64,000 nt of DNA. Source: Miltoncostaea oceani (GTDB lineage Bacteria > Actinomycetota > Thermoleophilia > Miltoncostaeales > Miltoncostaeaceae). Shown here in pieces: positions 1-64,000 of this stretch. Where the stretch lies: positions 434,001-498,000 of the forward strand of contig NZ_CP064357.1 in NCBI RefSeq assembly GCF_018141545.1, given 5' to 3'. Each line of letters begins with the position of its first letter. Positions within the stretch are counted from its first letter, which is position 1. The notes beneath the pieces were generated by a model that was given only the letters and a program-made list of their open reading frames with translations, was not told the DNA's origin and made no database searches. Position numbers and translations under genes: made by a program.

Positions 1-1
1 G

Positions 2-2113
2 CAGCCCGGCTACGTCTACATGGTCCTCGTCAACAGCGTCGACAACCGCGAGGAGCTGATGGGCCAGTACGTCAAGTTCTTCTTCGCCGATGGCTGGGAG
101 CCGAGCGAGTCCGCCGACTGCGTCGACACCACGAGCGCCGAGTGCAGCGGGATCACCGTCCGTCGCTCCGACGTGCCGCGTAGCGACCTGCGCAACCCCG
201 ATGTCGTCCTCGAGGGTCCCGACACCTCGATCACGGGTCGCCCGAGCGACTACAGCCTCAGCGTCCAGCACCCCGAGGAGAAGCTCGCGCCGAACCAGAC
301 GATCGTCGTCAAGAAGACCCGCCTGTCGATGAGCGACCCCAACGAGAAGACCGGAGTCTCCGACGCCGACCGCAACCAGATCTTCAACCAGGACTACTAC
401 GGCCGCGCCGTGACCTTCAACGAGACCCTCGGTGGTCTCACCGACCCGCGCACCTGGCAGCCCCTCGCGGCGCCGGAGCACACCACGGCCCGCTCGGGCC
501 TCGGCTCGAGCGCCAGCATCCAGGACGTCCTGCACCGCCGGGATGAGTCGGGCGCCTTCGACGGCAACGCCTTCATCAGCCAGGACCTGCCTCTCTCCGA
601 GCGCGGCCAGCGTGTCAGCTGGCTGAACCCCTCCGACGAGCCGGGTGCCTTCGCCAGCGTCTTCGGTGAGGTCCAGTTCGACACCGCCGTGCGCACCGTG
701 CGCATGACCTCGGACCCGGATCCGGCCAGCGCGCCGCAGCTTCCGTGCGCCGTGAACACCCCCTCCGGCCGCTACTGCGTCAACCAGGACGGGACGCTGC
801 GTGCCTGGGCCGCGGACGGCACCAACGACGGCCGCCTCAACCTGTCGCCCCACTGGGTCGGCTCACACCAGCTCGCGACCGCCTACCAGCTCCACCCGGT
901 CCCCGGCGCCTTCGTGCTGCGACTGACCACCAACAAGCCCGACCAGGTCGAGCACCTGTCGCTTTATGACCGCGCCTCGGAGAACGGTTCCCGTCGCCTG
1001 CGCGTCAGCGCCCAGACCGAAGGCGAGTGGGCGCTCTACTTCTGCCGCCCGGGCCGCTGGGCCGACGCTCGCGTCTACCGGGGGCCGGCGAACCTCGCCA
1101 GCCCTGAGACCGCCTTCAACCGCAACCCGGCTGAGACCACCCTCGGCGACTACGGCTGCCGCCGCGACTTCTGGGAGTGGGACTACGCCCCGACGCCGGC
1201 GGTCACCGACCTGAACGCCTGCCGTGCCGCGGCCCCCGCCTGGGGTGCCGTGCGCAGCTGGCTGAATCGCGACGGCGTCCCCCAGGCAGCTGACCTGCGC
1301 GGTCAGCTGCCGAGCGAGTCGCTGCGTCGCTGCAGCTACCAGAACTCCAACGGCTACATCCAGGACGGCTCGTGGAAGTCCACCGACTGGACCTGGCGCT
1401 GGGACTCGACCGACACCTGCTACGGCAACCGCCCCGCCACGGCGACGGTCCGCTACCCGGACTCGCCCCCTGACGGCAACGGCGACCGCAAGCCGGCGCC
1501 GCTCCCCTCCGCGCAGGGCAACCGTTGCGCGAACGCTCACCCCTCGGGCCCCGCCGCTGCGCGCAACGGGCACGTGGACGGCTACTGGTTCCGGGGCGGC
1601 TACACCTACGTGTGGGGCGACACCTGCGCGCGCAACGCGCCGAGTATCCCCGCGACCCCGAGCGGCTACGGCGACGAGGGCGGCTACCAGGCCTACAGCC
1701 ACAACGGCCGCAGCGGTAAGTTCCGTGCCGGCGATCGCTCGAACACCAACCGTCTCTTCTACGAGAACGACGGCCAGACCGTCTCCGCCTCGACGCGCCC
1801 GCGCTGCACGTTCATCGACCCGAGCGGCTACCAGTGGACCGGCGCCTTCACGCGCAAGGCCGCTGAGCCCGGTTTCGCCCAGGTCGTCGCCCGCCCGGGC
1901 TACGACGCCTCGGCTGTCGGCCGCGGCCGACTCCCCAGCGGTGAGTACGCGATCGTCGCGGACTTCGCCCCGGGCGCCGGCGCGGACACCACCTGGCGCA
2001 TGGACAGCTGGCAGTACGAGCCGAGCGGCTCGAGCTGGAACTGGAGCTCGAACCGCTGGGTCGGTTCGGACACGGTCCAGACCGAGATCCTCAGCCTCCA
2101 GCCCACCCGCTGA
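2..2113 (+). CDS. Cys/Trp/Tyr-rich probable surface protein, 5'-truncated
   Basis: The frame is open from the window edge (in-frame codons before the first ATG at 20 read Gln-Pro-Gly-Tyr-Val-Tyr), so the N-terminus lies outside. The visible ~700 residues are rich in Trp, Tyr, Gly, Asn and paired Cys, with no membrane segment or catalytic motif that I recognise. The C-terminal third repeats a module of the form Asn-Gly-(Tyr/His)-(Ile/Val)...Asp-Gly...Trp...Trp/Tyr...Asp-Thr-Cys twice (codons near 1350-1425 and 1565-1630), followed by a shorter related unit near 1800-1850. The composition suggests an exported, disulfide-stabilised protein, but the signal peptide is not in view. Function unknown. 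A hairpin follows the stop codon. Confidence 0.7.
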   Translation, partial: QPGYVYMVLVNSVDNREELMGQYVKFFFADGWEPSESADCVDTTSAECSGITVRRSDVPRSDLRNPDVVLEGPDTSITGRPSDYSLSVQHPEEKLAPNQTIVVKKTRLSMSDPNEKTGVSDADRNQIFNQDYYGRAVTFNETLGGLTDPRTWQPLAAPEHTTARSGLGSSASIQDVLHRRDESGAFDGNAFISQDLPLSERGQRVSWLNPSDEPGAFASVFGEVQFDTAVRTVRMTSDPDPASAPQLPCAVNTPSGRYCVNQDGTLRAWAADGTNDGRLNLSPHWVGSHQLATAYQLHPVPGAFVLRLTTNKPDQVEHLSLYDRASENGSRRLRVSAQTEGEWALYFCRPGRWADARVYRGPANLASPETAFNRNPAETTLGDYGCRRDFWEWDYAPTPAVTDLNACRAAAPAWGAVRSWLNRDGVPQAADLRGQLPSESLRRCSYQNSNGYIQDGSWKSTDWTWRWDSTDTCYGNRPATATVRYPDSPPDGNGDRKPAPLPSAQGNRCANAHPSGPAAARNGHVDGYWFRGGYTYVWGDTCARNAPSIPATPSGYGDEGGYQAYSHNGRSGKFRAGDRSNTNRLFYENDGQTVSASTRPRCTFIDPSGYQWTGAFTRKAAEPGFAQVVARPGYDASAVGRGRLPSGEYAIVADFAPGAGADTTWRMDSWQYEPSGSSWNWSSNRWVGSDTVQTEILSLQPTR

Positions 2114-2124
2114 TCGGTCCCAAG

Positions 2125-2145
2125 GCCGGGGCCTCGCGCCCCGGC
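2125..2145 (+). terminator. GC-rich hairpin terminator
   Basis: Perfect 8-bp stem (GCCGGGGC / GCCCCGGC) with a 5-nt loop, 12 bases after the stop codon of the preceding gene. There is no T-tract. Confidence 0.55.
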
Positions 2146-2230
2146 ACCAGGGCCGTCCAGAGGCCGTGACCGGGGCTCGTGCACAAGGATCCACGCGCTT
2201 GGCCAGGTCGCCCCTAGTCTCGGACGTGGA

Positions 2231-4006
2231 ATGAGCCGAGGCCGGGGAAGAGGAGCAGGTTCGTCAGGGGCGGCGCCTCGCGGGTCGAGTGCACCGACGC
2301 CGACGGAGCTGATCGTGGACTGCTTCGCGCGGGCGGACAGCGAGGTCGACGACGCGATCCGCGCGAAGGTCGCCGAGCTCCTTGCAAAGAAGGAGGATCC
2401 GGTCGCCGGCGGCGTCGGAGGCGACACCGCAAAGGACGCCTCGGACCTGGTGCTCGCCGCCCGGACGGCCGCCGCGGGCGATGCCGCGTCCGTGCGGCAG
2501 GCGATCACCCTGCTCGAGCGCGCGCTCGTCCACCAGCAGGCCTTCATCGAGCGCGTGGACGCCGCCGTCAAGGAGCCGCGTAAGCGCGCCAGCTATGAGA
2601 TCTGGAACGCCGCGGGTCTGAAGGGCACGGACACCGGCCACCACGAAGCCCTCCTTGACCGCGCCGAGGCTCAGCGACGGTCGATCGAGCAGCAGCTGGC
2701 GGATCTTCGACGGCCGGGTCGCACGAACTGGGCGCTCACCGCCCGCAGGTCGTTCGGCCGGGATGCGATCGCCAAGACCCACGCGAACGGCCTCCTCCAT
2801 CAGGCGCTCGCCTCTGACACGCTCGATCACGCCCGGGGCCTGATCGAGAGCTGGGAGGCGGCCATGGCACCCGATGACGGCCTTGAGCCCGAAGAGGGTC
2901 CGGACCTCGCGTGCCTGATCGGCCTCGGCAGGATCGCCCGGGCTACGGCCGCCGTCGGCGAGCAGGAGGGGACCGACTGGCTGTCGATCTCCCGAAACGA
3001 CGTCGATGTGATGCTCGAGAACTTGCAGTCCAATCGCCGAAGCGGCGACGCCTATGAGAAGGCCCTCCATCAGATGCACCGATCACGGCTTCCCGAGGAG
3101 CTCCCGATCGCACGCGCATCGAGCGCCGAGGCCGTCATGGCCCGCGCCCGCGCGATGACGCGCATCCCGCGCCGCTTCGACTCGAGCCGGGACCGCTACC
3201 GGCCGAACCCCTATGAGCGGATCGTCCTGACGATCCCCGCCGAGCCTGCCGCGATCATCGAGCTCGCCGCAGAGGGGGCATCGAACATGTACGCCCAGCG
3301 GCCGGTCCGGTTCAACGTCAGCGAGACCCGGCGCGGCGGACGGAGGGGCGGCTTCCTGGCGGTCAGTCGGATCGCGAAGATCAACGGCCAGAGCGTCGAG
3401 GTGCGCGCGATGTGCCCGCTCGGCAGCAGCCGGATGACCACCGATGAGTCCAATCACCAGTGGGCGCTCGAACGCTCGCAGGAGCTCGGCCTGTCAGAGG
3501 CCATGGCCGCTGCCATGACGGTGAAGGACCCCTCGGACTTCGATCCGTGCGTCCTCGGTAAGCCGGTCCTGTCGGAGGGGACCTCCATGTCCAGCCGAAT
3601 CGCCCGGGTCGGCGCGCAGCGTCTGCCGGATCTGGTCGGCGCTGATCGCTGTGCCCACCCGAATGCGAGCTGGACGAGCGTCCGCCGGCCGGGCAAGCAG
3701 CGCGACAGCGCGCGCCTTCGCTGCCCGGGCTGCCTGCGCAACGCGATCGCCAGCGTCCCCCTCCACCGTCTTCCCGAAGGGCACCCAAGCCTCGAGGGTC
3801 TGGATGAGACGACCTACCTCGCGCGGGAGCGGTACTACGCCGAGCTGGCGGGCCGCACACCCTCGCGCGCGACGACCGTCGCGCAGCTGCGCTCAGAGGA
3901 CGGCGAGGCCGACCTCAACCCGGCGGCCTACGCCGTCGGTGAGGATCTCCCCGGCGCCAACCGGCCGAAGTCCGTGCGCTCGTTGCTCGCCCGCAGCAGC
4001 CGCTGA
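2231..4006 (+). CDS. Unknown protein with C-terminal zinc-ribbon-like module (paralogue A)
   Basis: 591 residues. A Gly/Arg/Ser-rich start is followed by a long, mostly helical, charged region (about residues 20-290) and then a mixed region with beta-strand character. The C-terminal ~120 residues hold Cys-x-His...Trp...Cys-Pro-x-Cys followed by a Val-Pro-x-His-Arg-Leu-Pro-Glu-Gly block, Thr-Tyr-Leu, and an Arg-Ser-Glu-Asp-Gly motif. The same blocks in the same order occur in the protein at 22842-24020, so the two are paralogues sharing this module. The Cys/His spacing fits a small zinc ribbon, perhaps for nucleic-acid or protein binding. This is inference and no known family was recognised. 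Not exported: no signal peptide or membrane segment. The start is the first ATG in frame and has no strong Shine-Dalgarno sequence. Confidence 0.75.
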   Translation: MSRGRGRGAGSSGAAPRGSSAPTPTELIVDCFARADSEVDDAIRAKVAELLAKKEDPVAGGVGGDTAKDASDLVLAARTAAAGDAASVRQAITLLERALVHQQAFIERVDAAVKEPRKRASYEIWNAAGLKGTDTGHHEALLDRAEAQRRSIEQQLADLRRPGRTNWALTARRSFGRDAIAKTHANGLLHQALASDTLDHARGLIESWEAAMAPDDGLEPEEGPDLACLIGLGRIARATAAVGEQEGTDWLSISRNDVDVMLENLQSNRRSGDAYEKALHQMHRSRLPEELPIARASSAEAVMARARAMTRIPRRFDSSRDRYRPNPYERIVLTIPAEPAAIIELAAEGASNMYAQRPVRFNVSETRRGGRRGGFLAVSRIAKINGQSVEVRAMCPLGSSRMTTDESNHQWALERSQELGLSEAMAAAMTVKDPSDFDPCVLGKPVLSEGTSMSSRIARVGAQRLPDLVGADRCAHPNASWTSVRRPGKQRDSARLRCPGCLRNAIASVPLHRLPEGHPSLEGLDETTYLARERYYAELAGRTPSRATTVAQLRSEDGEADLNPAAYAVGEDLPGANRPKSVRSLLARSSR

Positions 4007-4016
4007 GGCGCCTGGA

Positions 4017-4102
4017 CTCTCGTGAGACCGAGAGCCCTTCCCGATCGCGACAACCCTGGACGATCGGGGAGTACTGGCGAGACCGTTAGGGCCAGATACT
4101 CC
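4017..4102 (+). promoter_or_regulatory. Structured leader: three consecutive hairpins
   Basis: Three stems lie between the upstream stop codon and the protease start: 4017-4022/4029-4034 (6 bp), 4038-4047/4061-4070 (10 bp with one G-T), and 4068-4073 plus 4075-4078 paired with 4091-4094 plus 4097-4102. The second and third stems share bases 4068-4070, so they compete partly. The first could be the upstream terminator. Together they look like a structured 5' leader for the protease gene. No known riboswitch family was recognised. Confidence 0.4.
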
Positions 4103-4151
4103 GGCGCGCTACCACGCCGTGTCTCACCCCTCCTGCATGAGAGGTCAACTG

Positions 4152-5435
4152 ATGTCTCCCACCCGCATGGGCCCCTGGAAGGCTCGCGGACTGGCGCGAT
4201 CGTCGGCATTCGGCGCGATGGCAGCCACCCTCGTCGCCATCTTTGCGTGTCTATCGCTGACGGCGCCGGCGGCGGGGATGGTCGGCGGCACGACTCCCTC
4301 ACCCGAGCCCCGCTGGGCGGTCCGCCTCGACGCCGACGGGCGGGCGAACTGCTCCGGGACCTTGATCGCCCGTCAGTGGGTCCTGACCGCGGCCCACTGC
4401 TTCGACGGTCAGACGAGCGGCACCCTCAATACGGCCCGCGTCGGCGGTCTCGCGTGGACGATCACGGAGAAGCCGCAGCTCCATCCGAGCTACCGGTCGG
4501 TCAACGCGTGGGACGAAAAGGTCTGGGACCTTGCCCTGGTCAAGCTCCCGGTCGACGTCGTCGCCGGGTTCGGTGCCCGCACTCTGCCGTTGGCGAGCGT
4601 CGCGGACCTCAACTACTTCAAGAACCGGGGAGTGACGGCCTTCGGCTACGGCCGCACGAAGCGGAACGAAGGGCCGATGACCTCGTCGATCAAGAAGACC
4701 CCCGACCACGCCTGGAGTATGGGCGCGAGTTGCCAGGCCCGGCTTCATGAGTGCTTCGTCCGGGCAGGATGGGCAGCGGACAGCTCGTCGATACAGAAGG
4801 GCGACAGCGGAGGCCCGTGGGTCGGGTGGCGCAACGGCGGCTGGCGCATCCTCGCGGTGACCAGCGGCCGCTTCGGTCGTTCGTGCGACTGGGACAGGAA
4901 GAAGCGGGCCCTGGTCAACTGCCCCGAGAACCTGATCCACGGAGCCTCGCCCGCACACGCCGCGAGCTGGATCAAGAAAGTCACGGCACCGCCGACCGCA
5001 CCACTGGCGCCGGTCGCCCCGGCTCCGGTCGCCCCGGCCCCCGGGCCCGCGCCGGTCGCACCACCGCCCGTCGCCGCACCGGCGCGTCGCGCGATCACTG
5101 TGGACAACCGGGTCACGAACGGCATGGGGATGCGTGAGGACACGACCCCGGTGCGTCTGACGACCCAGCCGTGGGTACGGTGCGGATCGCGGGGCTGCAA
5201 CATCAACGGCACGGAGGCCGGCAGCGGTCACGTCTACAACGCGGCCGTCTGCCAGAGGACCGGTGAGCGGACGACGAACGGCCACGACACCTCAGCCGCT
5301 GATGACGCGAACCCGTTGCGCTTCGAGTCAACCCGCTACTACGGCGTGCGGCTCACCAACGGCGTCTTCGGCTACATCAGCGAAGTCTGGATCCGCGCCG
5401 CCGACCGCGGCGGACTCGGGCTCCCCGGATGCTGA
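4152..5435 (+). CDS. Secreted trypsin-like serine protease with C-terminal SH3-like region
   Basis: 427 residues from the ATG at 4152. This start is chosen because GAGAGGT lies just upstream and the product begins with a signal peptide (hydrophobic core about 20-42); a longer in-frame start at 4119 lacks this. The S1-family (chymotrypsin fold) catalytic triad is intact: His82 in LTAAHC, Asp126 in DLALVKL, Ser219 in GDSGGPW. Paired Cys residues fit disulfides. A Pro/Ala-rich linker (about 279-320) leads to a ~105-residue C-terminal region with Cys pairs and short beta-strands, resembling a bacterial SH3-like cell-wall domain. It probably acts outside the cell or at the wall. The stop overlaps the next gene's start, implying co-transcription with the lipoprotein. 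Substrate unknown. Confidence 0.88.
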   Translation: MSPTRMGPWKARGLARSSAFGAMAATLVAIFACLSLTAPAAGMVGGTTPSPEPRWAVRLDADGRANCSGTLIARQWVLTAAHCFDGQTSGTLNTARVGGLAWTITEKPQLHPSYRSVNAWDEKVWDLALVKLPVDVVAGFGARTLPLASVADLNYFKNRGVTAFGYGRTKRNEGPMTSSIKKTPDHAWSMGASCQARLHECFVRAGWAADSSSIQKGDSGGPWVGWRNGGWRILAVTSGRFGRSCDWDRKKRALVNCPENLIHGASPAHAASWIKKVTAPPTAPLAPVAPAPVAPAPGPAPVAPPPVAAPARRAITVDNRVTNGMGMREDTTPVRLTTQPWVRCGSRGCNINGTEAGSGHVYNAAVCQRTGERTTNGHDTSAADDANPLRFESTRYYGVRLTNGVFGYISEVWIRAADRGGLGLPGC

Positions 5436-6034
5436 GATCCGACGATGCGGGCCCCGGGCGCTTCCGCTTCCCGGTAAGCAGCCCTCGTCGGGGGTCAGGC
5501 CGATCCTCCGGCGCGATCGTCGCCCGGCTCCGCGCGGCGCTCGCGGTCCTCGCGCTCGCGGCGATGCTTGCGGGCTGTGGGGGAGGAGACGATGAGGAGC
5601 AGGCCGCCACGCCTGCCCCGACCACGAGCTCCTCGCCCGGATCCTCAGCACCCCGCGGCTACTCTCCGTCGGATGGGGAACTGATCGATCGCCTCGAGAG
5701 CAGCGTCACCGAGCTTGAGATGCTTGCCGGCGAAGCCGGCTTCTGCGCGGGCGACCCCGTCTGCCTGTCCGAGGTGTCGGAGAGACTCGGCGCCTTCGTC
5801 GATGAGGAGTCCCTCGCCCTTGAGGGCCCGGTAGCCGAGGCCGAACTGCCCTGCCTCCGGCGGGCCGGGATCGCGTTCCTCGCCGGTCTCGACGGATACG
5901 GGCGAGTCGCCGACGCCGGATCGGCGGGGGACTTCGAGACCGCAGGGTTCGAGGTCGGCTCCGCTCAGGACGACCTCGATCGCAGTGTGGAGAGCCTCGG
6001 CGAGTGCCGGCAGGAGGCTTTGGAGCCCGGCTGA
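5429..6034 (+). CDS. Small lipoprotein of unknown function
   Basis: 201 residues. After a basic N-terminus and hydrophobic stretch there is a lipobox (Leu-Ala-Gly-Cys, about residues 47-50) followed by Gly/Asp/Glu and a Thr/Pro/Ser linker, typical of diacylglyceryl-modified lipoproteins anchored outside the membrane. The mature part is acidic, helical and contains four spaced Cys residues that could form disulfides. The ATG overlaps the TGA of the protease gene (ATGCTGA), suggesting translational coupling and a shared role. It could be a partner or regulator of the protease; this is inference from position only. Confidence 0.8.
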   Translation: MLRSDDAGPGRFRFPVSSPRRGSGRSSGAIVARLRAALAVLALAAMLAGCGGGDDEEQAATPAPTTSSSPGSSAPRGYSPSDGELIDRLESSVTELEMLAGEAGFCAGDPVCLSEVSERLGAFVDEESLALEGPVAEAELPCLRRAGIAFLAGLDGYGRVADAGSAGDFETAGFEVGSAQDDLDRSVESLGECRQEALEPG

Positions 6035-6128
6035 CACGCTCGACTCGAGCAGGTGGACGCCGGGCCCGGGAGGTTGGGGGCCGCTTGGCTGCTCGAGGTG
6101 AGCGGGAGGTTCTGTTACCGCTCCTCCA

Positions 6129-6155
6129 ATCGTCCTCGGTGCACAGGAGGACGAT
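6129..6155. terminator. Terminator hairpin between convergent genes
   Basis: 9-bp perfect stem (ATCGTCCTC / GAGGACGAT) with a 9-nt loop, just beyond the 3' end of the toxin gene and about 95 bases after the lipoprotein gene. It could serve both strands. Confidence 0.45.
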
Positions 6156-6161
6156 CACGAC

Positions 6162-6539
6162 TCAGATGGTCCGCACCTCAGCCCGCACACCGCGCAGCTC
6201 CACCAGCTGGGAGATGTCGTCGAGGTCGCCGGTGATGATCCGGTCGCCCTCCATCGCGCAGGCGGCCACCGCGGCGTCGGCGATGTCCGAGGTGGCAGCG
6301 ACTCCGAGCAGGTGGCCGGTGGTCCGGGCGAGCTCCGCGTCGAGGGGGATGACCCGCAGGCCCTTCAGGAAGCGGGCGAGGTTCGCGGACTGGGGACCTC
6401 GCCAGGTCTGGGCGAGGGCGACCGCCGGAACGACCAGCTCGTCACGATCCTCGGCCGCGGCCTTCTTCAGAGCCCAGGCGGCCCGTTCGTTGCGATCCGC
6501 GGCGACGAGGAGGCCGGCGTCGGCGATCAGGCGAGCCAA
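6162..6539 (-). CDS. PIN-domain ribonuclease toxin (VapC-like)
   Basis: 125 residues from a TTG at 6539 that overlaps the last codons of the antitoxin gene; upstream in-frame codons would lie inside the antitoxin. PIN features: N-terminal Asp in ADAGLLVAADR, ALAQTWRG, SDIADAAVAACA, and the C-terminal acidic ITGDLDDI. VapC toxins cleave RNA using clustered Mg-binding acidic residues. Here the usual second acidic position in the 'VLAE' block reads Gln (ALAQ), as in one large actinobacterial PIN subgroup. The tight downstream overlap with a ribbon-helix-helix-type antitoxin supports a type II toxin-antitoxin pair. Confidence 0.82.
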   Translation of the reverse strand: MARLIADAGLLVAADRNERAAWALKKAAAEDRDELVVPAVALAQTWRGPQSANLARFLKGLRVIPLDAELARTTGHLLGVAATSDIADAAVAACAMEGDRIITGDLDDISQLVELRGVRAEVRTI

Positions 6540-6751
6540 CGGGCCCGCGCCTCGGTGAGCTCCGCCGGGGTGATCTCCCCGTGCTCGGCCTCCCACTCGG
6601 CGACCGCGTCCAGGGACTGCGCCCGGCGCGCCTCGCTGTCGACCAGGGAGGCGATCAGCGCGGACACGTTACCCTCGAAGCCCCGCTCGGCGAGCTGGCG
6701 CACCTGCTCGGCGGTCGGGTCGGGGAGCGAGATCGAGATCTTCTTCGCCAT
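6527..6751 (-). CDS. Antitoxin of PIN toxin (RHH-like)
   Basis: 74 residues from ATG 6751 (MAKKISISLPD). Longer in-frame starts are unlikely because a perfect palindrome sits 8 bases upstream. The N-terminus (basic, then a beta-strand with alternating Ile/Ser and a helix with Ala-Leu-Ile) resembles a ribbon-helix-helix DNA-binding domain. The acidic C-terminus with Trp-Glu-Ala-Glu-His-Gly is typical of the toxin-wrapping segment of VapB-like antitoxins. Its 3' end overlaps the toxin start by 13 bases, so the pair is translationally coupled. It probably binds its own promoter alone or with toxin. Confidence 0.78.
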   Translation of the reverse strand: MAKKISISLPDPTAEQVRQLAERGFEGNVSALIASLVDSEARRAQSLDAVAEWEAEHGEITPAELTEARARWLA

Positions 6752-6758
6752 GCGGCGA

Positions 6759-6774
6759 TCATACCGCGGTATGA
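6759..6774. promoter_or_regulatory. Palindromic operator of the toxin-antitoxin operon
   Basis: A perfect 16-bp palindrome, TCATACCGCGGTATGA, lies immediately upstream of the antitoxin ATG. Position and symmetry match an autorepression operator for a dimeric antitoxin. Confidence 0.6.
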
Positions 6775-7083
6775 CCGCGGGCGCGAGCGGACGGCCTGGC
6801 GAGCTTCGGGGTTCGGCTTGAGCGACGGCTCTAGATCGAACGGTGGGCCGCGGCCGGCAGCCCGTAGCGACCTGGACGCCCCAAACAGCGGGTTCTTTGG
6901 GTGCGGGCACCCCAGAGAACCCGCCCTATACTCCGGTGTCCGGGACCCGGAGCGTGCTCGCTGGCCAGATCAAGCAGCGGCGCTGATGGCGGCCCGCGGG
7001 GGAGCCTCAGGGGGCGGGAACCTCAGCCCCGACTTGACATAATGCATATTAGCGTGCGGTGAAGGGGGCACCCAGGGATGGGC
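6775..7083. other. Non-coding spacer with long inverted repeat
   Basis: Spacer between the antitoxin promoter and the HNH gene. It holds a long hairpin at 6888-6924 (outer 9-bp arms GCGGGTTCT / AGAACCCGC with an inner 5-6-bp GGGTGC-type stem) and a short AT-rich patch around 7034-7054 (TTGACATAATGCATATTAG). The hairpin could end the HNH transcript. The AT-rich patch could be promoter-like but no convincing -35/-10 pair was placed. No gene seen. Confidence 0.45.
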
Positions 7084-7743
7084 CTAGGAGACGCTCTTCC
7101 AGCCGGAGCCGGACCGCACCCTCGAGATCGTCGCCTGGGAGACTCCGAAGCGGGTCTGCAGGTCGCGTGACGACTCCTCGGAGCCACGGATCGCGCGCAC
7201 CTGGTCGGGAGTCAGACGAGCCGCTCGATGTGGCGGGATCGGAGCCCGCGCTAGTGCTGCGGTGACGTGCTTCCACGTCCGCCCGAGCTGGATCTTCCCG
7301 ACCATCGACTCGGTGATCCCGAAATGGGCGGCGATCTCCGCGGCCGAGTCCCCGGACAACGCGATCTCACGGACCTGCTCGACGGTCAGCTTCTGAGCCA
7401 TTCGCCCCTTGTTCACTGCATCGGCGCTGTTCTCGGCAGGAGTTCCGAGCCACAGGTGCGCCGGGTTGCAGCACGGCGGGTTGTCGCAGCTGTGGCAGAC
7501 CGGCTCGTTGCGTCCTGGCAACTCCACCAGTCCCGCGGTCAGCGCGAAAGCGACCCGGCTCGAGGTGGCGCTTGTGAGCTTGCCGGCCCGCCTGAAGTAC
7601 ACGAGCCCGTAGCCCTTCTGGTGGCGCGTCCCGGTCCAGAGCCAGCAGTCGTCGGGTCCGGCCTTCGCCACGCGCTGCCAGAAGCGGTCCGGATCAGCAG
7701 CGACGCGGGCGAAACCGTCGTGAGGAGATTGGCGGCCGGCCAC
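7084..7743 (-). CDS. HNH endonuclease with two tandem helix-turn-helix units
   Basis: 219 residues. The N-terminal half is an HNH_3-type nuclease domain: DCWLWTG and GYG, then CHSCDNPPCCNPAHLWLGT, with Cys/His metal-binding residues and the catalytic His-Asn arrangement. The C-terminal half contains two copies of the same ~40-residue DNA-binding unit: Leu-Thr-x-(Glu/Asp)-Gln-Val-Arg...Ala...Phe-Gly-(Ile/Val)...(Gly-Lys/Ser-Arg)...Trp-Lys-(His/Ser)-Val. This layout is typical of phage-type free-standing homing endonucleases. No intron, intein or interrupted host gene was seen beside it, so it is probably an independent mobile endonuclease gene or a domesticated relic. Confidence 0.82.
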   Translation of the reverse strand: MAGRQSPHDGFARVAADPDRFWQRVAKAGPDDCWLWTGTRHQKGYGLVYFRRAGKLTSATSSRVAFALTAGLVELPGRNEPVCHSCDNPPCCNPAHLWLGTPAENSADAVNKGRMAQKLTVEQVREIALSGDSAAEIAAHFGITESMVGKIQLGRTWKHVTAALARAPIPPHRAARLTPDQVRAIRGSEESSRDLQTRFGVSQATISRVRSGSGWKSVS

Positions 7744-8109
7744 CTCCCGACCATGGGCCGGTCAGCCAGCGAGTTGCTGAGATCTCCCTCATCAAGAGCT
7801 TTATCAGTGCCAGATGGAACCTCCATCTGGCATGCCTGGCTGCGCACGACCGGGACCCCCCCCGGGGAATGCAAGCAGGAGCTGAAGAGCGCCCCTCAGA
7901 CGGCGACCGCCGGCACCCATACCACCGCCGCGCTCCAGCCCTCGGCCCGGCGACTGGTGCATATGCCTATCGCCGTACCTGGCCATCCGGGGGGAGAAAC
8001 CCGCTCTCACGTCTGTCTAGATGTCGGTGCGCGTCTACTACGCCTCCGCTGGGTCCCCGGTGGAGGCCGCGCGTCCGGTGTCGTGGCCACCTGGAGAGGC
8101 AGGCAGAGC
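7744..8109. other. Non-coding divergent spacer
   Basis: 366 bases between the HNH gene (minus) and the subtilase (plus). One frame stays open across it but the product has no domain and the subtilase signal peptide starts cleanly at 8110. No convincing promoter or RNA structure recognised. Confidence 0.5.
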
Positions 8110-9642
8110 ATGCGTGGAACCCTCCGAGCATCCGTGATCGCGACGGTCCTCTGCGCTGCCGCGCTCTTCGCCGCTCCGGGGACCGCCGCCGCCTTCGAGC
8201 CACACTTCCCCTCGGACCCGAAGTTCGACCAGCAGTGGAACCTCCACAACACGGGCTGGCCGCTCGGTGTCCCGGATGCGGATATCGACGCTCCGGAGGC
8301 GTGGGGGCGGATCCAGGGCAGGACCCTCGCGCCGGTGTCCGTCGCGGTGCTCGAAGAGGGTGTGAACATCTCGAATCCGGAGTTCGCCGGTCAGCTGTGG
8401 GTGAACCCCGATGAGGTCCGCAACGAGCTGGATGATGACGGCAACGGCTACAGCGACGACATCCACGGCTCCTACTGGCAGCTCCGGATCGGCGCTCGCG
8501 ACGACAACGGCTACCCGGACAGCCACGGCAGTCTTGTCTCCGGCATCATCGCGGCGGCCCACAACGACCTCGAGATCGCCGGCGTCGCACCGAACGCCCG
8601 CCTGATGGTCCTCCAGGGCGGGCCCTTCGGCCGCACCCGCGGCGAGCACCTTGGGTTGGAGTACGCCCTCTCGAAGGACGCGCGCGTCGTGAACCTGTCC
8701 CTCGGCCGCGGCGACCACACGGGGATTGGAGACCACGACAACTTCTGCCCGGTGATCGACCGCCTCACCAAGAACGGGACCCTCGTCGTCGCGGCGGCCG
8801 GCAATGATGGGCTTGACTCCGACCAGGTGCCGTTCTGGCCGGCCGCGTGCCCGGGGACCATCAGTGTCGCCGCCACCAACCAGTACGACGTCCTCCGGCC
8901 CTACAGCAACTGGGGCGCAAAGAACGTCGACATCGCCGCCCCCGCCGGCGTGCCCAGCATCTGCACCTTCTACGGCGGCTGCTCCCTCGGCGGGACCTCC
9001 GCCGCCGCCCCGATGGTCTCCGGGGTCGCTGTGATCCTCTTCGGCCTCCACCCAGACGCCGAGGTCGACGATGTCCGTCGGGCAATCCTCGAATCCGCCG
9101 ACCCGATCGGCCACCTCCCCGACAACCAGGGCAAGCCGACAGCGACCAACGGCCGGCTGAACGCCGACCGCGCCATCGTCCGCCTCGACCAGATCATGGC
9201 CGCGAAGTCCACGGCCCCGGACACTTCCACCCCACCCTCCCCTCCCCTGCCGTCAGCGCCCACGACCACGGGTGGCGGATCGGTGCCGCGGCAGGCCGAG
9301 GCGGGCCCTCGGCCGCGCCTCACCCGGCAGCGCGCCCGCGCCTTCGTGCGGGCATATCGAGGTGGGAGCGCCCCGGCGCGGAGGGCCCTCGCCCGCGGGC
9401 CCCTGCGGATCGCGATCGCTGACGTGAACGCCGACCGCCGCCCCGAGGCCATCGTCTCCGTCCCACTCGGCAAGCGGCGCCTCTGGCTCGTGATCAGCGA
9501 CGCGAGCGGCCGCGACCGGATCGTCATCCGCCGCACACTCACCAAGGGCGCTCGCCTCGAGACCAGACGAGGCCGCCTCTGGGTGGTCACACCAAGAGCA
9601 GGCAGGGCGCCCAGCAGGATCGCGGTGTCGCTCCCCCGCTAG
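8110..9642 (+). CDS. Secreted subtilisin-like (S8) protease, catalytic Asp replaced by Glu
   Basis: 510 residues from ATG 8110, chosen because it gives a clean signal peptide (about 1-28, ending Gly-Thr-Ala-Ala-Ala); the frame is open further upstream but without coding character. S8 domain about 30-360. His139 (SHGSLVSG), oxyanion Asn232 (AAAGNDG) and nucleophile Ser297 (GTSAAAP) are present. The position of the catalytic Asp, normally Asp-Thr/Ser-Gly, reads Glu82-Glu83-Gly in VAVLEEGVNIS. Glu could keep weak charge relay, or the enzyme may be inactive. A Pro/Thr/Ser linker (about 365-400) leads to a basic C-terminal domain (~100 residues). Secreted or wall-associated; substrate unknown. Confidence 0.85.
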   Translation: MRGTLRASVIATVLCAAALFAAPGTAAAFEPHFPSDPKFDQQWNLHNTGWPLGVPDADIDAPEAWGRIQGRTLAPVSVAVLEEGVNISNPEFAGQLWVNPDEVRNELDDDGNGYSDDIHGSYWQLRIGARDDNGYPDSHGSLVSGIIAAAHNDLEIAGVAPNARLMVLQGGPFGRTRGEHLGLEYALSKDARVVNLSLGRGDHTGIGDHDNFCPVIDRLTKNGTLVVAAAGNDGLDSDQVPFWPAACPGTISVAATNQYDVLRPYSNWGAKNVDIAAPAGVPSICTFYGGCSLGGTSAAAPMVSGVAVILFGLHPDAEVDDVRRAILESADPIGHLPDNQGKPTATNGRLNADRAIVRLDQIMAAKSTAPDTSTPPSPPLPSAPTTTGGGSVPRQAEAGPRPRLTRQRARAFVRAYRGGSAPARRALARGPLRIAIADVNADRRPEAIVSVPLGKRRLWLVISDASGRDRIVIRRTLTKGARLETRRGRLWVVTPRAGRAPSRIAVSLPR

Positions 9643-9892
9643 GAGCACCCGCTCGGCTGTGCGGCATGGCCGCTAGCAGCCCTGACCCGCCTGGAGGAGT
9701 GGCGGCCGCGCTGCGGCCACCGCGGCACTCATAGTCGCGCCGCCAGGTCATGTATTGGGCCTAAGAGCCGCCCACATCACGACGGCGCCCACGACAGCGT
9801 GAGTCGTCAGAGACGCCGCGGCCGCGGGCCGCCTTCGCCACTGGCCCAGGAAAACGCATCGTGCCTCTCGGGGTGAGCCTATTCACTGAGAT

Positions 9893-12055
9893 GTGAATCC
9901 TCTCCGTGTCCCTTCCCGTCTTCGGCCCCCCTTCTCGGGCCGCTCATCCCGGCGCCTGATCATCGCGCTCCTTCTGGCCGCGATCGCGGCGCCGGTCGTT
10001 CCTGTCGCCGATGACGGGACCGCGCTCGCAGCAGGCGCGTGCACCAAGTTCGCCTCGACGGCGGGCCTGGACACCAACGCCGGCACCGAGGCCCAGCCCT
10101 ACCGGACGGCGCAGAAGCTGGTCGACAACCTGAGCCCCGGCGCGGTCGGCTGCCTCGCCGCGGGGCAGGAGTTCATCGAGAACGTCCGCTTCAACAACGG
10201 CGGCACGCAGGCCGCGCCGATCACGCTCCAGAGCGCCCCTGGAGCGACGCGCGCAACGATCCGCGGTCAGGTCTTCGTCCCTGACTCCTCGAACGACGTC
10301 GAGATCGAGAACCTGATCCTGAACGGCAACCGTGCGGGTTCCACCTACCGGACGAACCCGACGATCAACGGCGACAGGGTCGTGCTGCGCGGCAACGACA
10401 TCAGCAACGACAACGTGGACAAGATCTGCGTCCACATCGGCGACGCGGAGTTCGGCGAGGCCCTGGACGTGACCGTCACCCAGAACCGGATCCACAACTG
10501 CGGCCTGCTCTCGCCGCGCTCGAACCTGGACCACGGTGTCTACGTGAACTGGGCTCAGCGGACGGTCATCTCGGACAACTTCTTCTACGACAACGCGACC
10601 TACGGCGTCCACCTCTACCCGCGGGCGCTGACGACGTCGGTCTTCCGCAACGTGATCCACGGCAACGGCAAGGGCGTGATCTTCTCGGGGACCGACGGTG
10701 TCGCCTCGAACGACAACGCGGTCTTCGACAACATCATCACGGGCTCGCTGAACGCCCCGAACATCGAGAGCTGGTATCCGGCGGGTAACCCGGTCGGCAC
10801 CGGCAACCTGGCCGAGCGCAACTGCCTGATGCGCGACGGCGGGGCGACCAACATCGGCCCGCAGGTCGGCTTCACCGCCTCGGACAACCTGATCGTGGAC
10901 CCGCAGTACGCGAACGCCGCGGCGAAGGACTTCACGGTCCCGGCCGGCAACCCCTGCTTCTCGAAGCAGCCGATCCCCTACTTCGTGGGCAACTCGCCGC
11001 CGGTCGTCGGCCCCTTCATCCTCGAGTCCGACCCGCGCGCCTCCTCGGTCCTGAACTTCCGCTCGGGCGCCCTGGATGCGGACGGGATGATCATGCTCGT
11101 CGAGTGGGACTTCAACAACGACGGCGTCTGGGAGGAGCCGAAGAGCAGCAAGGTCGTCTGGACCTTCCCCGAGGCCGGCTCCTACCCGGTCAAGGTGCGG
11201 GCCACCGACGATGACGGCGCCATCACCTACGGCGAGACGACCATCGTGGTCGGCGCGCAGATCCCCGAGACGCCCGCGCCGCCGAACCAGGCGCCGGTCT
11301 CCGACTTCACCTACAGCTTCTCCAACAGCATCCACGGCGGTCTCGCTCTGACCGTGGTCTCGACCTCGACCGACGCGGACGGGACGATCGCCGAGCGGGC
11401 CTGGGCGTGGGGCAGCGGCACGCAGCCCAGCGACTGGTACAAGTTCGGCACCACCCACGGGGGCGCCGTATCTCCGGGCTGGATGATGATGAGCCACCGG
11501 ACGACCGATAACGACGGCGCCCGGACCTACGCCCGCAAGATGATCTTCGTCCCCGCGGTGCTTCCCGCGCCGCCGCCCTCGAGCCCCCCGAACCTCGTCG
11601 TGAACCCCTCGTTCGAGACGGACCTCGCGGGCTGGGGAACCTGGCAGGCGAGCCTCACCCGGGTGAACCTCGGCGCCGGCGCGCCGGCGGGGAGCCACGT
11701 CGTCAAGGCGACGCGGACGACCGGGACCTCGTTCACGATCGACGACACGAACCCGACGGTCGCCTCGGCGAGCACGGGTGTCACCTACTTCGCCTCTGCG
11801 AAGATCGCCGCGGCGAACTCGACCTCGGTCGGCAAGACCTCACGGATCTACCTGCGCGAGCGCGACGCGTCCGGCGCAGTCCTGCGGACGCTCAACGGCC
11901 CGGCGCTCACCCTGAGCACCTCGTTCCAGACGGCGACGGCGGAGATCACCCCGCTGTCGGCCGGCAACAAGATCGAGATCTACATCAACCAGGCCAGCGC
12001 GGCCTCCGGTGACGCCATCTACCTCGATGACATCACCCTGACCGCCGGGAGCTGA
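9893..12055 (+). CDS. Secreted right-handed beta-helix protein with PKD repeats
   Basis: 720 residues from a GTG. An N-terminal signal or anchor segment (about 20-47, RRLIIALLLAAIAAPVV) is followed by a parallel beta-helix region (about 50-365) with Asn-rich ladder turns (ENLILNGN, LRGNDISNDN, ISDNFFYDN, FRNVIHGNGKG), the fold of pectate lyase-like carbohydrate-active and adhesion proteins. Two PKD-type Ig-like domains follow (about 375-465 with VEWDFNNDG, and 470-560), then a C-terminal jelly-roll CBM-like domain (about 563-720, NPSFETDLAGWGTW) resembling carbohydrate-binding modules. It probably binds or cleaves an extracellular polysaccharide. A catalytic site cannot be assigned by eye. 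Confidence 0.8.
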   Translation: MNPLRVPSRLRPPFSGRSSRRLIIALLLAAIAAPVVPVADDGTALAAGACTKFASTAGLDTNAGTEAQPYRTAQKLVDNLSPGAVGCLAAGQEFIENVRFNNGGTQAAPITLQSAPGATRATIRGQVFVPDSSNDVEIENLILNGNRAGSTYRTNPTINGDRVVLRGNDISNDNVDKICVHIGDAEFGEALDVTVTQNRIHNCGLLSPRSNLDHGVYVNWAQRTVISDNFFYDNATYGVHLYPRALTTSVFRNVIHGNGKGVIFSGTDGVASNDNAVFDNIITGSLNAPNIESWYPAGNPVGTGNLAERNCLMRDGGATNIGPQVGFTASDNLIVDPQYANAAAKDFTVPAGNPCFSKQPIPYFVGNSPPVVGPFILESDPRASSVLNFRSGALDADGMIMLVEWDFNNDGVWEEPKSSKVVWTFPEAGSYPVKVRATDDDGAITYGETTIVVGAQIPETPAPPNQAPVSDFTYSFSNSIHGGLALTVVSTSTDADGTIAERAWAWGSGTQPSDWYKFGTTHGGAVSPGWMMMSHRTTDNDGARTYARKMIFVPAVLPAPPPSSPPNLVVNPSFETDLAGWGTWQASLTRVNLGAGAPAGSHVVKATRTTGTSFTIDDTNPTVASASTGVTYFASAKIAAANSTSVGKTSRIYLRERDASGAVLRTLNGPALTLSTSFQTATAEITPLSAGNKIEIYINQASAASGDAIYLDDITLTAGS

Positions 12056-12090
12056 ACCCCAGCCCCGGATCGGGCGAGGGTAGATGAGGG

Positions 12091-12131
12091 ACGGCGGGCC
12101 GATCGAGCGTGGAGCTCGAGCGGCCCGCCGT
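12091..12131. terminator. Bidirectional terminator hairpin
   Basis: 11-bp perfect stem (ACGGCGGGCCG / CGGCCCGCCGT) with a 19-nt loop that can itself pair, between two converging genes. Confidence 0.6.
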
Positions 12132-12192
12132 GCGTACCCTCACACCTCGCCTCGCCACGCCCCTCAGATGTCCACTCGGGCCGGGCTCGGCG

Positions 12193-12636
12193 CTAGTCCC
12201 GGCCCGCCCGCTCGGAGACGACGATCCAGGGGAGCCACGTAGTCCCGGGCTGCAGCGCCTTACTCGCGAGGTCGAGGCGCGGGGCGACCCACCCTCCCGC
12301 CGGCGGCTGGCTGAGCCGGCTCGACACCACGATCTCCGGGTCCGCAACCAGGGCGAATCCGAGCGACTGGCAGCGGAAGGTGAGCGTTCGGCCTTCCGGG
12401 GTGTCCACCTCGACCAGGTCCCCCATTGAGAGCGAAGGGCCGTCGTATCCGCTCGGGCGGATCTCCGGCGCGTTGGAGTGGGTGAAGGCGGCCTCGCAGG
12501 CGGCCTCTGGGCTCGGGGCCTCCACCGAGGTCAGTTCGTAGCAGAGGGCGTGTTCGAGGTCGGCGCGCGGCGGCCCGAAGGTCTTCGCCACGAGATCGAA
12601 GACGTGGAAGGCTCGGACGGCGGGGTAGGTGGGCAT
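12193..12636 (-). CDS. YodL-like domain protein
   Basis: 147 residues. The middle (about 60-95) reads Arg-Pro...Tyr-Asp-Gly-Pro-Ser-Leu-Ser-Met-Gly-Asp-Leu-Val-Glu-Val...Cys-Gln-Ser-Leu-Gly-Phe, close to the YodL domain signature (Arg-Pro...Ser-Leu-Ser-Val-(Gly/Ser)-Asp-Val-Val...Asp-x-x-Gly-Phe) found in Bacillus YodL and many plasmid, phage and antirestriction-associated proteins. The N-terminus (VRAFHVFDL) fits that family's first strand. Its biochemical role is not established. No signal peptide. The assignment rests on motif memory only. Confidence 0.55.
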   Translation of the reverse strand: MPTYPAVRAFHVFDLVAKTFGPPRADLEHALCYELTSVEAPSPEAACEAAFTHSNAPEIRPSGYDGPSLSMGDLVEVDTPEGRTLTFRCQSLGFALVADPEIVVSSRLSQPPAGGWVAPRLDLASKALQPGTTWLPWIVVSERAGRD

Positions 12637-12772
12637 GTCGTCACACTAGGCCCGCACGGGACGGGTGCATCGAGCAGAACCTCACCTGCTCGCGTGGCGC
12701 TCCAGCGCGGTCGGCCCCTATGATCGCGCCCCCGGGCCCGCGAAGGGGCCACCAGGCCGAGGAGACTTCCTG

Positions 12773-13264
12773 ATGGCACTTGCGCGTCGGATCACGCCCG
12801 TGAGGGTGGTTGCCACCGCCGTCGTCCTCGGTCTCGCCGCGGGCAGCGGCGTCGCCCACGGTGAGGCGGTGAGCGGCCCACCGTCTGTGGAGCGCGGAAG
12901 CGCCGAGTACGGCCCCCACGCCCGGGCGCGCGTCCAGGTCGTGAATCCGATCCGCGTCGGCACGGTGGTCCGGATCACGATGAGCGGCTTCGCGCCCCGC
13001 GCCCTGATCAGCGCAGCGATCCAGCCGAAGTCGGCGCAGGGCGCCAACGGGGTCGGCCGGGGGCTCTTCAGGGAGCGGCGCGCCAACGCTTCCGGGGTAC
13101 TCGTCGTGCGGATGCGCTTCCCCCGCAGCTACTTCATCTGCGCGGGCTCGCAGGACTGCGGCACGTACCTCTTCAAGAACGGCGAGCGGGTGCTGATCTC
13201 CGCCTACGACTCCAGCAAGTACGCGAGCGCGACGAGGCGGCTCGTAGTGCCAGCGCGCCGCTGA
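12773..13264 (+). CDS. Small secreted beta-rich protein
   Basis: 163 residues from ATG 12773, which has a good Shine-Dalgarno (GAGGAGA) and opens a signal peptide (about 1-30). The mature part is basic with beta-strand alternation (ARVQVVNPIRVGTVVRITMSGF...LVVRMRFP), and two Cys close to each other (ICAGSQDCG). It resembles a single Ig-like or beta-sandwich extracellular domain. No enzymatic motif. Function unknown. It converges with the next gene across a strong terminator. Confidence 0.72.
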   Translation: MALARRITPVRVVATAVVLGLAAGSGVAHGEAVSGPPSVERGSAEYGPHARARVQVVNPIRVGTVVRITMSGFAPRALISAAIQPKSAQGANGVGRGLFRERRANASGVLVVRMRFPRSYFICAGSQDCGTYLFKNGERVLISAYDSSKYASATRRLVVPARR

Positions 13265-13271
13265 GGACTCC

Positions 13272-13315
13272 GACCCCCGGCCGTGGCCTCCTGCTCGAGG
13301 TCGCGGCCGGGGGTC
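13272..13315. terminator. Bidirectional terminator hairpin
   Basis: 12-bp perfect stem (GACCCCCGGCCG / CGGCCGGGGGTC) between the 3' ends of two converging secreted-protein genes. Confidence 0.65.
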
Positions 13316-13325
13316 CTGAGCAAGC

Positions 13326-13802
13326 TCAGGTGCTGAGGATGCGCGTCGTCGACCGGAAGGCGGACTTCCCTGTGCGCAGGTTCGTCACCCGGACCGACAC
13401 CCGCGCGCCCTGTGCGCGCCCTGTGCGGACCAGCAGGCCGTTGAACTCGACGCAGCGCAGGCTCGTGTTGGAGAGCCGACCGCGCTTGCGGCCGACTTCA
13501 CGCCCTGAGCTGTCGAAGACCCTGATCAGATGGCGGAAGCTCGCCGGGCGCGCGTTCGCATCGCAGTAGCGGAAGGTGGTGAACGTGATCGTTCCCGGAC
13601 CCGCCAGGGCGCCGAAGAGCTTCACGATCCGAGGCGCAGTCGTGCGCTGAGCCTCTGACGCCCCATCGAGGACAGCCCGGGCCGGCGGGGCCTGCTTGTC
13701 GGTGGCGCCCGTCGCGGTCGCCGGGAGGGCGATCGCAACGGCGACGGCGCTGAGGGCGAGGGCTGCGACGCGCGCGGGATGACGAGCGGGCCTATCGGTC
13801 AT
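13326..13802 (-). CDS. Small secreted protein of unknown function
   Basis: 158 residues with a clear signal peptide (basic start, hydrophobic AALALSAVAVAIALPATATGA). The mature part is beta-rich with two Cys (FRYCDANA and LRCVEF) that probably pair, and ends in a basic strand segment resembling the C-terminal beta-sandwich of other secreted proteins here. No recognised family. It is transcribed toward the small secreted protein at 12773-13264. Confidence 0.7.
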   Translation of the reverse strand: MTDRPARHPARVAALALSAVAVAIALPATATGATDKQAPPARAVLDGASEAQRTTAPRIVKLFGALAGPGTITFTTFRYCDANARPASFRHLIRVFDSSGREVGRKRGRLSNTSLRCVEFNGLLVRTGRAQGARVSVRVTNLRTGKSAFRSTTRILST

Positions 13803-13843
13803 GAGTGCTCCTTGACATGAGGGGGTTCACAGGGTTGGAGAGG

Positions 13844-14452
13844 TCAGTCCTGGTTCGGTCGGACGGGGTTGGTCCCGATCGTCTCGGCCCACTCGGGCAG
13901 CTCGAGGCCGAGACGTCTGCTCTCGACGGTGACCGATATCCGCCACTGGTTCCGCACCGGCCCGCCGACATCGGCCGCCGAGGAGTTGTTGATCCGGTTC
14001 CAGGCGTCTTGGTTCCCGCTCCGGAGTGCTGCCCCCTGTTCATCCCGAAGGTCGGACACGGCACCCATGTCGGCGGCGAATCTCCTGTTGATGCCTCGCA
14101 GGCTCGGCGGGGGTGTGGCGAGCCGCTGACGGACCGCGCCCTCTGAGAGGAGCGCGGCAGCGCGCGCGTACTCCTCTCCGGCCGCCTCCACCTCGGGACT
14201 CCCCCACTGGGCTTCCGCGTTCTCCGTGTAGGCGCGGACGACGATCGACCTGGCCCGCTGGTAGAAGCCGTTCGCGATCCGCGACTGGGCCATGTAGCGC
14301 CTCAGGGACTTCTGCGCCTGCTCCCGCGGTGTGGGTGCCGGCGCCGTGGCGGGCGCTGTTGCTCCGTTCGTGCTCTGGGCGCTGTCATCCGCCCCGCCTC
14401 CACACCCGGCCGAGATGGCAACGGCTGCTACGAGCAGCACCAGGTAGCGCAC
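13844..14452 (-). CDS. Lipoprotein of unknown function
   Basis: 202 residues from GTG 14452, chosen for the adjacent GAGAGG Shine-Dalgarno and because it starts directly at the signal sequence. The lipobox Ser-Ala-Gly-Cys (about residue 16) is followed by Gly-Gly-Gly-Ala-Asp-Asp and a Thr/Pro/Ala linker. The mature domain is helical and Arg/Glu/Ala-rich with no catalytic motif. It is probably membrane-anchored on the outer face. It reads in the same direction as the secreted protein downstream (41 bases apart), so they may form an operon. Confidence 0.72.
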   Translation of the reverse strand: MRYLVLLVAAVAISAGCGGGADDSAQSTNGATAPATAPAPTPREQAQKSLRRYMAQSRIANGFYQRARSIVVRAYTENAEAQWGSPEVEAAGEEYARAAALLSEGAVRQRLATPPPSLRGINRRFAADMGAVSDLRDEQGAALRSGNQDAWNRINNSSAADVGGPVRNQWRISVTVESRRLGLELPEWAETIGTNPVRPNQD

Positions 14453-14621
14453 GTGCCCTCTCCCCCGTTCGACTGATCCGCACCCTAACGTCGGATCCCG
14501 TGCCCCACGAGAGCCCCATCGGTCCAGTTCTCTCATCCGTCGGTCTAGTCGCGCGCCGGTCGCGGAGAAAGCACACGCGATCGATGACTCTCCTCGCCGT
14601 TGAGGGCCTACGTTCTCTCCA

Positions 14622-15218
14622 ATGCCACGCGGCCGATCTCACACGTCCCCGTCACCGCTTCCGGCGCCGCGAGGCCTCACCGCGAAGCTCTGGGACGAGC
14701 TGCGCACGCAGCTTGAGGTCCACGAGGCCATCGATGCCCGCCAGCGGGCGATCCACGACCTGGTAACGGGGGCGATCGCCGCGCTCGCGTGGCCGAGCGT
14801 CTGCGAGCTCCTGCGGGACCTTGACTGGCGCCTCGACCCGGAGAAGGACGGCCCGATGCTCGCCGAGACACCCGACACCTGGGATGTCGGCTGGGACGAT
14901 GATGCAGACGAGGATCCGATGGAGACCTATGCCGTCTCCTGCTCGTTCAGCGACCTCGTCGCCGATGCTCTCGGGCCGGACGCCCCCTCGGGCTGGCAGG
15001 AGCGTTGCCGCGCCCTCGAGGCGATCGATCCGACCACTCACCCTCTGAGCATCGCCGAGTTCGACTACAACTTCGAGTATGGCGAGAGCGTCGGCGCTCG
15101 TGAGAGCACCCTCGACGAGGAGCTGCGCTCGACGGTGAGCCACGCGCTGGCCACCATCTACTCACGTCGGATCGAGAACGACCCGTTGCTGTGCGCCTGG
15201 GACTGGTCGCGGCCCTGA
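14622..15218 (+). CDS. Hypothetical acidic cytoplasmic protein
   Basis: 198 residues; a short basic Pro/Ser N-terminus, then helical segments and a strongly acidic middle (GWDDDADEDPMETYAV, about residues 88-104). No signal peptide, membrane segment or known motif. It reads 70 bases upstream of a DNA methyltransferase in the same direction, so it may be co-transcribed, but nothing in it suggests a nuclease. Confidence 0.6.
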   Translation: MPRGRSHTSPSPLPAPRGLTAKLWDELRTQLEVHEAIDARQRAIHDLVTGAIAALAWPSVCELLRDLDWRLDPEKDGPMLAETPDTWDVGWDDDADEDPMETYAVSCSFSDLVADALGPDAPSGWQERCRALEAIDPTTHPLSIAEFDYNFEYGESVGARESTLDEELRSTVSHALATIYSRRIENDPLLCAWDWSRP

Positions 15219-15288
15219 ACTGACCCGGTGATCACCGGTTGCCCGTCTCGGAGTTTCGAGCGCCTCGGCACCACGGCCACGCAGCCTG

Positions 15289-16917
15289 GTGGCGATGGTC
15301 CCATCGCCCTCACGCAAGGTCGCCCTCGGCCAGTTCTACTCGACCCGTGCCCTGGCCGAGTTCATGCTCTCGCTCACGCTGTCGGATCCCTCAACGGCTC
15401 GGGCACTCGAGCCGAGCTGCGGGCCGGGCGTGTTCGTCGACGCGCTCGTTGAGCGCGGGTGGCGTGACATCACCGCCGTCGACATCGACCCGGTGAACGC
15501 CGGCCTGGTACGGCAGGTCCATGGGGGTCTGGTCGAGGTCCGGTGCCAGGACTTCCTCGACATGACCGAGGCGAACTACGACCTGGTGATCGGCAACCCG
15601 CCCTATGTCGGCTGGTCTCACCTGTCCGCGGATGTGCGGAGCCGACTGCGCACGGGCGCGCCCTGGGCCGAGCTCGCGAACGGTCAATGGGACCTGCTCT
15701 ACTCCTTCCTCATCTGGTCGGTGCTTCGGCTACGAGACGGGGGCGAGCTGGTCTTCATCGTCCCGACCGCCTGGATGACCTCCACCTATGCCGCGTCGCT
15801 TCGGGGTTTCCTCGCCGCGCATGGGGACTTCGAGCTCATCCTGCGCTTCGGCGAGATGCGGCTCTTCGCCGACTGCCACCCGCACTGCATGGTCTTCCGC
15901 TACCGGCGCCGGATCGCCCCCCGACGCGGCGCGATCATGGTCGGCGACCTGAACGCATCCCGGGGGCTCTCCCCCACCGCCGCGCTCGCCGAGGCCTCTC
16001 GCCTCTTCGGCGCGGCGCCGGGGCCGCTGGGTGCCGGGGCCGGGGCGCCCGATGGGGGCTGGAGCGCCTACATCGCGCCGGCCTTCGCCGGGGCTGGTCC
16101 CTGGTCCCTCGTCCCTCCGCTCGAGCGTCAGGAGAACGAGCGCCTCGAGCTGGCCTGCCGGGGCTCGTCGCTGAGCGATCTCGCTCATGTCTGCGTCGGC
16201 GTGGCGAGCGGGCTCAACGAGGCCTTCACGCTCTCCGACGCTGACCAGGTGCCGGCGGCGGAGAGACTCCACGTCCGCAAGTTCGTCAGCGGGGGAGGCT
16301 GTGAACGCTTCACCCGCGCGCGGACCTTCCCGATGATCTTCCCGGAGGCGCAGCTCGAGGAAGAGCTCGAAGGCCGCGCTCCCTGGATCCATGCGCGGTT
16401 GAGTGAGCGCCGAGGGGATCTCGAGGGGCGGCATCTCGCTGCCGGCCGCCCGTGGTTCTCCTGGGCGACGGTCCGCAACATGGAGGTCTTCGCGTCGCGT
16501 GCCGGTCGGGCGGCGATCGCTGTCCGCCCGATCGACCGTGCGCCGAAGGCCCGCTTTGCGCTCGTCGAGGGTGATGCACTCCCACTCGGCGACACCCTGA
16601 TGATCGTCCGGCGCGAGGAGGCCCGAGAGGACGTCCTGTACCTACTCTCCTGGTTGAGCAGCGCCCGTGTGTGGCGCTGGTACTCCTCGAGGGGCCCGCG
16701 CATGGGGGACCGGCTCCGCTACACCCAGGGGCACGTCAGCCGGGTCCCCGTCCTCGTGATCGACTGGACCGACCCTGTCGAGGTCGCGGCGCACGCCCGC
16801 ATCGTCGCCTTCGCCGAGGCGCGTCTCGACGCCGAGGTGGACGCAGCCTCACGCCTGGAGGGCCTGATTGACACGGCCTTCGATGCGCTGGTCGCCCGTC
16901 GCGTCAGCGCCCTCTAG
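15289..16917 (+). CDS. N6-adenine DNA methyltransferase (gamma-type, M.TaqI-like)
   Basis: 542 residues from GTG 15289 (ATG 15295 is equally possible). S-adenosylmethionine motif I is LEPSCGPGVF (about 41-50), with acidic VDIDP after it, and catalytic motif IV is Asn-Pro-Pro-Tyr in IGNPPYVGWS (about 103). Motif I before motif IV, followed by a long C-terminal target-recognition region, is the gamma-class layout of M.TaqI and of the methylase half of type IIG enzymes. No nuclease domain is fused and no nuclease gene is adjacent, so it looks like a solitary methyltransferase. Its 3' end overlaps the convergent thymidine kinase gene by 4 bases. Confidence 0.85.
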   Translation: MAMVPSPSRKVALGQFYSTRALAEFMLSLTLSDPSTARALEPSCGPGVFVDALVERGWRDITAVDIDPVNAGLVRQVHGGLVEVRCQDFLDMTEANYDLVIGNPPYVGWSHLSADVRSRLRTGAPWAELANGQWDLLYSFLIWSVLRLRDGGELVFIVPTAWMTSTYAASLRGFLAAHGDFELILRFGEMRLFADCHPHCMVFRYRRRIAPRRGAIMVGDLNASRGLSPTAALAEASRLFGAAPGPLGAGAGAPDGGWSAYIAPAFAGAGPWSLVPPLERQENERLELACRGSSLSDLAHVCVGVASGLNEAFTLSDADQVPAAERLHVRKFVSGGGCERFTRARTFPMIFPEAQLEEELEGRAPWIHARLSERRGDLEGRHLAAGRPWFSWATVRNMEVFASRAGRAAIAVRPIDRAPKARFALVEGDALPLGDTLMIVRREEAREDVLYLLSWLSSARVWRWYSSRGPRMGDRLRYTQGHVSRVPVLVIDWTDPVEVAAHARIVAFAEARLDAEVDAASRLEGLIDTAFDALVARRVSAL

Positions 16918-17501
16918 GTCGGGGCGAGCGGCCTGGCGTTCACGGCGGCCTCGTCGTCCGAGCAGCGTCGGCAGAGGGCGCGGTAGGTCTCCTGGGCGCC
17001 GATCTGGACCTGCTGCGCCTGTGAAGGGTCGATCCGGTGGCTGATGGTCGCCGGCCCACCGCATCCGAGGCAGACCGACTGCAGCTTGTCGATGAACTCG
17101 GCCCGGGCGAGCAGGGTCGCGACGACCGGCCATGCCTGGCGCCGGTAGTCCATGTCAAGGCCGCAGCAGATCACCCGCACGCCCTGGGACACGCGCTCGT
17201 CGATCACCTCCACGATGCCGGGATCGAAGAACTGGATCTCGTCGAGTCCGAGCACCGCGGCGTCGAGGCGGGAGATCTGATCGAGGCTCTCGATCCTGCG
17301 GGCCCTCATGCGCCGGCCCGAGTGGGTGATCAGCTCGTCGCTTGCGTGCCGGGTGTCCCGGGGAGGCCTGAGGATCTCGATCCTCTGCCCCGCGATCTCG
17401 GCGCGGGTGAGGCGGCGCATCAGCTCCTCCGACTTGCCGGAGAACATCGGTCCGCAGATGACCTCGAGCCAACCACCGCGCTGGGGAACAGTCCGCATCA
17501 T
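16914..17501 (-). CDS. tdk: Thymidine kinase (class II)
   Basis: 195 residues from ATG 17501 (a second Met follows immediately). It phosphorylates thymidine to dTMP with ATP in the salvage pathway, in the cytosol. The P-loop GPMFSGKSEELMRR is at about 16-29, the Walker B-like LDEIQFF at about 83-89, and the substrate lasso region follows LDMDYRR. The zinc-binding tetrad is present as Cys-Leu-Gly-Cys and Cys-Arg-Arg-Cys near the C-terminus. Length and motif order match the bacterial type II enzyme. Confidence 0.95.
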   Translation of the reverse strand: MMRTVPQRGGWLEVICGPMFSGKSEELMRRLTRAEIAGQRIEILRPPRDTRHASDELITHSGRRMRARRIESLDQISRLDAAVLGLDEIQFFDPGIVEVIDERVSQGVRVICCGLDMDYRRQAWPVVATLLARAEFIDKLQSVCLGCGGPATISHRIDPSQAQQVQIGAQETYRALCRRCSDDEAAVNARPLAPT

Positions 17502-17571
17502 CTCCCGGCGAGGGTAGGCGCGCCGGCGATCCGCTCGCTCAGCTTGCCCCTCGTGGTGACACCGGACTGCC

Positions 17572-18108
17572 TCAGGTGGCGGAGATGCCGGTCCAGTCCG
17601 GTGCGCCCGAGGAGCAATCCTCACCGGGTTCCGTGCCGAGGCCCGCGAGGTTGCAGATCGCGTCGGTGTTCGTCTCACCCCAGGCGAAGGCGTACACGAG
17701 GTTGCTCGATCCGAGGCCGCCCTGCTGGTTGGTCCTCACGCAGTAGACGTTCCCGGCGCTCGAGGCGTTGCAGATGGTGATCGTCTGGTCGTCGAACTGC
17801 TCGAGGTAGAAACCACGTGGGGCGAGGGCCTGGGAGGCGGCGAGCGACACCGAGGCCTCGGGGAGGCTGTCCTGGAGCTGGAGGGCGAGCACGGCGTCGA
17901 CGGGGAAGGCGGTGCGCTCGGCCCATGAGGCCACAGCCGAGCGCATGGCGATGCTCAGTGAGCTCCGGGCCTGTGCGTTGCGCGCGGAGTCGAGGGCGCT
18001 GATGAACGAGGAGGTGCCGATCGTCGCGAGGATCGTCAGCACCCCGATGACAGTGATCAGCTCGATGATCGTCACCCCTCGGCGGCTCGCCCTCATGCGC
18101 GAGATCAT
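17572..18108 (-). CDS. Pseudopilin / type IV pilin-like protein
   Basis: 178 residues. The N-terminus is a class III signal: short basic leader, Gly11 cleavage, then VTIIELITVIGVLTILATIG with Glu at mature position 5, which prepilin peptidase processes and N-methylates. A helical stalk (ISALDSARNAQARSSLSIAMR) and a C-terminal globular part with two Cys pairs follow. A minor pilin or type II secretion-type pseudopilin is likely. No assembly ATPase, peptidase or membrane platform gene is in the window. A second pilin-like gene lies at 24185-26461. Confidence 0.85.
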   Translation of the reverse strand: MISRMRASRRGVTIIELITVIGVLTILATIGTSSFISALDSARNAQARSSLSIAMRSAVASWAERTAFPVDAVLALQLQDSLPEASVSLAASQALAPRGFYLEQFDDQTITICNASSAGNVYCVRTNQQGGLGSSNLVYAFAWGETNTDAICNLAGLGTEPGEDCSSGAPDWTGISAT

Positions 18109-18203
18109 GGAGACGCCGCCGACCGGGCGCCGCGTTCTGTCCTGCGAAGCCCCGCCATGCGAGAAGTCGGCCTAACGGCGACTGACATCCGCACCGTCGG
18201 CGG

Positions 18204-19694
18204 GTGTCAAACACCGCCTCACGATCACGTCGCGGTGCCTTCTACACGCCGGCCCTGAGTGCAGACATGCTCGCCGGCCTCCTTCGGGTCGGCGACTCGG
18301 ACCGGGTACTCGAGCCCGCCGCCGGTGACGGAGCCCTGATCGAGGCCCTCCTTGGCCGCGGGGTTCGTCCCGAGCAGATCACCGCCTGGGAGCTCGACCC
18401 GGACACGTGTGCAGAGCTCGGCCGGCGCTACCCGGGCATCACCGTCGAGCAACGAGACGCCCTGCTGAGCGTGGACCCGGCGCGGTGGCCGAGGTTCGAC
18501 CGGATCATCGCGAACCCCCCATACCTCAGCAAGCAGAGCCACTACGTCCGGGCGAACCGGGACGCCCTCCGCCGTCGCTTCAGCGCGATCGGCTCGAGCG
18601 AGACCTACGCGATGTTCCTCGACCTCTGCCTGTCGTTGCTCGCGCCCAAGGGATGCTTGGCGTTCCTGGTCTCGGACACGATCCGCACCCTTAGGAGCCA
18701 TGAACGCCTGCGCGCGAGGATCCTCGCCGACTACCGCCTCGAGGCCGTCGTCGCGATGCCGGAGCGTCTCTTCACCGGAGCGAGCGTCCGGACCTGCATG
18801 CTCAGCGTCAGCCGCGGATCCTCCGGGACCGTCCGGGTCCTCCCCCACGCCCGCACCGAGACCGATTACAGCGACCCGGCTTCCTGGGGAGAGCTCACCC
18901 AGGCGAGCCTTCGCGACCTCCCCGGCAGGCCCCTGGCGACGGTCCTGCCAACGGGCGTCGAGGCGCTTCTCCGCGAGGGGCAGCCGCTCGGCGAGCTCGC
19001 CCGCTCGCACATCGGCATGCACACCACCGACAACGCGGTGAGCCTCGCGGCTCTCGCCGGTTCGTCGATGGCAAGGACCTATGAGCGACGCCGCGAGAGC
19101 GAGGGCGGGGATCCGGCGCGCTGGCGCGTCATCGAGGCGGGCGTTGCCGCGGGCGCCGGGTGGAGGCCGTATCTGCGTCAGGGAGGCGTCCGGGACTTCG
19201 CGGCGCCCATCGAGGAGTTCGTCGACTGGTCGCCGGCGGCGCGCGCGAACTACAAGGGAGCCGGCGGTGCGCTCTTCGGTGAGCCGGGCGTCGCCGTCTC
19301 CGGAGTCGCCTCTCGGCTGTCGGCGCGGCTGATGGACGCGGGTTCGCTGTGGGACTCGAACAAGGCACTGGGTGTCGTCGCACACCGGGCCGAGGACAGG
19401 TTGCTCATTCTCGGGCTCCTGTGCTCGGACCTCTATGCCTTCATCGCCAAGGCCTTGCTGAACGACTCACCCTCGATCCAGCTGTCGGACCTGCTGAGTC
19501 TGCGGATCCCGATACACGGCCGCGAGGAGATCCGACGCGCCTGCGCCGGCTGTGTCGCCGCGGTCTCGGATCCGCCGGCCCTCGGCCGAGCTCGCGCTGA
19601 GCTCGACGAGGCCGTCTACGCCGCCGCGCGGATCACCCCCGCCGATCGCGCGGTCATCAATGGGTGGTTGGGCGCCCGGGGCATCGGGCGGTAG
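18204..19694 (+). CDS. N6-adenine DNA methyltransferase (second gamma-type, solitary)
   Basis: 496 residues from GTG 18204. An N-terminal RGAFYTP motif precedes SAM-binding LEPAAGDGALIEALL (about 33-47), acidic WELDP, and catalytic IIANPPYLSKQS (about 109-119). The layout is again gamma-class. After the catalytic domain, FLVSDTIRTL and HERLRARIL resemble other N-6 methylases, and the last ~230 residues should hold the target-recognition domain. Only 95 bases separate its start from the divergent pseudopilin gene. No restriction nuclease is adjacent. It differs from the 15289-16917 enzyme, so the two probably modify different sites. Confidence 0.85.
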   Translation: MSNTASRSRRGAFYTPALSADMLAGLLRVGDSDRVLEPAAGDGALIEALLGRGVRPEQITAWELDPDTCAELGRRYPGITVEQRDALLSVDPARWPRFDRIIANPPYLSKQSHYVRANRDALRRRFSAIGSSETYAMFLDLCLSLLAPKGCLAFLVSDTIRTLRSHERLRARILADYRLEAVVAMPERLFTGASVRTCMLSVSRGSSGTVRVLPHARTETDYSDPASWGELTQASLRDLPGRPLATVLPTGVEALLREGQPLGELARSHIGMHTTDNAVSLAALAGSSMARTYERRRESEGGDPARWRVIEAGVAAGAGWRPYLRQGGVRDFAAPIEEFVDWSPAARANYKGAGGALFGEPGVAVSGVASRLSARLMDAGSLWDSNKALGVVAHRAEDRLLILGLLCSDLYAFIAKALLNDSPSIQLSDLLSLRIPIHGREEIRRACAGCVAAVSDPPALGRARAELDEAVYAAARITPADRAVINGWLGARGIGR

Positions 19695-19968
19695 CTCCGA
19701 GGTCGGGGTGAGGGCCCCCGGGCCCATCCCATTCGAGCGTGGTCAGTGATGGTGCCCGGCGGGGACTGACCGCCGTCCCAGACTGCGGAGAGAGCGACCA
19801 CGATCAGGGCCTGCTTCCGCCCGAGTGTCTAACCACGAAGATCGGATCAGTGGCAAGGGTCGGGCGTCGGGGCGGCCCTAACCGAGGGACCAGTGGACGT
19901 AATGACCTGGGGCGTAAAGGATTGCGCCCGGCCCGCCGGGCTGTTTGCGCCCTCGAGGAGGCCTCGCA

Positions 19969-21048
19969 TTGATCTGGACCCGCACCGCTCGCCTCGGCCT
20001 CATCGCGCTCGCGGCGCTCATCGCCGCCCCCGCCGCGGCGCTCGGCGCGAACAGCATCTCGATCAGCGGACCCGCCGAGGTCAGACCGGAGGGAATCTGG
20101 CCGTTCACGGTCAACCTCGACGATGACGTCGGTGGCGTCAGGGTCGGGCTGCGCCAGCGCGCCGTCACGGTCGGCCCCTGCGGGTTGACGCCGGCCGAAC
20201 CACCGTTCGAATACGGAGACGTGCACACTCGCCTTGACGTCACCGCCGGCCCGCGGAGCTACAGCGACAGCGTCCGGTTCAATGGAAACCCCGGCCCGCG
20301 CTTTGTCTGCGCGTACGCGTTCGACATCAACAGCGGCGCTGTGGTGGCGCGCGCGAGCACTCAGGTGATGGTGCTGCCCGCCGTCGGGACGCTGTCGATC
20401 AGCGCCCCAGCCGTCGTCTCCCCTCTACTCGCCGGTACCTTCACCTTCACCCTCAGCGGAACCTTGGAGCCGGGGGCACTGCGCTACCTGTTGGCCACCA
20501 TCAGACCCTTTGACGGCACCCCCTGCGCCCGGCACCCTGCCGAGATGTACGTGTCGATCGACCCGTTCGGCGTCAGCGGGAACTTCAGCACGACCAAGAC
20601 GCTCGGCGCCAGTCCCGGTCGTCAGCTGATCTGCGCCTGGCTCGGCTTCCCGGACGGACCTGAGGGACCCACAGGTCAGGGAACTTCCTTCGACCCTTAC
20701 CCAGTCGCGGTCGCTCAGGCGGTAGTCGATGTCCAGACAACTCCCCCGGTCGCCCCCGGGCCCCGTCCGAGAGCAGCCGCGCCGAAGCTGCTGCGAGCCA
20801 CCGTCACCGGGCGGACCGTCGTTGCCCGCTACCGGGTGACGCAGCCGGGGCAGCTGACCGTCCGCCTCATCGGCCGTGGAGCCAACCGGGTGATCGCTCG
20901 CCGGTATCTGGAGACTGCCTCCACCGTGACGGTCCGCTACACCCGTTCGAGGTCGCTTCGGCCCGGCGCCTACCGGATCTCGGCGGTGTATGGGGTGTTG
21001 GATCGACGTGTCTCCCTTCCCTCCGCCCGGACGGTGCGTCTCCGCTAG
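19969..21048 (+). CDS. Secreted multi-domain beta-sandwich protein
   Basis: 359 residues from a TTG at 19969. This start is chosen because a perfect GAGGAGG Shine-Dalgarno sits 7 bases upstream, inside the longer reading frame. Signal peptide about 1-28 (IALAALIAAPAAALGA). Two related ~105-residue beta-rich halves with paired Cys (VGPCGLT...FVCAYAF and TPCARH...LICAWLGF) suggest a duplication. A Pro-rich linker follows, then a C-terminal basic beta domain (about 265-359) of the type seen in Solirubrobacterales secreted proteins. Probably an extracellular binding or structural protein. Function unknown. Confidence 0.72.
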   Translation: MIWTRTARLGLIALAALIAAPAAALGANSISISGPAEVRPEGIWPFTVNLDDDVGGVRVGLRQRAVTVGPCGLTPAEPPFEYGDVHTRLDVTAGPRSYSDSVRFNGNPGPRFVCAYAFDINSGAVVARASTQVMVLPAVGTLSISAPAVVSPLLAGTFTFTLSGTLEPGALRYLLATIRPFDGTPCARHPAEMYVSIDPFGVSGNFSTTKTLGASPGRQLICAWLGFPDGPEGPTGQGTSFDPYPVAVAQAVVDVQTTPPVAPGPRPRAAAPKLLRATVTGRTVVARYRVTQPGQLTVRLIGRGANRVIARRYLETASTVTVRYTRSRSLRPGAYRISAVYGVLDRRVSLPSARTVRLR

Positions 21049-21120
21049 ACCCCGCATGTAGCCTCCGCCAATGGACTTCAGCCCGCTTCGCGGCGCTAGC
21101 GCCCTCCCGGAGAATCAAGG

Positions 21121-21595
21121 ATGAGCACCGCCAACGCGACATGGAGCTGGGCTGCCGAGGAACTGCCGGCGGCCGACGACGACGGTTTTATCCAGGTCCC
21201 CATCGATCTCGACTTCGCGTCGGCGCTCAGCGCGGTCGTCACGGTGCGGGCCACCTTCGCCACAGCTGGCGCCCCTGAGGTCCTTCACTCGGCCGCGCTG
21301 CGCTGCGTCCTCCAGGACACTATTGCCGGCGATTCCTGGTTCCCCGTCGACACCTTCGTCATCAACGACGGAACCCCGAACGGGGCTTGTCGGGTTACCT
21401 GCCCCATGGGGACTCAGTGCCCGCCTCCTGTTCCAGCCTGTGGTTCATCGCTGGGGCGGCTTCGCTTTCAACGACTGCTCGGGAGTGCTTCCCCCCACCG
21501 GGATCGGGGACGACCTCGTCTCGAGGCCCTGTTCTGAAGATCACAGTCTGGCCGCTTCGAACATCCACGTGACGGCACTGCTCCGCACGATGTAG
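21121..21595 (+). pseudogene. Frameshifted gene, unknown function
   Basis: Coding character runs through three reading frames in turn. Frame 1 covers 21121 to about 21385 (FIQVPIDLDF, GDSWFPVDTFVINDG). A second frame runs from about 21387 to 21455 (GYLPHGDSVPASC, SLWFIAGAAS). A third runs from about 21450 to the TAG at 21595 (GFAFNDCSGVLPPTG, AASNIHVTALLRTM). Two indels would restore one ~155-residue protein. The frame-1 ORF by itself ends at 21537 with an unlike tail. Sequencing error is possible, but the adjoining 0.75 kb is also non-coding, which fits local decay. Function unknown. Confidence 0.5.
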
Positions 21596-21863
21596 ACCAA
21601 AGGCGCCGCGTCGGGGAGATGACCGTGAAAACCGGCGGGTGAGTTGGGTGCTGGCCGACACCGTCGGGAGGCCGCAGCAGAGCCGGCGGCGCCCGCGCCG
21701 CCTACGGGACGACCCGGCGCGCTGGTATCCGCGGGGCCCTGAGACCTGGGGGTGATCGCCCCGAGCCGGCGAGGGGATCGTTGAAGCGCCCCAAGAACGC
21801 TGAGAACACCTCGGGAGTCAGTCCGGCGACCTACTGCCGAACCGACTCCCGATCTACCCGGAT

Positions 21864-21893
21864 GGAGGTGGCGCCTTCGAAGGCGCGTCCTCC
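21864..21893. repeat. Palindromic hairpin
   Basis: A perfect 16-bp palindrome GCGCCTTCGAAGGCGC (21871-21886) is flanked by GGAGG (21864-21868) and CCTCC (21889-21893), giving a long stem with a short internal loop. It could be a terminator or a protein-binding site. Confidence 0.45.
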
Positions 21894-22305
21894 CATCGTT
21901 AGCTCAGACCGTCTACAGGAATAGTCCGCGTTCAGGGTCTCGATGCGGAGCGTCCCACGGACGGGATCTCGACATCCAGGCGAGTTCGCTTCTCGAACCG
22001 AACCCCACTCACCGACAGGGTCGCGATCCCAGGCCCTCTTGCTGACACCCCGATCTCCCTCCGAGGACCGAGAGGGCAGGATGCTCACCGCTTACTAGGC
22101 GGCGAGTGCGAGACGATTGTCGGCGTCTGTCCGATTGCCGGTTTTTTCACAGGGCCGCCGGCACCCTGTCCTGCGAGTCTGAGCCGTGGATGAGAGTCGA
22201 GACCGATTCACCCCCGAGCTGATCTCGAAGATAACACGGACGTCTACATGTGCACGGGTGATCTGCACTAGTCGCGGTGGGTTCGGTACCGCAGCGTCCG
22301 GGGTT

Positions 22306-22322
22306 AGCTCATAGACTGAGCT
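22306..22322. promoter_or_regulatory. Inverted repeat upstream of an HTH-like gene
   Basis: AGCTCA / TGAGCT arms separated by 5 bases, 16 bases before the Shine-Dalgarno of the next gene. It could be an operator or a leader hairpin; weak evidence. Confidence 0.3.
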
Positions 22323-22350
22323 CCTGGTGAACACAACAGGAGGTCATCCG

Positions 22351-22803
22351 ATGGCCGATCCGCCGCAGGAATCGACGGAGGCGTCGGCCGGCGAGGCAGC
22401 CGGTGCCGAGCAGGCAGGCTCGCCCACGAGGCCTGAGCGAGGTTCGGTCGGTGAGGTGATCTACGAGCGCGTCCAGGCCCTCACGAGCCAGGGGGTCTCG
22501 AAGACCGACGCGTTCAATACCGTCGCCTCCGAACAGAACCGGCGGGCCGGGACCGTGGCGGCGAACTACTACCGGGTCGCCCGCATGCGCGGGGAGGGCC
22601 GCCCGCGGAGCACGAGTGGTTCAGCCGGCGCCGGTCGTAAGGGCCAAGGCCCTCGCGCCGCGCGCGGCCGGCGCCGGGGCTCGGGCACACCGGCTGCCTT
22701 GGCCGCGCTCGAGAGCGCCCTGGGGGATCTGCGGCGTGCCATGGAGGCCGATCAGGCGAGGCTGAGCGAGCTCGAGGCCTTCAAGCAGTCGGTGACCCAG
22801 CTG
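22351..22803 (+). CDS. Small basic protein with helical head and coiled-coil tail (main body)
   Basis: The reading frame continues to its stop at 22812. The start is ATG 22351, chosen because AGGAGG lies 7 bases upstream; a GTG at 22327 in the same frame is less likely. About 153 residues: an acidic Ala/Glu/Ser-rich N-terminus, a helical block (VGEVIYERVQAL...KTDAFNTVASEQNRRAGTVA) that looks like a small DNA-binding helix-turn-helix, a Gly/Arg-rich basic linker, and a C-terminal coiled coil (ALESALGDLRRAMEADQARLSELEAF). Nucleoid- or plasmid-type DNA binding is plausible but unproven. The gene converges with the next one. Confidence 0.65.
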
Positions 22804-22841
22804 ATGCGCTGAGAGGTGGTCAGGGGCCCGGAGGGCCTGAC

Positions 22842-24020
22842 TCAGAGCCGCATCCGCCAGGTCTCGGGGACCGCTTCGAGCCCTGCGCTGGAGGCGCGGA
22901 GGTGGTCCTGGATCCGCAGCGAGGAGATGCCGTCCTCGCTGCGGATCTGCTCGATCGCCCCGCGTCGCCGGTCGACCCCCATCCGGTGGATCTCCAGGTC
23001 GCTCCAGGAGACCCTGCCCGTGGCCGCCCGGTAGCGCCCCTCGGCGCGTAGGTAGGTCCTCGGCGCGGAGCGGATCTCTTCCAGCAGCCCCTCTCCTTCG
23101 GGGAGCCGGTGCGCGGGAACGCAGGCCAGGCGCTCCCGACCGCAGCGGGGGCACCCGAGAACAACCGCGTCGCGGGTGTCGTTGGCGCTCCAGGCGGCGT
23201 CCCGGTGGTAGCAGGGGCCGGCGTCGCCGCACAGCTCCGCAACGTGGCGCACCGCCCGGGCGCCGTCGAGTTCCCCGTCCATGTCCGCGCTCTGGGAACT
23301 GGGCGCACCGTCAAGGCCGAGGACGTGCGTGGGTGGGATGTGGATCGGTTCCCCATGAGCCACCATGACCGCTCCGATCGCTCTCTCGATCAGATCACGG
23401 ACCGAGGCTGCGTGCCGGGTCGGCTTCAGGACGCAGGAGACCTCGGTCCCGATCTGCCGGCCTTCGGGTGTCACGCCGGTCGTTCGCAGGCCGAGCCGGA
23501 GATCCACGAACTCGCGGCTGATCGACCGGGGGTCGCAGATGAGGAAGTAGTCCGCCTTCCAGCCGGCCTCCCGGAGCCGGCGCCGGTGATCGATGAGGAC
23601 GGAAAGATCGCAGTTGGCCTGCACCCGCCGGCGCGTCAGGTCCAAGCTGTGAAGGCCGACCGACTCGGGTACGAGGAGCCCTCTTCGGACGGAGCGTCGA
23701 AGCTGTGAGGGGATGCTGTGTGCGACGAGCGCGTCGGGTGCCGCGCCTCTCATCGACCACATGAGGCGCTCCTCCCCGAGGCCGACAAGACGCGCCGCGA
23801 TCGGCCCGTAGGCCTCGTCATCGCGGATCGACCCGAGACGACCCGAGACCGGGTCGCCCGGGTGGAGTCTCATCCAGGCCAGCGCGCGGTCGAGGTCGGC
23901 GAAGGAGATCGGCCAGGGACCCTCGGCCATCGCACGGACCGCGGCGAGGTCGCCGCGCGCGATCGCCTCGCGCAGCGGCGCTTCATCTTCGATGCTGATG
24001 GTGATTGGTGTCTGACGCAT
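22842..24020 (-). CDS. Unknown protein with C-terminal zinc-ribbon-like module (paralogue B)
   Basis: 392 residues from ATG 24020, with GAGGAG 12 bases upstream. The C-terminal ~115 residues contain Cys-x-His...Ala-x-Trp...Cys-Pro-x-Cys, then VPAHRLPEG, Thr-Tyr-Leu and Arg-Ser-Glu-Asp-Gly, matching the module at the end of the 2231-4006 protein in order and spacing. The N-terminal part is helical and Arg-rich and is not clearly alike in the two proteins. It reads convergent with the coiled-coil gene and divergent from the pseudopilin-LamG gene (164 bases). A metal-binding nucleic-acid or protein interaction role is guessed from the Cys/His pattern alone. Confidence 0.75.
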   Translation of the reverse strand: MRQTPITISIEDEAPLREAIARGDLAAVRAMAEGPWPISFADLDRALAWMRLHPGDPVSGRLGSIRDDEAYGPIAARLVGLGEERLMWSMRGAAPDALVAHSIPSQLRRSVRRGLLVPESVGLHSLDLTRRRVQANCDLSVLIDHRRRLREAGWKADYFLICDPRSISREFVDLRLGLRTTGVTPEGRQIGTEVSCVLKPTRHAASVRDLIERAIGAVMVAHGEPIHIPPTHVLGLDGAPSSQSADMDGELDGARAVRHVAELCGDAGPCYHRDAAWSANDTRDAVVLGCPRCGRERLACVPAHRLPEGEGLLEEIRSAPRTYLRAEGRYRAATGRVSWSDLEIHRMGVDRRRGAIEQIRSEDGISSLRIQDHLRASSAGLEAVPETWRMRL

Positions 24021-24184
24021 GGTCTGCCGGCGCTCCTCACCAGTGAATGTAGGCCGGAGACTGCGAAGTGGCGCACGCAGCCCCATCCCTGCGCTCGCCC
24101 GAACGGTGGCGCCGGTGTCCGAGGTCCGTGGCGAGGGCGAAAAACGGCATCGCCTCGCGCGGCCGGGAGCATGCTGGGCAGCTG

Positions 24185-26461
24185 ATGCGGCTCCCGAACC
24201 CCATGCGCCGAGGCCTGACCCTGGTGGAGATGATCGTCGTGATCGGGATCCTCCTGACGATCTCGCTCTTCAGCATCTACTCACTGGTCGGTGATGACAA
24301 CGCGATCGAGAACCGGCGGGTCGCGACCAACCTCACGCTGGCCTACGACGCCGCCAAGCAGAACTGGGACAAGCAGTCGAGCTACGGGACGACGGCGGCG
24401 ATCATCTCGACGGTCGAGGAAGCCGAAGCCGGTCTGGACGTCTCGACCACCGGCATCCCCCAGGGGGGCGACCCCGGGCAGCTGCGGCTGTATGTGATCA
24501 ACGCCCAGCAGCTGTCGTTCTGCGCCCAGTCCCGGTCGCTCAAGTACTTCTGCCTCACCGCGGACGAGGAAGGACGCCTGCAGGCTGCGAGCTCGGGCGC
24601 CGACGCGAAGAGGCTCGGCCGCTCCTGGGGCGAGAGCATCGATGACGCCCTCTGCTTCCTGCCGCGACGCGAAGGCCCGCCCTACGCCTGCAACGACGAG
24701 CGCGGCGGCCCCAGCTGGTCGGTCGGGCAGACGGGCGAGAGCGAGAGCCCCGGAGACGTCGAAGCCCCGACGCTGACCCTCTCGGCGCCGAAGTCCACCA
24801 ACGCCGGCGCGGTCAGCGTCACCTGGGCGCTCGAGGGCCAGGTCACGCAGGCGAAGTGCGGCATCGACATCCCCGCCGGGACCACGCTCAGCGCCGACTG
24901 CGACACCTTGAGCGCCCATAGCTTCGGCGGCTCGACACCTCTGAGTGCCGGTAGCCACACGCTCTCGGTCCAGGTGAAGGGCCCGGGCGGCTCGAGCGCG
25001 CGTCGCGACATCACCTACACGCGGACCGGCGGCAGTGGGGCCGGCTCGACCGATGGGTCCTTCTACCGTCAGCTGATCCTCGCGGACAACCCCATCGCCT
25101 ACTGGCGCCTCGCGGAGACCTCCCCTGCGGAGGGCGCCAAGAACGAAGCCGACCCGACCGGGCCACGCCTCGCCTACAGCCCGGGGACGAACCTCGGCCG
25201 ACCCGGCCTGGTCTCATCGGACCCGGCGACCTCGGCGAACTTCGACGGCACCACCACCCGCGCCTACTCCCTGGCGCTCCACCCGACCCTGATCGGCGAG
25301 GACAGGAACCTCACGCTCGAGGCCTGGGTCAACCTGACGCGGCTGCCGAACCGCGGGATCATCGCGAAGATCGGCTGCGGCAACGAGAGCCAGATCGGTG
25401 AGCCCTCCTGCGGCGGCGACGGTTTCGGGTTCGGCATCGGGCGCGGCGACGGTACCGGGGCCGACGGCAACGGCGCGCACCTGACCGTCGCCCTCGAGGG
25501 AGTCCGCTGGGTTCCCTCGGGCTACTCGTTCCCGCGCGAGGGCATCTACCACGTCGCCGTCACCGTGGACTCGGCGAAGACGCTCCGCTTCTACGTCGAC
25601 GGCGAGCGCGTCGGCCAGGCCTCGGTGACGGACCTGCGCGGTTCGAGTCGCACGGTGTCGATCGGCGGCTACAACATCTCCAACTCCGGCGGCCGCTTCT
25701 TCAGCGGCGGTGTCAGCGACGTCGCCATCTACACCCGGGCGCTCGGTCCCGAGGAGATCCGCGAGCACGCTCTCGCGGGCGCGCGGGCCTCGAACGCCCC
25801 CAGTACGATCCTCGCCGACTGGAGCTTCGGCACCTCTGACGGGGCGACAGTCGCCGACACCTCGGGGAACGCGCGCACCCTCAACCTGGTGGGCAGCCCG
25901 ATCGTCCGGCCCGGCAGCGGACCCTTCGCCGGCCGACAGGTGATGCGCTTCAACGGCTCCAGCCAGTATGGGACGCTCCCCGGGGGCATCGACCTTCGCA
26001 ACCGCTCCTTCTCGATCGCGACCTGGCTGAACGCCTCCTCACTCGGGGCTCAGAGGTGCTGGTTCACCAACAGCTACGGTCTCAACACCGCTCAGGCCTA
26101 CCACAACTGCACGCGGGCCAGCAACGGAATCACGACAGCCTTCTACGGGGAGGACCTCGACACCGTCGGGGGAGTGTTCGCGGACGCCAACTGGCATCAC
26201 GTGGTCATGGTCTATGACAAGGCTGCCGACCGCTCGCGGATCTACATGGACGGTGAGGAGATCCCCGCCAGCCACTATCTCGGGGGCACCAACCCGAACG
26301 CCGGGCCACTGACAGGCGGTGGAGCAGCGACCCTCGAGGTGGCACGCGCCGCACTCTCCAACAGCAACCACTGGGCTGGCGACATCGCCCAGCTGACCGT
26401 CTACGGGGAGCCGCTGAACGCATCGAAGGTGCGGGCCCTCTACCGCGACATCGCCGGCTGA
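24185..26461 (+). CDS. Pseudopilin fused to two LamG (concanavalin-like) domains
   Basis: 758 residues from ATG 24185. A class III prepilin signal, MRRGLTLVEMIVVIGIL, gives Gly10 cleavage and Glu at mature position 5, then a long helical stalk (about 27-45) as in type IV pilins. After ~150 residues of pilin-like globular part with Cys pairs and an Ig-like segment (about 200-285), two concanavalin A-like/LamG jelly rolls follow: about 295-530 (AYWRLAE...LEAWVNL...FYVDGE...DVAIYTRAL) and about 545-757 (ADWSFGTSDG...ATWLNAS...RIYMDGE...QLTVYGEPL). LamG domains bind glycans or proteins, so this could be a large minor pilin carrying an adhesive tip. No pilus assembly genes are nearby. Confidence 0.82.
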   Translation: MRLPNPMRRGLTLVEMIVVIGILLTISLFSIYSLVGDDNAIENRRVATNLTLAYDAAKQNWDKQSSYGTTAAIISTVEEAEAGLDVSTTGIPQGGDPGQLRLYVINAQQLSFCAQSRSLKYFCLTADEEGRLQAASSGADAKRLGRSWGESIDDALCFLPRREGPPYACNDERGGPSWSVGQTGESESPGDVEAPTLTLSAPKSTNAGAVSVTWALEGQVTQAKCGIDIPAGTTLSADCDTLSAHSFGGSTPLSAGSHTLSVQVKGPGGSSARRDITYTRTGGSGAGSTDGSFYRQLILADNPIAYWRLAETSPAEGAKNEADPTGPRLAYSPGTNLGRPGLVSSDPATSANFDGTTTRAYSLALHPTLIGEDRNLTLEAWVNLTRLPNRGIIAKIGCGNESQIGEPSCGGDGFGFGIGRGDGTGADGNGAHLTVALEGVRWVPSGYSFPREGIYHVAVTVDSAKTLRFYVDGERVGQASVTDLRGSSRTVSIGGYNISNSGGRFFSGGVSDVAIYTRALGPEEIREHALAGARASNAPSTILADWSFGTSDGATVADTSGNARTLNLVGSPIVRPGSGPFAGRQVMRFNGSSQYGTLPGGIDLRNRSFSIATWLNASSLGAQRCWFTNSYGLNTAQAYHNCTRASNGITTAFYGEDLDTVGGVFADANWHHVVMVYDKAADRSRIYMDGEEIPASHYLGGTNPNAGPLTGGGAATLEVARAALSNSNHWAGDIAQLTVYGEPLNASKVRALYRDIAG

Positions 26462-26503
26462 GGAATCCCGGCCGGCGCCGGGAGCTCGGCTAAGGTCTCA
26501 GAG

Positions 26504-27418
26504 ATGGGACGAGGACGACAGACTCCAGCACACGGACCGGCCGCGATCACCCACGGAGGTTCGGGCGAAGCGTCAGTCGCCTCCCTTCTCGCATCGTTGC
26601 GCGCGGAGGCAGTGAGGGTCCGCCGGGACGGCACTCCTGAGGCATGGGCCGGCGCCGGCGCGGCGCTCGACGCCGTCATGGCGAGCCCGAGTCCGGCGAA
26701 GGTGCTCGGCCGTCTCGCGCAGACGCCCGACCTCGAGACCCTCCTGCCGGACATCGCGATCCAGGTCGGGTTCGACCAGCGGTCCCCGTACCACCCCGAG
26801 GGCGACCTGTTCGTCCACACCCACGGCGTCCTCGAGCGCATCAGCGCGCTCACCGATGACCCGGATCTGCGCTGGGCGGCACTCCTCCACGACTCGGGTA
26901 AGCCCGAGTCCTTCTGGCTCGATGACAAGGGAGTCGGCCACTTCTACCAGTCGCGCACCTCGGGCACGGAGAACCATGAGGTCGTCTCCGCCCGGATCGC
27001 CCGGCGTGTCCTCGCCGCGTTCGCCATCGCCCCTGACCGCGCCCGGAGGATCGAGCGGATCGTCCGCAGTCACATGCGGCTCCGCTTCGAGACCGAGAAG
27101 GCGGCGCGCCGGTTCATCGACAAGGTCGGCCCGGATCTGGTCGAGCCCCTGCTCATCCACCGCCAAGCCGATCACGAGGGCGAAGGGTCCGCGGAGGACT
27201 CGATCGGGCGGATGCGTGCGCTGATCGCCAAGGCGTCGTCGCCAGCCCCCGCGGCCGCCAAGGGCGGACTCTCGGTCGACGGCGGAGCCCTGAAGGGCAT
27301 CGGGATCACCGGCCCTCGGATCGGCGAGGTGATCGCCACCCTGCGCTCCGAGGTCTCATCGGGCTCGCTCGTCAACGAGCGCGAGGCGCTGCTCACCCGA
27401 GCCCGGTCCCTCTCCTAG
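26504..27418 (+). CDS. HD-domain phosphohydrolase related to CCA-adding enzyme HD region
   Basis: 304 residues. The HD signature is LLHDSGKP (about 128-135), with His-Thr-His upstream (LFVHTHGVLERI) and NHEVVSARIARRVL and SHMRLRF downstream, supplying the metal-binding His/Asp set. The C-terminal part (KGIGITGPRIGEVIATL...VNEREALL) matches the tail of HD-type tRNA nucleotidyltransferases, but the N-terminal nucleotidyltransferase domain of that enzyme is absent. The likely activity is metal-dependent phosphodiesterase or phosphatase on a nucleotide or RNA end. Cytosolic. It converges with the UPF0182 gene across a terminator hairpin. Confidence 0.8.
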   Translation: MGRGRQTPAHGPAAITHGGSGEASVASLLASLRAEAVRVRRDGTPEAWAGAGAALDAVMASPSPAKVLGRLAQTPDLETLLPDIAIQVGFDQRSPYHPEGDLFVHTHGVLERISALTDDPDLRWAALLHDSGKPESFWLDDKGVGHFYQSRTSGTENHEVVSARIARRVLAAFAIAPDRARRIERIVRSHMRLRFETEKAARRFIDKVGPDLVEPLLIHRQADHEGEGSAEDSIGRMRALIAKASSPAPAAAKGGLSVDGGALKGIGITGPRIGEVIATLRSEVSSGSLVNEREALLTRARSLS

Positions 27419-27430
27419 GGAACGAGCTTC

Positions 27431-27466
27431 GGTGGGGGCGGGCCCGACATGGGCCTCTCCCCCACC
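27431..27466. terminator. Bidirectional terminator hairpin
   Basis: 8-bp stem (GGTGGGGG / CCCCCACC) with a loop that includes GGGCCC, between the ends of two converging genes. Confidence 0.5.
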
Positions 27467-27477
27467 GGCTCCGCAGC

Positions 27478-30465
27478 TCAGCCGGCCGGGGGCGCCCCGG
27501 TGCCGAAGGCGTCGGCGGCCGCCAGCAGTCGCTCGAACTCGCGTAGCTTCGCGCCCGCCCGCTCGTAGTCCCCGGCATCCCAGAGGCGCTGGTACTCGGC
27601 GTAGGCGGCCGATGCCCGGTTGACGATGTCCCGGAGGTCGCTCGGAAGCTCGGCCCCCTCAGGGGTCTCCCCGCCACCTGAGCGCAGCAGAGCCGCCTCG
27701 AGGGCCGACGCGAAGTCAGCCCCGTAGGCGATCCGGCCGTCGCCGAAGGAGACAACCACCTGCCAGAGGGTCGGCAGGCTGTCCGAGGAGGAGTCCAGGT
27801 AGAGCGGCTGGACGTAGAGCAGGCCCTTACCGACCGGCACCACGATCGTGTTGCCGCGGCGCACCTGGTCCTTTCGGACACCGATCTGCGCCGAGAGCTC
27901 GGGGTCGCGCCCGACGTTGGCGGTGAAGGTGTCCACCGAGTCGAGCGGCGCGGGCCCGTCGGAGGTGAAGCGCAGGACCGACAGGTCCCCGAAGTCCTCC
28001 GGCTCGTTACTGGCCGCGAGCCAGGCCGAGAAGCCGATGCCCCGACCCTTGGTAGCGGGCTTGAAGTAGCGGATCAGCGAGAACCGCTCGTTCTCCTCGC
28101 CCGTCAGCCGCGCGTAGGTGAAGCGGGCCGGGCTGGTCACACGCCGGCCCTCGGCGCCGGGGCCGGTGGTCTCGACCGTGGGCGCCCAGGCGTCGTCGTT
28201 GTTGAAGAAGCGGTCGACGTCCTCGATGTGGAAGCGCCCGAGGGCGGCGGCCTGATAGTCGAAGGCGTCCTCGCCGTAGCGCATGTGCGCGGCGATCTCC
28301 TCGGGCATCTTCTCCCGGGCGGTGAACAGCGAGGGGTAGACCTGCTGCCAGGTCCGGATGAGCGGGTCCTCCGTGTCGGTCACGTAGAGCTTGGTCTCGC
28401 CGCTGTAGGCGTTCATGACCGCGGTGACGGCCTGGCGCTGGTAGTTCACGCCCTCGAAGCGGGCCGAGTAGGGGTAGCGGTCGGTCGCGGTGTAGGCGTT
28501 CAGCATCACCCACACCTGCTTGTCGGCGACCACGAAGTAGGGGTCCTCGTCCAGCTTCAGGAAGGGGGCGAGCTCACCGACGCGCGAGCGGATGTCGCGC
28601 TTGACCAGAAGCTGCGAGTCCTCACCGCCGGTCTGCCCGAGCGCGTTCCAGAGGCGCCGGCCGCCGCCGATGTAGGGCAGGCCGCCGAGGGAGACCACCG
28701 CGGCGAGCTTGTGGTCGGAGACCGGGATGCCGGCGCCCTTCCAGGACCGCACCGGGGCGTTGGTGAACCCGTCGGGCTGGTCGGTGTTCACGACCGCCCA
28801 CGGAGACTCGTGGGCGCCGAAGTAGATCTCCTCGCGCGACAGGGGCTCTGGCAGGCCGGCGACCGGCAGGCCCGACACCACGAAGCGCGGGCGCCCGGCG
28901 GCGTCGATCTCGTTGACCGGCGCCATGACGACGCCCTTGCCGTGGGTGAAGGAGAAGTGGCGGCGCTGGAAGTCCTCGACCGCCTCGTAGTCGACCTCGC
29001 GGCCGAAGACGAACATGGTCGTCTTGGTGCCGTTGCGGTCGTAGCGGTCGAGGTCCGCGTCGTTGAAGGTGTAGTAGCGGTTCAGGGCCTGGAGGCGCCT
29101 GGCCGCGTTGATCGCCGGCTCGTAGTCGAGGAACCGGACCGAGGACAGGGCGGCCGGGGCGGTCTCGATCGACTGCCGGTTCACCCCGCCACGGGTGTAC
29201 TGCGCATCCACGTAGCGGATGTCGTTCAGCGCGGCCGCGGTCCGCGTGGCCCTGATCGTGTCCTGGATCTGATCGCGCTCCACCTGCAGAGGCGAGCCGC
29301 GCAGCACGACGCCGTCATAGAGCGCGGTGCCGATGGGAGCCAAGGCGGAGATCAGCACGCCGAAGATCGCAACGACGAATCCGACGGCCGCTCGGTGCCC
29401 GGCGACAGCCTCACCGGTCACCTTGTCGCGCAGCACGGATCGCACACAGACCAGGCCGATGGAACCGACGATCAGAAGACCGAGCCACCACCAGGAAGCG
29501 AACAGGCACAGGCACAGGCCGAAGACGACCCAGGCGATCGCACCGCCCCTCCAGAGGTTCACGGCGCCGAGGCCCCAGATCCGTCGCGACAAGGCGGGGA
29601 TGGCGATGGCGATGATCAGCAGTCCGAGGACGCCCATCGCCGGGGCCGCGACGGTCGCGGTGGGGATCCCGATCGCGAGGCCGGCGGCACCGGGGCCGGC
29701 GACGACCTCGCCCCCGCGCGCCATGCCGGTCCAGCGGCTGATCCACTCGCCGGCGGCGAGGAGGATCAACACGAGCCCGAGGTAGGCGAGGTTCACATCG
29801 AACGCCCGGCGGAAGGTCAGCTTGTCGTTCGGCCTCCACCCACGCTCATCGGCGAGCATCGCACTGCAGACCAGGTAGGCCAGGCCGAAAACCAGGTTCA
29901 CCGCGATCGCCAGGAGCACCAGCGTCGCGAATCCCCCCATGAGGGGTGCCTGGAAGATGAAGAAGCTGAGATCTCGTCCGAAGACCGGATCACTCGTGCC
30001 GAACGGGGCCGCGTTCCGGGCGGCCAACACCTCATCGCGCTTGGAGACGAAGCCGAAGCCGAGCACGAATGCGTTGACGGTGAAGGATACGAGCGCCAGC
30101 GAGAAGGCTCCCCGCCGAGACGCGCGGACTTCGACGGGCGCCGCCACGGAGCCCGGCTCGTCGTAGGACCGAGGCCTCGAGGAGGCGCCCAGATTCTCGA
30201 GCTCGGCTGCGCGCACCTTTCGGCCGAGCGCCAGGAACGGTGTGGCAAGGACCGCCGCGACCAGCATCCCGGCCACGACCAGCCAGATGCTCGTGCTCAG
30301 GCGCGTCTCGAAGGCGGCTCGCATGTCGACGCTCTCGAACAGCAGGCCGGTGATGGTGACGTCGGCCCAGACGCGCAGGGCGAAGTAGGCGAGGATCATC
30401 AGTGCCAGCGCGGCGGGGATCAGTGCAGCGGCCCAGGCCATCCACCGGTGTGAGTTGTGAGGCAT
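27478..30465 (-). CDS. UPF0182 (COG1615) large membrane protein
   Basis: 995 residues from ATG 30465, the usual length for the family. The N-terminal ~330 residues hold about seven hydrophobic transmembrane segments (for example AAALIPAALALMILAYFALRV and IWLVVAGMLVAAVLATPFLAL). A long extracytoplasmic domain follows (about 340-960), ending in an acidic helical tail (YAEYQRLWDAGDYERAGAKLREFERLL). This family is common in actinobacteria and cyanobacteria. Its molecular function is not established, so none is assigned. The gene runs divergently from ligA, with 170 bases of shared upstream region. Confidence 0.93.
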   Translation of the reverse strand: MPHNSHRWMAWAAALIPAALALMILAYFALRVWADVTITGLLFESVDMRAAFETRLSTSIWLVVAGMLVAAVLATPFLALGRKVRAAELENLGASSRPRSYDEPGSVAAPVEVRASRRGAFSLALVSFTVNAFVLGFGFVSKRDEVLAARNAAPFGTSDPVFGRDLSFFIFQAPLMGGFATLVLLAIAVNLVFGLAYLVCSAMLADERGWRPNDKLTFRRAFDVNLAYLGLVLILLAAGEWISRWTGMARGGEVVAGPGAAGLAIGIPTATVAAPAMGVLGLLIIAIAIPALSRRIWGLGAVNLWRGGAIAWVVFGLCLCLFASWWWLGLLIVGSIGLVCVRSVLRDKVTGEAVAGHRAAVGFVVAIFGVLISALAPIGTALYDGVVLRGSPLQVERDQIQDTIRATRTAAALNDIRYVDAQYTRGGVNRQSIETAPAALSSVRFLDYEPAINAARRLQALNRYYTFNDADLDRYDRNGTKTTMFVFGREVDYEAVEDFQRRHFSFTHGKGVVMAPVNEIDAAGRPRFVVSGLPVAGLPEPLSREEIYFGAHESPWAVVNTDQPDGFTNAPVRSWKGAGIPVSDHKLAAVVSLGGLPYIGGGRRLWNALGQTGGEDSQLLVKRDIRSRVGELAPFLKLDEDPYFVVADKQVWVMLNAYTATDRYPYSARFEGVNYQRQAVTAVMNAYSGETKLYVTDTEDPLIRTWQQVYPSLFTAREKMPEEIAAHMRYGEDAFDYQAAALGRFHIEDVDRFFNNDDAWAPTVETTGPGAEGRRVTSPARFTYARLTGEENERFSLIRYFKPATKGRGIGFSAWLAASNEPEDFGDLSVLRFTSDGPAPLDSVDTFTANVGRDPELSAQIGVRKDQVRRGNTIVVPVGKGLLYVQPLYLDSSSDSLPTLWQVVVSFGDGRIAYGADFASALEAALLRSGGGETPEGAELPSDLRDIVNRASAAYAEYQRLWDAGDYERAGAKLREFERLLAAADAFGTGAPPAG

Positions 30466-30590
30466 TTTTGTGAGGTGATCTCCTGTTCGGGACGTGGGTA
30501 CCGAAACTACGTCGGCGATCCACCCTCGCCGCACGGATCTCGCCGAGTACGCGGTGATCTCAGTGATGCGCCGACCCGCAGGCGTCGTAG

Positions 30591-32908
<2,318 letters not shown>

Positions 32909-32934
32909 GGGGGCGGGGCGAGAATCCCGCGCGG

Positions 32935-33573
32935 GTGAGTGCGCCCGAGCACACTCACCCGGTGAACTTCACTCAACCCCTTGGTGAGGACGGGCTGCCG
33001 GCATCCGGCGGACGTCGCACACCGCAGACAACTCCCACCTCCCGGCGCCCCGCCCCGCGCCAGGCCTCCCGTCAGCCCGCACCCGTCTCCGGAGTGCCAA
33101 CCCTCACACCGGAGGGAGTGGCCATGCGCCAGGCCCGGCTCGGCGAACTCGAGCTGGAGCTACGCGAGCTCAGCCAGCGCCTGAAGAGCGCCCGTGAGGG
33201 CGGCTCCTCCGCCGACGACGTGGAATGGGACGACGTCCGCGATCGCCAGGCCTCCGTGACCGCGGAGATCTCCCGGATCGAGCAGGAGCTGCGCGTCTGC
33301 CAGATCGTCGACCCTTCCAAGATGGCGACGGACCGGGTCGCCGTAGGGATGGCCGTGCGGCTGAAGGACCTGAACAACCCGGACGCGCCCCCGTCGGTCT
33401 ACGCGATGGTCGGGGACCGCGAGGGTGATCCGATGAGGAAGCGCCTCTCCCCCCAGAGCCCCCTCGGGGCGGCGCTGCTCGGAGCCGTCGTCGGGCAGGA
33501 GGTGGGGATCAACACCCCACGTGGCCCTCGCCGCTACCGGGTGCTGGCGATCGCACCCGCTCCGGTCGGCTAG
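32935..33573 (+). CDS. GreA/GreB-like transcription factor with altered coiled-coil tip
   Basis: 212 residues from GTG 32935; about 55 residues of Pro/Arg/Thr-rich, probably disordered N-terminus are followed by a GreA-like body: LTPEGVAMRQARLGELELEL, AREGGSSADDVEWDDVRDRQ, then the C-terminal domain (DPSKMATDRVAVGMAVRL...YRVLAIAP). In GreA the tip reads [20 protein letters not shown], where Asp41 and Glu44 reach the polymerase active site and promote transcript cleavage. Aligned without gaps, this protein has Ser at the Asp41 position and Asp at the Glu44 position. It probably binds the RNA polymerase secondary channel. Whether it cleaves RNA is open. Confidence 0.75.
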   Translation: MSAPEHTHPVNFTQPLGEDGLPASGGRRTPQTTPTSRRPAPRQASRQPAPVSGVPTLTPEGVAMRQARLGELELELRELSQRLKSAREGGSSADDVEWDDVRDRQASVTAEISRIEQELRVCQIVDPSKMATDRVAVGMAVRLKDLNNPDAPPSVYAMVGDREGDPMRKRLSPQSPLGAALLGAVVGQEVGINTPRGPRRYRVLAIAPAPVG

Positions 33574-33692
33574 ACCAGACCGGCGAGCAGGTCGGCGAGC
33601 TCGCCGACCAACCAGAGAGTCCCGACGGCCGCGGCGAGGCCGGCGAGGGCGCGGCTGATCTCCGCCGGTCCCGGGTGATGGAGAGACCCCAT
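33570..33692 (-). CDS. Possible 40-aa membrane microprotein
   Basis: ATG overlaps the stop of the upstream small membrane protein gene (TGATG), and the frame encodes MGSLHHPGPAEIS then a hydrophobic stretch ending ELADLLAGLV. Good third-position GC supports coding. However, it contains a perfect 20-bp palindrome (33590-33609), so the signal could be a terminator of the GreA-like gene read on the other strand. Moderate confidence only. Confidence 0.4.
   Translation of the reverse strand: MGSLHHPGPAEISRALAGLAAAVGTLWLVGELADLLAGLV
33590..33609. terminator. 20-bp perfect palindrome, possible terminator
   Basis: GGTCGGCGAGCTCGCCGACC is perfectly palindromic and lies 17 bases after the stop of the GreA-like gene. 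It could fold as its terminator or be part of the small ORF on the other strand. Confidence 0.45.
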
Positions 33693-33880
33693 CAGAGCGA
33701 CCCGGCGACCAGGAGCGCGCCGATCGCGAGGCAGGTTGCAAGTGCCAGCATCCGCTCACGCCGCGTCGATATCAGCCCGCCGCCGGACGACTCGGTCTCA
33801 TCGCCCGGGGGCTGGAAGGAGACCAGCGCGCACAGGACGATCACGATCCCGGCGTAGACGATCAGCTGGACGACGTTCAT
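33692..33880 (-). CDS. Small two-pass membrane protein
   Basis: 62 residues from ATG 33880. Two hydrophobic helices (MNVVQLIVYAGIVIVLCALVSF, and MLALATCLAIGALLVAGSL) flank a polar loop with Glu-Ser-Ser-Gly and Arg-Arg-Glu-Arg. No family recognised. The longer frame to 33922 has no supporting start signal. Its stop overlaps the start of the 40-aa ORF downstream. Confidence 0.55.
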   Translation of the reverse strand: MNVVQLIVYAGIVIVLCALVSFQPPGDETESSGGGLISTRRERMLALATCLAIGALLVAGSL

Positions 33881-33980
33881 CGCATCCGATGCTAGGACAT
33901 CGGCGCCTGCACCTGAGTCCACTTCGTCATCGAGCGAAGTTTCCAGCAGCGGTCACAGACGCCAGGGCACCCTCGACGGG

Positions 33981-35312
33981 ATGCGGTTGGAGGCGCTACC
34001 CGGATACCACCGGGCACTGACATTCGGCGGTGACGCGCGCCCGGGGAGCGCCCTCCTGTTCGGCGACAACCTGCGCTCCCTCGAGGCCCTGGAGCGCCAG
34101 GCCGCGGCCCAGGGTGTCCCGGCCCCGCTCTCCGCCTGCTACACGGACCCCCCGTACAACACCGGCGAGCAGTGGGAGCTGCCGAGCGGCGTGGTCGCCT
34201 ATGACGACTCGTGGACCGATGATGCGGAGTTCTATGCGTTCCTGCGTCCCCGCCTCGCCGCCGTCCACCGGCTGCTGTCTCCGAGCGCGAGCGTCTACGT
34301 GCACATCGACGTGCGGATCAGCCCCTACATCCGGGTGATGCTCGACGAGATCTTCGGTGGGGGCTGCTTCCGCAACCAGATCACCCGTATCAAGTGCAAC
34401 CCGAAGAACTTCTCCCGGCGCGCCTACGGGAGCGTGACCGACGTCATCTGCTTCTACTCGCGGACGCCGGCCGCCCCAGGGCCGGATCCCATGTACTGGG
34501 GGGACGCACGCGCGGCGTGGTCGCCGGGCGAGCTCGATCGTCTCTACCCCAAGACCGATGCCGATGGCCGGCGATACGCGACGACGCCCCTCCACGCCAA
34601 GGGCCGGACTCTCAATGGACCGACCGGGGAGGCCTGGCGTGGCCTGATGCCGCCTGAGGGCAAGCACTGGCGCCGGCCGCCGGCGGACCTGGAGGAGCTC
34701 GACCAGGCCGGCCGGATCGAATGGTCATCCACCGGTAACCCGCGGGAGATCATCTACGCCGACGAGAGCGCCGGGCGCCGTCTCCAGGATCTCTGGACCT
34801 TCAAGGACCCCGGTGTCAAGCGCAGTCGCTACCCGACCCAGAAGCCGCTCGAGATGCTCGAGATGCTCGTCCGCCAGTCCTCGCCCGAGGGCGGCCTGGT
34901 GCTCGACCCGTTCGCGGGCTCCGGTTCAACACTCGTTGCCGCCGAGCGCAACGGGCGGGCGTGGATCGGCTGCGACCAGGGCCATCCCTCCCTGGCGGCC
35001 AGCCTCGGCGCTCTGGCCTCCGACGAACGTGCCGCCTTCTCGCTCTGGCTCCCCGACACCGAGATGCTCGCCGGCCCGGCGCCCTTCGATGTCCGCGTCG
35101 AGGACGGGATGCTCATCCTTCCCGCAGGGGCGGATGAATCCCTGACACTGGTGGCCGGCGTCGACCTCTCCACGAGTCGCGCGGACGCGCTCCATCGTCA
35201 CGGTGGGCACTGGCATCTGACGGCGGATCAGTCCGCGCCGGCGCGGGTCCTGCTCGTTCGTGAGGATGGGGTTCGCACTATCGCGTCGGTAACACCCAGA
35301 ACCTCCAGCTAG
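33981..35312 (+). CDS. Beta-class DNA methyltransferase of a type II R-M system
   Basis: 443 residues from ATG 33981. Catalytic motif IV TDPPYNTG (about 56-63) precedes SAM motif I DPFAGSGSTL (about 309-318), the beta-class order used by many type II and type III Mod methylases. RSRYPTQKP and LQDLWTF in between are typical of this group. The middle of the protein (about 120-275) should hold target recognition. The next gene in the same direction encodes a probable PD-(D/E)XK nuclease, so this is likely the protecting enzyme of a restriction-modification pair. Modified base (N6-A or N4-C) cannot be decided from the sequence. Confidence 0.9.
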   Translation: MRLEALPGYHRALTFGGDARPGSALLFGDNLRSLEALERQAAAQGVPAPLSACYTDPPYNTGEQWELPSGVVAYDDSWTDDAEFYAFLRPRLAAVHRLLSPSASVYVHIDVRISPYIRVMLDEIFGGGCFRNQITRIKCNPKNFSRRAYGSVTDVICFYSRTPAAPGPDPMYWGDARAAWSPGELDRLYPKTDADGRRYATTPLHAKGRTLNGPTGEAWRGLMPPEGKHWRRPPADLEELDQAGRIEWSSTGNPREIIYADESAGRRLQDLWTFKDPGVKRSRYPTQKPLEMLEMLVRQSSPEGGLVLDPFAGSGSTLVAAERNGRAWIGCDQGHPSLAASLGALASDERAAFSLWLPDTEMLAGPAPFDVRVEDGMLILPAGADESLTLVAGVDLSTSRADALHRHGGHWHLTADQSAPARVLLVREDGVRTIASVTPRTSS

Positions 35313-35386
35313 ACTATCGTTCAGACACGGTTTCCGCCTGACGAGTAACGCGCGGGACGTATCAGCCCCCCGCATCATCGGATGCG

Positions 35387-36295
35387 ATGGCACGGGGACG
35401 AGGCACAGGGACGATCCAGACGCCGGCGGTGCGCGCGTCGGCCCGTCAGCGTCCCACACGGATTTCGAACCCGTGGACGCGGCGCTCGATCGAAAGAGCC
35501 ACAGCTCCTGGCTACCTCGATGCGCTGAGTGAGATCTACCCGCTCTCTGACGACGCTGGCGACCGGGAGATCCCGGACGACGTCTGGGCAAAGGTCGTGG
35601 AGGCGAGCAGCCAGGACGACGCGACCTTCTTCCGGGCACTGACAGGCTCGAGGATCCCCCGCTGGCCTGGGCGGGACAACCGCTTCATCGCGATGTTCGC
35701 GGCCAACCACGACCTGATCCTCCTAAACCCGGGCGCCCTCTCGGATGCGATGCGCGACGTGCGCGCAATGGACCTCGAGGAGCTGCGTATCGCTGCCACT
35801 GCCCCGATCAGCGCCTCCCGTCAGAATGGTCCCTACTTTCGCTCCTGGCTCGCCCAGCAGATCCCCACCGCGTCGGATATCGCGACCTTCGAGGGTTCGC
35901 GCCACCCGGTGGTCGGGCTGAATCGCGGCGATGAACGCCTCAACAGGTATGCGAGCGAGAAGCTCGGCTACCGAGGCGACAAGGGCCTCGACGCGATCGT
36001 CCGCGTCGGTGACACATTCCTCATCGTCGAAGCCAAGTTCATCACTGCCTCCGGCGGCAATCAGACCCTCCAGGCGGCGGATGCCCTGTCCGTCGGGAAG
36101 ATCCACGACGTCGGCAGGAAGGTCTATGGCGCCGCCGTCATGGATGGCTTCTGCCTCCTCGAGAACGGTCAGCGTGCCCATCAGATGATCCGGCGCTCAC
36201 GGGGGCCTGTTCTGAGCGCCCTCCTGTTCACCGACTTCCTCGAGCACCTCGCCGCTGGGGGATCACCCCGCAGTCTTCCTGCGCCGCCGCCCTAG
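35387..36295 (+). CDS. Type II restriction endonuclease (PD-(D/E)XK, Tsp45I-like)
   Basis: 302 residues, starting 75 bases after the methyltransferase gene. The catalytic core is KGLDAIVRVGDTFLIVEAKF: Asp202, Glu215 and Lys217 form the Asp-x(12)-Glu-Ala-Lys signature, followed by ITASGGNQTLQ. This arrangement, with Gly-Gly-x-Gln after the Lys, resembles the Tsp45I family of restriction enzymes. Target site unknown. It cleaves unmodified DNA. Its stop overlaps the 3' end of the convergent gene by 4 bases. Confidence 0.75.
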   Translation: MARGRGTGTIQTPAVRASARQRPTRISNPWTRRSIERATAPGYLDALSEIYPLSDDAGDREIPDDVWAKVVEASSQDDATFFRALTGSRIPRWPGRDNRFIAMFAANHDLILLNPGALSDAMRDVRAMDLEELRIAATAPISASRQNGPYFRSWLAQQIPTASDIATFEGSRHPVVGLNRGDERLNRYASEKLGYRGDKGLDAIVRVGDTFLIVEAKFITASGGNQTLQAADALSVGKIHDVGRKVYGAAVMDGFCLLENGQRAHQMIRRSRGPVLSALLFTDFLEHLAAGGSPRSLPAPPP

Positions 36296-36927
36296 CAGTC
36301 AAGGTGCCCGGGCAGAAGCGCCCTGCCTGCCGACCCCATCGCGGCATCCTCAGGACCCTGCGAGCTCGCCAGCAGCATGGCGCTGAAAGCGATCTCCCGC
36401 GCTTGGCGGACCTCGCGGGGAGTCTCAGGCCTCCAGGCCTCACGCCGCAAAGCCTCTGTCGTCGCCTCGTGGCTGAGGTGCCGGGCACGATGTCTGATCT
36501 GCTCATAGTCGACGTCCGGCGCCGAGTAGGTGGAGAGCAGCGCCAGGTACTCGGTGGCGAGTCTCTTGATGTCGATCGGCGTATTGACAGGATCGAGCAC
36601 CGGGGGGCTCACCTCGGTGATCGAGGCGATCTGTGCCGGGCTGAGTGGGCCACCGGTTCCGGCCGGATCGGACTGACACCAGAGCGCCAGGCAGAGGGCG
36701 CTCGCTCGGCTGAGTCTGAGGATGGGATCCTCGTCCTCGCTCACATCGGCCGCACTCATCGGGGTCCAGGTGGACAGAAGTCGGCACATACGAGCGAGCC
36801 GCAACGTGGTGTCCGTCGCGGGCACCCGCTCGTGGAGCTGGATGAGGCCGCGCTCGATCAGCGTGTCGAGGTTCTCGCGGACCCCGCGGGCCATCGTCGC
36901 GAGCGGGTCATCGGTGGTGCCATCCAC
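36292..36927 (-). CDS. All-helical protein of unknown function beside the R-M genes
   Basis: 211 residues if started at GTG 36927; ATG 36894 is an alternative, and neither has a clear Shine-Dalgarno. It is mostly helical with many Leu/Ala/Arg (RENLDTLIERGLIQLHERV, LRLARMCRLLSTW, RASALCLALWCQSD). No membrane segment or motif is recognised. Convergent with the nuclease gene and sharing 4 bases with it, so it may or may not belong to the R-M locus. Confidence 0.6.
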   Translation of the reverse strand: MDGTTDDPLATMARGVRENLDTLIERGLIQLHERVPATDTTLRLARMCRLLSTWTPMSAADVSEDEDPILRLSRASALCLALWCQSDPAGTGGPLSPAQIASITEVSPPVLDPVNTPIDIKRLATEYLALLSTYSAPDVDYEQIRHRARHLSHEATTEALRREAWRPETPREVRQAREIAFSAMLLASSQGPEDAAMGSAGRALLPGHLDC

Positions 36928-37337
36928 CGGCCGAACATAGCAGGCGAGGGGGCGACGCCGGTTCGATGTCCGCTGCGGGCACGCAGGGCTGCTGATATCA
37001 GTGGGCCGGGGGGCACGACCACGAGCCAAGTCACAGTCCTAAGGTCAGGGAACGACTGACATCGTGCTGGTTCACCTAGACGTCTGGCCAGATTCCCCGT
37101 AGCCATCGGTTGCGTTCCTGTCCGAATCGTCCGTAACGCAAGTGAATCTGGCGAATCTTTTCTGCTCGGGCCGGGAAGCGGCAGTCGCAAGGGACGCTGT
37201 TGGGTTCTGCAAGTGGTCGTTTTTGCGACCTTTCGGAGAAGCGGCGGAGGTTGTACCCGGTACCGCACAAGTTTCGCGCGGTCCACTCCCCTCGCCTCTA
37301 CGGTGAGACCACCAGCCCGACGTACCGAAGGCATCCA
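36928..37337. other. Divergent non-coding spacer with long hairpin
   Basis: 410 bases between the divergent helical-protein and CHAP genes, visibly less GC-rich than its flanks. It holds the two-tier inverted repeat at 37087-37152 and a small hairpin around 37213-37230 (GGTCG / CGACC). It probably contains promoters for both neighbours; none could be placed with confidence. Confidence 0.45.
37087..37152. promoter_or_regulatory. Two-tier inverted repeat in divergent spacer
   Basis: A 9-bp outer stem (GCCAGATTC 37087-37095 / GAATCTGGC 37144-37152) encloses a 7-bp inner stem (TTGCGTT 37110-37116 / AACGCAA 37135-37141) with an 18-nt loop. It could be an RNA element or a long operator pair. No known family fits. 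Confidence 0.4.
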
Positions 37338-38540
37338 ATGCTGATCCGGCCCGGGCGACCAAGGAGCTTTCGAGTCGTGTTCGCTGTCGTCCGACGCCTG
37401 ATCATCAGCACGGTTGCCATCGGCCTCCTGGCCGGTGTGGCTTCGTCTGCCAGCGCGGCGGATGACTACCCCTCCCCCTGGCGCGACGCGCCGACGGGGA
37501 GCATGTCCGACACCTGGGGCATCGCGAACCGCACCTGCGCCTCGTTCGCGGCCTTTCGCCTCAGCCGCGACGGCGTCCCGATCGGTGATTCGCGCCTGAA
37601 GGTGATCCTCGGCGCCCAGAGCTACGCCGAGCTCGACGCACTTGTCGCCGTCAGCGACGGTGCGCGGGTCGGTCAGGCTCCGAGCCGCGGTGCGCTCATC
37701 CTCTGGATGGAGGGCGAGAAGATCTACAGCCCCGACTCCCCGTTCGACGACGGCTCGATCGGTGAGGCCGGCCCGGGCGGGCACGTCGCCTACATCGAGT
37801 CCGTCGATCAGGCGGGGAACATCACAGTCGAGGACTACAGCGCGAGCACCGGCTCCTGGAGCTCGCTGGTCGTGTCCTTGGAGACCGGTGCGGTCGTCCA
37901 CTTCCCCGCCAGCCTTCCTCCGAGACTGTCTCCCGCCCCTCCGCCCTCGAGCAACACTCCTGCGCGTCCTCCGGTCCCGCCCGTCGAGCCCCCCACCCAG
38001 CGTGAGATCCCGACCCAGGGTGGTCTCGACGCGCCGGCCGTTCTCTGGCCGACCGCGGTCATGACCACCGTCCGGGTCCCCCGCGCCGGTGTCATGGCAG
38101 CCCAGATGGTCAAGGGAACCCAGCGCGTCGCCCTCAGCCCGCGCCGGGTGCGCGCGGGTGCCAACGCCCTCAGCTGGCCGCGCCCGGCCCGCATCGGTGT
38201 GGGCAAGTGGCGCCTGATCCTGCGCTACCGCGCAAACAACGGCGTGGGCCGCGTGACGACCAAGTTCATCACCGTCCGCCCCGCCCCGGTCTCCAAGAGC
38301 CAGGTCAGCACCTCGGGCGGCCGTATCGCTGTCTCGCTCACCTCCCGCGCGCGTGGTGTCGCCAAGGCGAGCCTTGTCCGCAACGGCAAGCGGACGGCTC
38401 TGGCCTCGCGCTCGGTCCGCGCGAACCGGTCCACGATCACCTGGAACCCGTCGGCTCGGGGCTCCTACGTCCTCGAGGTCCGCGTCAGTTCCACGGGCCG
38501 GGCGGACTCGCTCGTGCGCAGCCGCATCACGCTGCGCTGA
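37338..38540 (+). CDS. Secreted CHAP-domain peptidoglycan amidase-like protein
   Basis: 400 residues from ATG 37338. Signal peptide about 1-41 (LIISTVAIGLLAGVASSASA). CHAP domain about 42-190: the active Cys lies in TCASFAAFRL, the His in GGHVAYIESV, and an acidic/Tyr region EDYSAS follows. CHAP enzymes are cysteine amidases or endopeptidases that cut peptidoglycan. A Pro-rich linker and a duplicated basic beta-sandwich (about 240-400) follow and probably anchor or guide the enzyme to the wall. Confidence 0.85.
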   Translation: MLIRPGRPRSFRVVFAVVRRLIISTVAIGLLAGVASSASAADDYPSPWRDAPTGSMSDTWGIANRTCASFAAFRLSRDGVPIGDSRLKVILGAQSYAELDALVAVSDGARVGQAPSRGALILWMEGEKIYSPDSPFDDGSIGEAGPGGHVAYIESVDQAGNITVEDYSASTGSWSSLVVSLETGAVVHFPASLPPRLSPAPPPSSNTPARPPVPPVEPPTQREIPTQGGLDAPAVLWPTAVMTTVRVPRAGVMAAQMVKGTQRVALSPRRVRAGANALSWPRPARIGVGKWRLILRYRANNGVGRVTTKFITVRPAPVSKSQVSTSGGRIAVSLTSRARGVAKASLVRNGKRTALASRSVRANRSTITWNPSARGSYVLEVRVSSTGRADSLVRSRITLR

Positions 38541-38552
38541 GCGCGTCCGCCC

Positions 38553-39317
38553 TCAGGGCATCCGCGGTGTGCTGCGGCGGCTGAGCCGGTAGGCCACGGT
38601 CAGGCCGACCGCGGCAGCCAGCCCGACCAGGAAGACCCCGCCTGCGAGCTGGACGAAGACCGGCTCGACGAACGGGCTCATCGGCTTCCCCGACAGGACG
38701 GCGAAGTTCCACCCGATGTGGAGGGCGATCCCGAGGACCAGGGAGCCGCTTCGGAGCCGGAGGATCCCGAGCAGGAGCCCGAAGAGCGTAGTTCCCGCGA
38801 TCTGGGTGAGGGTGCCGAGAGCGGCGGAGCCACCGACGAGCGCGATCGCGTGTGCGACGCCGAAGAGCACCGAGCTGACCACCACGGTGATCGCGTCCGG
38901 ATACCGCTCGGAGAGGTAGGTGAAGAGGAATCCGCGGAAGGTGATCTCCTCGATGAACCCGATCAGGACGATCGCGGTCAGGAAGATCAGCATGGTCTGG
39001 GCGTCGATGTCTCTGATGTTGAGGAACCCGCCCTGGAGCGCGATCGAGACGATCACGAAGCCGAGCGGCAGACCCAGCAGCCATGTCAGCGCGATCGGCT
39101 TACGAAGGCCGATCTGTGCCCCACATCCGCTGCGCGACAGGGCCACGACCTGGACGAGCGCGATCAGGCAGAGCGCCGGCAGGGTGACGCGGATGATGTT
39201 GCCGGTGCCGATCAGGAAGGACTGGTTGAGAAGCAGGCTCGCCACCAGCAGACCAAGATGGGTGATGAGGATGACGCCGAGCAGGCGCCCGCTGATACTC
39301 GGTCGGGGGACGTTCAC
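38553..39317 (-). CDS. CPBP family intramembrane metalloprotease
   Basis: 254 residues from GTG 39317. It contains about eight hydrophobic segments and the family's three motifs: Glu-Glu-x3-Arg in FIEEITFRGFLF, His in LFGVAHAI, and His...Asn in ALHIGWNFAV. CPBP (CAAX/Abi, type II) proteases cut within membrane helices; in bacteria they mature or degrade peptides and some protect against bacteriocins. Substrate unknown. It is convergent with the CHAP gene, 12 bases apart. Confidence 0.88.
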   Translation of the reverse strand: MNVPRPSISGRLLGVILITHLGLLVASLLLNQSFLIGTGNIIRVTLPALCLIALVQVVALSRSGCGAQIGLRKPIALTWLLGLPLGFVIVSIALQGGFLNIRDIDAQTMLIFLTAIVLIGFIEEITFRGFLFTYLSERYPDAITVVVSSVLFGVAHAIALVGGSAALGTLTQIAGTTLFGLLLGILRLRSGSLVLGIALHIGWNFAVLSGKPMSPFVEPVFVQLAGGVFLVGLAAAVGLTVAYRLSRRSTPRMP

Positions 39318-39398
39318 CCGATCGAGGCTATGGGCGCGCACGGGGCCGGCGCGAGTTCTCCGAGCCCTCACTCATGCGATTGGCATGATCGGTTGACC

Positions 39399-39866
39399 GT
39401 GCCCAGCCGGATGACCTTCACGCCCCGCCAGGGCGATCTGCTTGCCGATCACGCGACAGCACTCGTCTGCCCGACCAACACGGTCGGCGTCATGGGCGCC
39501 GGGCTCGCGCGCCAGTTCCGTGATCGCTTCCCGGGCCTCGAGGCGGACTACAGGAAGGCCTGTCGCGCCGGTGTGCATACGCCCGCGCAGCCGTTCATCT
39601 GGGGCACTGGCGAACAGACGGTGCTCTGCCTGGCGACCAAGCGCCACTTCCGGGATCCGTCGCGGGTCGAGGATGTCCAGAGCGCCCTCACGGCCCTCGC
39701 CGCATGGATGGGAGCCCAGCAGGAGCCGGTGAGCGTCGCCATCTCGGCGATCGGATGCGGACTCGGTGGGCTCTCATGGATACGCCAGGTACGCCCCCTG
39801 ATCGAGCCGGCGCTCTGCGATGTCCCGGGTGAGCTGCGCGTCTACGCCCCCTGGGCCCCCGGCTGA
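39399..39866 (+). CDS. Macrodomain (ADP-ribose-binding) protein, DarG-like
   Basis: 155 residues from GTG 39399 (ATG 39411 possible). Signature blocks are QGDLLADHATALVCPTNTVG, VMGAGLARQF...FPG and ISAIGCGLGGLSW, which form the ADP-ribose pocket. In DarG-type macrodomains this fold removes ADP-ribose from DNA modified by DarT. No DarT gene is in the window, so it may act on other targets or repair modified DNA or protein. It precedes the GGDEF/HD-GYP gene by 71 bases in the same direction. Confidence 0.82.
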   Translation: MPSRMTFTPRQGDLLADHATALVCPTNTVGVMGAGLARQFRDRFPGLEADYRKACRAGVHTPAQPFIWGTGEQTVLCLATKRHFRDPSRVEDVQSALTALAAWMGAQQEPVSVAISAIGCGLGGLSWIRQVRPLIEPALCDVPGELRVYAPWAPG

Positions 39867-39937
39867 TCCTGACTCGGCGTCGTCGCCGGGTGTAGAAGTT
39901 CAGCGCGCACCGGGCCGGCGCGCCCATCATCGCCCGG

Positions 39938-42526
39938 GTGCCCGTTCGATCGAAGAGGCGACGCCGGTTCCCGCTGATCAGCGGGGTGGTGCTCTACATC
40001 CTCGGGCTCGCCGCAGTCGGGGTCCACCTGTCGCTGAGCCTGCGGGAGGACCCCTCCGAATGGGTGAGCGTCCTCTACTGCGTGATCCTGTTCGCCGCCG
40101 CGAGCGCGATCGGCGCCCGGTCGATCTGGATCCGCGACGACGAGCGTCTCGCCTGGGCCCTGATGGGCATCGCGATCGGCCTCGGCGCGAGCAGCGAGCT
40201 CCTTCGGACGATCATCCTCCCGGCGGATGGGACATCGGGCGCCATGTTCGCCCAGATCGCCTGGCTCACATGGATCCCATGCCTCGCGGTCGGAGCGGCC
40301 GTGCTCGTGCGCGGATACCTCTCGAAGGTCTCCCTGGTCGCCTTCCTCGACATGATGGCGAGCGCCCTCGTGCTCGCCGCGGTTGCGGCGATCGCATTCT
40401 CGGGCCTCTCCTCGGAGTCATCGGGACGATCCGACGGGGTCGGGCTCTGGTATCCGGTCGGCGAGATCTTCCTCCTCGGGCTTCTCACTGCGTTCGTGGT
40501 GATCGGCAAGGTCCGGTTCGACGCGCGCTGGCTACTGGTCGGGGCGGCTCTCGCCTTCGCGGCGGTCGCTGACGCCTTCTACCTGGTCGCCGACGACCGC
40601 CAGCTGACGCATCAGGCTACCGCCGTCCAGTCCATGTGGGCGGCGTCTGCCCTAATGCTGACCGGTGCCTCGTGGCTGAGGAGCTCGCGCCGGCTCGCGC
40701 CGGTCGCCGGCGCTGTGAGGATAAGCGCGGTCGCCGGCGCCCTGGCCCTCGCGGTCATCCTCGCCGACCACTTCCTGCGCCTCGATGCGATGCCGCTGCT
40801 GATCGCCGGTGCGGCCCTCTCGCTGGTCATCACCCGCTTGGCACTGTCGCTGTCGATCAACGAGCGCCTGCTCGAGAACCTCGGCAGACGAGAGGCAGAA
40901 CAGCAGGCTCTTCGTCGCATCGCCACCGCAGTCGCTGACCAGCGCGGCACCTCGGATGTCTTCAAGGCGATCGCTCATGAGGCCGGGGGGCTGCTCGGCG
41001 TCGGATCGGTGCGGGTCGTCCGTTTCCGGCGCGACGCCCCCCAGGTCGTCGCGAGCTGGCCCGAGCATGGCTTCTTCGCCGATCTCGGAAAGGCCGGTGG
41101 TGAGGTGGCAGCGGCGGTGCTCCGCCAGGGCGAGAGCGCCCGGCACCGCTCACGCGGCCGGGTCGTCCTCGACCAGTTCCGTCTCGCTGTGCCCGCAGAC
41201 CAGGCGCGGCCGCCGGCGCTGGGGATCCCGATCTGGGTCGGTAACCAGCTGTGGGGCGCCCTGATCACCCTGGGGAGGCCCGGGGGGTCGATCGCCCATC
41301 CACTCGAGGACAGCCTCGCGCGTTTCGCCGAGCTCGCCGGCATCGCGATCACCAGTGCCCAGTCGCGGGAGCTGCTCGAGTCCCGGGCCAACTCGGACCC
41401 GCTGACAGGCCTCGCGAACCACCGTGCCTTCTATGAGTTCCTCCAGGTGCGGATCGACCGGGCGCGGGCGGCCGGCGGCAACGTCGCCGTCGCGATGATC
41501 GACCTGGACCACTTCAAGGAGATCAACGACAACCACGGCCACGCCGTCGGCGATCAGGTCCTGACGTGGTTGTCGGCGATCCTCTCGAGGAGCATCCGCG
41601 AGGGTGATCTCGTCGCGCGTGTCGGCGGCGAGGAGTTTGCCTTCTGCTTCCCGAACACCGACGCCGCCACCGCTCAGCGGATCGTCGACCAGGTCCGGGA
41701 GAGCATCAGCGCGGAGCCCTTCGGACCGGTCGGCTTCCTGCACGCCTCGGCGGGGGTCTCCGACCTGCGCACCGGCGCCGAGATCGAGACCATCGTCTCC
41801 CAGTGCGACGACGCCCTCTACTGGGCCAAGTGGCAGGGCCGCAACGCCTCGTTCGTCTACACCCCCGACGTCATGAAGAAGCTGTCCTCCGAGGAGCAGG
41901 CGCGTCTGCAGCTGCGCAGTCAGGCGCTCGCCGGCCTGCGGGCCCTCGCCCGCGCCGTGGACGCCAAGGACTCGCTGACCCTCGCCCACTCGGAGCGGGT
42001 CAGCGAGCTCTCGGTGATGATCGCCCGGAAGCTCGGTTGGGATCTTCGAGCGCAATCCCGAATGCGCGACGCTGCGCGCCTCCACGACGTCGGCAAGATC
42101 GGTGTCCCCGACGCGATCCTGTTCAAGGACGGACCCCTCGACGCACAGGAGCGGGGGCGCGTGGAGACCCACGTCTCACTCGGGGCCGAGATCGCCGGCG
42201 AGGTCCTCGACGCCGAGCAGGTGAGCTGGATCCGCCATCACCACGAGAACTGGGACGGCTCGGGCTACGCGGCCGGCCTCCAGGCGGAGGCGATCCCACT
42301 CGGCGCCCGCATCATCTCGGTCGCCGACGTCTGGGATGTGATCACCAGCAAGCGCAGCTACAAGCAGGCGGGCCCACCCGAGCTCGCTCTCGCGGAGATG
42401 CGCCGCTGTGCCGGGTCTCAGTTCGACCCCGAGCTCGTGGACACTCTGCTCGGGGTTCTCGCCGAGGCGGGGGTCGTCAGCGACGAAGAGCGAGAGGCAG
42501 AAGCCGTCGCGGCACCGGCCGGGTGA
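39938..42526 (+). CDS. Membrane GAF-GGDEF-HD-GYP c-di-GMP enzyme
   Basis: 862 residues from GTG. The N-terminal ~290 residues contain about eight transmembrane helices. A GAF-like sensor domain follows (about 325-475), then a GGDEF domain with intact Gly-Gly-Glu-Glu-Phe at about 562-566, so it can probably make c-di-GMP. The C-terminal HD-GYP domain has His715-Asp716 (HDVGKIGVPD) and HHENWDGSGY, but the third residue of the Gly-Tyr-Pro motif is Ala (GYAAG). Thus it carries synthesis and breakdown domains together, and the phosphodiesterase may be altered. Its 3' end overlaps the convergent MFS gene by 50 bases. Confidence 0.92.
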   Translation: MPVRSKRRRRFPLISGVVLYILGLAAVGVHLSLSLREDPSEWVSVLYCVILFAAASAIGARSIWIRDDERLAWALMGIAIGLGASSELLRTIILPADGTSGAMFAQIAWLTWIPCLAVGAAVLVRGYLSKVSLVAFLDMMASALVLAAVAAIAFSGLSSESSGRSDGVGLWYPVGEIFLLGLLTAFVVIGKVRFDARWLLVGAALAFAAVADAFYLVADDRQLTHQATAVQSMWAASALMLTGASWLRSSRRLAPVAGAVRISAVAGALALAVILADHFLRLDAMPLLIAGAALSLVITRLALSLSINERLLENLGRREAEQQALRRIATAVADQRGTSDVFKAIAHEAGGLLGVGSVRVVRFRRDAPQVVASWPEHGFFADLGKAGGEVAAAVLRQGESARHRSRGRVVLDQFRLAVPADQARPPALGIPIWVGNQLWGALITLGRPGGSIAHPLEDSLARFAELAGIAITSAQSRELLESRANSDPLTGLANHRAFYEFLQVRIDRARAAGGNVAVAMIDLDHFKEINDNHGHAVGDQVLTWLSAILSRSIREGDLVARVGGEEFAFCFPNTDAATAQRIVDQVRESISAEPFGPVGFLHASAGVSDLRTGAEIETIVSQCDDALYWAKWQGRNASFVYTPDVMKKLSSEEQARLQLRSQALAGLRALARAVDAKDSLTLAHSERVSELSVMIARKLGWDLRAQSRMRDAARLHDVGKIGVPDAILFKDGPLDAQERGRVETHVSLGAEIAGEVLDAEQVSWIRHHHENWDGSGYAAGLQAEAIPLGARIISVADVWDVITSKRSYKQAGPPELALAEMRRCAGSQFDPELVDTLLGVLAEAGVVSDEEREAEAVAAPAG

Positions 42527-43724
42527 TCCACAGGTAGAACGCCAATGCGGCGAGCGCGGCGAGCGCCGCCATGACGATGAGGACCGATCCGGGCGCCAGC
42601 GCACCGCTCAGCAATGCGCTCCCCGCCGCCCCCAGCGACCCTGAGGCGGCCCAGAGCGCCGCACCCGCAAGGCCCGTCGCGGGTCCGGTGTCAGGGGACA
42701 GGGCCTGCAGCCGGACGTTGTTGGCGAGGCCGGCGAGGATGCCGAAGGCCAGGAGGATCAGGCAGTAGCCCATCGCGAGGACGCGCGGGTCCTCGACCCG
42801 GGCGATGGAGAGATAGCCCGCGCTGAGGCCCCCGAACGCGAGTGCCGCGGCGAGGCGGTCGCTCAGGATCCGCACCAGGCGCGCGAGCGGCGCGCGCAGG
42901 ATCCAGAACCCGACCACCGCCGAGAGCAGCGTCGGCGCGACCCAGCGCCCGAGATGGGCGCCGCCGCCGACAAGCCACGGGATCAGCAGGGCCGCCTGGG
43001 CGCCGGCCAGCCCCGCCCCGATCGCGCCGGCCACCTGGCTGGTCCTCGTGCGACGTTCACGCGCCATCACCCGCAGGCTCGCGCGGACCTCATGCGCGAC
43101 CGGCCCCTTCTCGCCGATCACCAGGTCGATGAGGTCCGAGTGCCTCAGTGAGCAGAGTCCGCCGGCGGCGGCGACCACCGCGGCGCAGGCCAGAGCGGCC
43201 GAAGGGCCCGCGAGCGCGCCGGCGCTGAGGGCGATGACGGCACCAGCGATCTGGCCCTCCCCGTGGCGCGCGGTGAGAGAGCGGATCGACTCGACCTTGC
43301 GTTGGTCGTTCACGAGGTGGTGGATGACATCCAGGCTGGTCGCGTCGAAGACCGCACGGGCGACCCCGAACACGACCGCCGCCAGGAAGATGACGATCAG
43401 GGCCGCGGGGGTGCCGGATGTCATCGCCGCGAGGCAGGCGAAGGCGGCGAGCACCTGGCTGACCGCGAGGATCCTCTGGCGTCCGTGCCGCAGTACACGG
43501 AGAGATCCGGCCAGGCGCCCGCTGACGATCGTCGGGGCGAGCTGACAGATCAGTGCGACGGCGATCGGCCCTGGACCGTAGCCGAGACTGTGGACGAGCC
43601 ACGCGAAGCCGATGGCGCAGGCACCGCTCGAGGCTGCGAACAGCCGCTGGCTGTGCCAGAGGATCAGGCGCTCACGCGCCGCGACGTCTGCGGATCGTGA
43701 TGTGAGTGAGGTGAGACGACGCAC
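42477..43724 (-). CDS. MFS transporter
   Basis: 415 residues with about 12 hydrophobic segments and basic cytoplasmic loops (for example GSLRVLRHGRQRIL after helix 2, a form of the family's loop 2-3 motif). It resembles drug or metabolite exporters of the major facilitator superfamily, but the substrate cannot be told. Its 3' end overlaps the c-di-GMP gene tail-to-tail. A 102-base gap separates its start from the divergent secreted-protein gene. Confidence 0.85.
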   Translation of the reverse strand: MRRLTSLTSRSADVAARERLILWHSQRLFAASSGACAIGFAWLVHSLGYGPGPIAVALICQLAPTIVSGRLAGSLRVLRHGRQRILAVSQVLAAFACLAAMTSGTPAALIVIFLAAVVFGVARAVFDATSLDVIHHLVNDQRKVESIRSLTARHGEGQIAGAVIALSAGALAGPSAALACAAVVAAAGGLCSLRHSDLIDLVIGEKGPVAHEVRASLRVMARERRTRTSQVAGAIGAGLAGAQAALLIPWLVGGGAHLGRWVAPTLLSAVVGFWILRAPLARLVRILSDRLAAALAFGGLSAGYLSIARVEDPRVLAMGYCLILLAFGILAGLANNVRLQALSPDTGPATGLAGAALWAASGSLGAAGSALLSGALAPGSVLIVMAALAALAALAFYLWITRPVPRRLLPLALRR

Positions 43725-43826
43725 TCACCGAGCGTACGGACGACCTGTGAGACAGCGGGCCATTCTCGACCGCGCGCGAAGCCAAGAGGGCGCCCTCTCC
43801 ACCGGCACGAGCCGATCCTCACTTCC

Positions 43827-44873
43827 ATGTCATCCACGTCCCGCCTCACCTGTCTCGCGCTCACAGCCCTGGCGGTCTCCATGCTCAGCCCGGCGCTCGC
43901 CTCGGGTCGCATGTCGATCATCTACGACCAGGAGGAGGCGGCACGCCAGATCTTCACGGGGCCGAACCCCCTCACACCCGAGCGGGGTGGGCTGCGCCAG
44001 GACCCGGGTGCCGGCGGCGTCTTCCGCGCCGACGACGGCCCTCACCGGCTGACCAAGGTGAACGGGCGCGAACTCTCGACCATGAGCGTCGACCAGATGG
44101 TCCGGACCCTGAAGGGCGCGATCGATGACGCCCCGCTGCGCGGCGGCGGATCGGGGCTGGTCGGTGTGGATGAGATCGGCACCTTCTTCCGCGACCCCGC
44201 GGTGAAGACCCGATACACGACCACCACCATCCGCGGCTCCAAGATCCGACACGCCACGCACAACCGGATCGTGCAGACGCCGACCGGCTGGCGTCTGGTG
44301 ATCCGCTCGAGCGCACCTCCGGTGCCGGGGGCCGCGCACCCGGGACGACGCCTCAGCGCCGCGATGGAGATCCTTGCCGGGATGCCGTCGCCCTTCGGCG
44401 GCAGCTACGCGAGCCGCGTGAACTTCTACATGGCGCCCGCCTTCGTCACGAGCGTCGGGGAGGGCCGCGGGCCGCACTTCACCCTCGGTCGCACCGGTGG
44501 CAAGAACATCCGGCCCGGCTGGCGCGGAGTGGTGCGCGGTCTCGCCCTCGGCCGGGTCTGGCTCGAGATGTACCAGGGCTCCGGCGACGCGGTCAGCTCC
44601 CAGACCTGGCGCAACGTCTCCAAGCGCCTTGGCCCCTACCTCGCCAAGCACGGCGGGTCCGGCCTCCCCCAGCTCCACTTCCTCATCAGCGGGACCCCGA
44701 ACGCACCCAAGGGCGCGCCCCGAGGCTGCGGCTCCCCGATGAGCTGCCAGTGGCTCCTCGCGAACTCGACGCCGGCCGGCCGGGCGGTGCTCGCCAACGG
44801 CCCCGGCGCCTACCGGGCCGGCGATCAGGCCGCGGAGTGGCTGGCCAACTACAACCGCTACCTCCCGAACTGA
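43827..44873 (+). CDS. Secreted protein of unknown function
   Basis: 348 residues from ATG with a signal peptide (about 1-27, LALTALAVSMLSPALAS). The mature region has Trp, Tyr and Gly-rich stretches and ends with two Cys (RGCGSPMSCQWLL) and a Trp-Leu-Ala-Asn-Tyr-Asn block. No catalytic motif recognised. A strong terminator follows. Confidence 0.72.
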   Translation: MSSTSRLTCLALTALAVSMLSPALASGRMSIIYDQEEAARQIFTGPNPLTPERGGLRQDPGAGGVFRADDGPHRLTKVNGRELSTMSVDQMVRTLKGAIDDAPLRGGGSGLVGVDEIGTFFRDPAVKTRYTTTTIRGSKIRHATHNRIVQTPTGWRLVIRSSAPPVPGAAHPGRRLSAAMEILAGMPSPFGGSYASRVNFYMAPAFVTSVGEGRGPHFTLGRTGGKNIRPGWRGVVRGLALGRVWLEMYQGSGDAVSSQTWRNVSKRLGPYLAKHGGSGLPQLHFLISGTPNAPKGAPRGCGSPMSCQWLLANSTPAGRAVLANGPGAYRAGDQAAEWLANYNRYLPN

Positions 44874-44883
44874 TCCACTGACG

Positions 44884-44919
44884 ACTACGGGATCCGACAC
44901 GAATGTCGGATCCCGTAGT
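44884..44919 (+). terminator. Strong intrinsic-type terminator hairpin
   Basis: 16-bp perfect stem (ACTACGGGATCCGACA / TGTCGGATCCCGTAGT) with a CGAA tetraloop, 10 bases after the secreted-protein stop codon. Confidence 0.7.
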
Positions 44920-45038
44920 GTCGCCGGCTGGCGGCGCGGCCCGCGTCAGACGATCCGATCGTCGAGGCGGACAGCACACGCCCCATGGCGCCAGCCGAGT
45001 CTAGGTGCGCACCCCCGCGGGGGTGGAGAACCTGTGGA

Positions 45039-46154
45039 TCAGCGCGGGGCGATGGTGATCGGGAAGAACTCAGTCGTGAGGTTCCCGACGACGTCGCGCG
45101 CCGCGACCCTCACCCGGTAGTTCCCCGGCGCCAGCATGCCGGTGTCCAGGTAGCCGTCCCCGTCCGGGCTCCGCAGGCTCAGACGCGTCCAGATGTGGTG
45201 GACGAAGTCGTTGCGGTTCGAGGCCACGGTGTAGAGACGATCGCCGATGAACTGGTTGACGATGCCGTCGGCGCGGTAGACGTCATACGGGCCCATGACA
45301 GGGGTCCCGAGCTCGTCCTCGATCGCGTAGCTGAGGCCGTACACCCCCGTGCCCGCGTGCGTGGCAGGCCCGAAGAGACGCAGGTCACGCAGCTGGCCGC
45401 TCTTGATCAGCCCGCGAGAGGTCAGCGGGGCCAGGGACGCCTGGCTCTGTGGGTCGCTCGTCTTGACGGCGATGGCGATCCGGCCGCTCAGGTTCGCGGG
45501 ATCCAGGCGGACGCCATCCGCCCCGTAGAACAGCGGGTCCGAGACCCGGGGGGCCAGCATGTCCTTGTAGCCGACGAACCCACCGAAGGCGAGCGGGTTG
45601 ATCGCCTTGCCGCGGTGGTAGCGCGTCAGGTGAAGGTGGTGGTCAGGGGTGATGATCCTGCCGATCGGCGTCTTGAAGGCGATCACCTTCTGTCCCGGCT
45701 TCACCAGCGAGCGGATGTGCTCGTAGCGGAAGTTGCCGACCTGGACCCATGCCGCGAACGGCTTGATGCCACCGAGCCGGGCGCGCCCGTTCTCGAGCGA
45801 GTAGACCAGCGTCCCCCGCGGGATGACGAGGTCGATGCCGTCGTGGATCATCCGCCGACCCGGAGCGGAGACCTGGTTCAGCGAGTAGAGATACTCGTGG
45901 AAGGCATAGCCCTTCAGGCCGTGCCGGTCCATGACGATGCTGCGCGGCTCCCCGAAGGTCGAGCGGATCGGCACCGGACGGGCGAACGGCTTGACCGGCC
46001 ACAGCAGCTTCTTGTGAGGGACTGACGACGGCGCAGAGCCGAACGTCTGGAGGTACGCACGTGTGTCCTGTACGTCGGCTGCGGCTCCCTGGCCTGTGAA
46101 GGCGAAGAGGGCGACTGCGGTGAAGAGTAGGGCGCTGCGAGCGCGGGTGGACAT
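45039..46154 (-). CDS. Secreted M23 (LytM-like) peptidase
   Basis: 371 residues from ATG 46154 with GGAG upstream. Signal peptide about 1-26. The M23 zinc set is visible: His-x3-Asp in MIHDGIDL and His-x-His in HHLHLT (about 178), with IPRGTLVYSLENG between, as in LytM/lysostaphin-like endopeptidases that cut peptidoglycan cross-bridges. The C-terminal ~170 residues are beta-rich and lack a known domain. It lies 74 bases downstream of the WecA-like gene in the same direction. Confidence 0.82.
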   Translation of the reverse strand: MSTRARSALLFTAVALFAFTGQGAAADVQDTRAYLQTFGSAPSSVPHKKLLWPVKPFARPVPIRSTFGEPRSIVMDRHGLKGYAFHEYLYSLNQVSAPGRRMIHDGIDLVIPRGTLVYSLENGRARLGGIKPFAAWVQVGNFRYEHIRSLVKPGQKVIAFKTPIGRIITPDHHLHLTRYHRGKAINPLAFGGFVGYKDMLAPRVSDPLFYGADGVRLDPANLSGRIAIAVKTSDPQSQASLAPLTSRGLIKSGQLRDLRLFGPATHAGTGVYGLSYAIEDELGTPVMGPYDVYRADGIVNQFIGDRLYTVASNRNDFVHHIWTRLSLRSPDGDGYLDTGMLAPGNYRVRVAARDVVGNLTTEFFPITIAPR

Positions 46155-46228
46155 GGACGCGGGACTCCGTTGTCAGTGGTACCTGCCACCACTCACAATG
46201 CGACGCGCGCGCGTACTTGCATGACTTT

Positions 46229-47275
46229 CTAGAGGTTCTGGATGCCGATCGGGTGTGAGGGAACGCTTCGACGCCAGGAGAGGCCGAGCGATGACGCACT
46301 ACCGGCACACAGCCCGAGGCAGGCCATGGCGGCCAGGATGATCTCGCCGGAGCTCTCAGGGGGCCATACGCGCAGCCCCACTGCGAAGACACCCCAGCAG
46401 CTCGCAACGGCCCAGCAGGTCCAGAGGACACGCCAGTCATCAGCCCCTCGGCGCAGCAGGCGGTGATGGACGTGCGTGCGGTCGGCCGTCCAGATCCTCT
46501 TTCCCTGGCGGAGCCGGTGGATCGCAACCGCCAGGGCGTCGGCCGCGGGAACCAGCATCGCCATCGTCGCTCCCGCGATCCCGAGCGCCGCCCCGGTCTT
46601 CGATGAGCTGACGATCGCCGCCACCGCCAGCAGGTAGCCGAGCCCAAGGGAGCCCTGATCGCCGAGGAAGATGCGGGCCGGCGGGAGGTTCAGGGCCAGG
46701 AATGACATCGCCCCGGCTCCGAGGATCGCCGGCAGGAGGATGTCCTGCGGCCGGCCGTCCACGAGGGTGAGGCAGGTCATCGTCGCCGCACCGATCGCGA
46801 CGAGGCCGCACGCAAGGCCATCGTGCCCGTCGATCAGGTTGATGATGTTCATGACGACGACGATCGCGAGGATCCAGATCGGTGCGCGCGCTGACGACAG
46901 GTCCACGACGTCCAGGCCCGGCAGCGAGACCGATCCCGGGCCGAGGCCCCCGGCGATCACCGGCACGGCTGCGGCGCACACCTGTCCGCCGAGCTTCGCG
47001 CCGGCGTGGAGGACCCAGCGATCGTCGGCGAGGCCGAGAGCCAGGCTGACCGCCAGACCCGCGCAGATGATCGGGCCCTCAGGGAGCCCGCTGGCGATGA
47101 TCGCCACCCCGAGGCCAACGATCAGGCCGGCGCCGGCGCGCGGGGTCGCCCGGCGGTGACCGTGGCGGCCGCCCGGGTGGGCCATCATCCCGAGCGGCCC
47201 GGCGACGATGCTCCACAGGAGCGTCAGCCCGAGGCAGAGGGTCGCGACCGCGACGAGTCCGAGCAGATGAGCCAC
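46229..47275 (-). CDS. WecA/MraY-family phosphoglycosyltransferase
   Basis: 348 residues from GTG, with about eleven transmembrane segments. Family motifs: LGLADDRW (catalytic Asp-Asp), NIINLIDGHDGLACG, ARIFLGDQGSLGLGYLL and the C-terminal THVHHRLLRRG. It transfers a sugar-1-phosphate from a UDP-sugar to undecaprenyl phosphate at the inner membrane face. The His-rich C-terminal motif is closer to WecA/TagO-type enzymes (arabinogalactan, teichoic or surface polysaccharide) than to MraY. The order AAA-CYTH, this gene, M23 peptidase suggests one minus-strand operon. Confidence 0.88.
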   Translation of the reverse strand: MAHLLGLVAVATLCLGLTLLWSIVAGPLGMMAHPGGRHGHRRATPRAGAGLIVGLGVAIIASGLPEGPIICAGLAVSLALGLADDRWVLHAGAKLGGQVCAAAVPVIAGGLGPGSVSLPGLDVVDLSSARAPIWILAIVVVMNIINLIDGHDGLACGLVAIGAATMTCLTLVDGRPQDILLPAILGAGAMSFLALNLPPARIFLGDQGSLGLGYLLAVAAIVSSSKTGAALGIAGATMAMLVPAADALAVAIHRLRQGKRIWTADRTHVHHRLLRRGADDWRVLWTCWAVASCWGVFAVGLRVWPPESSGEIILAAMACLGLCAGSASSLGLSWRRSVPSHPIGIQNL

Positions 47276-47329
47276 CGACCGACGCTAGGCCCCGCGCCGG
47301 GCGATCTGCTCGGCCTTAGCTGATCGGTC

Positions 47330-48478
47330 TCAGGATGCGCGCGCGAGGAACGAGTTGCGGAAGCAACCGTCCTCGGTGACCTCTCGGTCGATCTGAAAGG
47401 ACTCCGGTAGGTCGAGGGATGCGGCCTGATCGGTCAGCTCGACCTCGAGCATCCAGATGCGACGCGGCGTGAGGAACTCATCCAGCTCGAGGTACTGGCC
47501 GTTGTGGACGAAGCAGTGGCGGCGCTTTCGGATCGTGACCGTCCCGGGCTTCTGGCTCATCGCAAGCGCGTGGTACTCGTTCGCGCTGATCAACCTCTCG
47601 CGCTCCTCGCGCACCACGGAGTCGGAGCTGATCTGGCGCTTCTCACAGATCGAGTAGGTGGCGGCCCCGTCCTGCGCGCGACGCCGGATGCGGGTCTCGT
47701 TGGCGGCGCCGATCTCCAGGTAGATCTGCTCGATCTCCAGCGTCACCGCCTGGGCGAGGACGGGATCGAAGGCGCTCGGCGCCTCGGACAGGAGGAACTT
47801 GCGCTCGATCTCCAGGGGCACCGGCACGCCGAGGGTGTGGGCGATCTCGCCGGCCAGGTGCGCCAACTTGGCCTCGAAGCCCCCCGGGCCGTTCGGGATC
47901 ACCCGCAGGTGCGGGTGGCCCACCCAGGACTGCAGGGTGCGCCGGTCGACCTCGATCGCCTGCTCGGCCGACTCGCGGCGCGCCGTGTTGTTGGCCAGGG
48001 TGTAGTGCTCGCGGGCACCGTCCGCGGCGGTCGTCAGGTGGAAGACGGCGGTGTAGCTGTCGCGGATCTGAGCGAGGGTCAGGCCCTCCGCTGCGAGGAC
48101 CTCGCAAAACTGCTCCTTGCCGATGAAGGCCATACCGTCGATTTCCGCACGGTCGGCCAGGATCACCGGGCGCTGGTCGTGGAAGGTCTCGGCGATGCGC
48201 AGGTACTCGGCGCGCACGGCGCGCTGCATCCGCACCAGACTGCCCTGGAACGCGATGAACCGGGGCCAGTCGGTCTCCATCATCCGGGCGATGTCCGGGT
48301 AGGCGTTCGAGATCAGGAAGGTTGCCATCTCCGGGATCACCAGGGGACGGAAGCCCCAATCCGACAGCCGTTCGCTGAGGTAGCTGAGCGCCGATGACTT
48401 ACCCGCACAGGGCCCTCCGGTCAGGATGATCTCGGGCACGGAGGCGGCGGCTGTCGTCATGTCACCAATGTAGGACAT
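47330..48478 (-). CDS. P-loop kinase-like ATPase fused to a CYTH domain
   Basis: 382 residues from ATG 48478 (ATG 48460 possible). The N-terminal domain has Walker A TGGPCAGKSS (about 20-29) and ILADRAEIDGMAF, like the AAA_28/NadR-type nucleotide or metabolite kinases. From about 217 the CYTH signature LEIERKFLL (Glu-x-Glu-x-Lys) begins, with the tunnel residues TRIRRR, CEKRQI, ITIRKRR-like and ELDEF motifs. CYTH enzymes act on triphosphates such as thiamine triphosphate or tripolyphosphate. The joined domains suggest phosphorylation plus hydrolysis of a related substrate. Substrate unknown. Confidence 0.87.
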   Translation of the reverse strand: MSYIGDMTTAAASVPEIILTGGPCAGKSSALSYLSERLSDWGFRPLVIPEMATFLISNAYPDIARMMETDWPRFIAFQGSLVRMQRAVRAEYLRIAETFHDQRPVILADRAEIDGMAFIGKEQFCEVLAAEGLTLAQIRDSYTAVFHLTTAADGAREHYTLANNTARRESAEQAIEVDRRTLQSWVGHPHLRVIPNGPGGFEAKLAHLAGEIAHTLGVPVPLEIERKFLLSEAPSAFDPVLAQAVTLEIEQIYLEIGAANETRIRRRAQDGAATYSICEKRQISSDSVVREERERLISANEYHALAMSQKPGTVTIRKRRHCFVHNGQYLELDEFLTPRRIWMLEVELTDQAASLDLPESFQIDREVTEDGCFRNSFLARAS

Positions 48479-48559
48479 GGCGCTCGCGCGACGCTCGGAC
48501 TGACGCCCGACCGGAGAGATCCATGCATCGTCTGTGAGGCGCAGCCTATCGTCGGCGCC

Positions 48560-49636
48560 ATGTCACCTCACCGCTCCGCCGCACTCGCGTTCCTCGCTGT
48601 CGTCCTCATCGGCGGTGTCATCGGCCTGATGGCTGGACTCGGCGCCTTCGACCGCTCCGGCGAGCTCGGCGACGGCGTCGTGGCGAAGGTCGGTGAGACG
48701 GCGATCACTCGCGAGTCATACGACGGGGCGATCGCCCAGTACCGTGCCCAGCTCGAATCGTCGGGTGAGGACGCGCCGGCCGAGGGCTCGGACGAGGACA
48801 AGATGCTGCGCAGCCGCCTCCTCCAGGATCTGATCCTGCGTGAGGTCTATCGCGTCGAGGCGCTGGAGTGCGGCAAGCCGTGCCTGATCACCGAGAAGAA
48901 GATCGACGCCGAGATCGACATGATCATCGAGCAGAACTTCGAAGGCCAGAAGGCGGCTTTCGAGAGGTTCCTCTCGACCACCGGGCTTGCTGAGAAGGAC
49001 GCGCGCGACCAGGTCGCGGCCTTCCTGCGCCTGGGGGCGCTCCAGAAGTTCCACGGTGGCAAGGCCACCCGCACGCTCGCCGACGCCCGCGAGTACTACG
49101 CCGCGAACCCCGCCGAGTTCCTCCAGCCGGCTGCGCTGAACGTCAGCCACATCCTGGTCGAGAACGAGGCTGCAGCCATCGCGGCGCGGGCCCGTCTGGT
49201 CGCCGGCGAGGACTTCGGCGCCCTCGCCAAGGAGCTCTCCACCGACACCGGCAGCGCGCAGCAGGCCGGACGCCTCGGCGCCTTTCAGGAGGGCCAGTTC
49301 GTCCCGGCCTTCGAGGCGGCCGTCAAGGAGCTCGAGGACGGTGAGCTCTCCGAGCCCGTGATGACCCAGTTCGGCTGGCACCTGATCACCGCCGAGCGGA
49401 CGCCCGAGCGGACGCTGCCGTTCTCCGATGTGCGCAGGTCGTTGCTGGAGAACCTGCGCCAGCAGGAGGTCGCCGATCGGGTGGAGTCCTGGCAGTCCGC
49501 GGTGCTCGAGAAGTGGAAGGCGATGATCTCCTACGACGCCTCGATCGATGACCCGTTTGTCGTCGCCGAGCGCGCGGCGGCTGAGGCAGAGGCCGAGGCC
49601 GAGCGCGCCCAGACGACGACGGCCCCCACCCCCTGA
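48560..49636 (+). CDS. SurA/PrsA-like parvulin peptidyl-prolyl isomerase
   Basis: 358 residues from ATG. An N-terminal hydrophobic signal or anchor (LAFLAVVLIGGVIGLMAGLGA), a helical chaperone region (about 45-185) and a parvulin domain (about 190-295: VSHILVENEAAA, GEDFGALAKELSTD, GGRLG-like GRLGAFQEGQFVPAFE, TQFGWHLITAE) are visible. It helps fold or export proteins outside the membrane. The tail is Glu/Ala- and Thr/Pro-rich. Two hairpins follow the stop codon. Confidence 0.88.
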   Translation: MSPHRSAALAFLAVVLIGGVIGLMAGLGAFDRSGELGDGVVAKVGETAITRESYDGAIAQYRAQLESSGEDAPAEGSDEDKMLRSRLLQDLILREVYRVEALECGKPCLITEKKIDAEIDMIIEQNFEGQKAAFERFLSTTGLAEKDARDQVAAFLRLGALQKFHGGKATRTLADAREYYAANPAEFLQPAALNVSHILVENEAAAIAARARLVAGEDFGALAKELSTDTGSAQQAGRLGAFQEGQFVPAFEAAVKELEDGELSEPVMTQFGWHLITAERTPERTLPFSDVRRSLLENLRQQEVADRVESWQSAVLEKWKAMISYDASIDDPFVVAERAAAEAEAEAERAQTTTAPTP

Positions 49637-49640
49637 GGGT

Positions 49641-49668
49641 CCTGGGAGCCGAGGCCCCGGCTCCCAGG
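49641..49668 (+). terminator. Terminator of the parvulin gene
   Basis: 11-bp perfect stem (CCTGGGAGCCG / CGGCTCCCAGG) with a 6-nt loop, 4 bases after the stop codon. Confidence 0.65.
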
Positions 49669-49669
49669 G

Positions 49670-49807
49670 CACGGGCTGTTCATGCACTTATGAGCAGCTG
49701 GCGTATGGTCGTGATGTCCGGCAACTGCCGTCCTAGCCCGAGTCGACAGGCCGTCGTGTAAGGAACCGGACTGACAAGGCCGTCGCTCCTGATGGGAGCG
49801 ACGGCCT
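49670..49807 (+). ncRNA. Candidate structured small RNA or leader
   Basis: Between two terminator-like hairpins, about 140 bases fold well: a 9-bp stem at 49675-49683 / 49690-49698 (GCTGTTCAT / ATGAGCAGC with one G-T pair), a long-range stem GTCCGG 49716-49721 / CCGGAC 49766-49771 enclosing small hairpins (GGC-aact-GCC, CGAC / GTCG), and a 13-bp terminator at 49777-49807. The order suits a free-standing small RNA or a riboswitch ending in a terminator. It matched no family I could recall with confidence. Confidence 0.4.
49777..49807 (+). terminator. Intrinsic-type terminator
   Basis: 13-bp perfect stem (AGGCCGTCGCTCC / GGAGCGACGGCCT) with a 5-nt loop; no T-tract. It ends the candidate RNA upstream. 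Confidence 0.6.
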
Positions 49808-49986
49808 CGTCGTTGCAGGGGACTCCGCCGAGAAGCAGCAGGACTCAGCTGGAGCGGGGGCAGCTCGAGGCCACGCCCGGGCGAGGAGCCGAGGGGTTGT
49901 GTATCGTCCGTTCCCGGGCCCCTTGTTCCCCTGCCCAGGACTTCAGGGCGACCCGTCGAGACGACGCGGAGTGAGCAGGAGCGTTC

Positions 49987-50574
49987 TTGACTGGAGATGG
50001 AAATCTACCTGCCCCCTTGGGGCACGTGATCTTCGGCGTCGTTGACACCTGGACGGCCCGCAAGCTGCGTGAGCTGAGGTCCAGCTCAATGACGGCTGCC
50101 TCGCAGGCGAGCGACCTGAGGACCCCGCTCTCTGAGATCTGGCGGTGTCTTGGTGAGGCGGGCATCGAGGACGCCGGCGCCCGCGGCGTCTATCACGGCT
50201 GGTGGTCGGCTGAGTCATCCGTACCGGGTGATCTTGCCGCGGCCCTGCGCTCGCGATCGATCGGGTATGAGCTATGTGTCTTCGCCGCGCCGGGTGAGAG
50301 TCTCGGCCGGCGCTACTCGTGGCGGCCCGCCTCATCGAGAGAGCTGGTGCGCCATTTGGACGCCGATGGGCAGCTGTGTCTCACTCGGGAGGTGTTCGAG
50401 CAGCTGAGCACCGCCCCCGAGGCGCTCCAGCTGATCGACGACTACCTGGACTCCGAGCTTGCGCCCTTCGGACCCCCCGACGCCCGAGGTCGAGCTTCCC
50501 GGACCGGACGCATGGAGAATCTGGTCCGCCATCTCAATCAGGCCGTGGCGCCCCGGAGGGCTGCATGTCGGTGA
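49987..50574 (+). CDS. Hypothetical protein coupled to next gene
   Basis: 195 residues from a TTG at 49987; a GTG at about 50026 (HVIFGVVDTW) is a plausible shorter start. The sequence has helical blocks with Arg and Leu (LRTPLSEIWRCLGEAGIED, LTREVFEQLSTAPEALQLID) and no recognised motif, signal or membrane segment. Its stop lies 10 bases inside the next gene, whose Shine-Dalgarno is within it, so the two are probably co-translated. Confidence 0.6.
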   Translation: MTGDGNLPAPLGHVIFGVVDTWTARKLRELRSSSMTAASQASDLRTPLSEIWRCLGEAGIEDAGARGVYHGWWSAESSVPGDLAAALRSRSIGYELCVFAAPGESLGRRYSWRPASSRELVRHLDADGQLCLTREVFEQLSTAPEALQLIDDYLDSELAPFGPPDARGRASRTGRMENLVRHLNQAVAPRRAACR

Positions 50575-51242
50575 TCCGCTTCGGCCCGGTGACCGAAGCG
50601 ATCGAGCAGGCGCTGATCCTGATCTACGAGGACGAGGACCACCACGGGCTGTCGCGGACGCGGGCTTTCGTCGCAGCAACAGCGATCCTCGCGTTCACCG
50701 AGCTCCCCGACCTCGAGTTCTTCGACGACCACCACATCCAGATCTGCGATCCCGACTCCAGCGTCATGCAGTGGCGCCGCGGCGGGCTGCTCGCCGCACT
50801 CGAGCGCGCCAGGATCGCGTACGAGGCATTGGACGCCGCGGAGGAGTGTTCCTGGGACCCTGAGCGCGGCAACACGAATCAGACCCGCTTCGGCCACATC
50901 GAGGTGGGCGCGGGCCTCTCCCCCGCTCTACCGGCCCCGGGTCGGCTGAGCGCCCAGACGATGGACGAGTGGATCTACGAACCTCTGCGAGAGGACCTCT
51001 GCCTCGCACGCACGGAGTTCACCGCGTGGTTCGAGGACTCGGAGACGGGCCAGGTCGTCGGGGAGGGCATGCGCTCGTCCGACGTCGAGCCGGTGAGCCT
51101 GCGCTGGATCGCCGGCGGCGGACGGGTCGTCAGCGAGGATGGATACGCCCAGATCCTCTCGAGCTCGCCGCATGACCGGCTGCTCCATGAGATCGCCTTC
51201 CGATTGGGGATCCCGGCCTCGGAGCCGATAGCCGGCGGCTAG
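50565..51242 (+). CDS. Hypothetical acidic protein
   Basis: 225 residues from ATG 50565, with GGAGGG a few bases upstream and a 10-base overlap with the preceding gene. Acidic and helical: FGPVTEAIEQALILIYEDEDHH, LEFFDDHHIQICDPDS, ARTEFTAWFEDSETG. No known motif. The pair probably acts together; function unknown. The stop overlaps the 3' end of the pyruvate kinase gene by 4 bases. Confidence 0.65.
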   Translation: MSVIRFGPVTEAIEQALILIYEDEDHHGLSRTRAFVAATAILAFTELPDLEFFDDHHIQICDPDSSVMQWRRGGLLAALERARIAYEALDAAEECSWDPERGNTNQTRFGHIEVGAGLSPALPAPGRLSAQTMDEWIYEPLREDLCLARTEFTAWFEDSETGQVVGEGMRSSDVEPVSLRWIAGGGRVVSEDGYAQILSSSPHDRLLHEIAFRLGIPASEPIAGG

Positions 51243-52675
51243 GCGGGCGCGTCGCCGGCGCGGCGGATGACGATGAGATTCGTCGCACCGCGTCGCGCGA
51301 CCACGGGGCCGTAGCAGAGCACCACCGTGTCGGAGTCCGAGAGGACGAGAGTCGTCCGGGCCGCGGCCATCGCCTCCTCGATCATCTCGTCCATCTGATC
51401 CAGCGCCGGGAAGTGGCGCGGGACGACCCCGCGCTCCAGGGCCATCTGGCGTGCGACGCGCGGGTGGTGGCAGAGGGCGAGGATCGGGGCGGCCGGTCGC
51501 TGTCGGGCGATCGCGCGCGCCGACCCGCCGGTCTCAGTCGGGACGATGAAGGCCGAGCACCGTCTCTTGTCGCCGAGAAGGGCCGCGGCCATCATCACGG
51601 CCTCCGCCTCATCGAGCTCGGCCGCGTCGTGTTCCAAGGCGAACATCCCGCCCGCCTCGGCGGCACGTGCGATCGCGTCCATCTGCAGGACCGCTTCGAC
51701 CGGGAACGAACCCTGTGCGGTCTCCCCGGAGAGCATGACCGCGCTCGTGCCGTCGAGGATCGCGTTGGCGACATCAGTCGCCTCAGCCCGGGTCGGCTCG
51801 CTCGAGTGGTGCATCGACTCGAGCATCTGGGTGGCGGTGATGACCAGCTTGCCGGCCGAGGCGGCGGCGCGGATGATCCGCTTCTGGGCCAGCGGGACCG
51901 CGGCGATCCCGAGCTCGATCCCGAGGTCGCCGCGGGCCACCATGATGGCGTCGGCTCGCTCGACGATCTCGTCGAGGCAGGACATCGCCTCCGCCTTCTC
52001 GATCTTCGCGACGATCCTCGTGTTCAGCAGGCCGCGGGCGTCGAGCTCCCGGCGCAAGGTGTCGATGTCAGCGGGGCCGCGGACGAAGCTGAGGGCGACC
52101 AGGTCCGGGTCGATCTCACGCATGTGGTCCAGGTCGTCGAGGTCCTTCTCGCTCAGCGCCGGCGCCGAGCTCGAGACGTGCGTGACGAAGGCGCCCTTGC
52201 GGGGTCCGACCTGGCCGGAGCGCGTGCAGGTGGCGACCAGGGCCGGGGCGCCGAGGTAGGTGGCGCGGTCTACCACCGACAGACGCGGGGTCCCGTCACC
52301 GACGATGATCTCGGACTGTCCCGGCACCGCCGCCTGGCAGACCTCATCCCATGCGATCGCCAGCGAGCCTTCCGGTGTCTCACGCCCCGAGACGATGATG
52401 ACCTCCTCGCCGATGCCGATCTCACGACGGTCGGTGTCGGCGGCGAGGCGGATCTTCGGCCCCTGGAGGTCGGCGAGGACGGTGATCGGTCGGTCGATCT
52501 CCTGCGAGAGCGCGCGGATGTTCTGCGCGCAGGCGACCCACTCCTCGAGGCAGCCGTGTGAGAGGTTGATCCGCGCCCCGTCCATCCCGGCGTCCGCGAG
52601 TGAGCGCAGTACCTCGGGAGCGGCGCTCGCCGGTCCGATCGTCGCCAGGATCTTGGTCGCTCGGAGAGTCCTCAC
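51239..52675 (-). CDS. pyk: Pyruvate kinase
   Basis: 478 residues from GTG 52675 (ATG 52699 in the same frame is possible). It converts phosphoenolpyruvate and ADP to pyruvate and ATP, the last step of glycolysis, in the cytosol. Motifs: TKILATIGPAS, ARINLSHG, ADLQGPKIRL, FVRGPADI, the active Lys in VAKIEKAEA, MVARGDLGIELG, the substrate/metal block ATQMLESMHHSSEPTRAE, and DGTSAVMLSGETAQGSFP. The length is normal for the bacterial enzyme. The M50 protease gene lies 51 bases upstream in the same direction. Confidence 0.96.
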   Translation of the reverse strand: MRTLRATKILATIGPASAAPEVLRSLADAGMDGARINLSHGCLEEWVACAQNIRALSQEIDRPITVLADLQGPKIRLAADTDRREIGIGEEVIIVSGRETPEGSLAIAWDEVCQAAVPGQSEIIVGDGTPRLSVVDRATYLGAPALVATCTRSGQVGPRKGAFVTHVSSSAPALSEKDLDDLDHMREIDPDLVALSFVRGPADIDTLRRELDARGLLNTRIVAKIEKAEAMSCLDEIVERADAIMVARGDLGIELGIAAVPLAQKRIIRAAASAGKLVITATQMLESMHHSSEPTRAEATDVANAILDGTSAVMLSGETAQGSFPVEAVLQMDAIARAAEAGGMFALEHDAAELDEAEAVMMAAALLGDKRRCSAFIVPTETGGSARAIARQRPAAPILALCHHPRVARQMALERGVVPRHFPALDQMDEMIEEAMAAARTTLVLSDSDTVVLCYGPVVARRGATNLIVIRRAGDAPA

Positions 52676-52726
52676 GTGACCGAGAGTGCCGACGGGCACG
52701 TCCTCGGCGCGGGTCTCTCGCCCCGT

Positions 52727-53437
52727 TCAGGTCTCCGGCTGGGAGAGCGGGGCTGAGCGCCTGGTGCGCGGCGGGCGCAGGGCGAGGAGCATGAAGGCGC
52801 AGACGGCAGCCGGCACGGCGAGGACGCTGGACCAGGCGGCGCCAGACTCCAGGAGGGACGTCGGCCCGTACATCTGGTGGACGCCGACCGCGATCAACGT
52901 GAAGAGCACGGCCAAGGAGACGCCTCCACCCACCCCGATGTGATCCCCAGGTGATGGGAAGGCCCCGAGGGGAAGAGTGAGCGTGGCGACCGCCCAGAGA
53001 GCCAGCCGCCACGGCTCGATCTCCCCGATCACCGCCGCCGCCTCGATCGGGGAGACGGTGCCGAGCAGGGCCCAGTTGATCCCGAGCATCATCAGAGGCA
53101 CCAGCAGGAAGGGGGCGATCGAGATCAGGCTCGAGCGGAGGGCATCGGTGCGGGCCACCGAGACCTGGCCGAGCGTGATGCCCCCGTCGGCGTGCCGGCG
53201 AGGCCGGAAGAGCTCCACTGTGCCTCCGACCTGAGCTCCGAAGGGGACCCGGAGGATCACGGCCGCGAAGGCGTGGGCGAGCTCGTGAGCGATCGTCGAG
53301 GGCGCGACCAGGACGTATGCGAGGAGGCGCGAGCGGCCGACCCGCTCCAGATCCCAGAAGATGCGCCGCTGGGTCATGCGGAGGATCACCGCCTCGAGCG
53401 GGAGCAGCAGGCACAGCACGATCGCCGTCGCATTCAT
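52727..53437 (-). CDS. M50-like membrane zinc metalloprotease
   Basis: 236 residues from ATG 53437; longer in-frame starts would read through the divergent promoter. The zinc motif HELAH (His51, Glu52, His55) lies inside a hydrophobic segment, and a second acidic motif PSPGD (about 158-162) sits near another helix, as in site-2-type (M50) proteases. About five transmembrane helices. Such enzymes cleave membrane-bound regulators or peptides. No partner gene is evident. Confidence 0.82.
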   Translation of the reverse strand: MNATAIVLCLLLPLEAVILRMTQRRIFWDLERVGRSRLLAYVLVAPSTIAHELAHAFAAVILRVPFGAQVGGTVELFRPRRHADGGITLGQVSVARTDALRSSLISIAPFLLVPLMMLGINWALLGTVSPIEAAAVIGEIEPWRLALWAVATLTLPLGAFPSPGDHIGVGGGVSLAVLFTLIAVGVHQMYGPTSLLESGAAWSSVLAVPAAVCAFMLLALRPPRTRRSAPLSQPET

Positions 53438-53549
53438 CGGTCCGAGGCTAAAGGGGCCTCGCCGGCAGCGGGCGCTTTCCCTGTTCAGCGCCGTGGAATC
53501 AGCCCGGGAAGGGTGGTGCGCGTCTGATCCCGCCCGCTTGATCGAGGTC

Positions 53550-54041
53550 ATGCGAACACACACCACTCCCCCACCCACCTCGCGCCGCCGGCGCGGGACG
53601 GCGGCGAGGCTGGTCCTTCTCGGCCTCGTCGCGATGTTCACCCTGGCCTTCGCGGGCACCGCCTCCGCGGCGACCGCCAGCTGGGACGGATACAACATCA
53701 GCACTGCCTCTCCCGCCGTCGTAGGCGGTGGCGTGAAGGCGTTTGCCATCGGAATCCACGGCCCGAACCCCCTGAAGGCCAACCGGGCGGTGGAGTTCCG
53801 CGTCGTGGAGAACATCGGCGGGGTCCTCGAGTACTCGACGGTGACTCCGATCGACGGCTCGGTCGTCGGCTTCCCGACCTCGGCGCCGGGCGTCGGGGCG
53901 GACGCCTTCCCGATCGGCTTCCCCTGCACGACGGGGACGACGACGACCTACGTGCCGCAGGTCCGTGTCCTCAACACGGCCAACGGCGGCGGCTCCGGCT
54001 GGGTCTCGGGCCCCGGCGTCAACCTCCCCTGCCGGAACTAG
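53550..54041 (+). CDS. Small secreted protein, Gly/Thr-rich
   Basis: 163 residues from ATG 53550, which opens a signal peptide (about 1-40, LVLLGLVAMFTLAFAGTASA). The mature ~120 residues are beta-rich with two Cys (FPCTTGTTTT and NLPCRN). No known domain. It could be a single extracellular beta-sandwich. A strong terminator follows. Confidence 0.75.
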   Translation: MRTHTTPPPTSRRRRGTAARLVLLGLVAMFTLAFAGTASAATASWDGYNISTASPAVVGGGVKAFAIGIHGPNPLKANRAVEFRVVENIGGVLEYSTVTPIDGSVVGFPTSAPGVGADAFPIGFPCTTGTTTTYVPQVRVLNTANGGGSGWVSGPGVNLPCRN

Positions 54042-54060
54042 GGGCGGACCCACTCCAAAC

Positions 54061-54104
54061 CGCGGGCGGTGGAGGCCTCGAGCCTGAGGCCTCCACCGCC
54101 CGCG
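54061..54104 (+). terminator. Very long terminator hairpin
   Basis: 19-bp perfect stem (CGCGGGCGGTGGAGGCCTC and its complement) with a 6-nt loop, 20 bases after the stop codon. It is the longest perfect stem found in the window. Confidence 0.75.
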
Positions 54105-54129
54105 CGTAGACCGCAGACCTCTTCGCTAC

Positions 54130-54181
54130 CGCAGAGCAGTGCTCGTGCCTGATGCCTTCGGGCCGGGAACGCAGAGCAGTG
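54130..54181. repeat. Pair of 12-bp direct repeats
   Basis: CGCAGAGCAGTG occurs at 54130-54141 and again at 54170-54181, 40 bases apart, in the region upstream of the next gene. It could be a regulatory protein site or chance. Confidence 0.35.
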
Positions 54182-54290
54182 CGCTGTGCGTAGTGACTCC
54201 ACGCTAGGAGTGGAGCCAGCGTCCGCGTCAGCTCCGGACAGGCGGTCATTGCTAGCCTTCGCTGCCCCCGGCCACCCGAAGGAGCCCCGG

Positions 54291-55064
54291 ATGCCTGATC
54301 CTGCTGAAGTGAGTCGAAGCGAGTCCCTCACGGCGGAGGAGTACGGCTCACTCAACCCCGGCTTGGAACTCATCCCGGTGGCGGGCCCGGCCAACGAGGG
54401 CCGCCACATCCACCTGACGGTTGACGAGCACGGCCGTCCGGTGCCCGGCCCTGGTGAGACCGCTCTCGAGCGGTGGGAGGCGCCTGCCAGTCTCCTCGTC
54501 GACTTCGACGACGAATCAGGCAATGGTCAGCTGATCGTCGGGTTCGCAATCGAGACCGCGGTGTGCCGACTGGTGATCACGGACACGAGACTCATCGGGA
54601 CCGTTCATGCAGGATTCACTCCCAAGTGGGGAGTCATCGACGTCACCGGGGACCAGTCCGACGCCCCGGCGGTCCTCGGATTCTCCTGGCCCCTCGATGA
54701 GATCACCAACGTCAACGTCCACTGGGAGAAGAAGGCCTTCCGGGGGCGCAGGATGACCAGGACGCAGATCCAGGCCTCGCGCCCCTATTCCGTGATGTCG
54801 TTCGACGGGTCGGTCCCCACTCGGTGCGACGACGACTGGGTGGCCGACCCGGCGCTGAACGAAGGGGACGGTTACGCATTGCTCGGACGCGCCATCGTGA
54901 CGGCCGCCGCCCGGTTCCGGTTGGATCGAGGGATCGCCGACAACCCTTCGTTCCTCGAAGCCCTCATCGCAGGGGAACGGATGGTCGCCGACACCCTCGA
55001 GTCGGCGCCGATGGAGGAGGGGCGGCTGATCGCCCACATGGGCATCCTGATGCCGGAGCGGTGA
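54291..55064 (+). CDS. Hypothetical protein
   Basis: 257 residues from ATG 54291, chosen for AAGGAG 7 bases upstream; the longer in-frame start has no such signal. The sequence is beta-rich in its middle (LLVDFDD, IVGFAIETAVCRLVITDTRLIGTVH, GFSWPLDEITNVNVHWEKK) and helical at the end (ALLGRAIVTAAARFRLDRG, MVADTLESAPMEEG). No signal peptide or membrane helix. Not recognised; the middle faintly recalls PH-like folds, which is inference. Confidence 0.62.
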   Translation: MPDPAEVSRSESLTAEEYGSLNPGLELIPVAGPANEGRHIHLTVDEHGRPVPGPGETALERWEAPASLLVDFDDESGNGQLIVGFAIETAVCRLVITDTRLIGTVHAGFTPKWGVIDVTGDQSDAPAVLGFSWPLDEITNVNVHWEKKAFRGRRMTRTQIQASRPYSVMSFDGSVPTRCDDDWVADPALNEGDGYALLGRAIVTAAARFRLDRGIADNPSFLEALIAGERMVADTLESAPMEEGRLIAHMGILMPER

Positions 55065-55087
55065 GATTGCCCCCGAGAGCCAGATGA

Positions 55088-55175
55088 GCGGAGGGGGTGG
55101 GATTCGAACCCACGGCCCGGTGTCACCGGGCAACCGCTTAGCAGGCGGCTCCTTTCGGCCTCTCAGGCACCCCTC
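55088..55175 (-). tRNA. tRNA-Ser (GCT)
   Basis: 88 bases on the minus strand including the discriminator G. The 7-bp acceptor GGAGGGG pairs with CCCCTCC. The anticodon loop reads CTGCTAA, anticodon GCT. There is a long variable arm (CCCGGTGACACCGGG), and a TTCGAAT T-loop. A class II serine tRNA for AGC/AGU codons. Confidence 0.97.
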
Positions 55176-55240
55176 CAGGACCTACATACCTCGGCTCATT
55201 GCGACCTCGTGCTGCTTCCTTCCTCGTCCGGCGAATCGAG

Positions 55241-55328
55241 CGGAGGGGGTGGGATTTGAACCCACGGTTGGGGATCACCCAACAACGGTTTTCAAGACCG
55301 CCGCATTAGACCGCTCTGCCACCCCTCC
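55241..55328 (-). tRNA. tRNA-Ser (TGA)
   Basis: 88 bases on the minus strand. Acceptor GGAGGGG/CCCCTCC, anticodon loop CTTGAAA (TGA), long variable arm around TTGGGTGATCCCCAA, T-loop TTCAAAT. A class II serine tRNA, 65 bases from the other one, so both probably come from one transcript. Confidence 0.97.
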
Positions 55329-55358
55329 AGGTGAAAAGGAACCTCATGGAACGAGAAA

Positions 55359-55379
55359 AGGCGCCCATCTCGGGCGCCT
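55359..55379 (-). terminator. Intrinsic terminator of the HD-GYP gene
   Basis: 8-bp stem (AGGCGCCC / GGGCGCCT). Read on the minus strand it is followed by TTTTC, a U-tract, so it ends transcription from the HD-GYP gene. It is the only clear U-tract terminator in the window. Confidence 0.6.
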
Positions 55380-55521
55380 CTCACATCCATCCGTATGCGC
55401 GCTGCGCTTACCGACCGATGGGAGTGCCCCCGGCTGAGGTGTAACTGGATGACGATCGACTGGTCACGGTCTCAAGATACCACGATGTGATGAGGGTGCA
55501 TGGCCGTTCTTTCACTCCAGA

Positions 55522-56970
55522 TCACTGGGTCATCCGCCCATCCACCTCGCCAAGGGAGAGGAAGGCCTCGACGGCATGGGGAGCGAACTGATGGCCGGCT
55601 TCGGCGGCGCAGATGCTCCTCGCCTGCGCCGGCTCGATCTGATGGCGGTAGTGGCGCGGCGTGGTCATCGCGTCGAAGGCGTCGGCGACGCTGATGATCA
55701 GCGCCCCCTCGGGGATCGCGTCCTCTGCCGCGCCGTCGGGATAGCCGTTGCCGTCCCAACGCTCGTGATGAGAGCGGACCCATGACACCTGATCGGGGTC
55801 GAGGATCTCGGAGACGATGCGCGCGCCGAGCTCGGCGTGCTGGGCGATGACCTCGCTCTCGGCGGGGGTCAGGGCCCCCTCCTTGAAGAGGATGGCGTCG
55901 GGGACACCGATCTTCCCCACATCGTGGACGAGTGCCGCCTCACGCAGGCGTTCAATGTCGGAGTCGCTCCAGAGCAGCACCCGGGCGATCTCCCCGGCCA
56001 ACGCGCTCACCCGCTCCGAGTGCCGGTTGGTGTTGGGGTCCTTCAGGTCGATGGCGTGCGCGAGCGCACGCAAGCCGGCATGGCTGTGCGCGATGGGGGT
56101 GAGGCCGCCCGGCGGCCCCGCCTCGACCACCACGATGCCCCCTCCGTTGGAGACCGCCGTCTCGAGGGCCTTCTGCGCCCTCTCGACGATCCCGTCGAAG
56201 CCCTCCTCATCAGCCTCCCATCGGCTCAGCCCGACCGAGAAGACCGCATGGCAACTCATCGCGCGCGCTTCGAGGGAGAGCCGCTCGACCAGAAGCTCGA
56301 TCCGCGCCAGCGGGGCGAGACCCCCGGGCGCATCGAGCACCATCGCCACGCGCGTAGGCGTGATCGCCACCCGGAGCGCGCTCGATCGGTCGGCTTCGCG
56401 CTCGATCGAGCGGCTCAGCTCGTTGACCGCGCTGGTTGTAGACCCCTCTTCGGGGGCGAAGTCGAAGATCGTCAGCCAGGCGTCCCCGGGCTGGCTCCTG
56501 CTCTGAAGGTGCGCGCGGACGGCATCGCCGAGAGGATCGCTGTCAGGGAGGGGTCCGCGCTCGGCCGGCGGTAGTAAGGCGCCGAGGACTGACAGTTCTG
56601 ACCAGGAACGCATGTCCTCTGCATCGATGTCCGCCCCGCGGGCGAAGATCGCTCCCGAAATCTGACCGCCCCGGCGCAGAGGGACGCTGATCATCGCCAC
56701 CTCACCATCTCCGCCCGAGAACTCCACGCCCTCCGCCGAGGGCATCATCTCCGCCATCCTGCCGGTCGCCGGCCAGTCCGGCGCCCCCTCACTTCTTCCG
56801 ACTAGGATCGCCTGATCGCCGCTCGCCTCGAACAGGTACAGCGCGCTACCAGCGGGTGCGAGACTCGTAACCTCCTGGATGATGGCGCGACGAAGGGTCT
56901 CGAGATCGAACTCGCTTGCAGCCCGGGCGATCTCGATGATCGAGGTCTCCGATTCCGCGCTGGCTCTCAT
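55522..56970 (-). CDS. HD-GYP c-di-GMP phosphodiesterase-like protein
   Basis: 482 residues from ATG 56970. A GAF-like N-terminal sensor region (about 10-140) is followed by a region with the shape of a GGDEF domain but no Gly-Gly-Asp-Glu-Phe signature (about 160-285), so it is probably a degenerate regulatory domain. The HD-GYP domain (about 290-480) has HSERVSALAGEI, HDVGKIGVPD (about 348) and HHERWDGNGYPDG (about 407) intact. It should hydrolyse c-di-GMP. Soluble. Divergent from the response regulator with only 26 bases between their starts, so they probably share regulation. Confidence 0.9.
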   Translation of the reverse strand: MRASAESETSIIEIARAASEFDLETLRRAIIQEVTSLAPAGSALYLFEASGDQAILVGRSEGAPDWPATGRMAEMMPSAEGVEFSGGDGEVAMISVPLRRGGQISGAIFARGADIDAEDMRSWSELSVLGALLPPAERGPLPDSDPLGDAVRAHLQSRSQPGDAWLTIFDFAPEEGSTTSAVNELSRSIEREADRSSALRVAITPTRVAMVLDAPGGLAPLARIELLVERLSLEARAMSCHAVFSVGLSRWEADEEGFDGIVERAQKALETAVSNGGGIVVVEAGPPGGLTPIAHSHAGLRALAHAIDLKDPNTNRHSERVSALAGEIARVLLWSDSDIERLREAALVHDVGKIGVPDAILFKEGALTPAESEVIAQHAELGARIVSEILDPDQVSWVRSHHERWDGNGYPDGAAEDAIPEGALIISVADAFDAMTTPRHYRHQIEPAQARSICAAEAGHQFAPHAVEAFLSLGEVDGRMTQ

Positions 56971-56996
56971 GCCCGGACTCCCGCAGACGGGACACT

Positions 56997-57725
56997 GTGA
57001 GCAGCCGGCGACGGGGGCACCTGCTGGTGATCGACGACCGCGCCGAGGCGCGCGAGGCGATCCGCGAGGTCACCCGGAGGGCCGGCTACGAGGTCACAGC
57101 AGTGGCCGACGGACGCGAGGGGCTGCGCCAGCTCTTCCAATCCACCGTCGACCTGGTGCTCCTTGATCTCGTGATGCCCGACATGACGGGCTGGGACCTG
57201 ATCTCGGCGATTCGCGACATCACCGAGGTTCCGATCATCGTCGTCAGTGGACGGGATACCGAGCTGGACCGGGTGCGTGTCCTCAACGCCGGCGCCAACG
57301 ACTTCCTCGCCAAGCCCTTCGGCAATCAGGAGCTGCTCGCACGGATCGCCGCCCGTCTGCGTGATCGCCGGGCTCACGTCGAGCAGCTCGAGCAGGTGTA
57401 TGAGGATCGCTGCATCAGGATTGACTTCTCTCTCCGGGAGGTGCGGGTCCGCGGCAGTGAAGTGCTGCTGACCCGCCTGGAGTTCAAGCTGCTCGTCGCC
57501 TTGGTCCTCAGTAGGAGCCGGACACTCGGCCACGACGACCTTCTGCGAAGCGTCTGGGGGGAGTCGGAGGGATCCTCGACCACCCACGTGAAGACCTACA
57601 TCGGCTACCTGCGTCGCAAGCTGGACGGCGTCGAGCCGGGCCTCGGAACCCGCCTGATCCTTACCGTCAGGGGCTTTGGCTACCGCTTTCAGCCGTGCGC
57701 GTCCGCCGACAGTCCCGCGGACTAA
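56997..57725 (+). CDS. OmpR/PhoB-family response regulator
   Basis: 242 residues from GTG 56997. The receiver domain (about 8-120) has VIDDR, phospho-acceptor Asp57 in LLDLVMPD, VVSGRD and LAKPF. A winged-helix DNA-binding domain (about 140-235) has LTRLEFKLLVALV, THVKTYIGYLRRKL and TVRGFGYRF. It should be phosphorylated by a histidine kinase and bind promoter DNA. The histidine kinase gene is convergent and overlaps its 3' end by 59 bases. Confidence 0.95.
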   Translation: MSSRRRGHLLVIDDRAEAREAIREVTRRAGYEVTAVADGREGLRQLFQSTVDLVLLDLVMPDMTGWDLISAIRDITEVPIIVVSGRDTELDRVRVLNAGANDFLAKPFGNQELLARIAARLRDRRAHVEQLEQVYEDRCIRIDFSLREVRVRGSEVLLTRLEFKLLVALVLSRSRTLGHDDLLRSVWGESEGSSTTHVKTYIGYLRRKLDGVEPGLGTRLILTVRGFGYRFQPCASADSPAD

Positions 57726-58500
57726 GCGGAAGCTCGAACCGCACACGCGCGCCCGGCTCCCCGGGACGGACCACGGACACCGATCCGCCGTGCTCACGCG
57801 CGACGAGCTCCGCAACGGCCAATCCGATCCCGAACTGACCGGAGGGCCCGTGCGCCCTGAAGGGCTCGAACATCTCGTTGGGATCCGCAGGGAATCCCGG
57901 CCCCTCGTCCCGCACCTCGACCCGGGCGTTCCCCTCGTGCCGGCTCACGAGCACCGACACCCTCCCGCCCTTGCCGGAGTGTCGGACCGCGTTCTCGATC
58001 AGGTTCGAGAGAAGCTGTGAGAGTCGGACGACGTTTCCGACCACTTCGATCGCCGTATCCCCATCGACGTCGATCTCGACCCCCTCGCGCGAGGCCAGCA
58101 CCCGGATCTCCTCGACCTGCCGCGCGAGCAGGCGACTCATGCAGACGAACCGGGTCTGGCCCGCAATCGCTGCGGCGCCCCCCGCGTCCCAGGAGCGGCC
58201 GGTGAAGCTCTCGACCACTGAAGCAAGTCGGCGCTGGGCGATGAGCGCCGACTTGATCCAACGCCCCTGCTCCTCGCTCAGTGTCTCGGCCTGCTCGTCC
58301 ATCAGCTCGAGGTAGCTCAGCGTAACGGCACACGGGTTCTTCAACTCATGCAAGAGAACGCGTATCTCGTCGTCGCGTGCACGCCGTTGCCAGAGGAAGC
58401 GGCCGGCGGCGCAAGAGGCCCCCGCCGTTGTCAGCAATAACAGACCGATGAGAGACGAATCTCTCTGGGGGTGTCGGATGAATCCGCGCAGGGGCGACAT
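57667..58500 (-). CDS. Histidine kinase
   Basis: 277 residues from ATG 58500. One or two N-terminal hydrophobic segments (SLIGLLLLTTAGASCAAG), then an H-box with His51 in LLHELKNPCAV, and an ATPase domain with Asn in NLIENAVRHS, DEGPGF, FGIGLAVAELVAREHGG. The sensor part is very short, so signals may come through the membrane segment or a partner. It faces the response regulator gene tail-to-tail with a 59-base overlap instead of the usual shared operon. Confidence 0.92.
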   Translation of the reverse strand: MSPLRGFIRHPQRDSSLIGLLLLTTAGASCAAGRFLWQRRARDDEIRVLLHELKNPCAVTLSYLELMDEQAETLSEEQGRWIKSALIAQRRLASVVESFTGRSWDAGGAAAIAGQTRFVCMSRLLARQVEEIRVLASREGVEIDVDGDTAIEVVGNVVRLSQLLSNLIENAVRHSGKGGRVSVLVSRHEGNARVEVRDEGPGFPADPNEMFEPFRAHGPSGQFGIGLAVAELVAREHGGSVSVVRPGEPGARVRFELPLSPRDCRRTRTAESGSQSP

Positions 58501-58762
58501 ACTGGTGACGTGTCTCCGGTGAGTCCCCGGCCGGCGCGGTTCGGCTGGGGAGGTTGTCAGGTTCAGAGTCCTCGTCGTGCCTGCGTCCGGTGCCCAGGAT
58601 CGCCCGGGCGATGAACGCTCCTTAGAGCAAACTACCTATCGCTCCCGGCTCCAGAAGTGGAAGCAACAGCGGGCGGGAGCGTAGCAGCGTGCCTGGCATT
58701 GTGACGCCCCCGGGGTTCCCGATCACCCGGCGCACAGACATACACAGTAAGGGCGTCCGGAC

Positions 58763-61348
58763 TCACGCCGCCAGGATGGCGGCGGTGAGAGCGAACATCG
58801 ACTCCTGACCCTCCTTCTCCTCGTCGCTGATGGCCTCGGTGAGCCCGGAGATCGCCAGTCCGATCTCCGTCTCCCGCGCGTCGATGCCGCGGTGGACATC
58901 GAGGACGGCGAGCGCGGTCATGGCTCGCGGGATCAGGACCGCAGCGACGCGCTCCTCGATGGTCCCGGCGAGGATCGGGATGATGACCTGGAGGCGGTCG
59001 GCGGACGAACCGAAGCGCGCGGCGCGGCCGATCCGCTGGATCAGCTGACGCGGCACCCACGGCAGGTCGTAGTTGATGACCACCGAGGCGCGCTGGAGGT
59101 TCAGGCCCTCGCGACCGGCCCCGGTCAGGATCAGGCAGTCGAGGTCGCCGCGCATGAAGGCGGCCTTGTCGGCCTCACGCTCACGCTCGGTGTCAGAGCC
59201 GGAGTAGGTGCCGCAGCGCACGCCCGCCTCGCGAAGGCCGGATGCCAGCGAGTCGCAGACACCCGAGAAGTCCGTGAACATGAGGACGGCCTCGCCGTTG
59301 CCGACCTGATCGACGATCAGGTTGATGATCTCGCGGCGCTTGGTACCGCCGGTCTTGACGGCGGGGTCGATCAGGCCGGCGTTGTCGAGCAGCGCCGCCC
59401 CGGCCGAGGATGAGTTCTTGACGGCCTGCGGGTCGCAGCAGGCGGCGCGGGCAAGGGTGACACCGCCGAGGACGGCACCGCGCGCGGCGCGGAGTTCGCT
59501 CTTGGCGATCTCGAAGTCGGGGCTGTCCGGGTCGAGGGAGCCTGCGGCCTCGACGGCGGCGACCAGGCGGTCATACATCGCGCGAAGCTCGTGCCGGGCT
59601 CCCTCAGCGAGCGCCTTCTCGGCGGGCTCGGGGTCCAGCAGAAGCGTCTGCGTGGTGATGGCGGGAAGCTGGTCGGCGATCTCAGAGCGGTCGCGGCGGA
59701 AGATGAACGGCCCGAGGGCGTCCCACATGGAGGCGACCGAGGCGGGCTCGGTTGCCACGAAGCGGCGCGAGAGGCGACGCTCGCCGTGGAACATCTCCTG
59801 CTCGTTGCGCGCCCAGGCACCGATGATCCCGAGGTCGTCCAGGCTCTTGTCGATCGGGGTGCCGGTCATCGCCACGGCCACCGAGGCGTGGTCGCGGATA
59901 CGCCAGAGGGCCTTCGTGCGGCCGCTGCCGACTGAGTTCAGGATCGCTGCCTCATCGCAGCCGAGGTCGTCCCACTGACGCGCGCAGAGGGCGTCGGTGT
60001 TGCGGCGAGCGGCGTCGTAGCTGCAAATCGCGAGCAGCGGCTCGATGCCGGCCTCCTGCTCCGCGCGGGCGAGCGAGACCTCCAGATCGCCGGAGCGCAG
60101 CACCAGGACGCGGGCCTCGGGGAAGAACTTCTCGGCCTCCTGGCCCCACTGGCTGAGGACCGGCTTCGGCACGACGCACAGGCCGCGCCACTGAGGGATC
60201 GCAAGCCCCTTCTCGCGCCAGGCGGCGAGGCTCATGACGGTCTTGCCGGTGCCCGGCGCGCAGCCGTTGACGACGCCGATCGTCGTCGCCAGGTGGCGAC
60301 CGACCATCTCCTGCTGGAAGGGGCGCAGCGCCTCGGGCAGCGTCTCGCAAGCCACCGGAGAGGCGACCTGGACCCGGGTGATGTCGGAGACGCGCGGGTC
60401 GAGGGCGACGAGCGCCGTCTCGTCCTGGCCGAGCGAGGCGAGCGTCTCGACCACGGCACCGGCGCCGACGACGCGGCTGTCGACCAGGGCACCGCTGCTG
60501 TTGTGCTGCGAGCCGAGGACCAGGCGCGCCATGCCCGGGGAGCCCGGGACGGCCATCGCGACGGCCACCCGACGCACGTTGCGCTTGATCGAGGGGAGGA
60601 CCTTCTTCGGGTCGATGATGCGGAGGCCCTCGGCCTCAGCGGCCATGACCTGACGCAGCGCCACGTCGGCGCTCACGAGCATCGGGTCGGAGACCTCGCT
60701 CGGGCGCATCAGGTGCATGTTGGTCAGGCTGACGCCCTCGATCTCATCGAAGGCCCAGGTCCGCTTCTTGCCGGCGGAGTGGGCCGTGCAGATCCGGAAG
60801 AACAGTCGGCCCTTGGTCTCGCTCAGGTAGATCGCGCAGCGACGGAACGCGCCGGTCCCGTGGTTGCGCTGCGCGTTGAAGATGGCCCAGGTGTTGCCCG
60901 TGAAGGCGGCGGCACCGGCCGGGGTCTGCGTGACGATGTAGGAGACCTGGGACCCCATGTTGTGCGCGCGCTCGTCGCCGATCCCGTCGCGCTCGTTGCG
61001 CTCAGCGCGCTCAGCGGGGTAGAGCGTGATCGTCGGGATCGCCTCGATCACGGCCGCGAGCGGCCGGGGGCTGGCCTTCTCGCCGACGTTGACCGAGAAG
61101 CTGCGGCGGCCGACGGGCACGGCACCGACAGTCACCATCACCGCCTCGAACAGCGGGTCGACGACCGGGGTGATCTCGAAGGCCTGCTGGTCGAGGTAGT
61201 GCGCCGGGTTGCGAGCGTCGAAGCGGCCGGTCGGCGTGATCGACAGGGCCAGCGGCTGCAGGTCGCGCATCGCGTCGACGCCCTTGGCCTTGATGGCCTC
61301 GTCGATCAGCGCCCGGTGCGACTTGGTGACCTTCGCGGAACGTGCCAT
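58763..61348 (-). CDS. SNF2-like helicase/ATPase with novel N-terminal region
   Basis: 861 residues from ATG 61348, with GGGGGAGAG upstream. The helicase core (about 350-830): Walker A CAPGTGKTVM (Lys about 369), a DEAA-type Walker B (CDEAAIL, about 464), TGTPIDKS (motif III), and in the second lobe LTGAGREGLNLQ (motif V) and QRIGRAARFG (motif VI, about 774). The first ~345 residues resemble no domain I know and hold basic and beta-rich segments. It probably remodels DNA or protein-DNA complexes. It stands alone; there is no nuclease or methylase next to it, and the 262-base upstream flank at 58501-58762 holds no gene. Confidence 0.85.
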   Translation of the reverse strand: MARSAKVTKSHRALIDEAIKAKGVDAMRDLQPLALSITPTGRFDARNPAHYLDQQAFEITPVVDPLFEAVMVTVGAVPVGRRSFSVNVGEKASPRPLAAVIEAIPTITLYPAERAERNERDGIGDERAHNMGSQVSYIVTQTPAGAAAFTGNTWAIFNAQRNHGTGAFRRCAIYLSETKGRLFFRICTAHSAGKKRTWAFDEIEGVSLTNMHLMRPSEVSDPMLVSADVALRQVMAAEAEGLRIIDPKKVLPSIKRNVRRVAVAMAVPGSPGMARLVLGSQHNSSGALVDSRVVGAGAVVETLASLGQDETALVALDPRVSDITRVQVASPVACETLPEALRPFQQEMVGRHLATTIGVVNGCAPGTGKTVMSLAAWREKGLAIPQWRGLCVVPKPVLSQWGQEAEKFFPEARVLVLRSGDLEVSLARAEQEAGIEPLLAICSYDAARRNTDALCARQWDDLGCDEAAILNSVGSGRTKALWRIRDHASVAVAMTGTPIDKSLDDLGIIGAWARNEQEMFHGERRLSRRFVATEPASVASMWDALGPFIFRRDRSEIADQLPAITTQTLLLDPEPAEKALAEGARHELRAMYDRLVAAVEAAGSLDPDSPDFEIAKSELRAARGAVLGGVTLARAACCDPQAVKNSSSAGAALLDNAGLIDPAVKTGGTKRREIINLIVDQVGNGEAVLMFTDFSGVCDSLASGLREAGVRCGTYSGSDTEREREADKAAFMRGDLDCLILTGAGREGLNLQRASVVINYDLPWVPRQLIQRIGRAARFGSSADRLQVIIPILAGTIEERVAAVLIPRAMTALAVLDVHRGIDARETEIGLAISGLTEAISDEEKEGQESMFALTAAILAA

Positions 61349-61556
61349 CTGTGTCTCTCCCCCGCCTTCGCTGTCGTCTCGAATCTCCGGCCCGACCCGC
61401 GGCCACAGGTTCAATGTCCGACATCGCACGGCGAGTGCATCTCGTATCGCCCGTGAATCTCAGCGCGCCCGTCTCTCGCGCGCGCACGAGGCGGACGCGC
61501 TCACTGGAAGGCGAGAGGCCAGCGGCCGCTGACGGCGGTCCTGGCAGTACTGATGG

Positions 61557-62318
61557 GTGGAGATCCACCTCGAGGAACGAAGGCTGCCTGGCCTCCGGGG
61601 GAACGGGCGGGCGCCCTCTCACACTCGCGATGTGCTCAGCGTTCGACTGGCCGGTGTCAGTGTGCGCTTCCACGACACGGTGCCTGACGCCGTCCTTCTC
61701 GAGGGCTTGGGCGCGCTTCTCCTGGGTCTGCCGGAGGTGCTTCGAGCGGCGCCTCGAAGCCTCAACTTCCTCCGCTGCCCCCATCGCAACCGACCCTCCG
61801 GCGCCCCCGCCGCGCTGGGGGGCTTCCGCTCACAGGCCTGGTACGACTACCGCGGTGGTGCCTGGTTCAAGGTGGGCGCGCGGATGCACCTTGTGGAGCT
61901 CGATGAGAACCAGCTCGAGCACGAACTCGCGCACGCCGCCGGAGGGCACACGGGCGGCCCGCCGGCCGGTCGTCGGGCCGCATGGACCCGCGCCCGCGCG
62001 GACGACGCCAGGATGCCGGGGGCCCCGGTCTGCCCCGGGCGGAGCCCCTACGCGGTGAGCATTCTCCTCACCGGAGGACCGTGGATCACCGACTACGCCG
62101 AGCGCCTCGGAGAGCATGAGGACTGGGCCGATGCCGTGGCGCTGTATCGCTGGGAGCAGCGCCATGCGCGCCCGGTCACCGCGGGTGCCTCGTTCGGTGA
62201 GCTCTGGCCCGCCCGCGCCGCCCTTCTGCGCTCCTGGCTGGGCGCCCCGGCCCTCCCGGCCCGCTTTCCTTCCAACGAGTGCCTCCGGCAGGATTCGAAC
62301 CTGCGACCCACCGCTTAG
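61557..62318 (+). CDS. HExxH zinc peptidase-like protein overlapping a tRNA gene
   Basis: 253 residues from GTG 61557 (a GTG near 61632 is possible). The motif HELAHAAGGH gives His122, Glu123, His126 and a third His at 131, like gluzincin or metzincin-type sites, with FRSQAWYDYRGGAWF before it. No signal peptide is clear. The last ~13 codons run into the antisense strand of tRNA-Arg(TCT) and the stop lies inside it. The C-terminus there (CLRQDSNLRPTA) is simply tRNA sequence read backward. Confidence 0.6.
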   Translation: MEIHLEERRLPGLRGNGRAPSHTRDVLSVRLAGVSVRFHDTVPDAVLLEGLGALLLGLPEVLRAAPRSLNFLRCPHRNRPSGAPAALGGFRSQAWYDYRGGAWFKVGARMHLVELDENQLEHELAHAAGGHTGGPPAGRRAAWTRARADDARMPGAPVCPGRSPYAVSILLTGGPWITDYAERLGEHEDWADAVALYRWEQRHARPVTAGASFGELWPARAALLRSWLGAPALPARFPSNECLRQDSNLRPTA

Positions 62319-62352
62319 AAGGCGGTCGCTCTATCCCCTGAGCTACGGAGGC
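62280..62352 (-). tRNA. tRNA-Arg (TCT)
   Basis: 73 bases on the minus strand including discriminator A. Acceptor GCCTCCG/CGGAGGC, D-loop AGGGGATAG, anticodon loop CTTCTAA (TCT), T-loop TTCGAAT. It reads AGA codons, which are rare in a genome this GC-rich. The 3' half overlaps the end of the HExxH gene on the other strand. Confidence 0.97.
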
Positions 62353-62483
62353 GCGGGGCGCGCCGGCAGATCGCGGCGCCGGGCTGCAGCGCCTCAGCAC
62401 CGTCATACGCTGTCTGTGAGACACCGCGCGTCTCTCGTGCCCAGATCCCAGGAAAGGAGAGGACCCGCGCGCGGACCGCTTCC

Positions 62484-63755
62484 CTACTTCCCCGCGAGCG
62501 CCTTGGCGATCGTCGCGTGCACGGCTTGGTCAAGAGAAGAGACGACGCCCGGGTCGACCTCGCCGTTGAGTCTGGCGATCGGGCAGACGATGTAGCCCTG
62601 GGCGAGGCTTCCGATGATCCGCGATCCCGCGGGGCCGTGGGTCCAGTGGTGCAGCGCGGTGTAGGCGCACACGTAGGCGTCGATCTCATCCTCGGCGCGG
62701 TCGAGGTCGGCGCCGCTCGTTGCCGTCTCGATGGCGGCCCTCAGCTCATCCCAGCATGGTCCAGCCACCTGGAGCGGCGGCGAGGCGCCGGCGAGGCCTT
62801 CGATCAGATCCATCAGCACCGCGAACGCCTGGCGGCGCGACTCGACCGTGCGGCCGGCCGAAGACTTGTACTTGAGTGTTTTCGGGAGGTCGAAGAGGAC
62901 GACCTGGGCCGGGTGGGGATAGACCTCGATCGCCCGCCGCACGAGATCACCAGGGGCGATGTCAGGGTCCATGTCGAGGCCGAGAGCCGCGGCGAGGTGG
63001 GCGCCCCGCGGACCGTTCACGAACGAAGGGAGCCCGCTGTTGGCGCTGTGCGCTCCGGCCTCTCTGGACGACATCCACCTGCTGATGACCGACTCGCAGA
63101 ACCGGCGCTTGGATGCGTTCGGGACGATCAACGGCGCGTCGATCCCGACCAGGCAGGGCCCTTGGGTCAGGGGGCTGAGCCACTCGAGGATCTGATCGTC
63201 GGTCTTCAGTTGAGCCGAGTCCACCACCTGGCCGTTCACGACCGCGCAGACACCCGTCCCCGCGTTCTGCCCCCAGGCCAGGTCGACGCCGATGAAGGTC
63301 ATGGCCGACGATGCGGCTGAGTGCGCGACCGGGGTGGGAGCAACGGGTGCGAGGGTGGCCACGGGGAGATCGAGATCCCCGGCCCAGCCGGGCGCCTCGT
63401 CATCGGGGCCGTCCGGGCCCGCGAGTGGCGGCTCGGCGGCGAGATCTGTCCAATCGCCGCGGTGGCTCTCGGGGATCAGGCCGTCGTCGCCGACCGGGAT
63501 GCCGTCGGCGCGCAGCCGCTCGATCCAGTGCTGACGCCCTGAGCCGAGCGAGCTGATGAAGACCTCCCCGAGACGCCAGTCGTTGGGGACGAAGTGGCTC
63601 GCGCAGGCGAACGACGGGTTGCCGCGCGCCGCCTGCGCGATCGCCTGCCCGCCCCGCCGATGTCCGTAGACCGCCATGGAGAGGTCCCCATAGCGGTACA
63701 CGAGGCCGAACCGGCCCCGGGCCGCCGCGGCGACGATGTCATCGGGACCTGGCAC
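62484..63755 (-). CDS. DUF429-domain protein with extra N-terminal region
   Basis: 423 residues from GTG 63755. From about residue 152 a DUF429 domain (RNase H-like fold) begins: FIGVDLAWG, VGIDAPLIVPN, then AIEVYPHPA and DEIDAYVCAYTALHHW, the family's conserved acidic and His/Tyr set. DUF429 proteins are predicted nucleases or similar with unknown substrate. The first ~150 residues (YRYGDLSMAVYGHRRGG, ASHFVPNDWRL) are not part of the usual family and have no known domain. The gene lies between two tRNA-Arg genes in the same direction. Confidence 0.8.
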   Translation of the reverse strand: MPGPDDIVAAAARGRFGLVYRYGDLSMAVYGHRRGGQAIAQAARGNPSFACASHFVPNDWRLGEVFISSLGSGRQHWIERLRADGIPVGDDGLIPESHRGDWTDLAAEPPLAGPDGPDDEAPGWAGDLDLPVATLAPVAPTPVAHSAASSAMTFIGVDLAWGQNAGTGVCAVVNGQVVDSAQLKTDDQILEWLSPLTQGPCLVGIDAPLIVPNASKRRFCESVISRWMSSREAGAHSANSGLPSFVNGPRGAHLAAALGLDMDPDIAPGDLVRRAIEVYPHPAQVVLFDLPKTLKYKSSAGRTVESRRQAFAVLMDLIEGLAGASPPLQVAGPCWDELRAAIETATSGADLDRAEDEIDAYVCAYTALHHWTHGPAGSRIIGSLAQGYIVCPIARLNGEVDPGVVSSLDQAVHATIAKALAGK

Positions 63756-63781
63756 TGAGGGGCATCCTAGTGCCCCTCGAG

Positions 63782-63854
63782 CGTCCCCGGCAGGATTTGA
63801 ACCTGCGGCCTCCGGTTTCGTAGACCGGCGCTCTATCCACTGAGCTACGGAGAC
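63782..63854 (-). tRNA. tRNA-Arg (ACG)
   Basis: 73 bases on the minus strand including discriminator G. Acceptor GTCTCCG/CGGGGAC (one G-U pair), anticodon loop CTACGAA (ACG), T-loop TTCAAAT. It is the inosine-modified tRNA reading CGU/CGC/CGA. Confidence 0.97.
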
Positions 63855-63911
63855 AAGGATGGATCAGGGGGCTCCACCGTGCGAGCGCGCCAGCGGTGGA
63901 GCAGGAGAGAT

Positions 63912-64000
63912 CTAGGAACATTTCTTGGAACTCACGGTGCGCAGCCGGCTGGCGGCGAACCCGCGTCCTTCCGCGTAGAAGCGCCGCAGAACCGCACATC
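63912..64000 (-). CDS. Possible C-terminus of a gene extending past the window
   Basis: On the minus strand a frame open to the window edge reads Cys-Ala-Val-Leu-Arg-Arg-Phe-Tyr-Ala-Glu-Gly-Arg-Gly-Phe-Ala-Ala and ends Lys-Lys-Cys-Ser-stop, with strongly GC-rich third positions, unlike the other two frames. Only ~28 residues are visible, so identity is unknown. Confidence 0.35.
   Translation of the reverse strand, partial: CAVLRRFYAEGRGFAASRLRTVSSKKCS

Follow-up and report, generated by a model that had tools for sequence, protein, structure and literature searches.

A Cys/His module family and terminal peptides shared with other proteins on the 815-kb replicon C2 of Miltoncostaea oceani

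The window, a 64,000-nucleotide stretch of Miltoncostaea oceani DNA, corresponds to C2:434001-498000, where C2 is the contig that holds it (NZ_CP064357.1, assembly GCF_018141545.1). Two of its open reading frames, called P0001 and P0002 here, lie at positions 2231-4006 (+ strand, 591 aa) and 22842-24020 (- strand, 392 aa), respectively, as the initial annotation had placed them; an upstream ATG would give P0002 414 aa instead of 392. The C-terminal module that the annotation had described for the pair is present in both proteins, with C-x-H, W, CPxC, VPxHRLPEG, TYL, and RSEDG in the order claimed, and BLASTP aligns residues 474-562 of P0001 with residues 270-368 of P0002 (36% identity over about 100 residues, E=2e-11). 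In P0001 the Cys/His module, together with a C-terminal tail, spans positions 3614-4003 (+ strand; alignment, profile search, and leave-one-out), and in P0002 the module spans positions 22845-23237 (- strand; BLASTP, alignment, and profile search), with C474, H476, C498, and C501 and C270, H272, C290, and C293, respectively, as candidate ligands. P0001 opens with the N-terminal tag M-S-R-G-R (2231-2245, + strand) and closes with the tail SVRSLLARSSR (3971-4003, + strand), which a tail profile places among the best-scoring C-termini of 869 C2 proteins. About 10 nt 5' of its ATG stands a -10-like hexamer, TAGTCT (2215-2220, + strand), a placement that fits a leaderless mRNA. P0002 lacks the N-terminal tag and its tail is degenerate.

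P0001 and P0002 make up a small share of a larger pattern that extends across the replicon. A search of the assembly with P0001 found 12 places and a profile of 11 modules found 13 confident places and one weak one, every one of them on C2, which makes up 18% of the assembly. Leave-one-out module profiles recovered 13 members at E values of 3.5e-31 to 3.5e-16 and a 14th (C2:287683) at 2e-4, and a profile of these 14 added a 15th member at C2:120930 (E=5.8e-6) and a possible 16th at C2:87375 (E=0.007). Chance similarity of the modules is excluded because P0001 and P0002, when held out, are still found among 869 proteins at E=3.5e-31 and 2.1e-18, respectively. Members are partly clustered, with four lying together in 11 kb (C2:404-415 kb) and a tandem pair at 23-28 kb. 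The genome-wide count thus gives a family of 15, with a possible 16th, all on C2. The initial annotation had noticed neither this number of members, nor the M-x-RGR starts and SVRxLL ends that most of them carry, nor the occurrence of both end-peptides on unrelated C2 proteins.

The module reads roughly C-x-H-x(4)-W ... [LV]-x-C-x2-C-x(7-9)-P-x-H-R-L-P, followed by Y-L, a helix-rich stretch, L-x-x-[RE]-D-G, and the tail. In 14 of the 15 confident members all four potential zinc ligands (C-x-H...C-x2-C) are retained; the exception is C2:287683, which has C-x4-C instead of C-x2-C. The two conserved Cys/His ligand pairs expected of a zinc ribbon are thus found. AlphaFold2 models of the two window proteins, built on an alignment of these two alone, both place three strands and then helices over the module, at pLDDT values (39 and 35, range 35-39) too low to interpret. 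A zinc-ribbon-like fold is accordingly a candidate, and no fold is claimed here. Ahead of the module lies a second shared region, which leave-one-out profiles detect at E values of 8e-5 to 1.8e-19 in seven of 13 members and more weakly in the others; the outliers are C2:367129 (E=4.3) and P0002, whose relatedness to other members in this region is undetectable (E=20). The view that the N-terminal parts differ therefore holds for the P0001/P0002 pair but fails for the family, most members of which share the region before the module, and the picture of one module on different helical partners is too simple.

The family is new, narrowly distributed, and confined to C2, which bears out the earlier suggestion of a lineage-specific family without a described relative. 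Profile search of the assembly's other contigs, C1 and C3, gave no confident member; the module alignment is too diverged for a pattern-based locus search. No member was found in a search of 41 relatives in the same taxonomic family. None was found in the other genomes of a 399-genome sample of the class, and a 396-genome sample of the phylum yielded a single outside match, marginal and partial (6.5e-4); in both samples about 10 candidates per genome were scored, a weaker search than that of the 41 relatives. Single-protein scans of IMG/VR and GTDB contigs, and searches of GenBank phages and PLSDB plasmids, returned no family match. Eleven members scanned against Pfam, NCBIfam, and PHROGs gave nothing above noise, any weak match being limited to a single member, and PDB gave no match. 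A PADLOC match to SspH at 4e-4 was set aside, as it was obtained for one of 11 members and not reproduced in the others.

Most family members start with M-[AGSP]-R-G-R. The slightly wider start M-[AGSP]-R-G-[RKS] is found on 52 of 869 C2 gene calls (about 6%), a count that is approximate, as are the start sites, because genes were called by a simple GC-position method. The variants MARGQ, MGRGH, and MARGA put the true number above 52. Three scrambled motifs occur on only 2-5 of the 869 genes, and the tag itself on 3 of 284 genes in sampled stretches of C1, the chromosome, and 0 of 38 on C3. The tag draws on all six Arg and all four Gly codons; because the codons vary, the tag is conserved as a peptide and not as DNA, with selection acting on the protein. 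The same variation ruled out a DNA-level cause, such as a conserved promoter cassette or a binding site that overlaps the start codon. Of 54 cases, 52 have A, G, S, or P as residue 2, compared with 73 of 135 untagged leaderless genes, and since this residue is nearly always small in tagged proteins the Met is probably removed. Residues 6-15 are 3% acidic and 12% hydrophobic, residues 6-25 are poor in both classes, and residues 2-25 carry a mean net charge of +3.4 vs +1.1; by this composition the tagged N-terminus is probably basic and disordered. A TAnnnT box at leaderless distance precedes 31 of 52 tagged genes vs 60 of 544 untagged genes as called (P=6e-15; background 0.5%), or vs 113 of 546 if any start is allowed (P=9e-9).

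The tag stands ahead of complete domains. Tagged proteins include a tyrosyl-tRNA synthetase, a sigma-70 region 2 protein, a CCA-adding enzyme, RecD2, an HNH plus RNA ligase protein, the RNA-repair nucleotidyltransferase RlaP, GmrSD, a DHH (RecJ-like) protein, an HD protein, and a Tsp45I-type restriction enzyme; the Tsp45I profile begins at residue 28, the RecD2 OB-fold at residue 26, and the alignment of TyrS to PDB 6bqy at residue 20. Tagged proteins with Pfam matches are mostly nucleic-acid enzymes. DnaE, the primase-helicase, RecA, and LigA of C2 are untagged. Besides P0001, the window holds a 198-aa protein that starts MPRGRSHT (14622-15218, + strand; no Pfam match), a protein that starts MGRGRQTP with an HD domain from residue 103 (26504-27418, + strand), the Tsp45I-type restriction enzyme, which starts MARGRGTG (35387-36295, + strand; 27-aa N-terminal extension, PF06300 at residues 28-287 corresponding to profile positions 1-259, E=1.9e-37), and a 245-aa protein with a TTG start that begins (M/L)ARGRAPR (36292-37029, - strand; no Pfam match). 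The restriction enzyme and an adjacent methylase form a Tsp45I-type restriction-modification pair (window 33981-36295), with the tag on the restriction enzyme only. Two Eco57I/N6-type DNA methylase-like genes (window 15289-16917 and 18204-19694) flank a thymidine-kinase-like gene and have no obvious restriction partner. Elsewhere on C2, the tagged proteins include an RNA-repair-like set of a CCA-adding enzyme, a kinase-like AAA_33 protein, two RNA ligases (one by eye), and an RlaP-type nucleotidyltransferase, at C2:57279 (-), 292723 (+), 389022 (+), 396734 (+), and 228076 (-).

The C-terminal tail, SVRxLLxxxxR, is carried by 12 of the 13 members first aligned and by the member at C2:287683 (+). 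It is also found on six C2 proteins outside the family, including MORN-like, SWIM-like, and WGR-like proteins, and five of these six bear the tag or its MARGAR variant (P=1.3e-6). Tag and tail were noticed and counted in the same data, and the counts and the co-occurrence P value are therefore descriptive, with independent support from the scrambled-motif, chromosome, and codon controls. The two peptides are separable: most tagged proteins outside the family are tail-less, and the 15th member has neither peptide. A positively charged C-terminus is present in the module family and absent from most tagged non-family proteins. Three MORN-like proteins with tandem H-R-x-D-G-P-A repeats are encoded at C2:13153 (-), 524981 (+), and 294306 (+), the first two with the tag (or the MARGAR variant) and the tail. 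The proteins at C2:294667-295371 and 507326-508006 combine a SWIM-like C-x-C...C-x-H cluster with an N-terminal tag and a tail-like C-terminus.

C2 is 815,643 bases long, next to a C1 of 3.68 Mb, from which it differs in G+C content (69-71% in sampled stretches vs 74-76%) and in tetranucleotide use. An open reading frame runs from its last bases into its first; this CpaE-like gene is preceded by a CpaB-like and followed by a CpaF-like gene. The cumulative GC skew of C2 reaches a single minimum near 0/810 kb and a single maximum near 420 kb; the in-frame gene across the contig ends and the two-halved skew indicate a closed circle. C2 carries 40 tRNAs and a tmRNA, a second ARAGORN tmRNA call on it being doubtful. 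It encodes its own NAD-dependent DNA ligase (Pfam), a VirB4-type ATPase with about 90% of its length aligned to plasmid VirB4-type proteins at about 30% identity, and, by eye, an adjoining intein-containing VirD4-like ATPase and PrgI/VirB6-like genes, as well as DnaE, RecA, and a fused primase-helicase. Many functions named here for C2 were assigned by eye, and those tied to Pfam, PDB, or tblastn results are the tested ones. Scans of C2 detected neither a 16S, 23S, or 5S signature nor a clear motif of the tested ribosomal proteins, RNA polymerase, EF-Tu, or EF-G, the sole EF-Tu-type match being a SelB-like gene, and a simple motif scan recognised no relaxase. Binning contamination, prompted by a second ligase on C1 with 48% identity to the C2 LigA and by a second tmRNA there, was rejected because C2 closes on itself and has no rRNA, ribosomal-protein, or RNA-polymerase motifs. 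A giant phage, prompted by the 40 tRNAs, the fused primase-helicase, RNA ligases, and a CobT-like protein, appears less likely: VirB4 matches plasmids, the CobT-like protein has no phage match, and no terminase, capsid, or portal gene was recognised by eye among the P-loop proteins and long open reading frames. C2 is thus best read as a complete circular megaplasmid. When the class was searched with the CobT-like protein and the primase-helicase, no sister plasmid came up, only weak chromosomal-primase-like matches. The 3.87% 'contamination' of the assembly may reflect duplicate marker genes on C2. Inteins are apparent by eye in DnaE, an RNA ligase, the VirD4-like ATPase, and a second RecD2, whose genes start at C2:6155 (-), 228076 (-), 736121 (+), and 48602 (+). 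Prepilin-like genes lie at window positions 17572-18108 and 24068-26461 (N-terminal GVTIIELI / GLTLVEMIVVIG), and by eye PilB, PilT, and Tad-type genes also appear to be present on C2, which may thus have pili of its own.

The reading we prefer, tentatively and with a probability of roughly 0.4, is that the module is a structural, zinc-ribbon-like unit in proteins that are drawn, along with further plasmid products, to a common partner encoded by the plasmid. Each family protein would begin with an N-terminal half that varies, often continue with a middle region shared among members, and end in the C-terminal module, in which the C-x-H and C-x2-C pairs would hold a structural zinc ion in a ribbon-like fold. 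M-[AGSP]-R-G-R, presumably after loss of its Met, and SVRxLLxxxxR would be short docking tags that bring the family, together with about 40 further proteins of the plasmid, to a single partner or nucleoprotein assembly that the plasmid encodes. Docking is preferred because the peptides sit at the extreme ends of proteins, are conserved as peptides, stand ahead of complete enzymes, and co-occur. The destination may be nucleic-acid-centred, an assembly favoured by what the tagged proteins of known domain do, which is mostly to act on DNA or RNA; a general address for the plasmid nucleoid is disfavoured because DnaE, the primase-helicase, RecA, and LigA are untagged. A wider version, possible but more doubtful, is that the 815-kb plasmid has its own protein-addressing code, in which peptides at one or both ends direct about 6% of its proteins, among them a tRNA synthetase, tRNA-repair enzymes, a sigma factor, and a restriction enzyme, to a compartment, assembly, or export route specific to the plasmid, with the expanded zinc-ribbon-like family as its core.

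The main rival, which we consider unlikely, is that the tail acts as a type IV secretion signal, by itself or jointly with the module and the tag, and that the tagged proteins are delivered to recipient cells, where they aid plasmid establishment. The VirB4 ATPase, VirD4-like ATPase, and PrgI/VirB6-like genes of C2 would supply parts of such a route, a plasmid that has just arrived could make good use of RNA-repair, sigma, and recombination functions, and the layout of module plus basic tail would be reminiscent of the BID domain and charged tail of Bartonella. Plasmids are known to pass proteins of their own into recipients (PMC8406263), and the usual type IV signals are short basic C-termini (PMC5675462), although N-terminal and internal signals also exist (PMC11288057). 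Most tagged proteins, however, have no basic C-terminus, the simple motif scan recognised no relaxase on C2, and the tag is missing from the kinds of protein for which co-transfer is known (ParB) or transfer is frequent (primase). Slightly less probable is an AT-hook-like or RG-rich nucleic-acid-binding tail that needs no dedicated partner, with the Cys/His module as a nucleic-acid-binding zinc ribbon. R-G-R forms the core with which AT-hooks and Lsr2-type silencers contact the minor groove, and the annotated tagged proteins are mostly DNA or RNA enzymes, but binding to DNA or RNA would not need the strict placement of the motif at residues 3-5 after a small residue 2, and the motif is near background in the sampled chromosome proteins.

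Two further explanations were weighed. The N-terminal peptide could tune early translation, with R-G-R codons 3-5 improving or pacing initiation on leaderless mRNAs and no role in the finished protein, as might be expected from a motif that lies at codons 2-5 of genes strongly enriched for leaderless promoters. Yet about 135 leaderless C2 genes, that is, most of them, are without the motif, the codons vary freely, the composition bias spans about 20 residues, and the C-terminal tail and its link to the tag are left unexplained, which makes this account quite improbable. The least probable is an ordinary fast-diverging plasmid gene family (for example of toxin, immunity, or regulatory paralogues) whose shared ends reflect common descent; the divergence and partial clustering of its members and the middle region common to most of them suit it, but descent cannot explain why TyrS, RecD2, the CCA-adding enzyme, a sigma factor, an RNA ligase, and a restriction enzyme bear the same tag or why the tail recurs on MORN-like, SWIM-like, and WGR-like proteins.

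If the end-peptides are addresses, the plasmid would keep its own products apart from those of the host or ship them together, which would be a novel level of plasmid biology. Should their role be confined to tuning translation, they would amount to an amino-acid signature that runs across the replicon and goes with leaderless genes, and we know of no other. The sequence pattern is strong under either reading, and the shared end-peptides are a larger point than the module family itself.

Several known systems resemble parts of this arrangement. The BID domain and charged tail of Bartonella type IV effectors and relaxases likewise combine a C-terminal domain and a positive end with differing N-terminal parts on a replicon with type IV secretion genes; however, BID is not a Cys/His domain, no BID match was among the Pfam hits of 11 members at E values up to 0.1, no module-bearing relaxase was found on C2, and C2 has dozens more proteins with the N-terminal peptide. 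Zinc ribbons and other small C-x-H / C-x2-C zinc domains share with the C2 module two ligand pairs around a W-containing stretch and predicted strands, whereas the module has no profile or PDB match and its ribbon fold is putative. Short terminal peptides that send unrelated proteins to one place are familiar from the capsid-targeting sequences of phage T4 and from encapsulation or cargo-loading peptides. Like these, the C2 peptides are short, N- or C-terminal, and borne by otherwise unrelated proteins, but their sequences are different, no capsid, terminase, or shell gene was recognised on C2, and C2 is plasmid-like. As a replicon, C2 is comparable to the tRNA-rich megaplasmid pMP7017 of Bifidobacterium, also a large actinobacterial plasmid, which at 190 kb (PMC10832533) contrasts with the 815 kb of C2.
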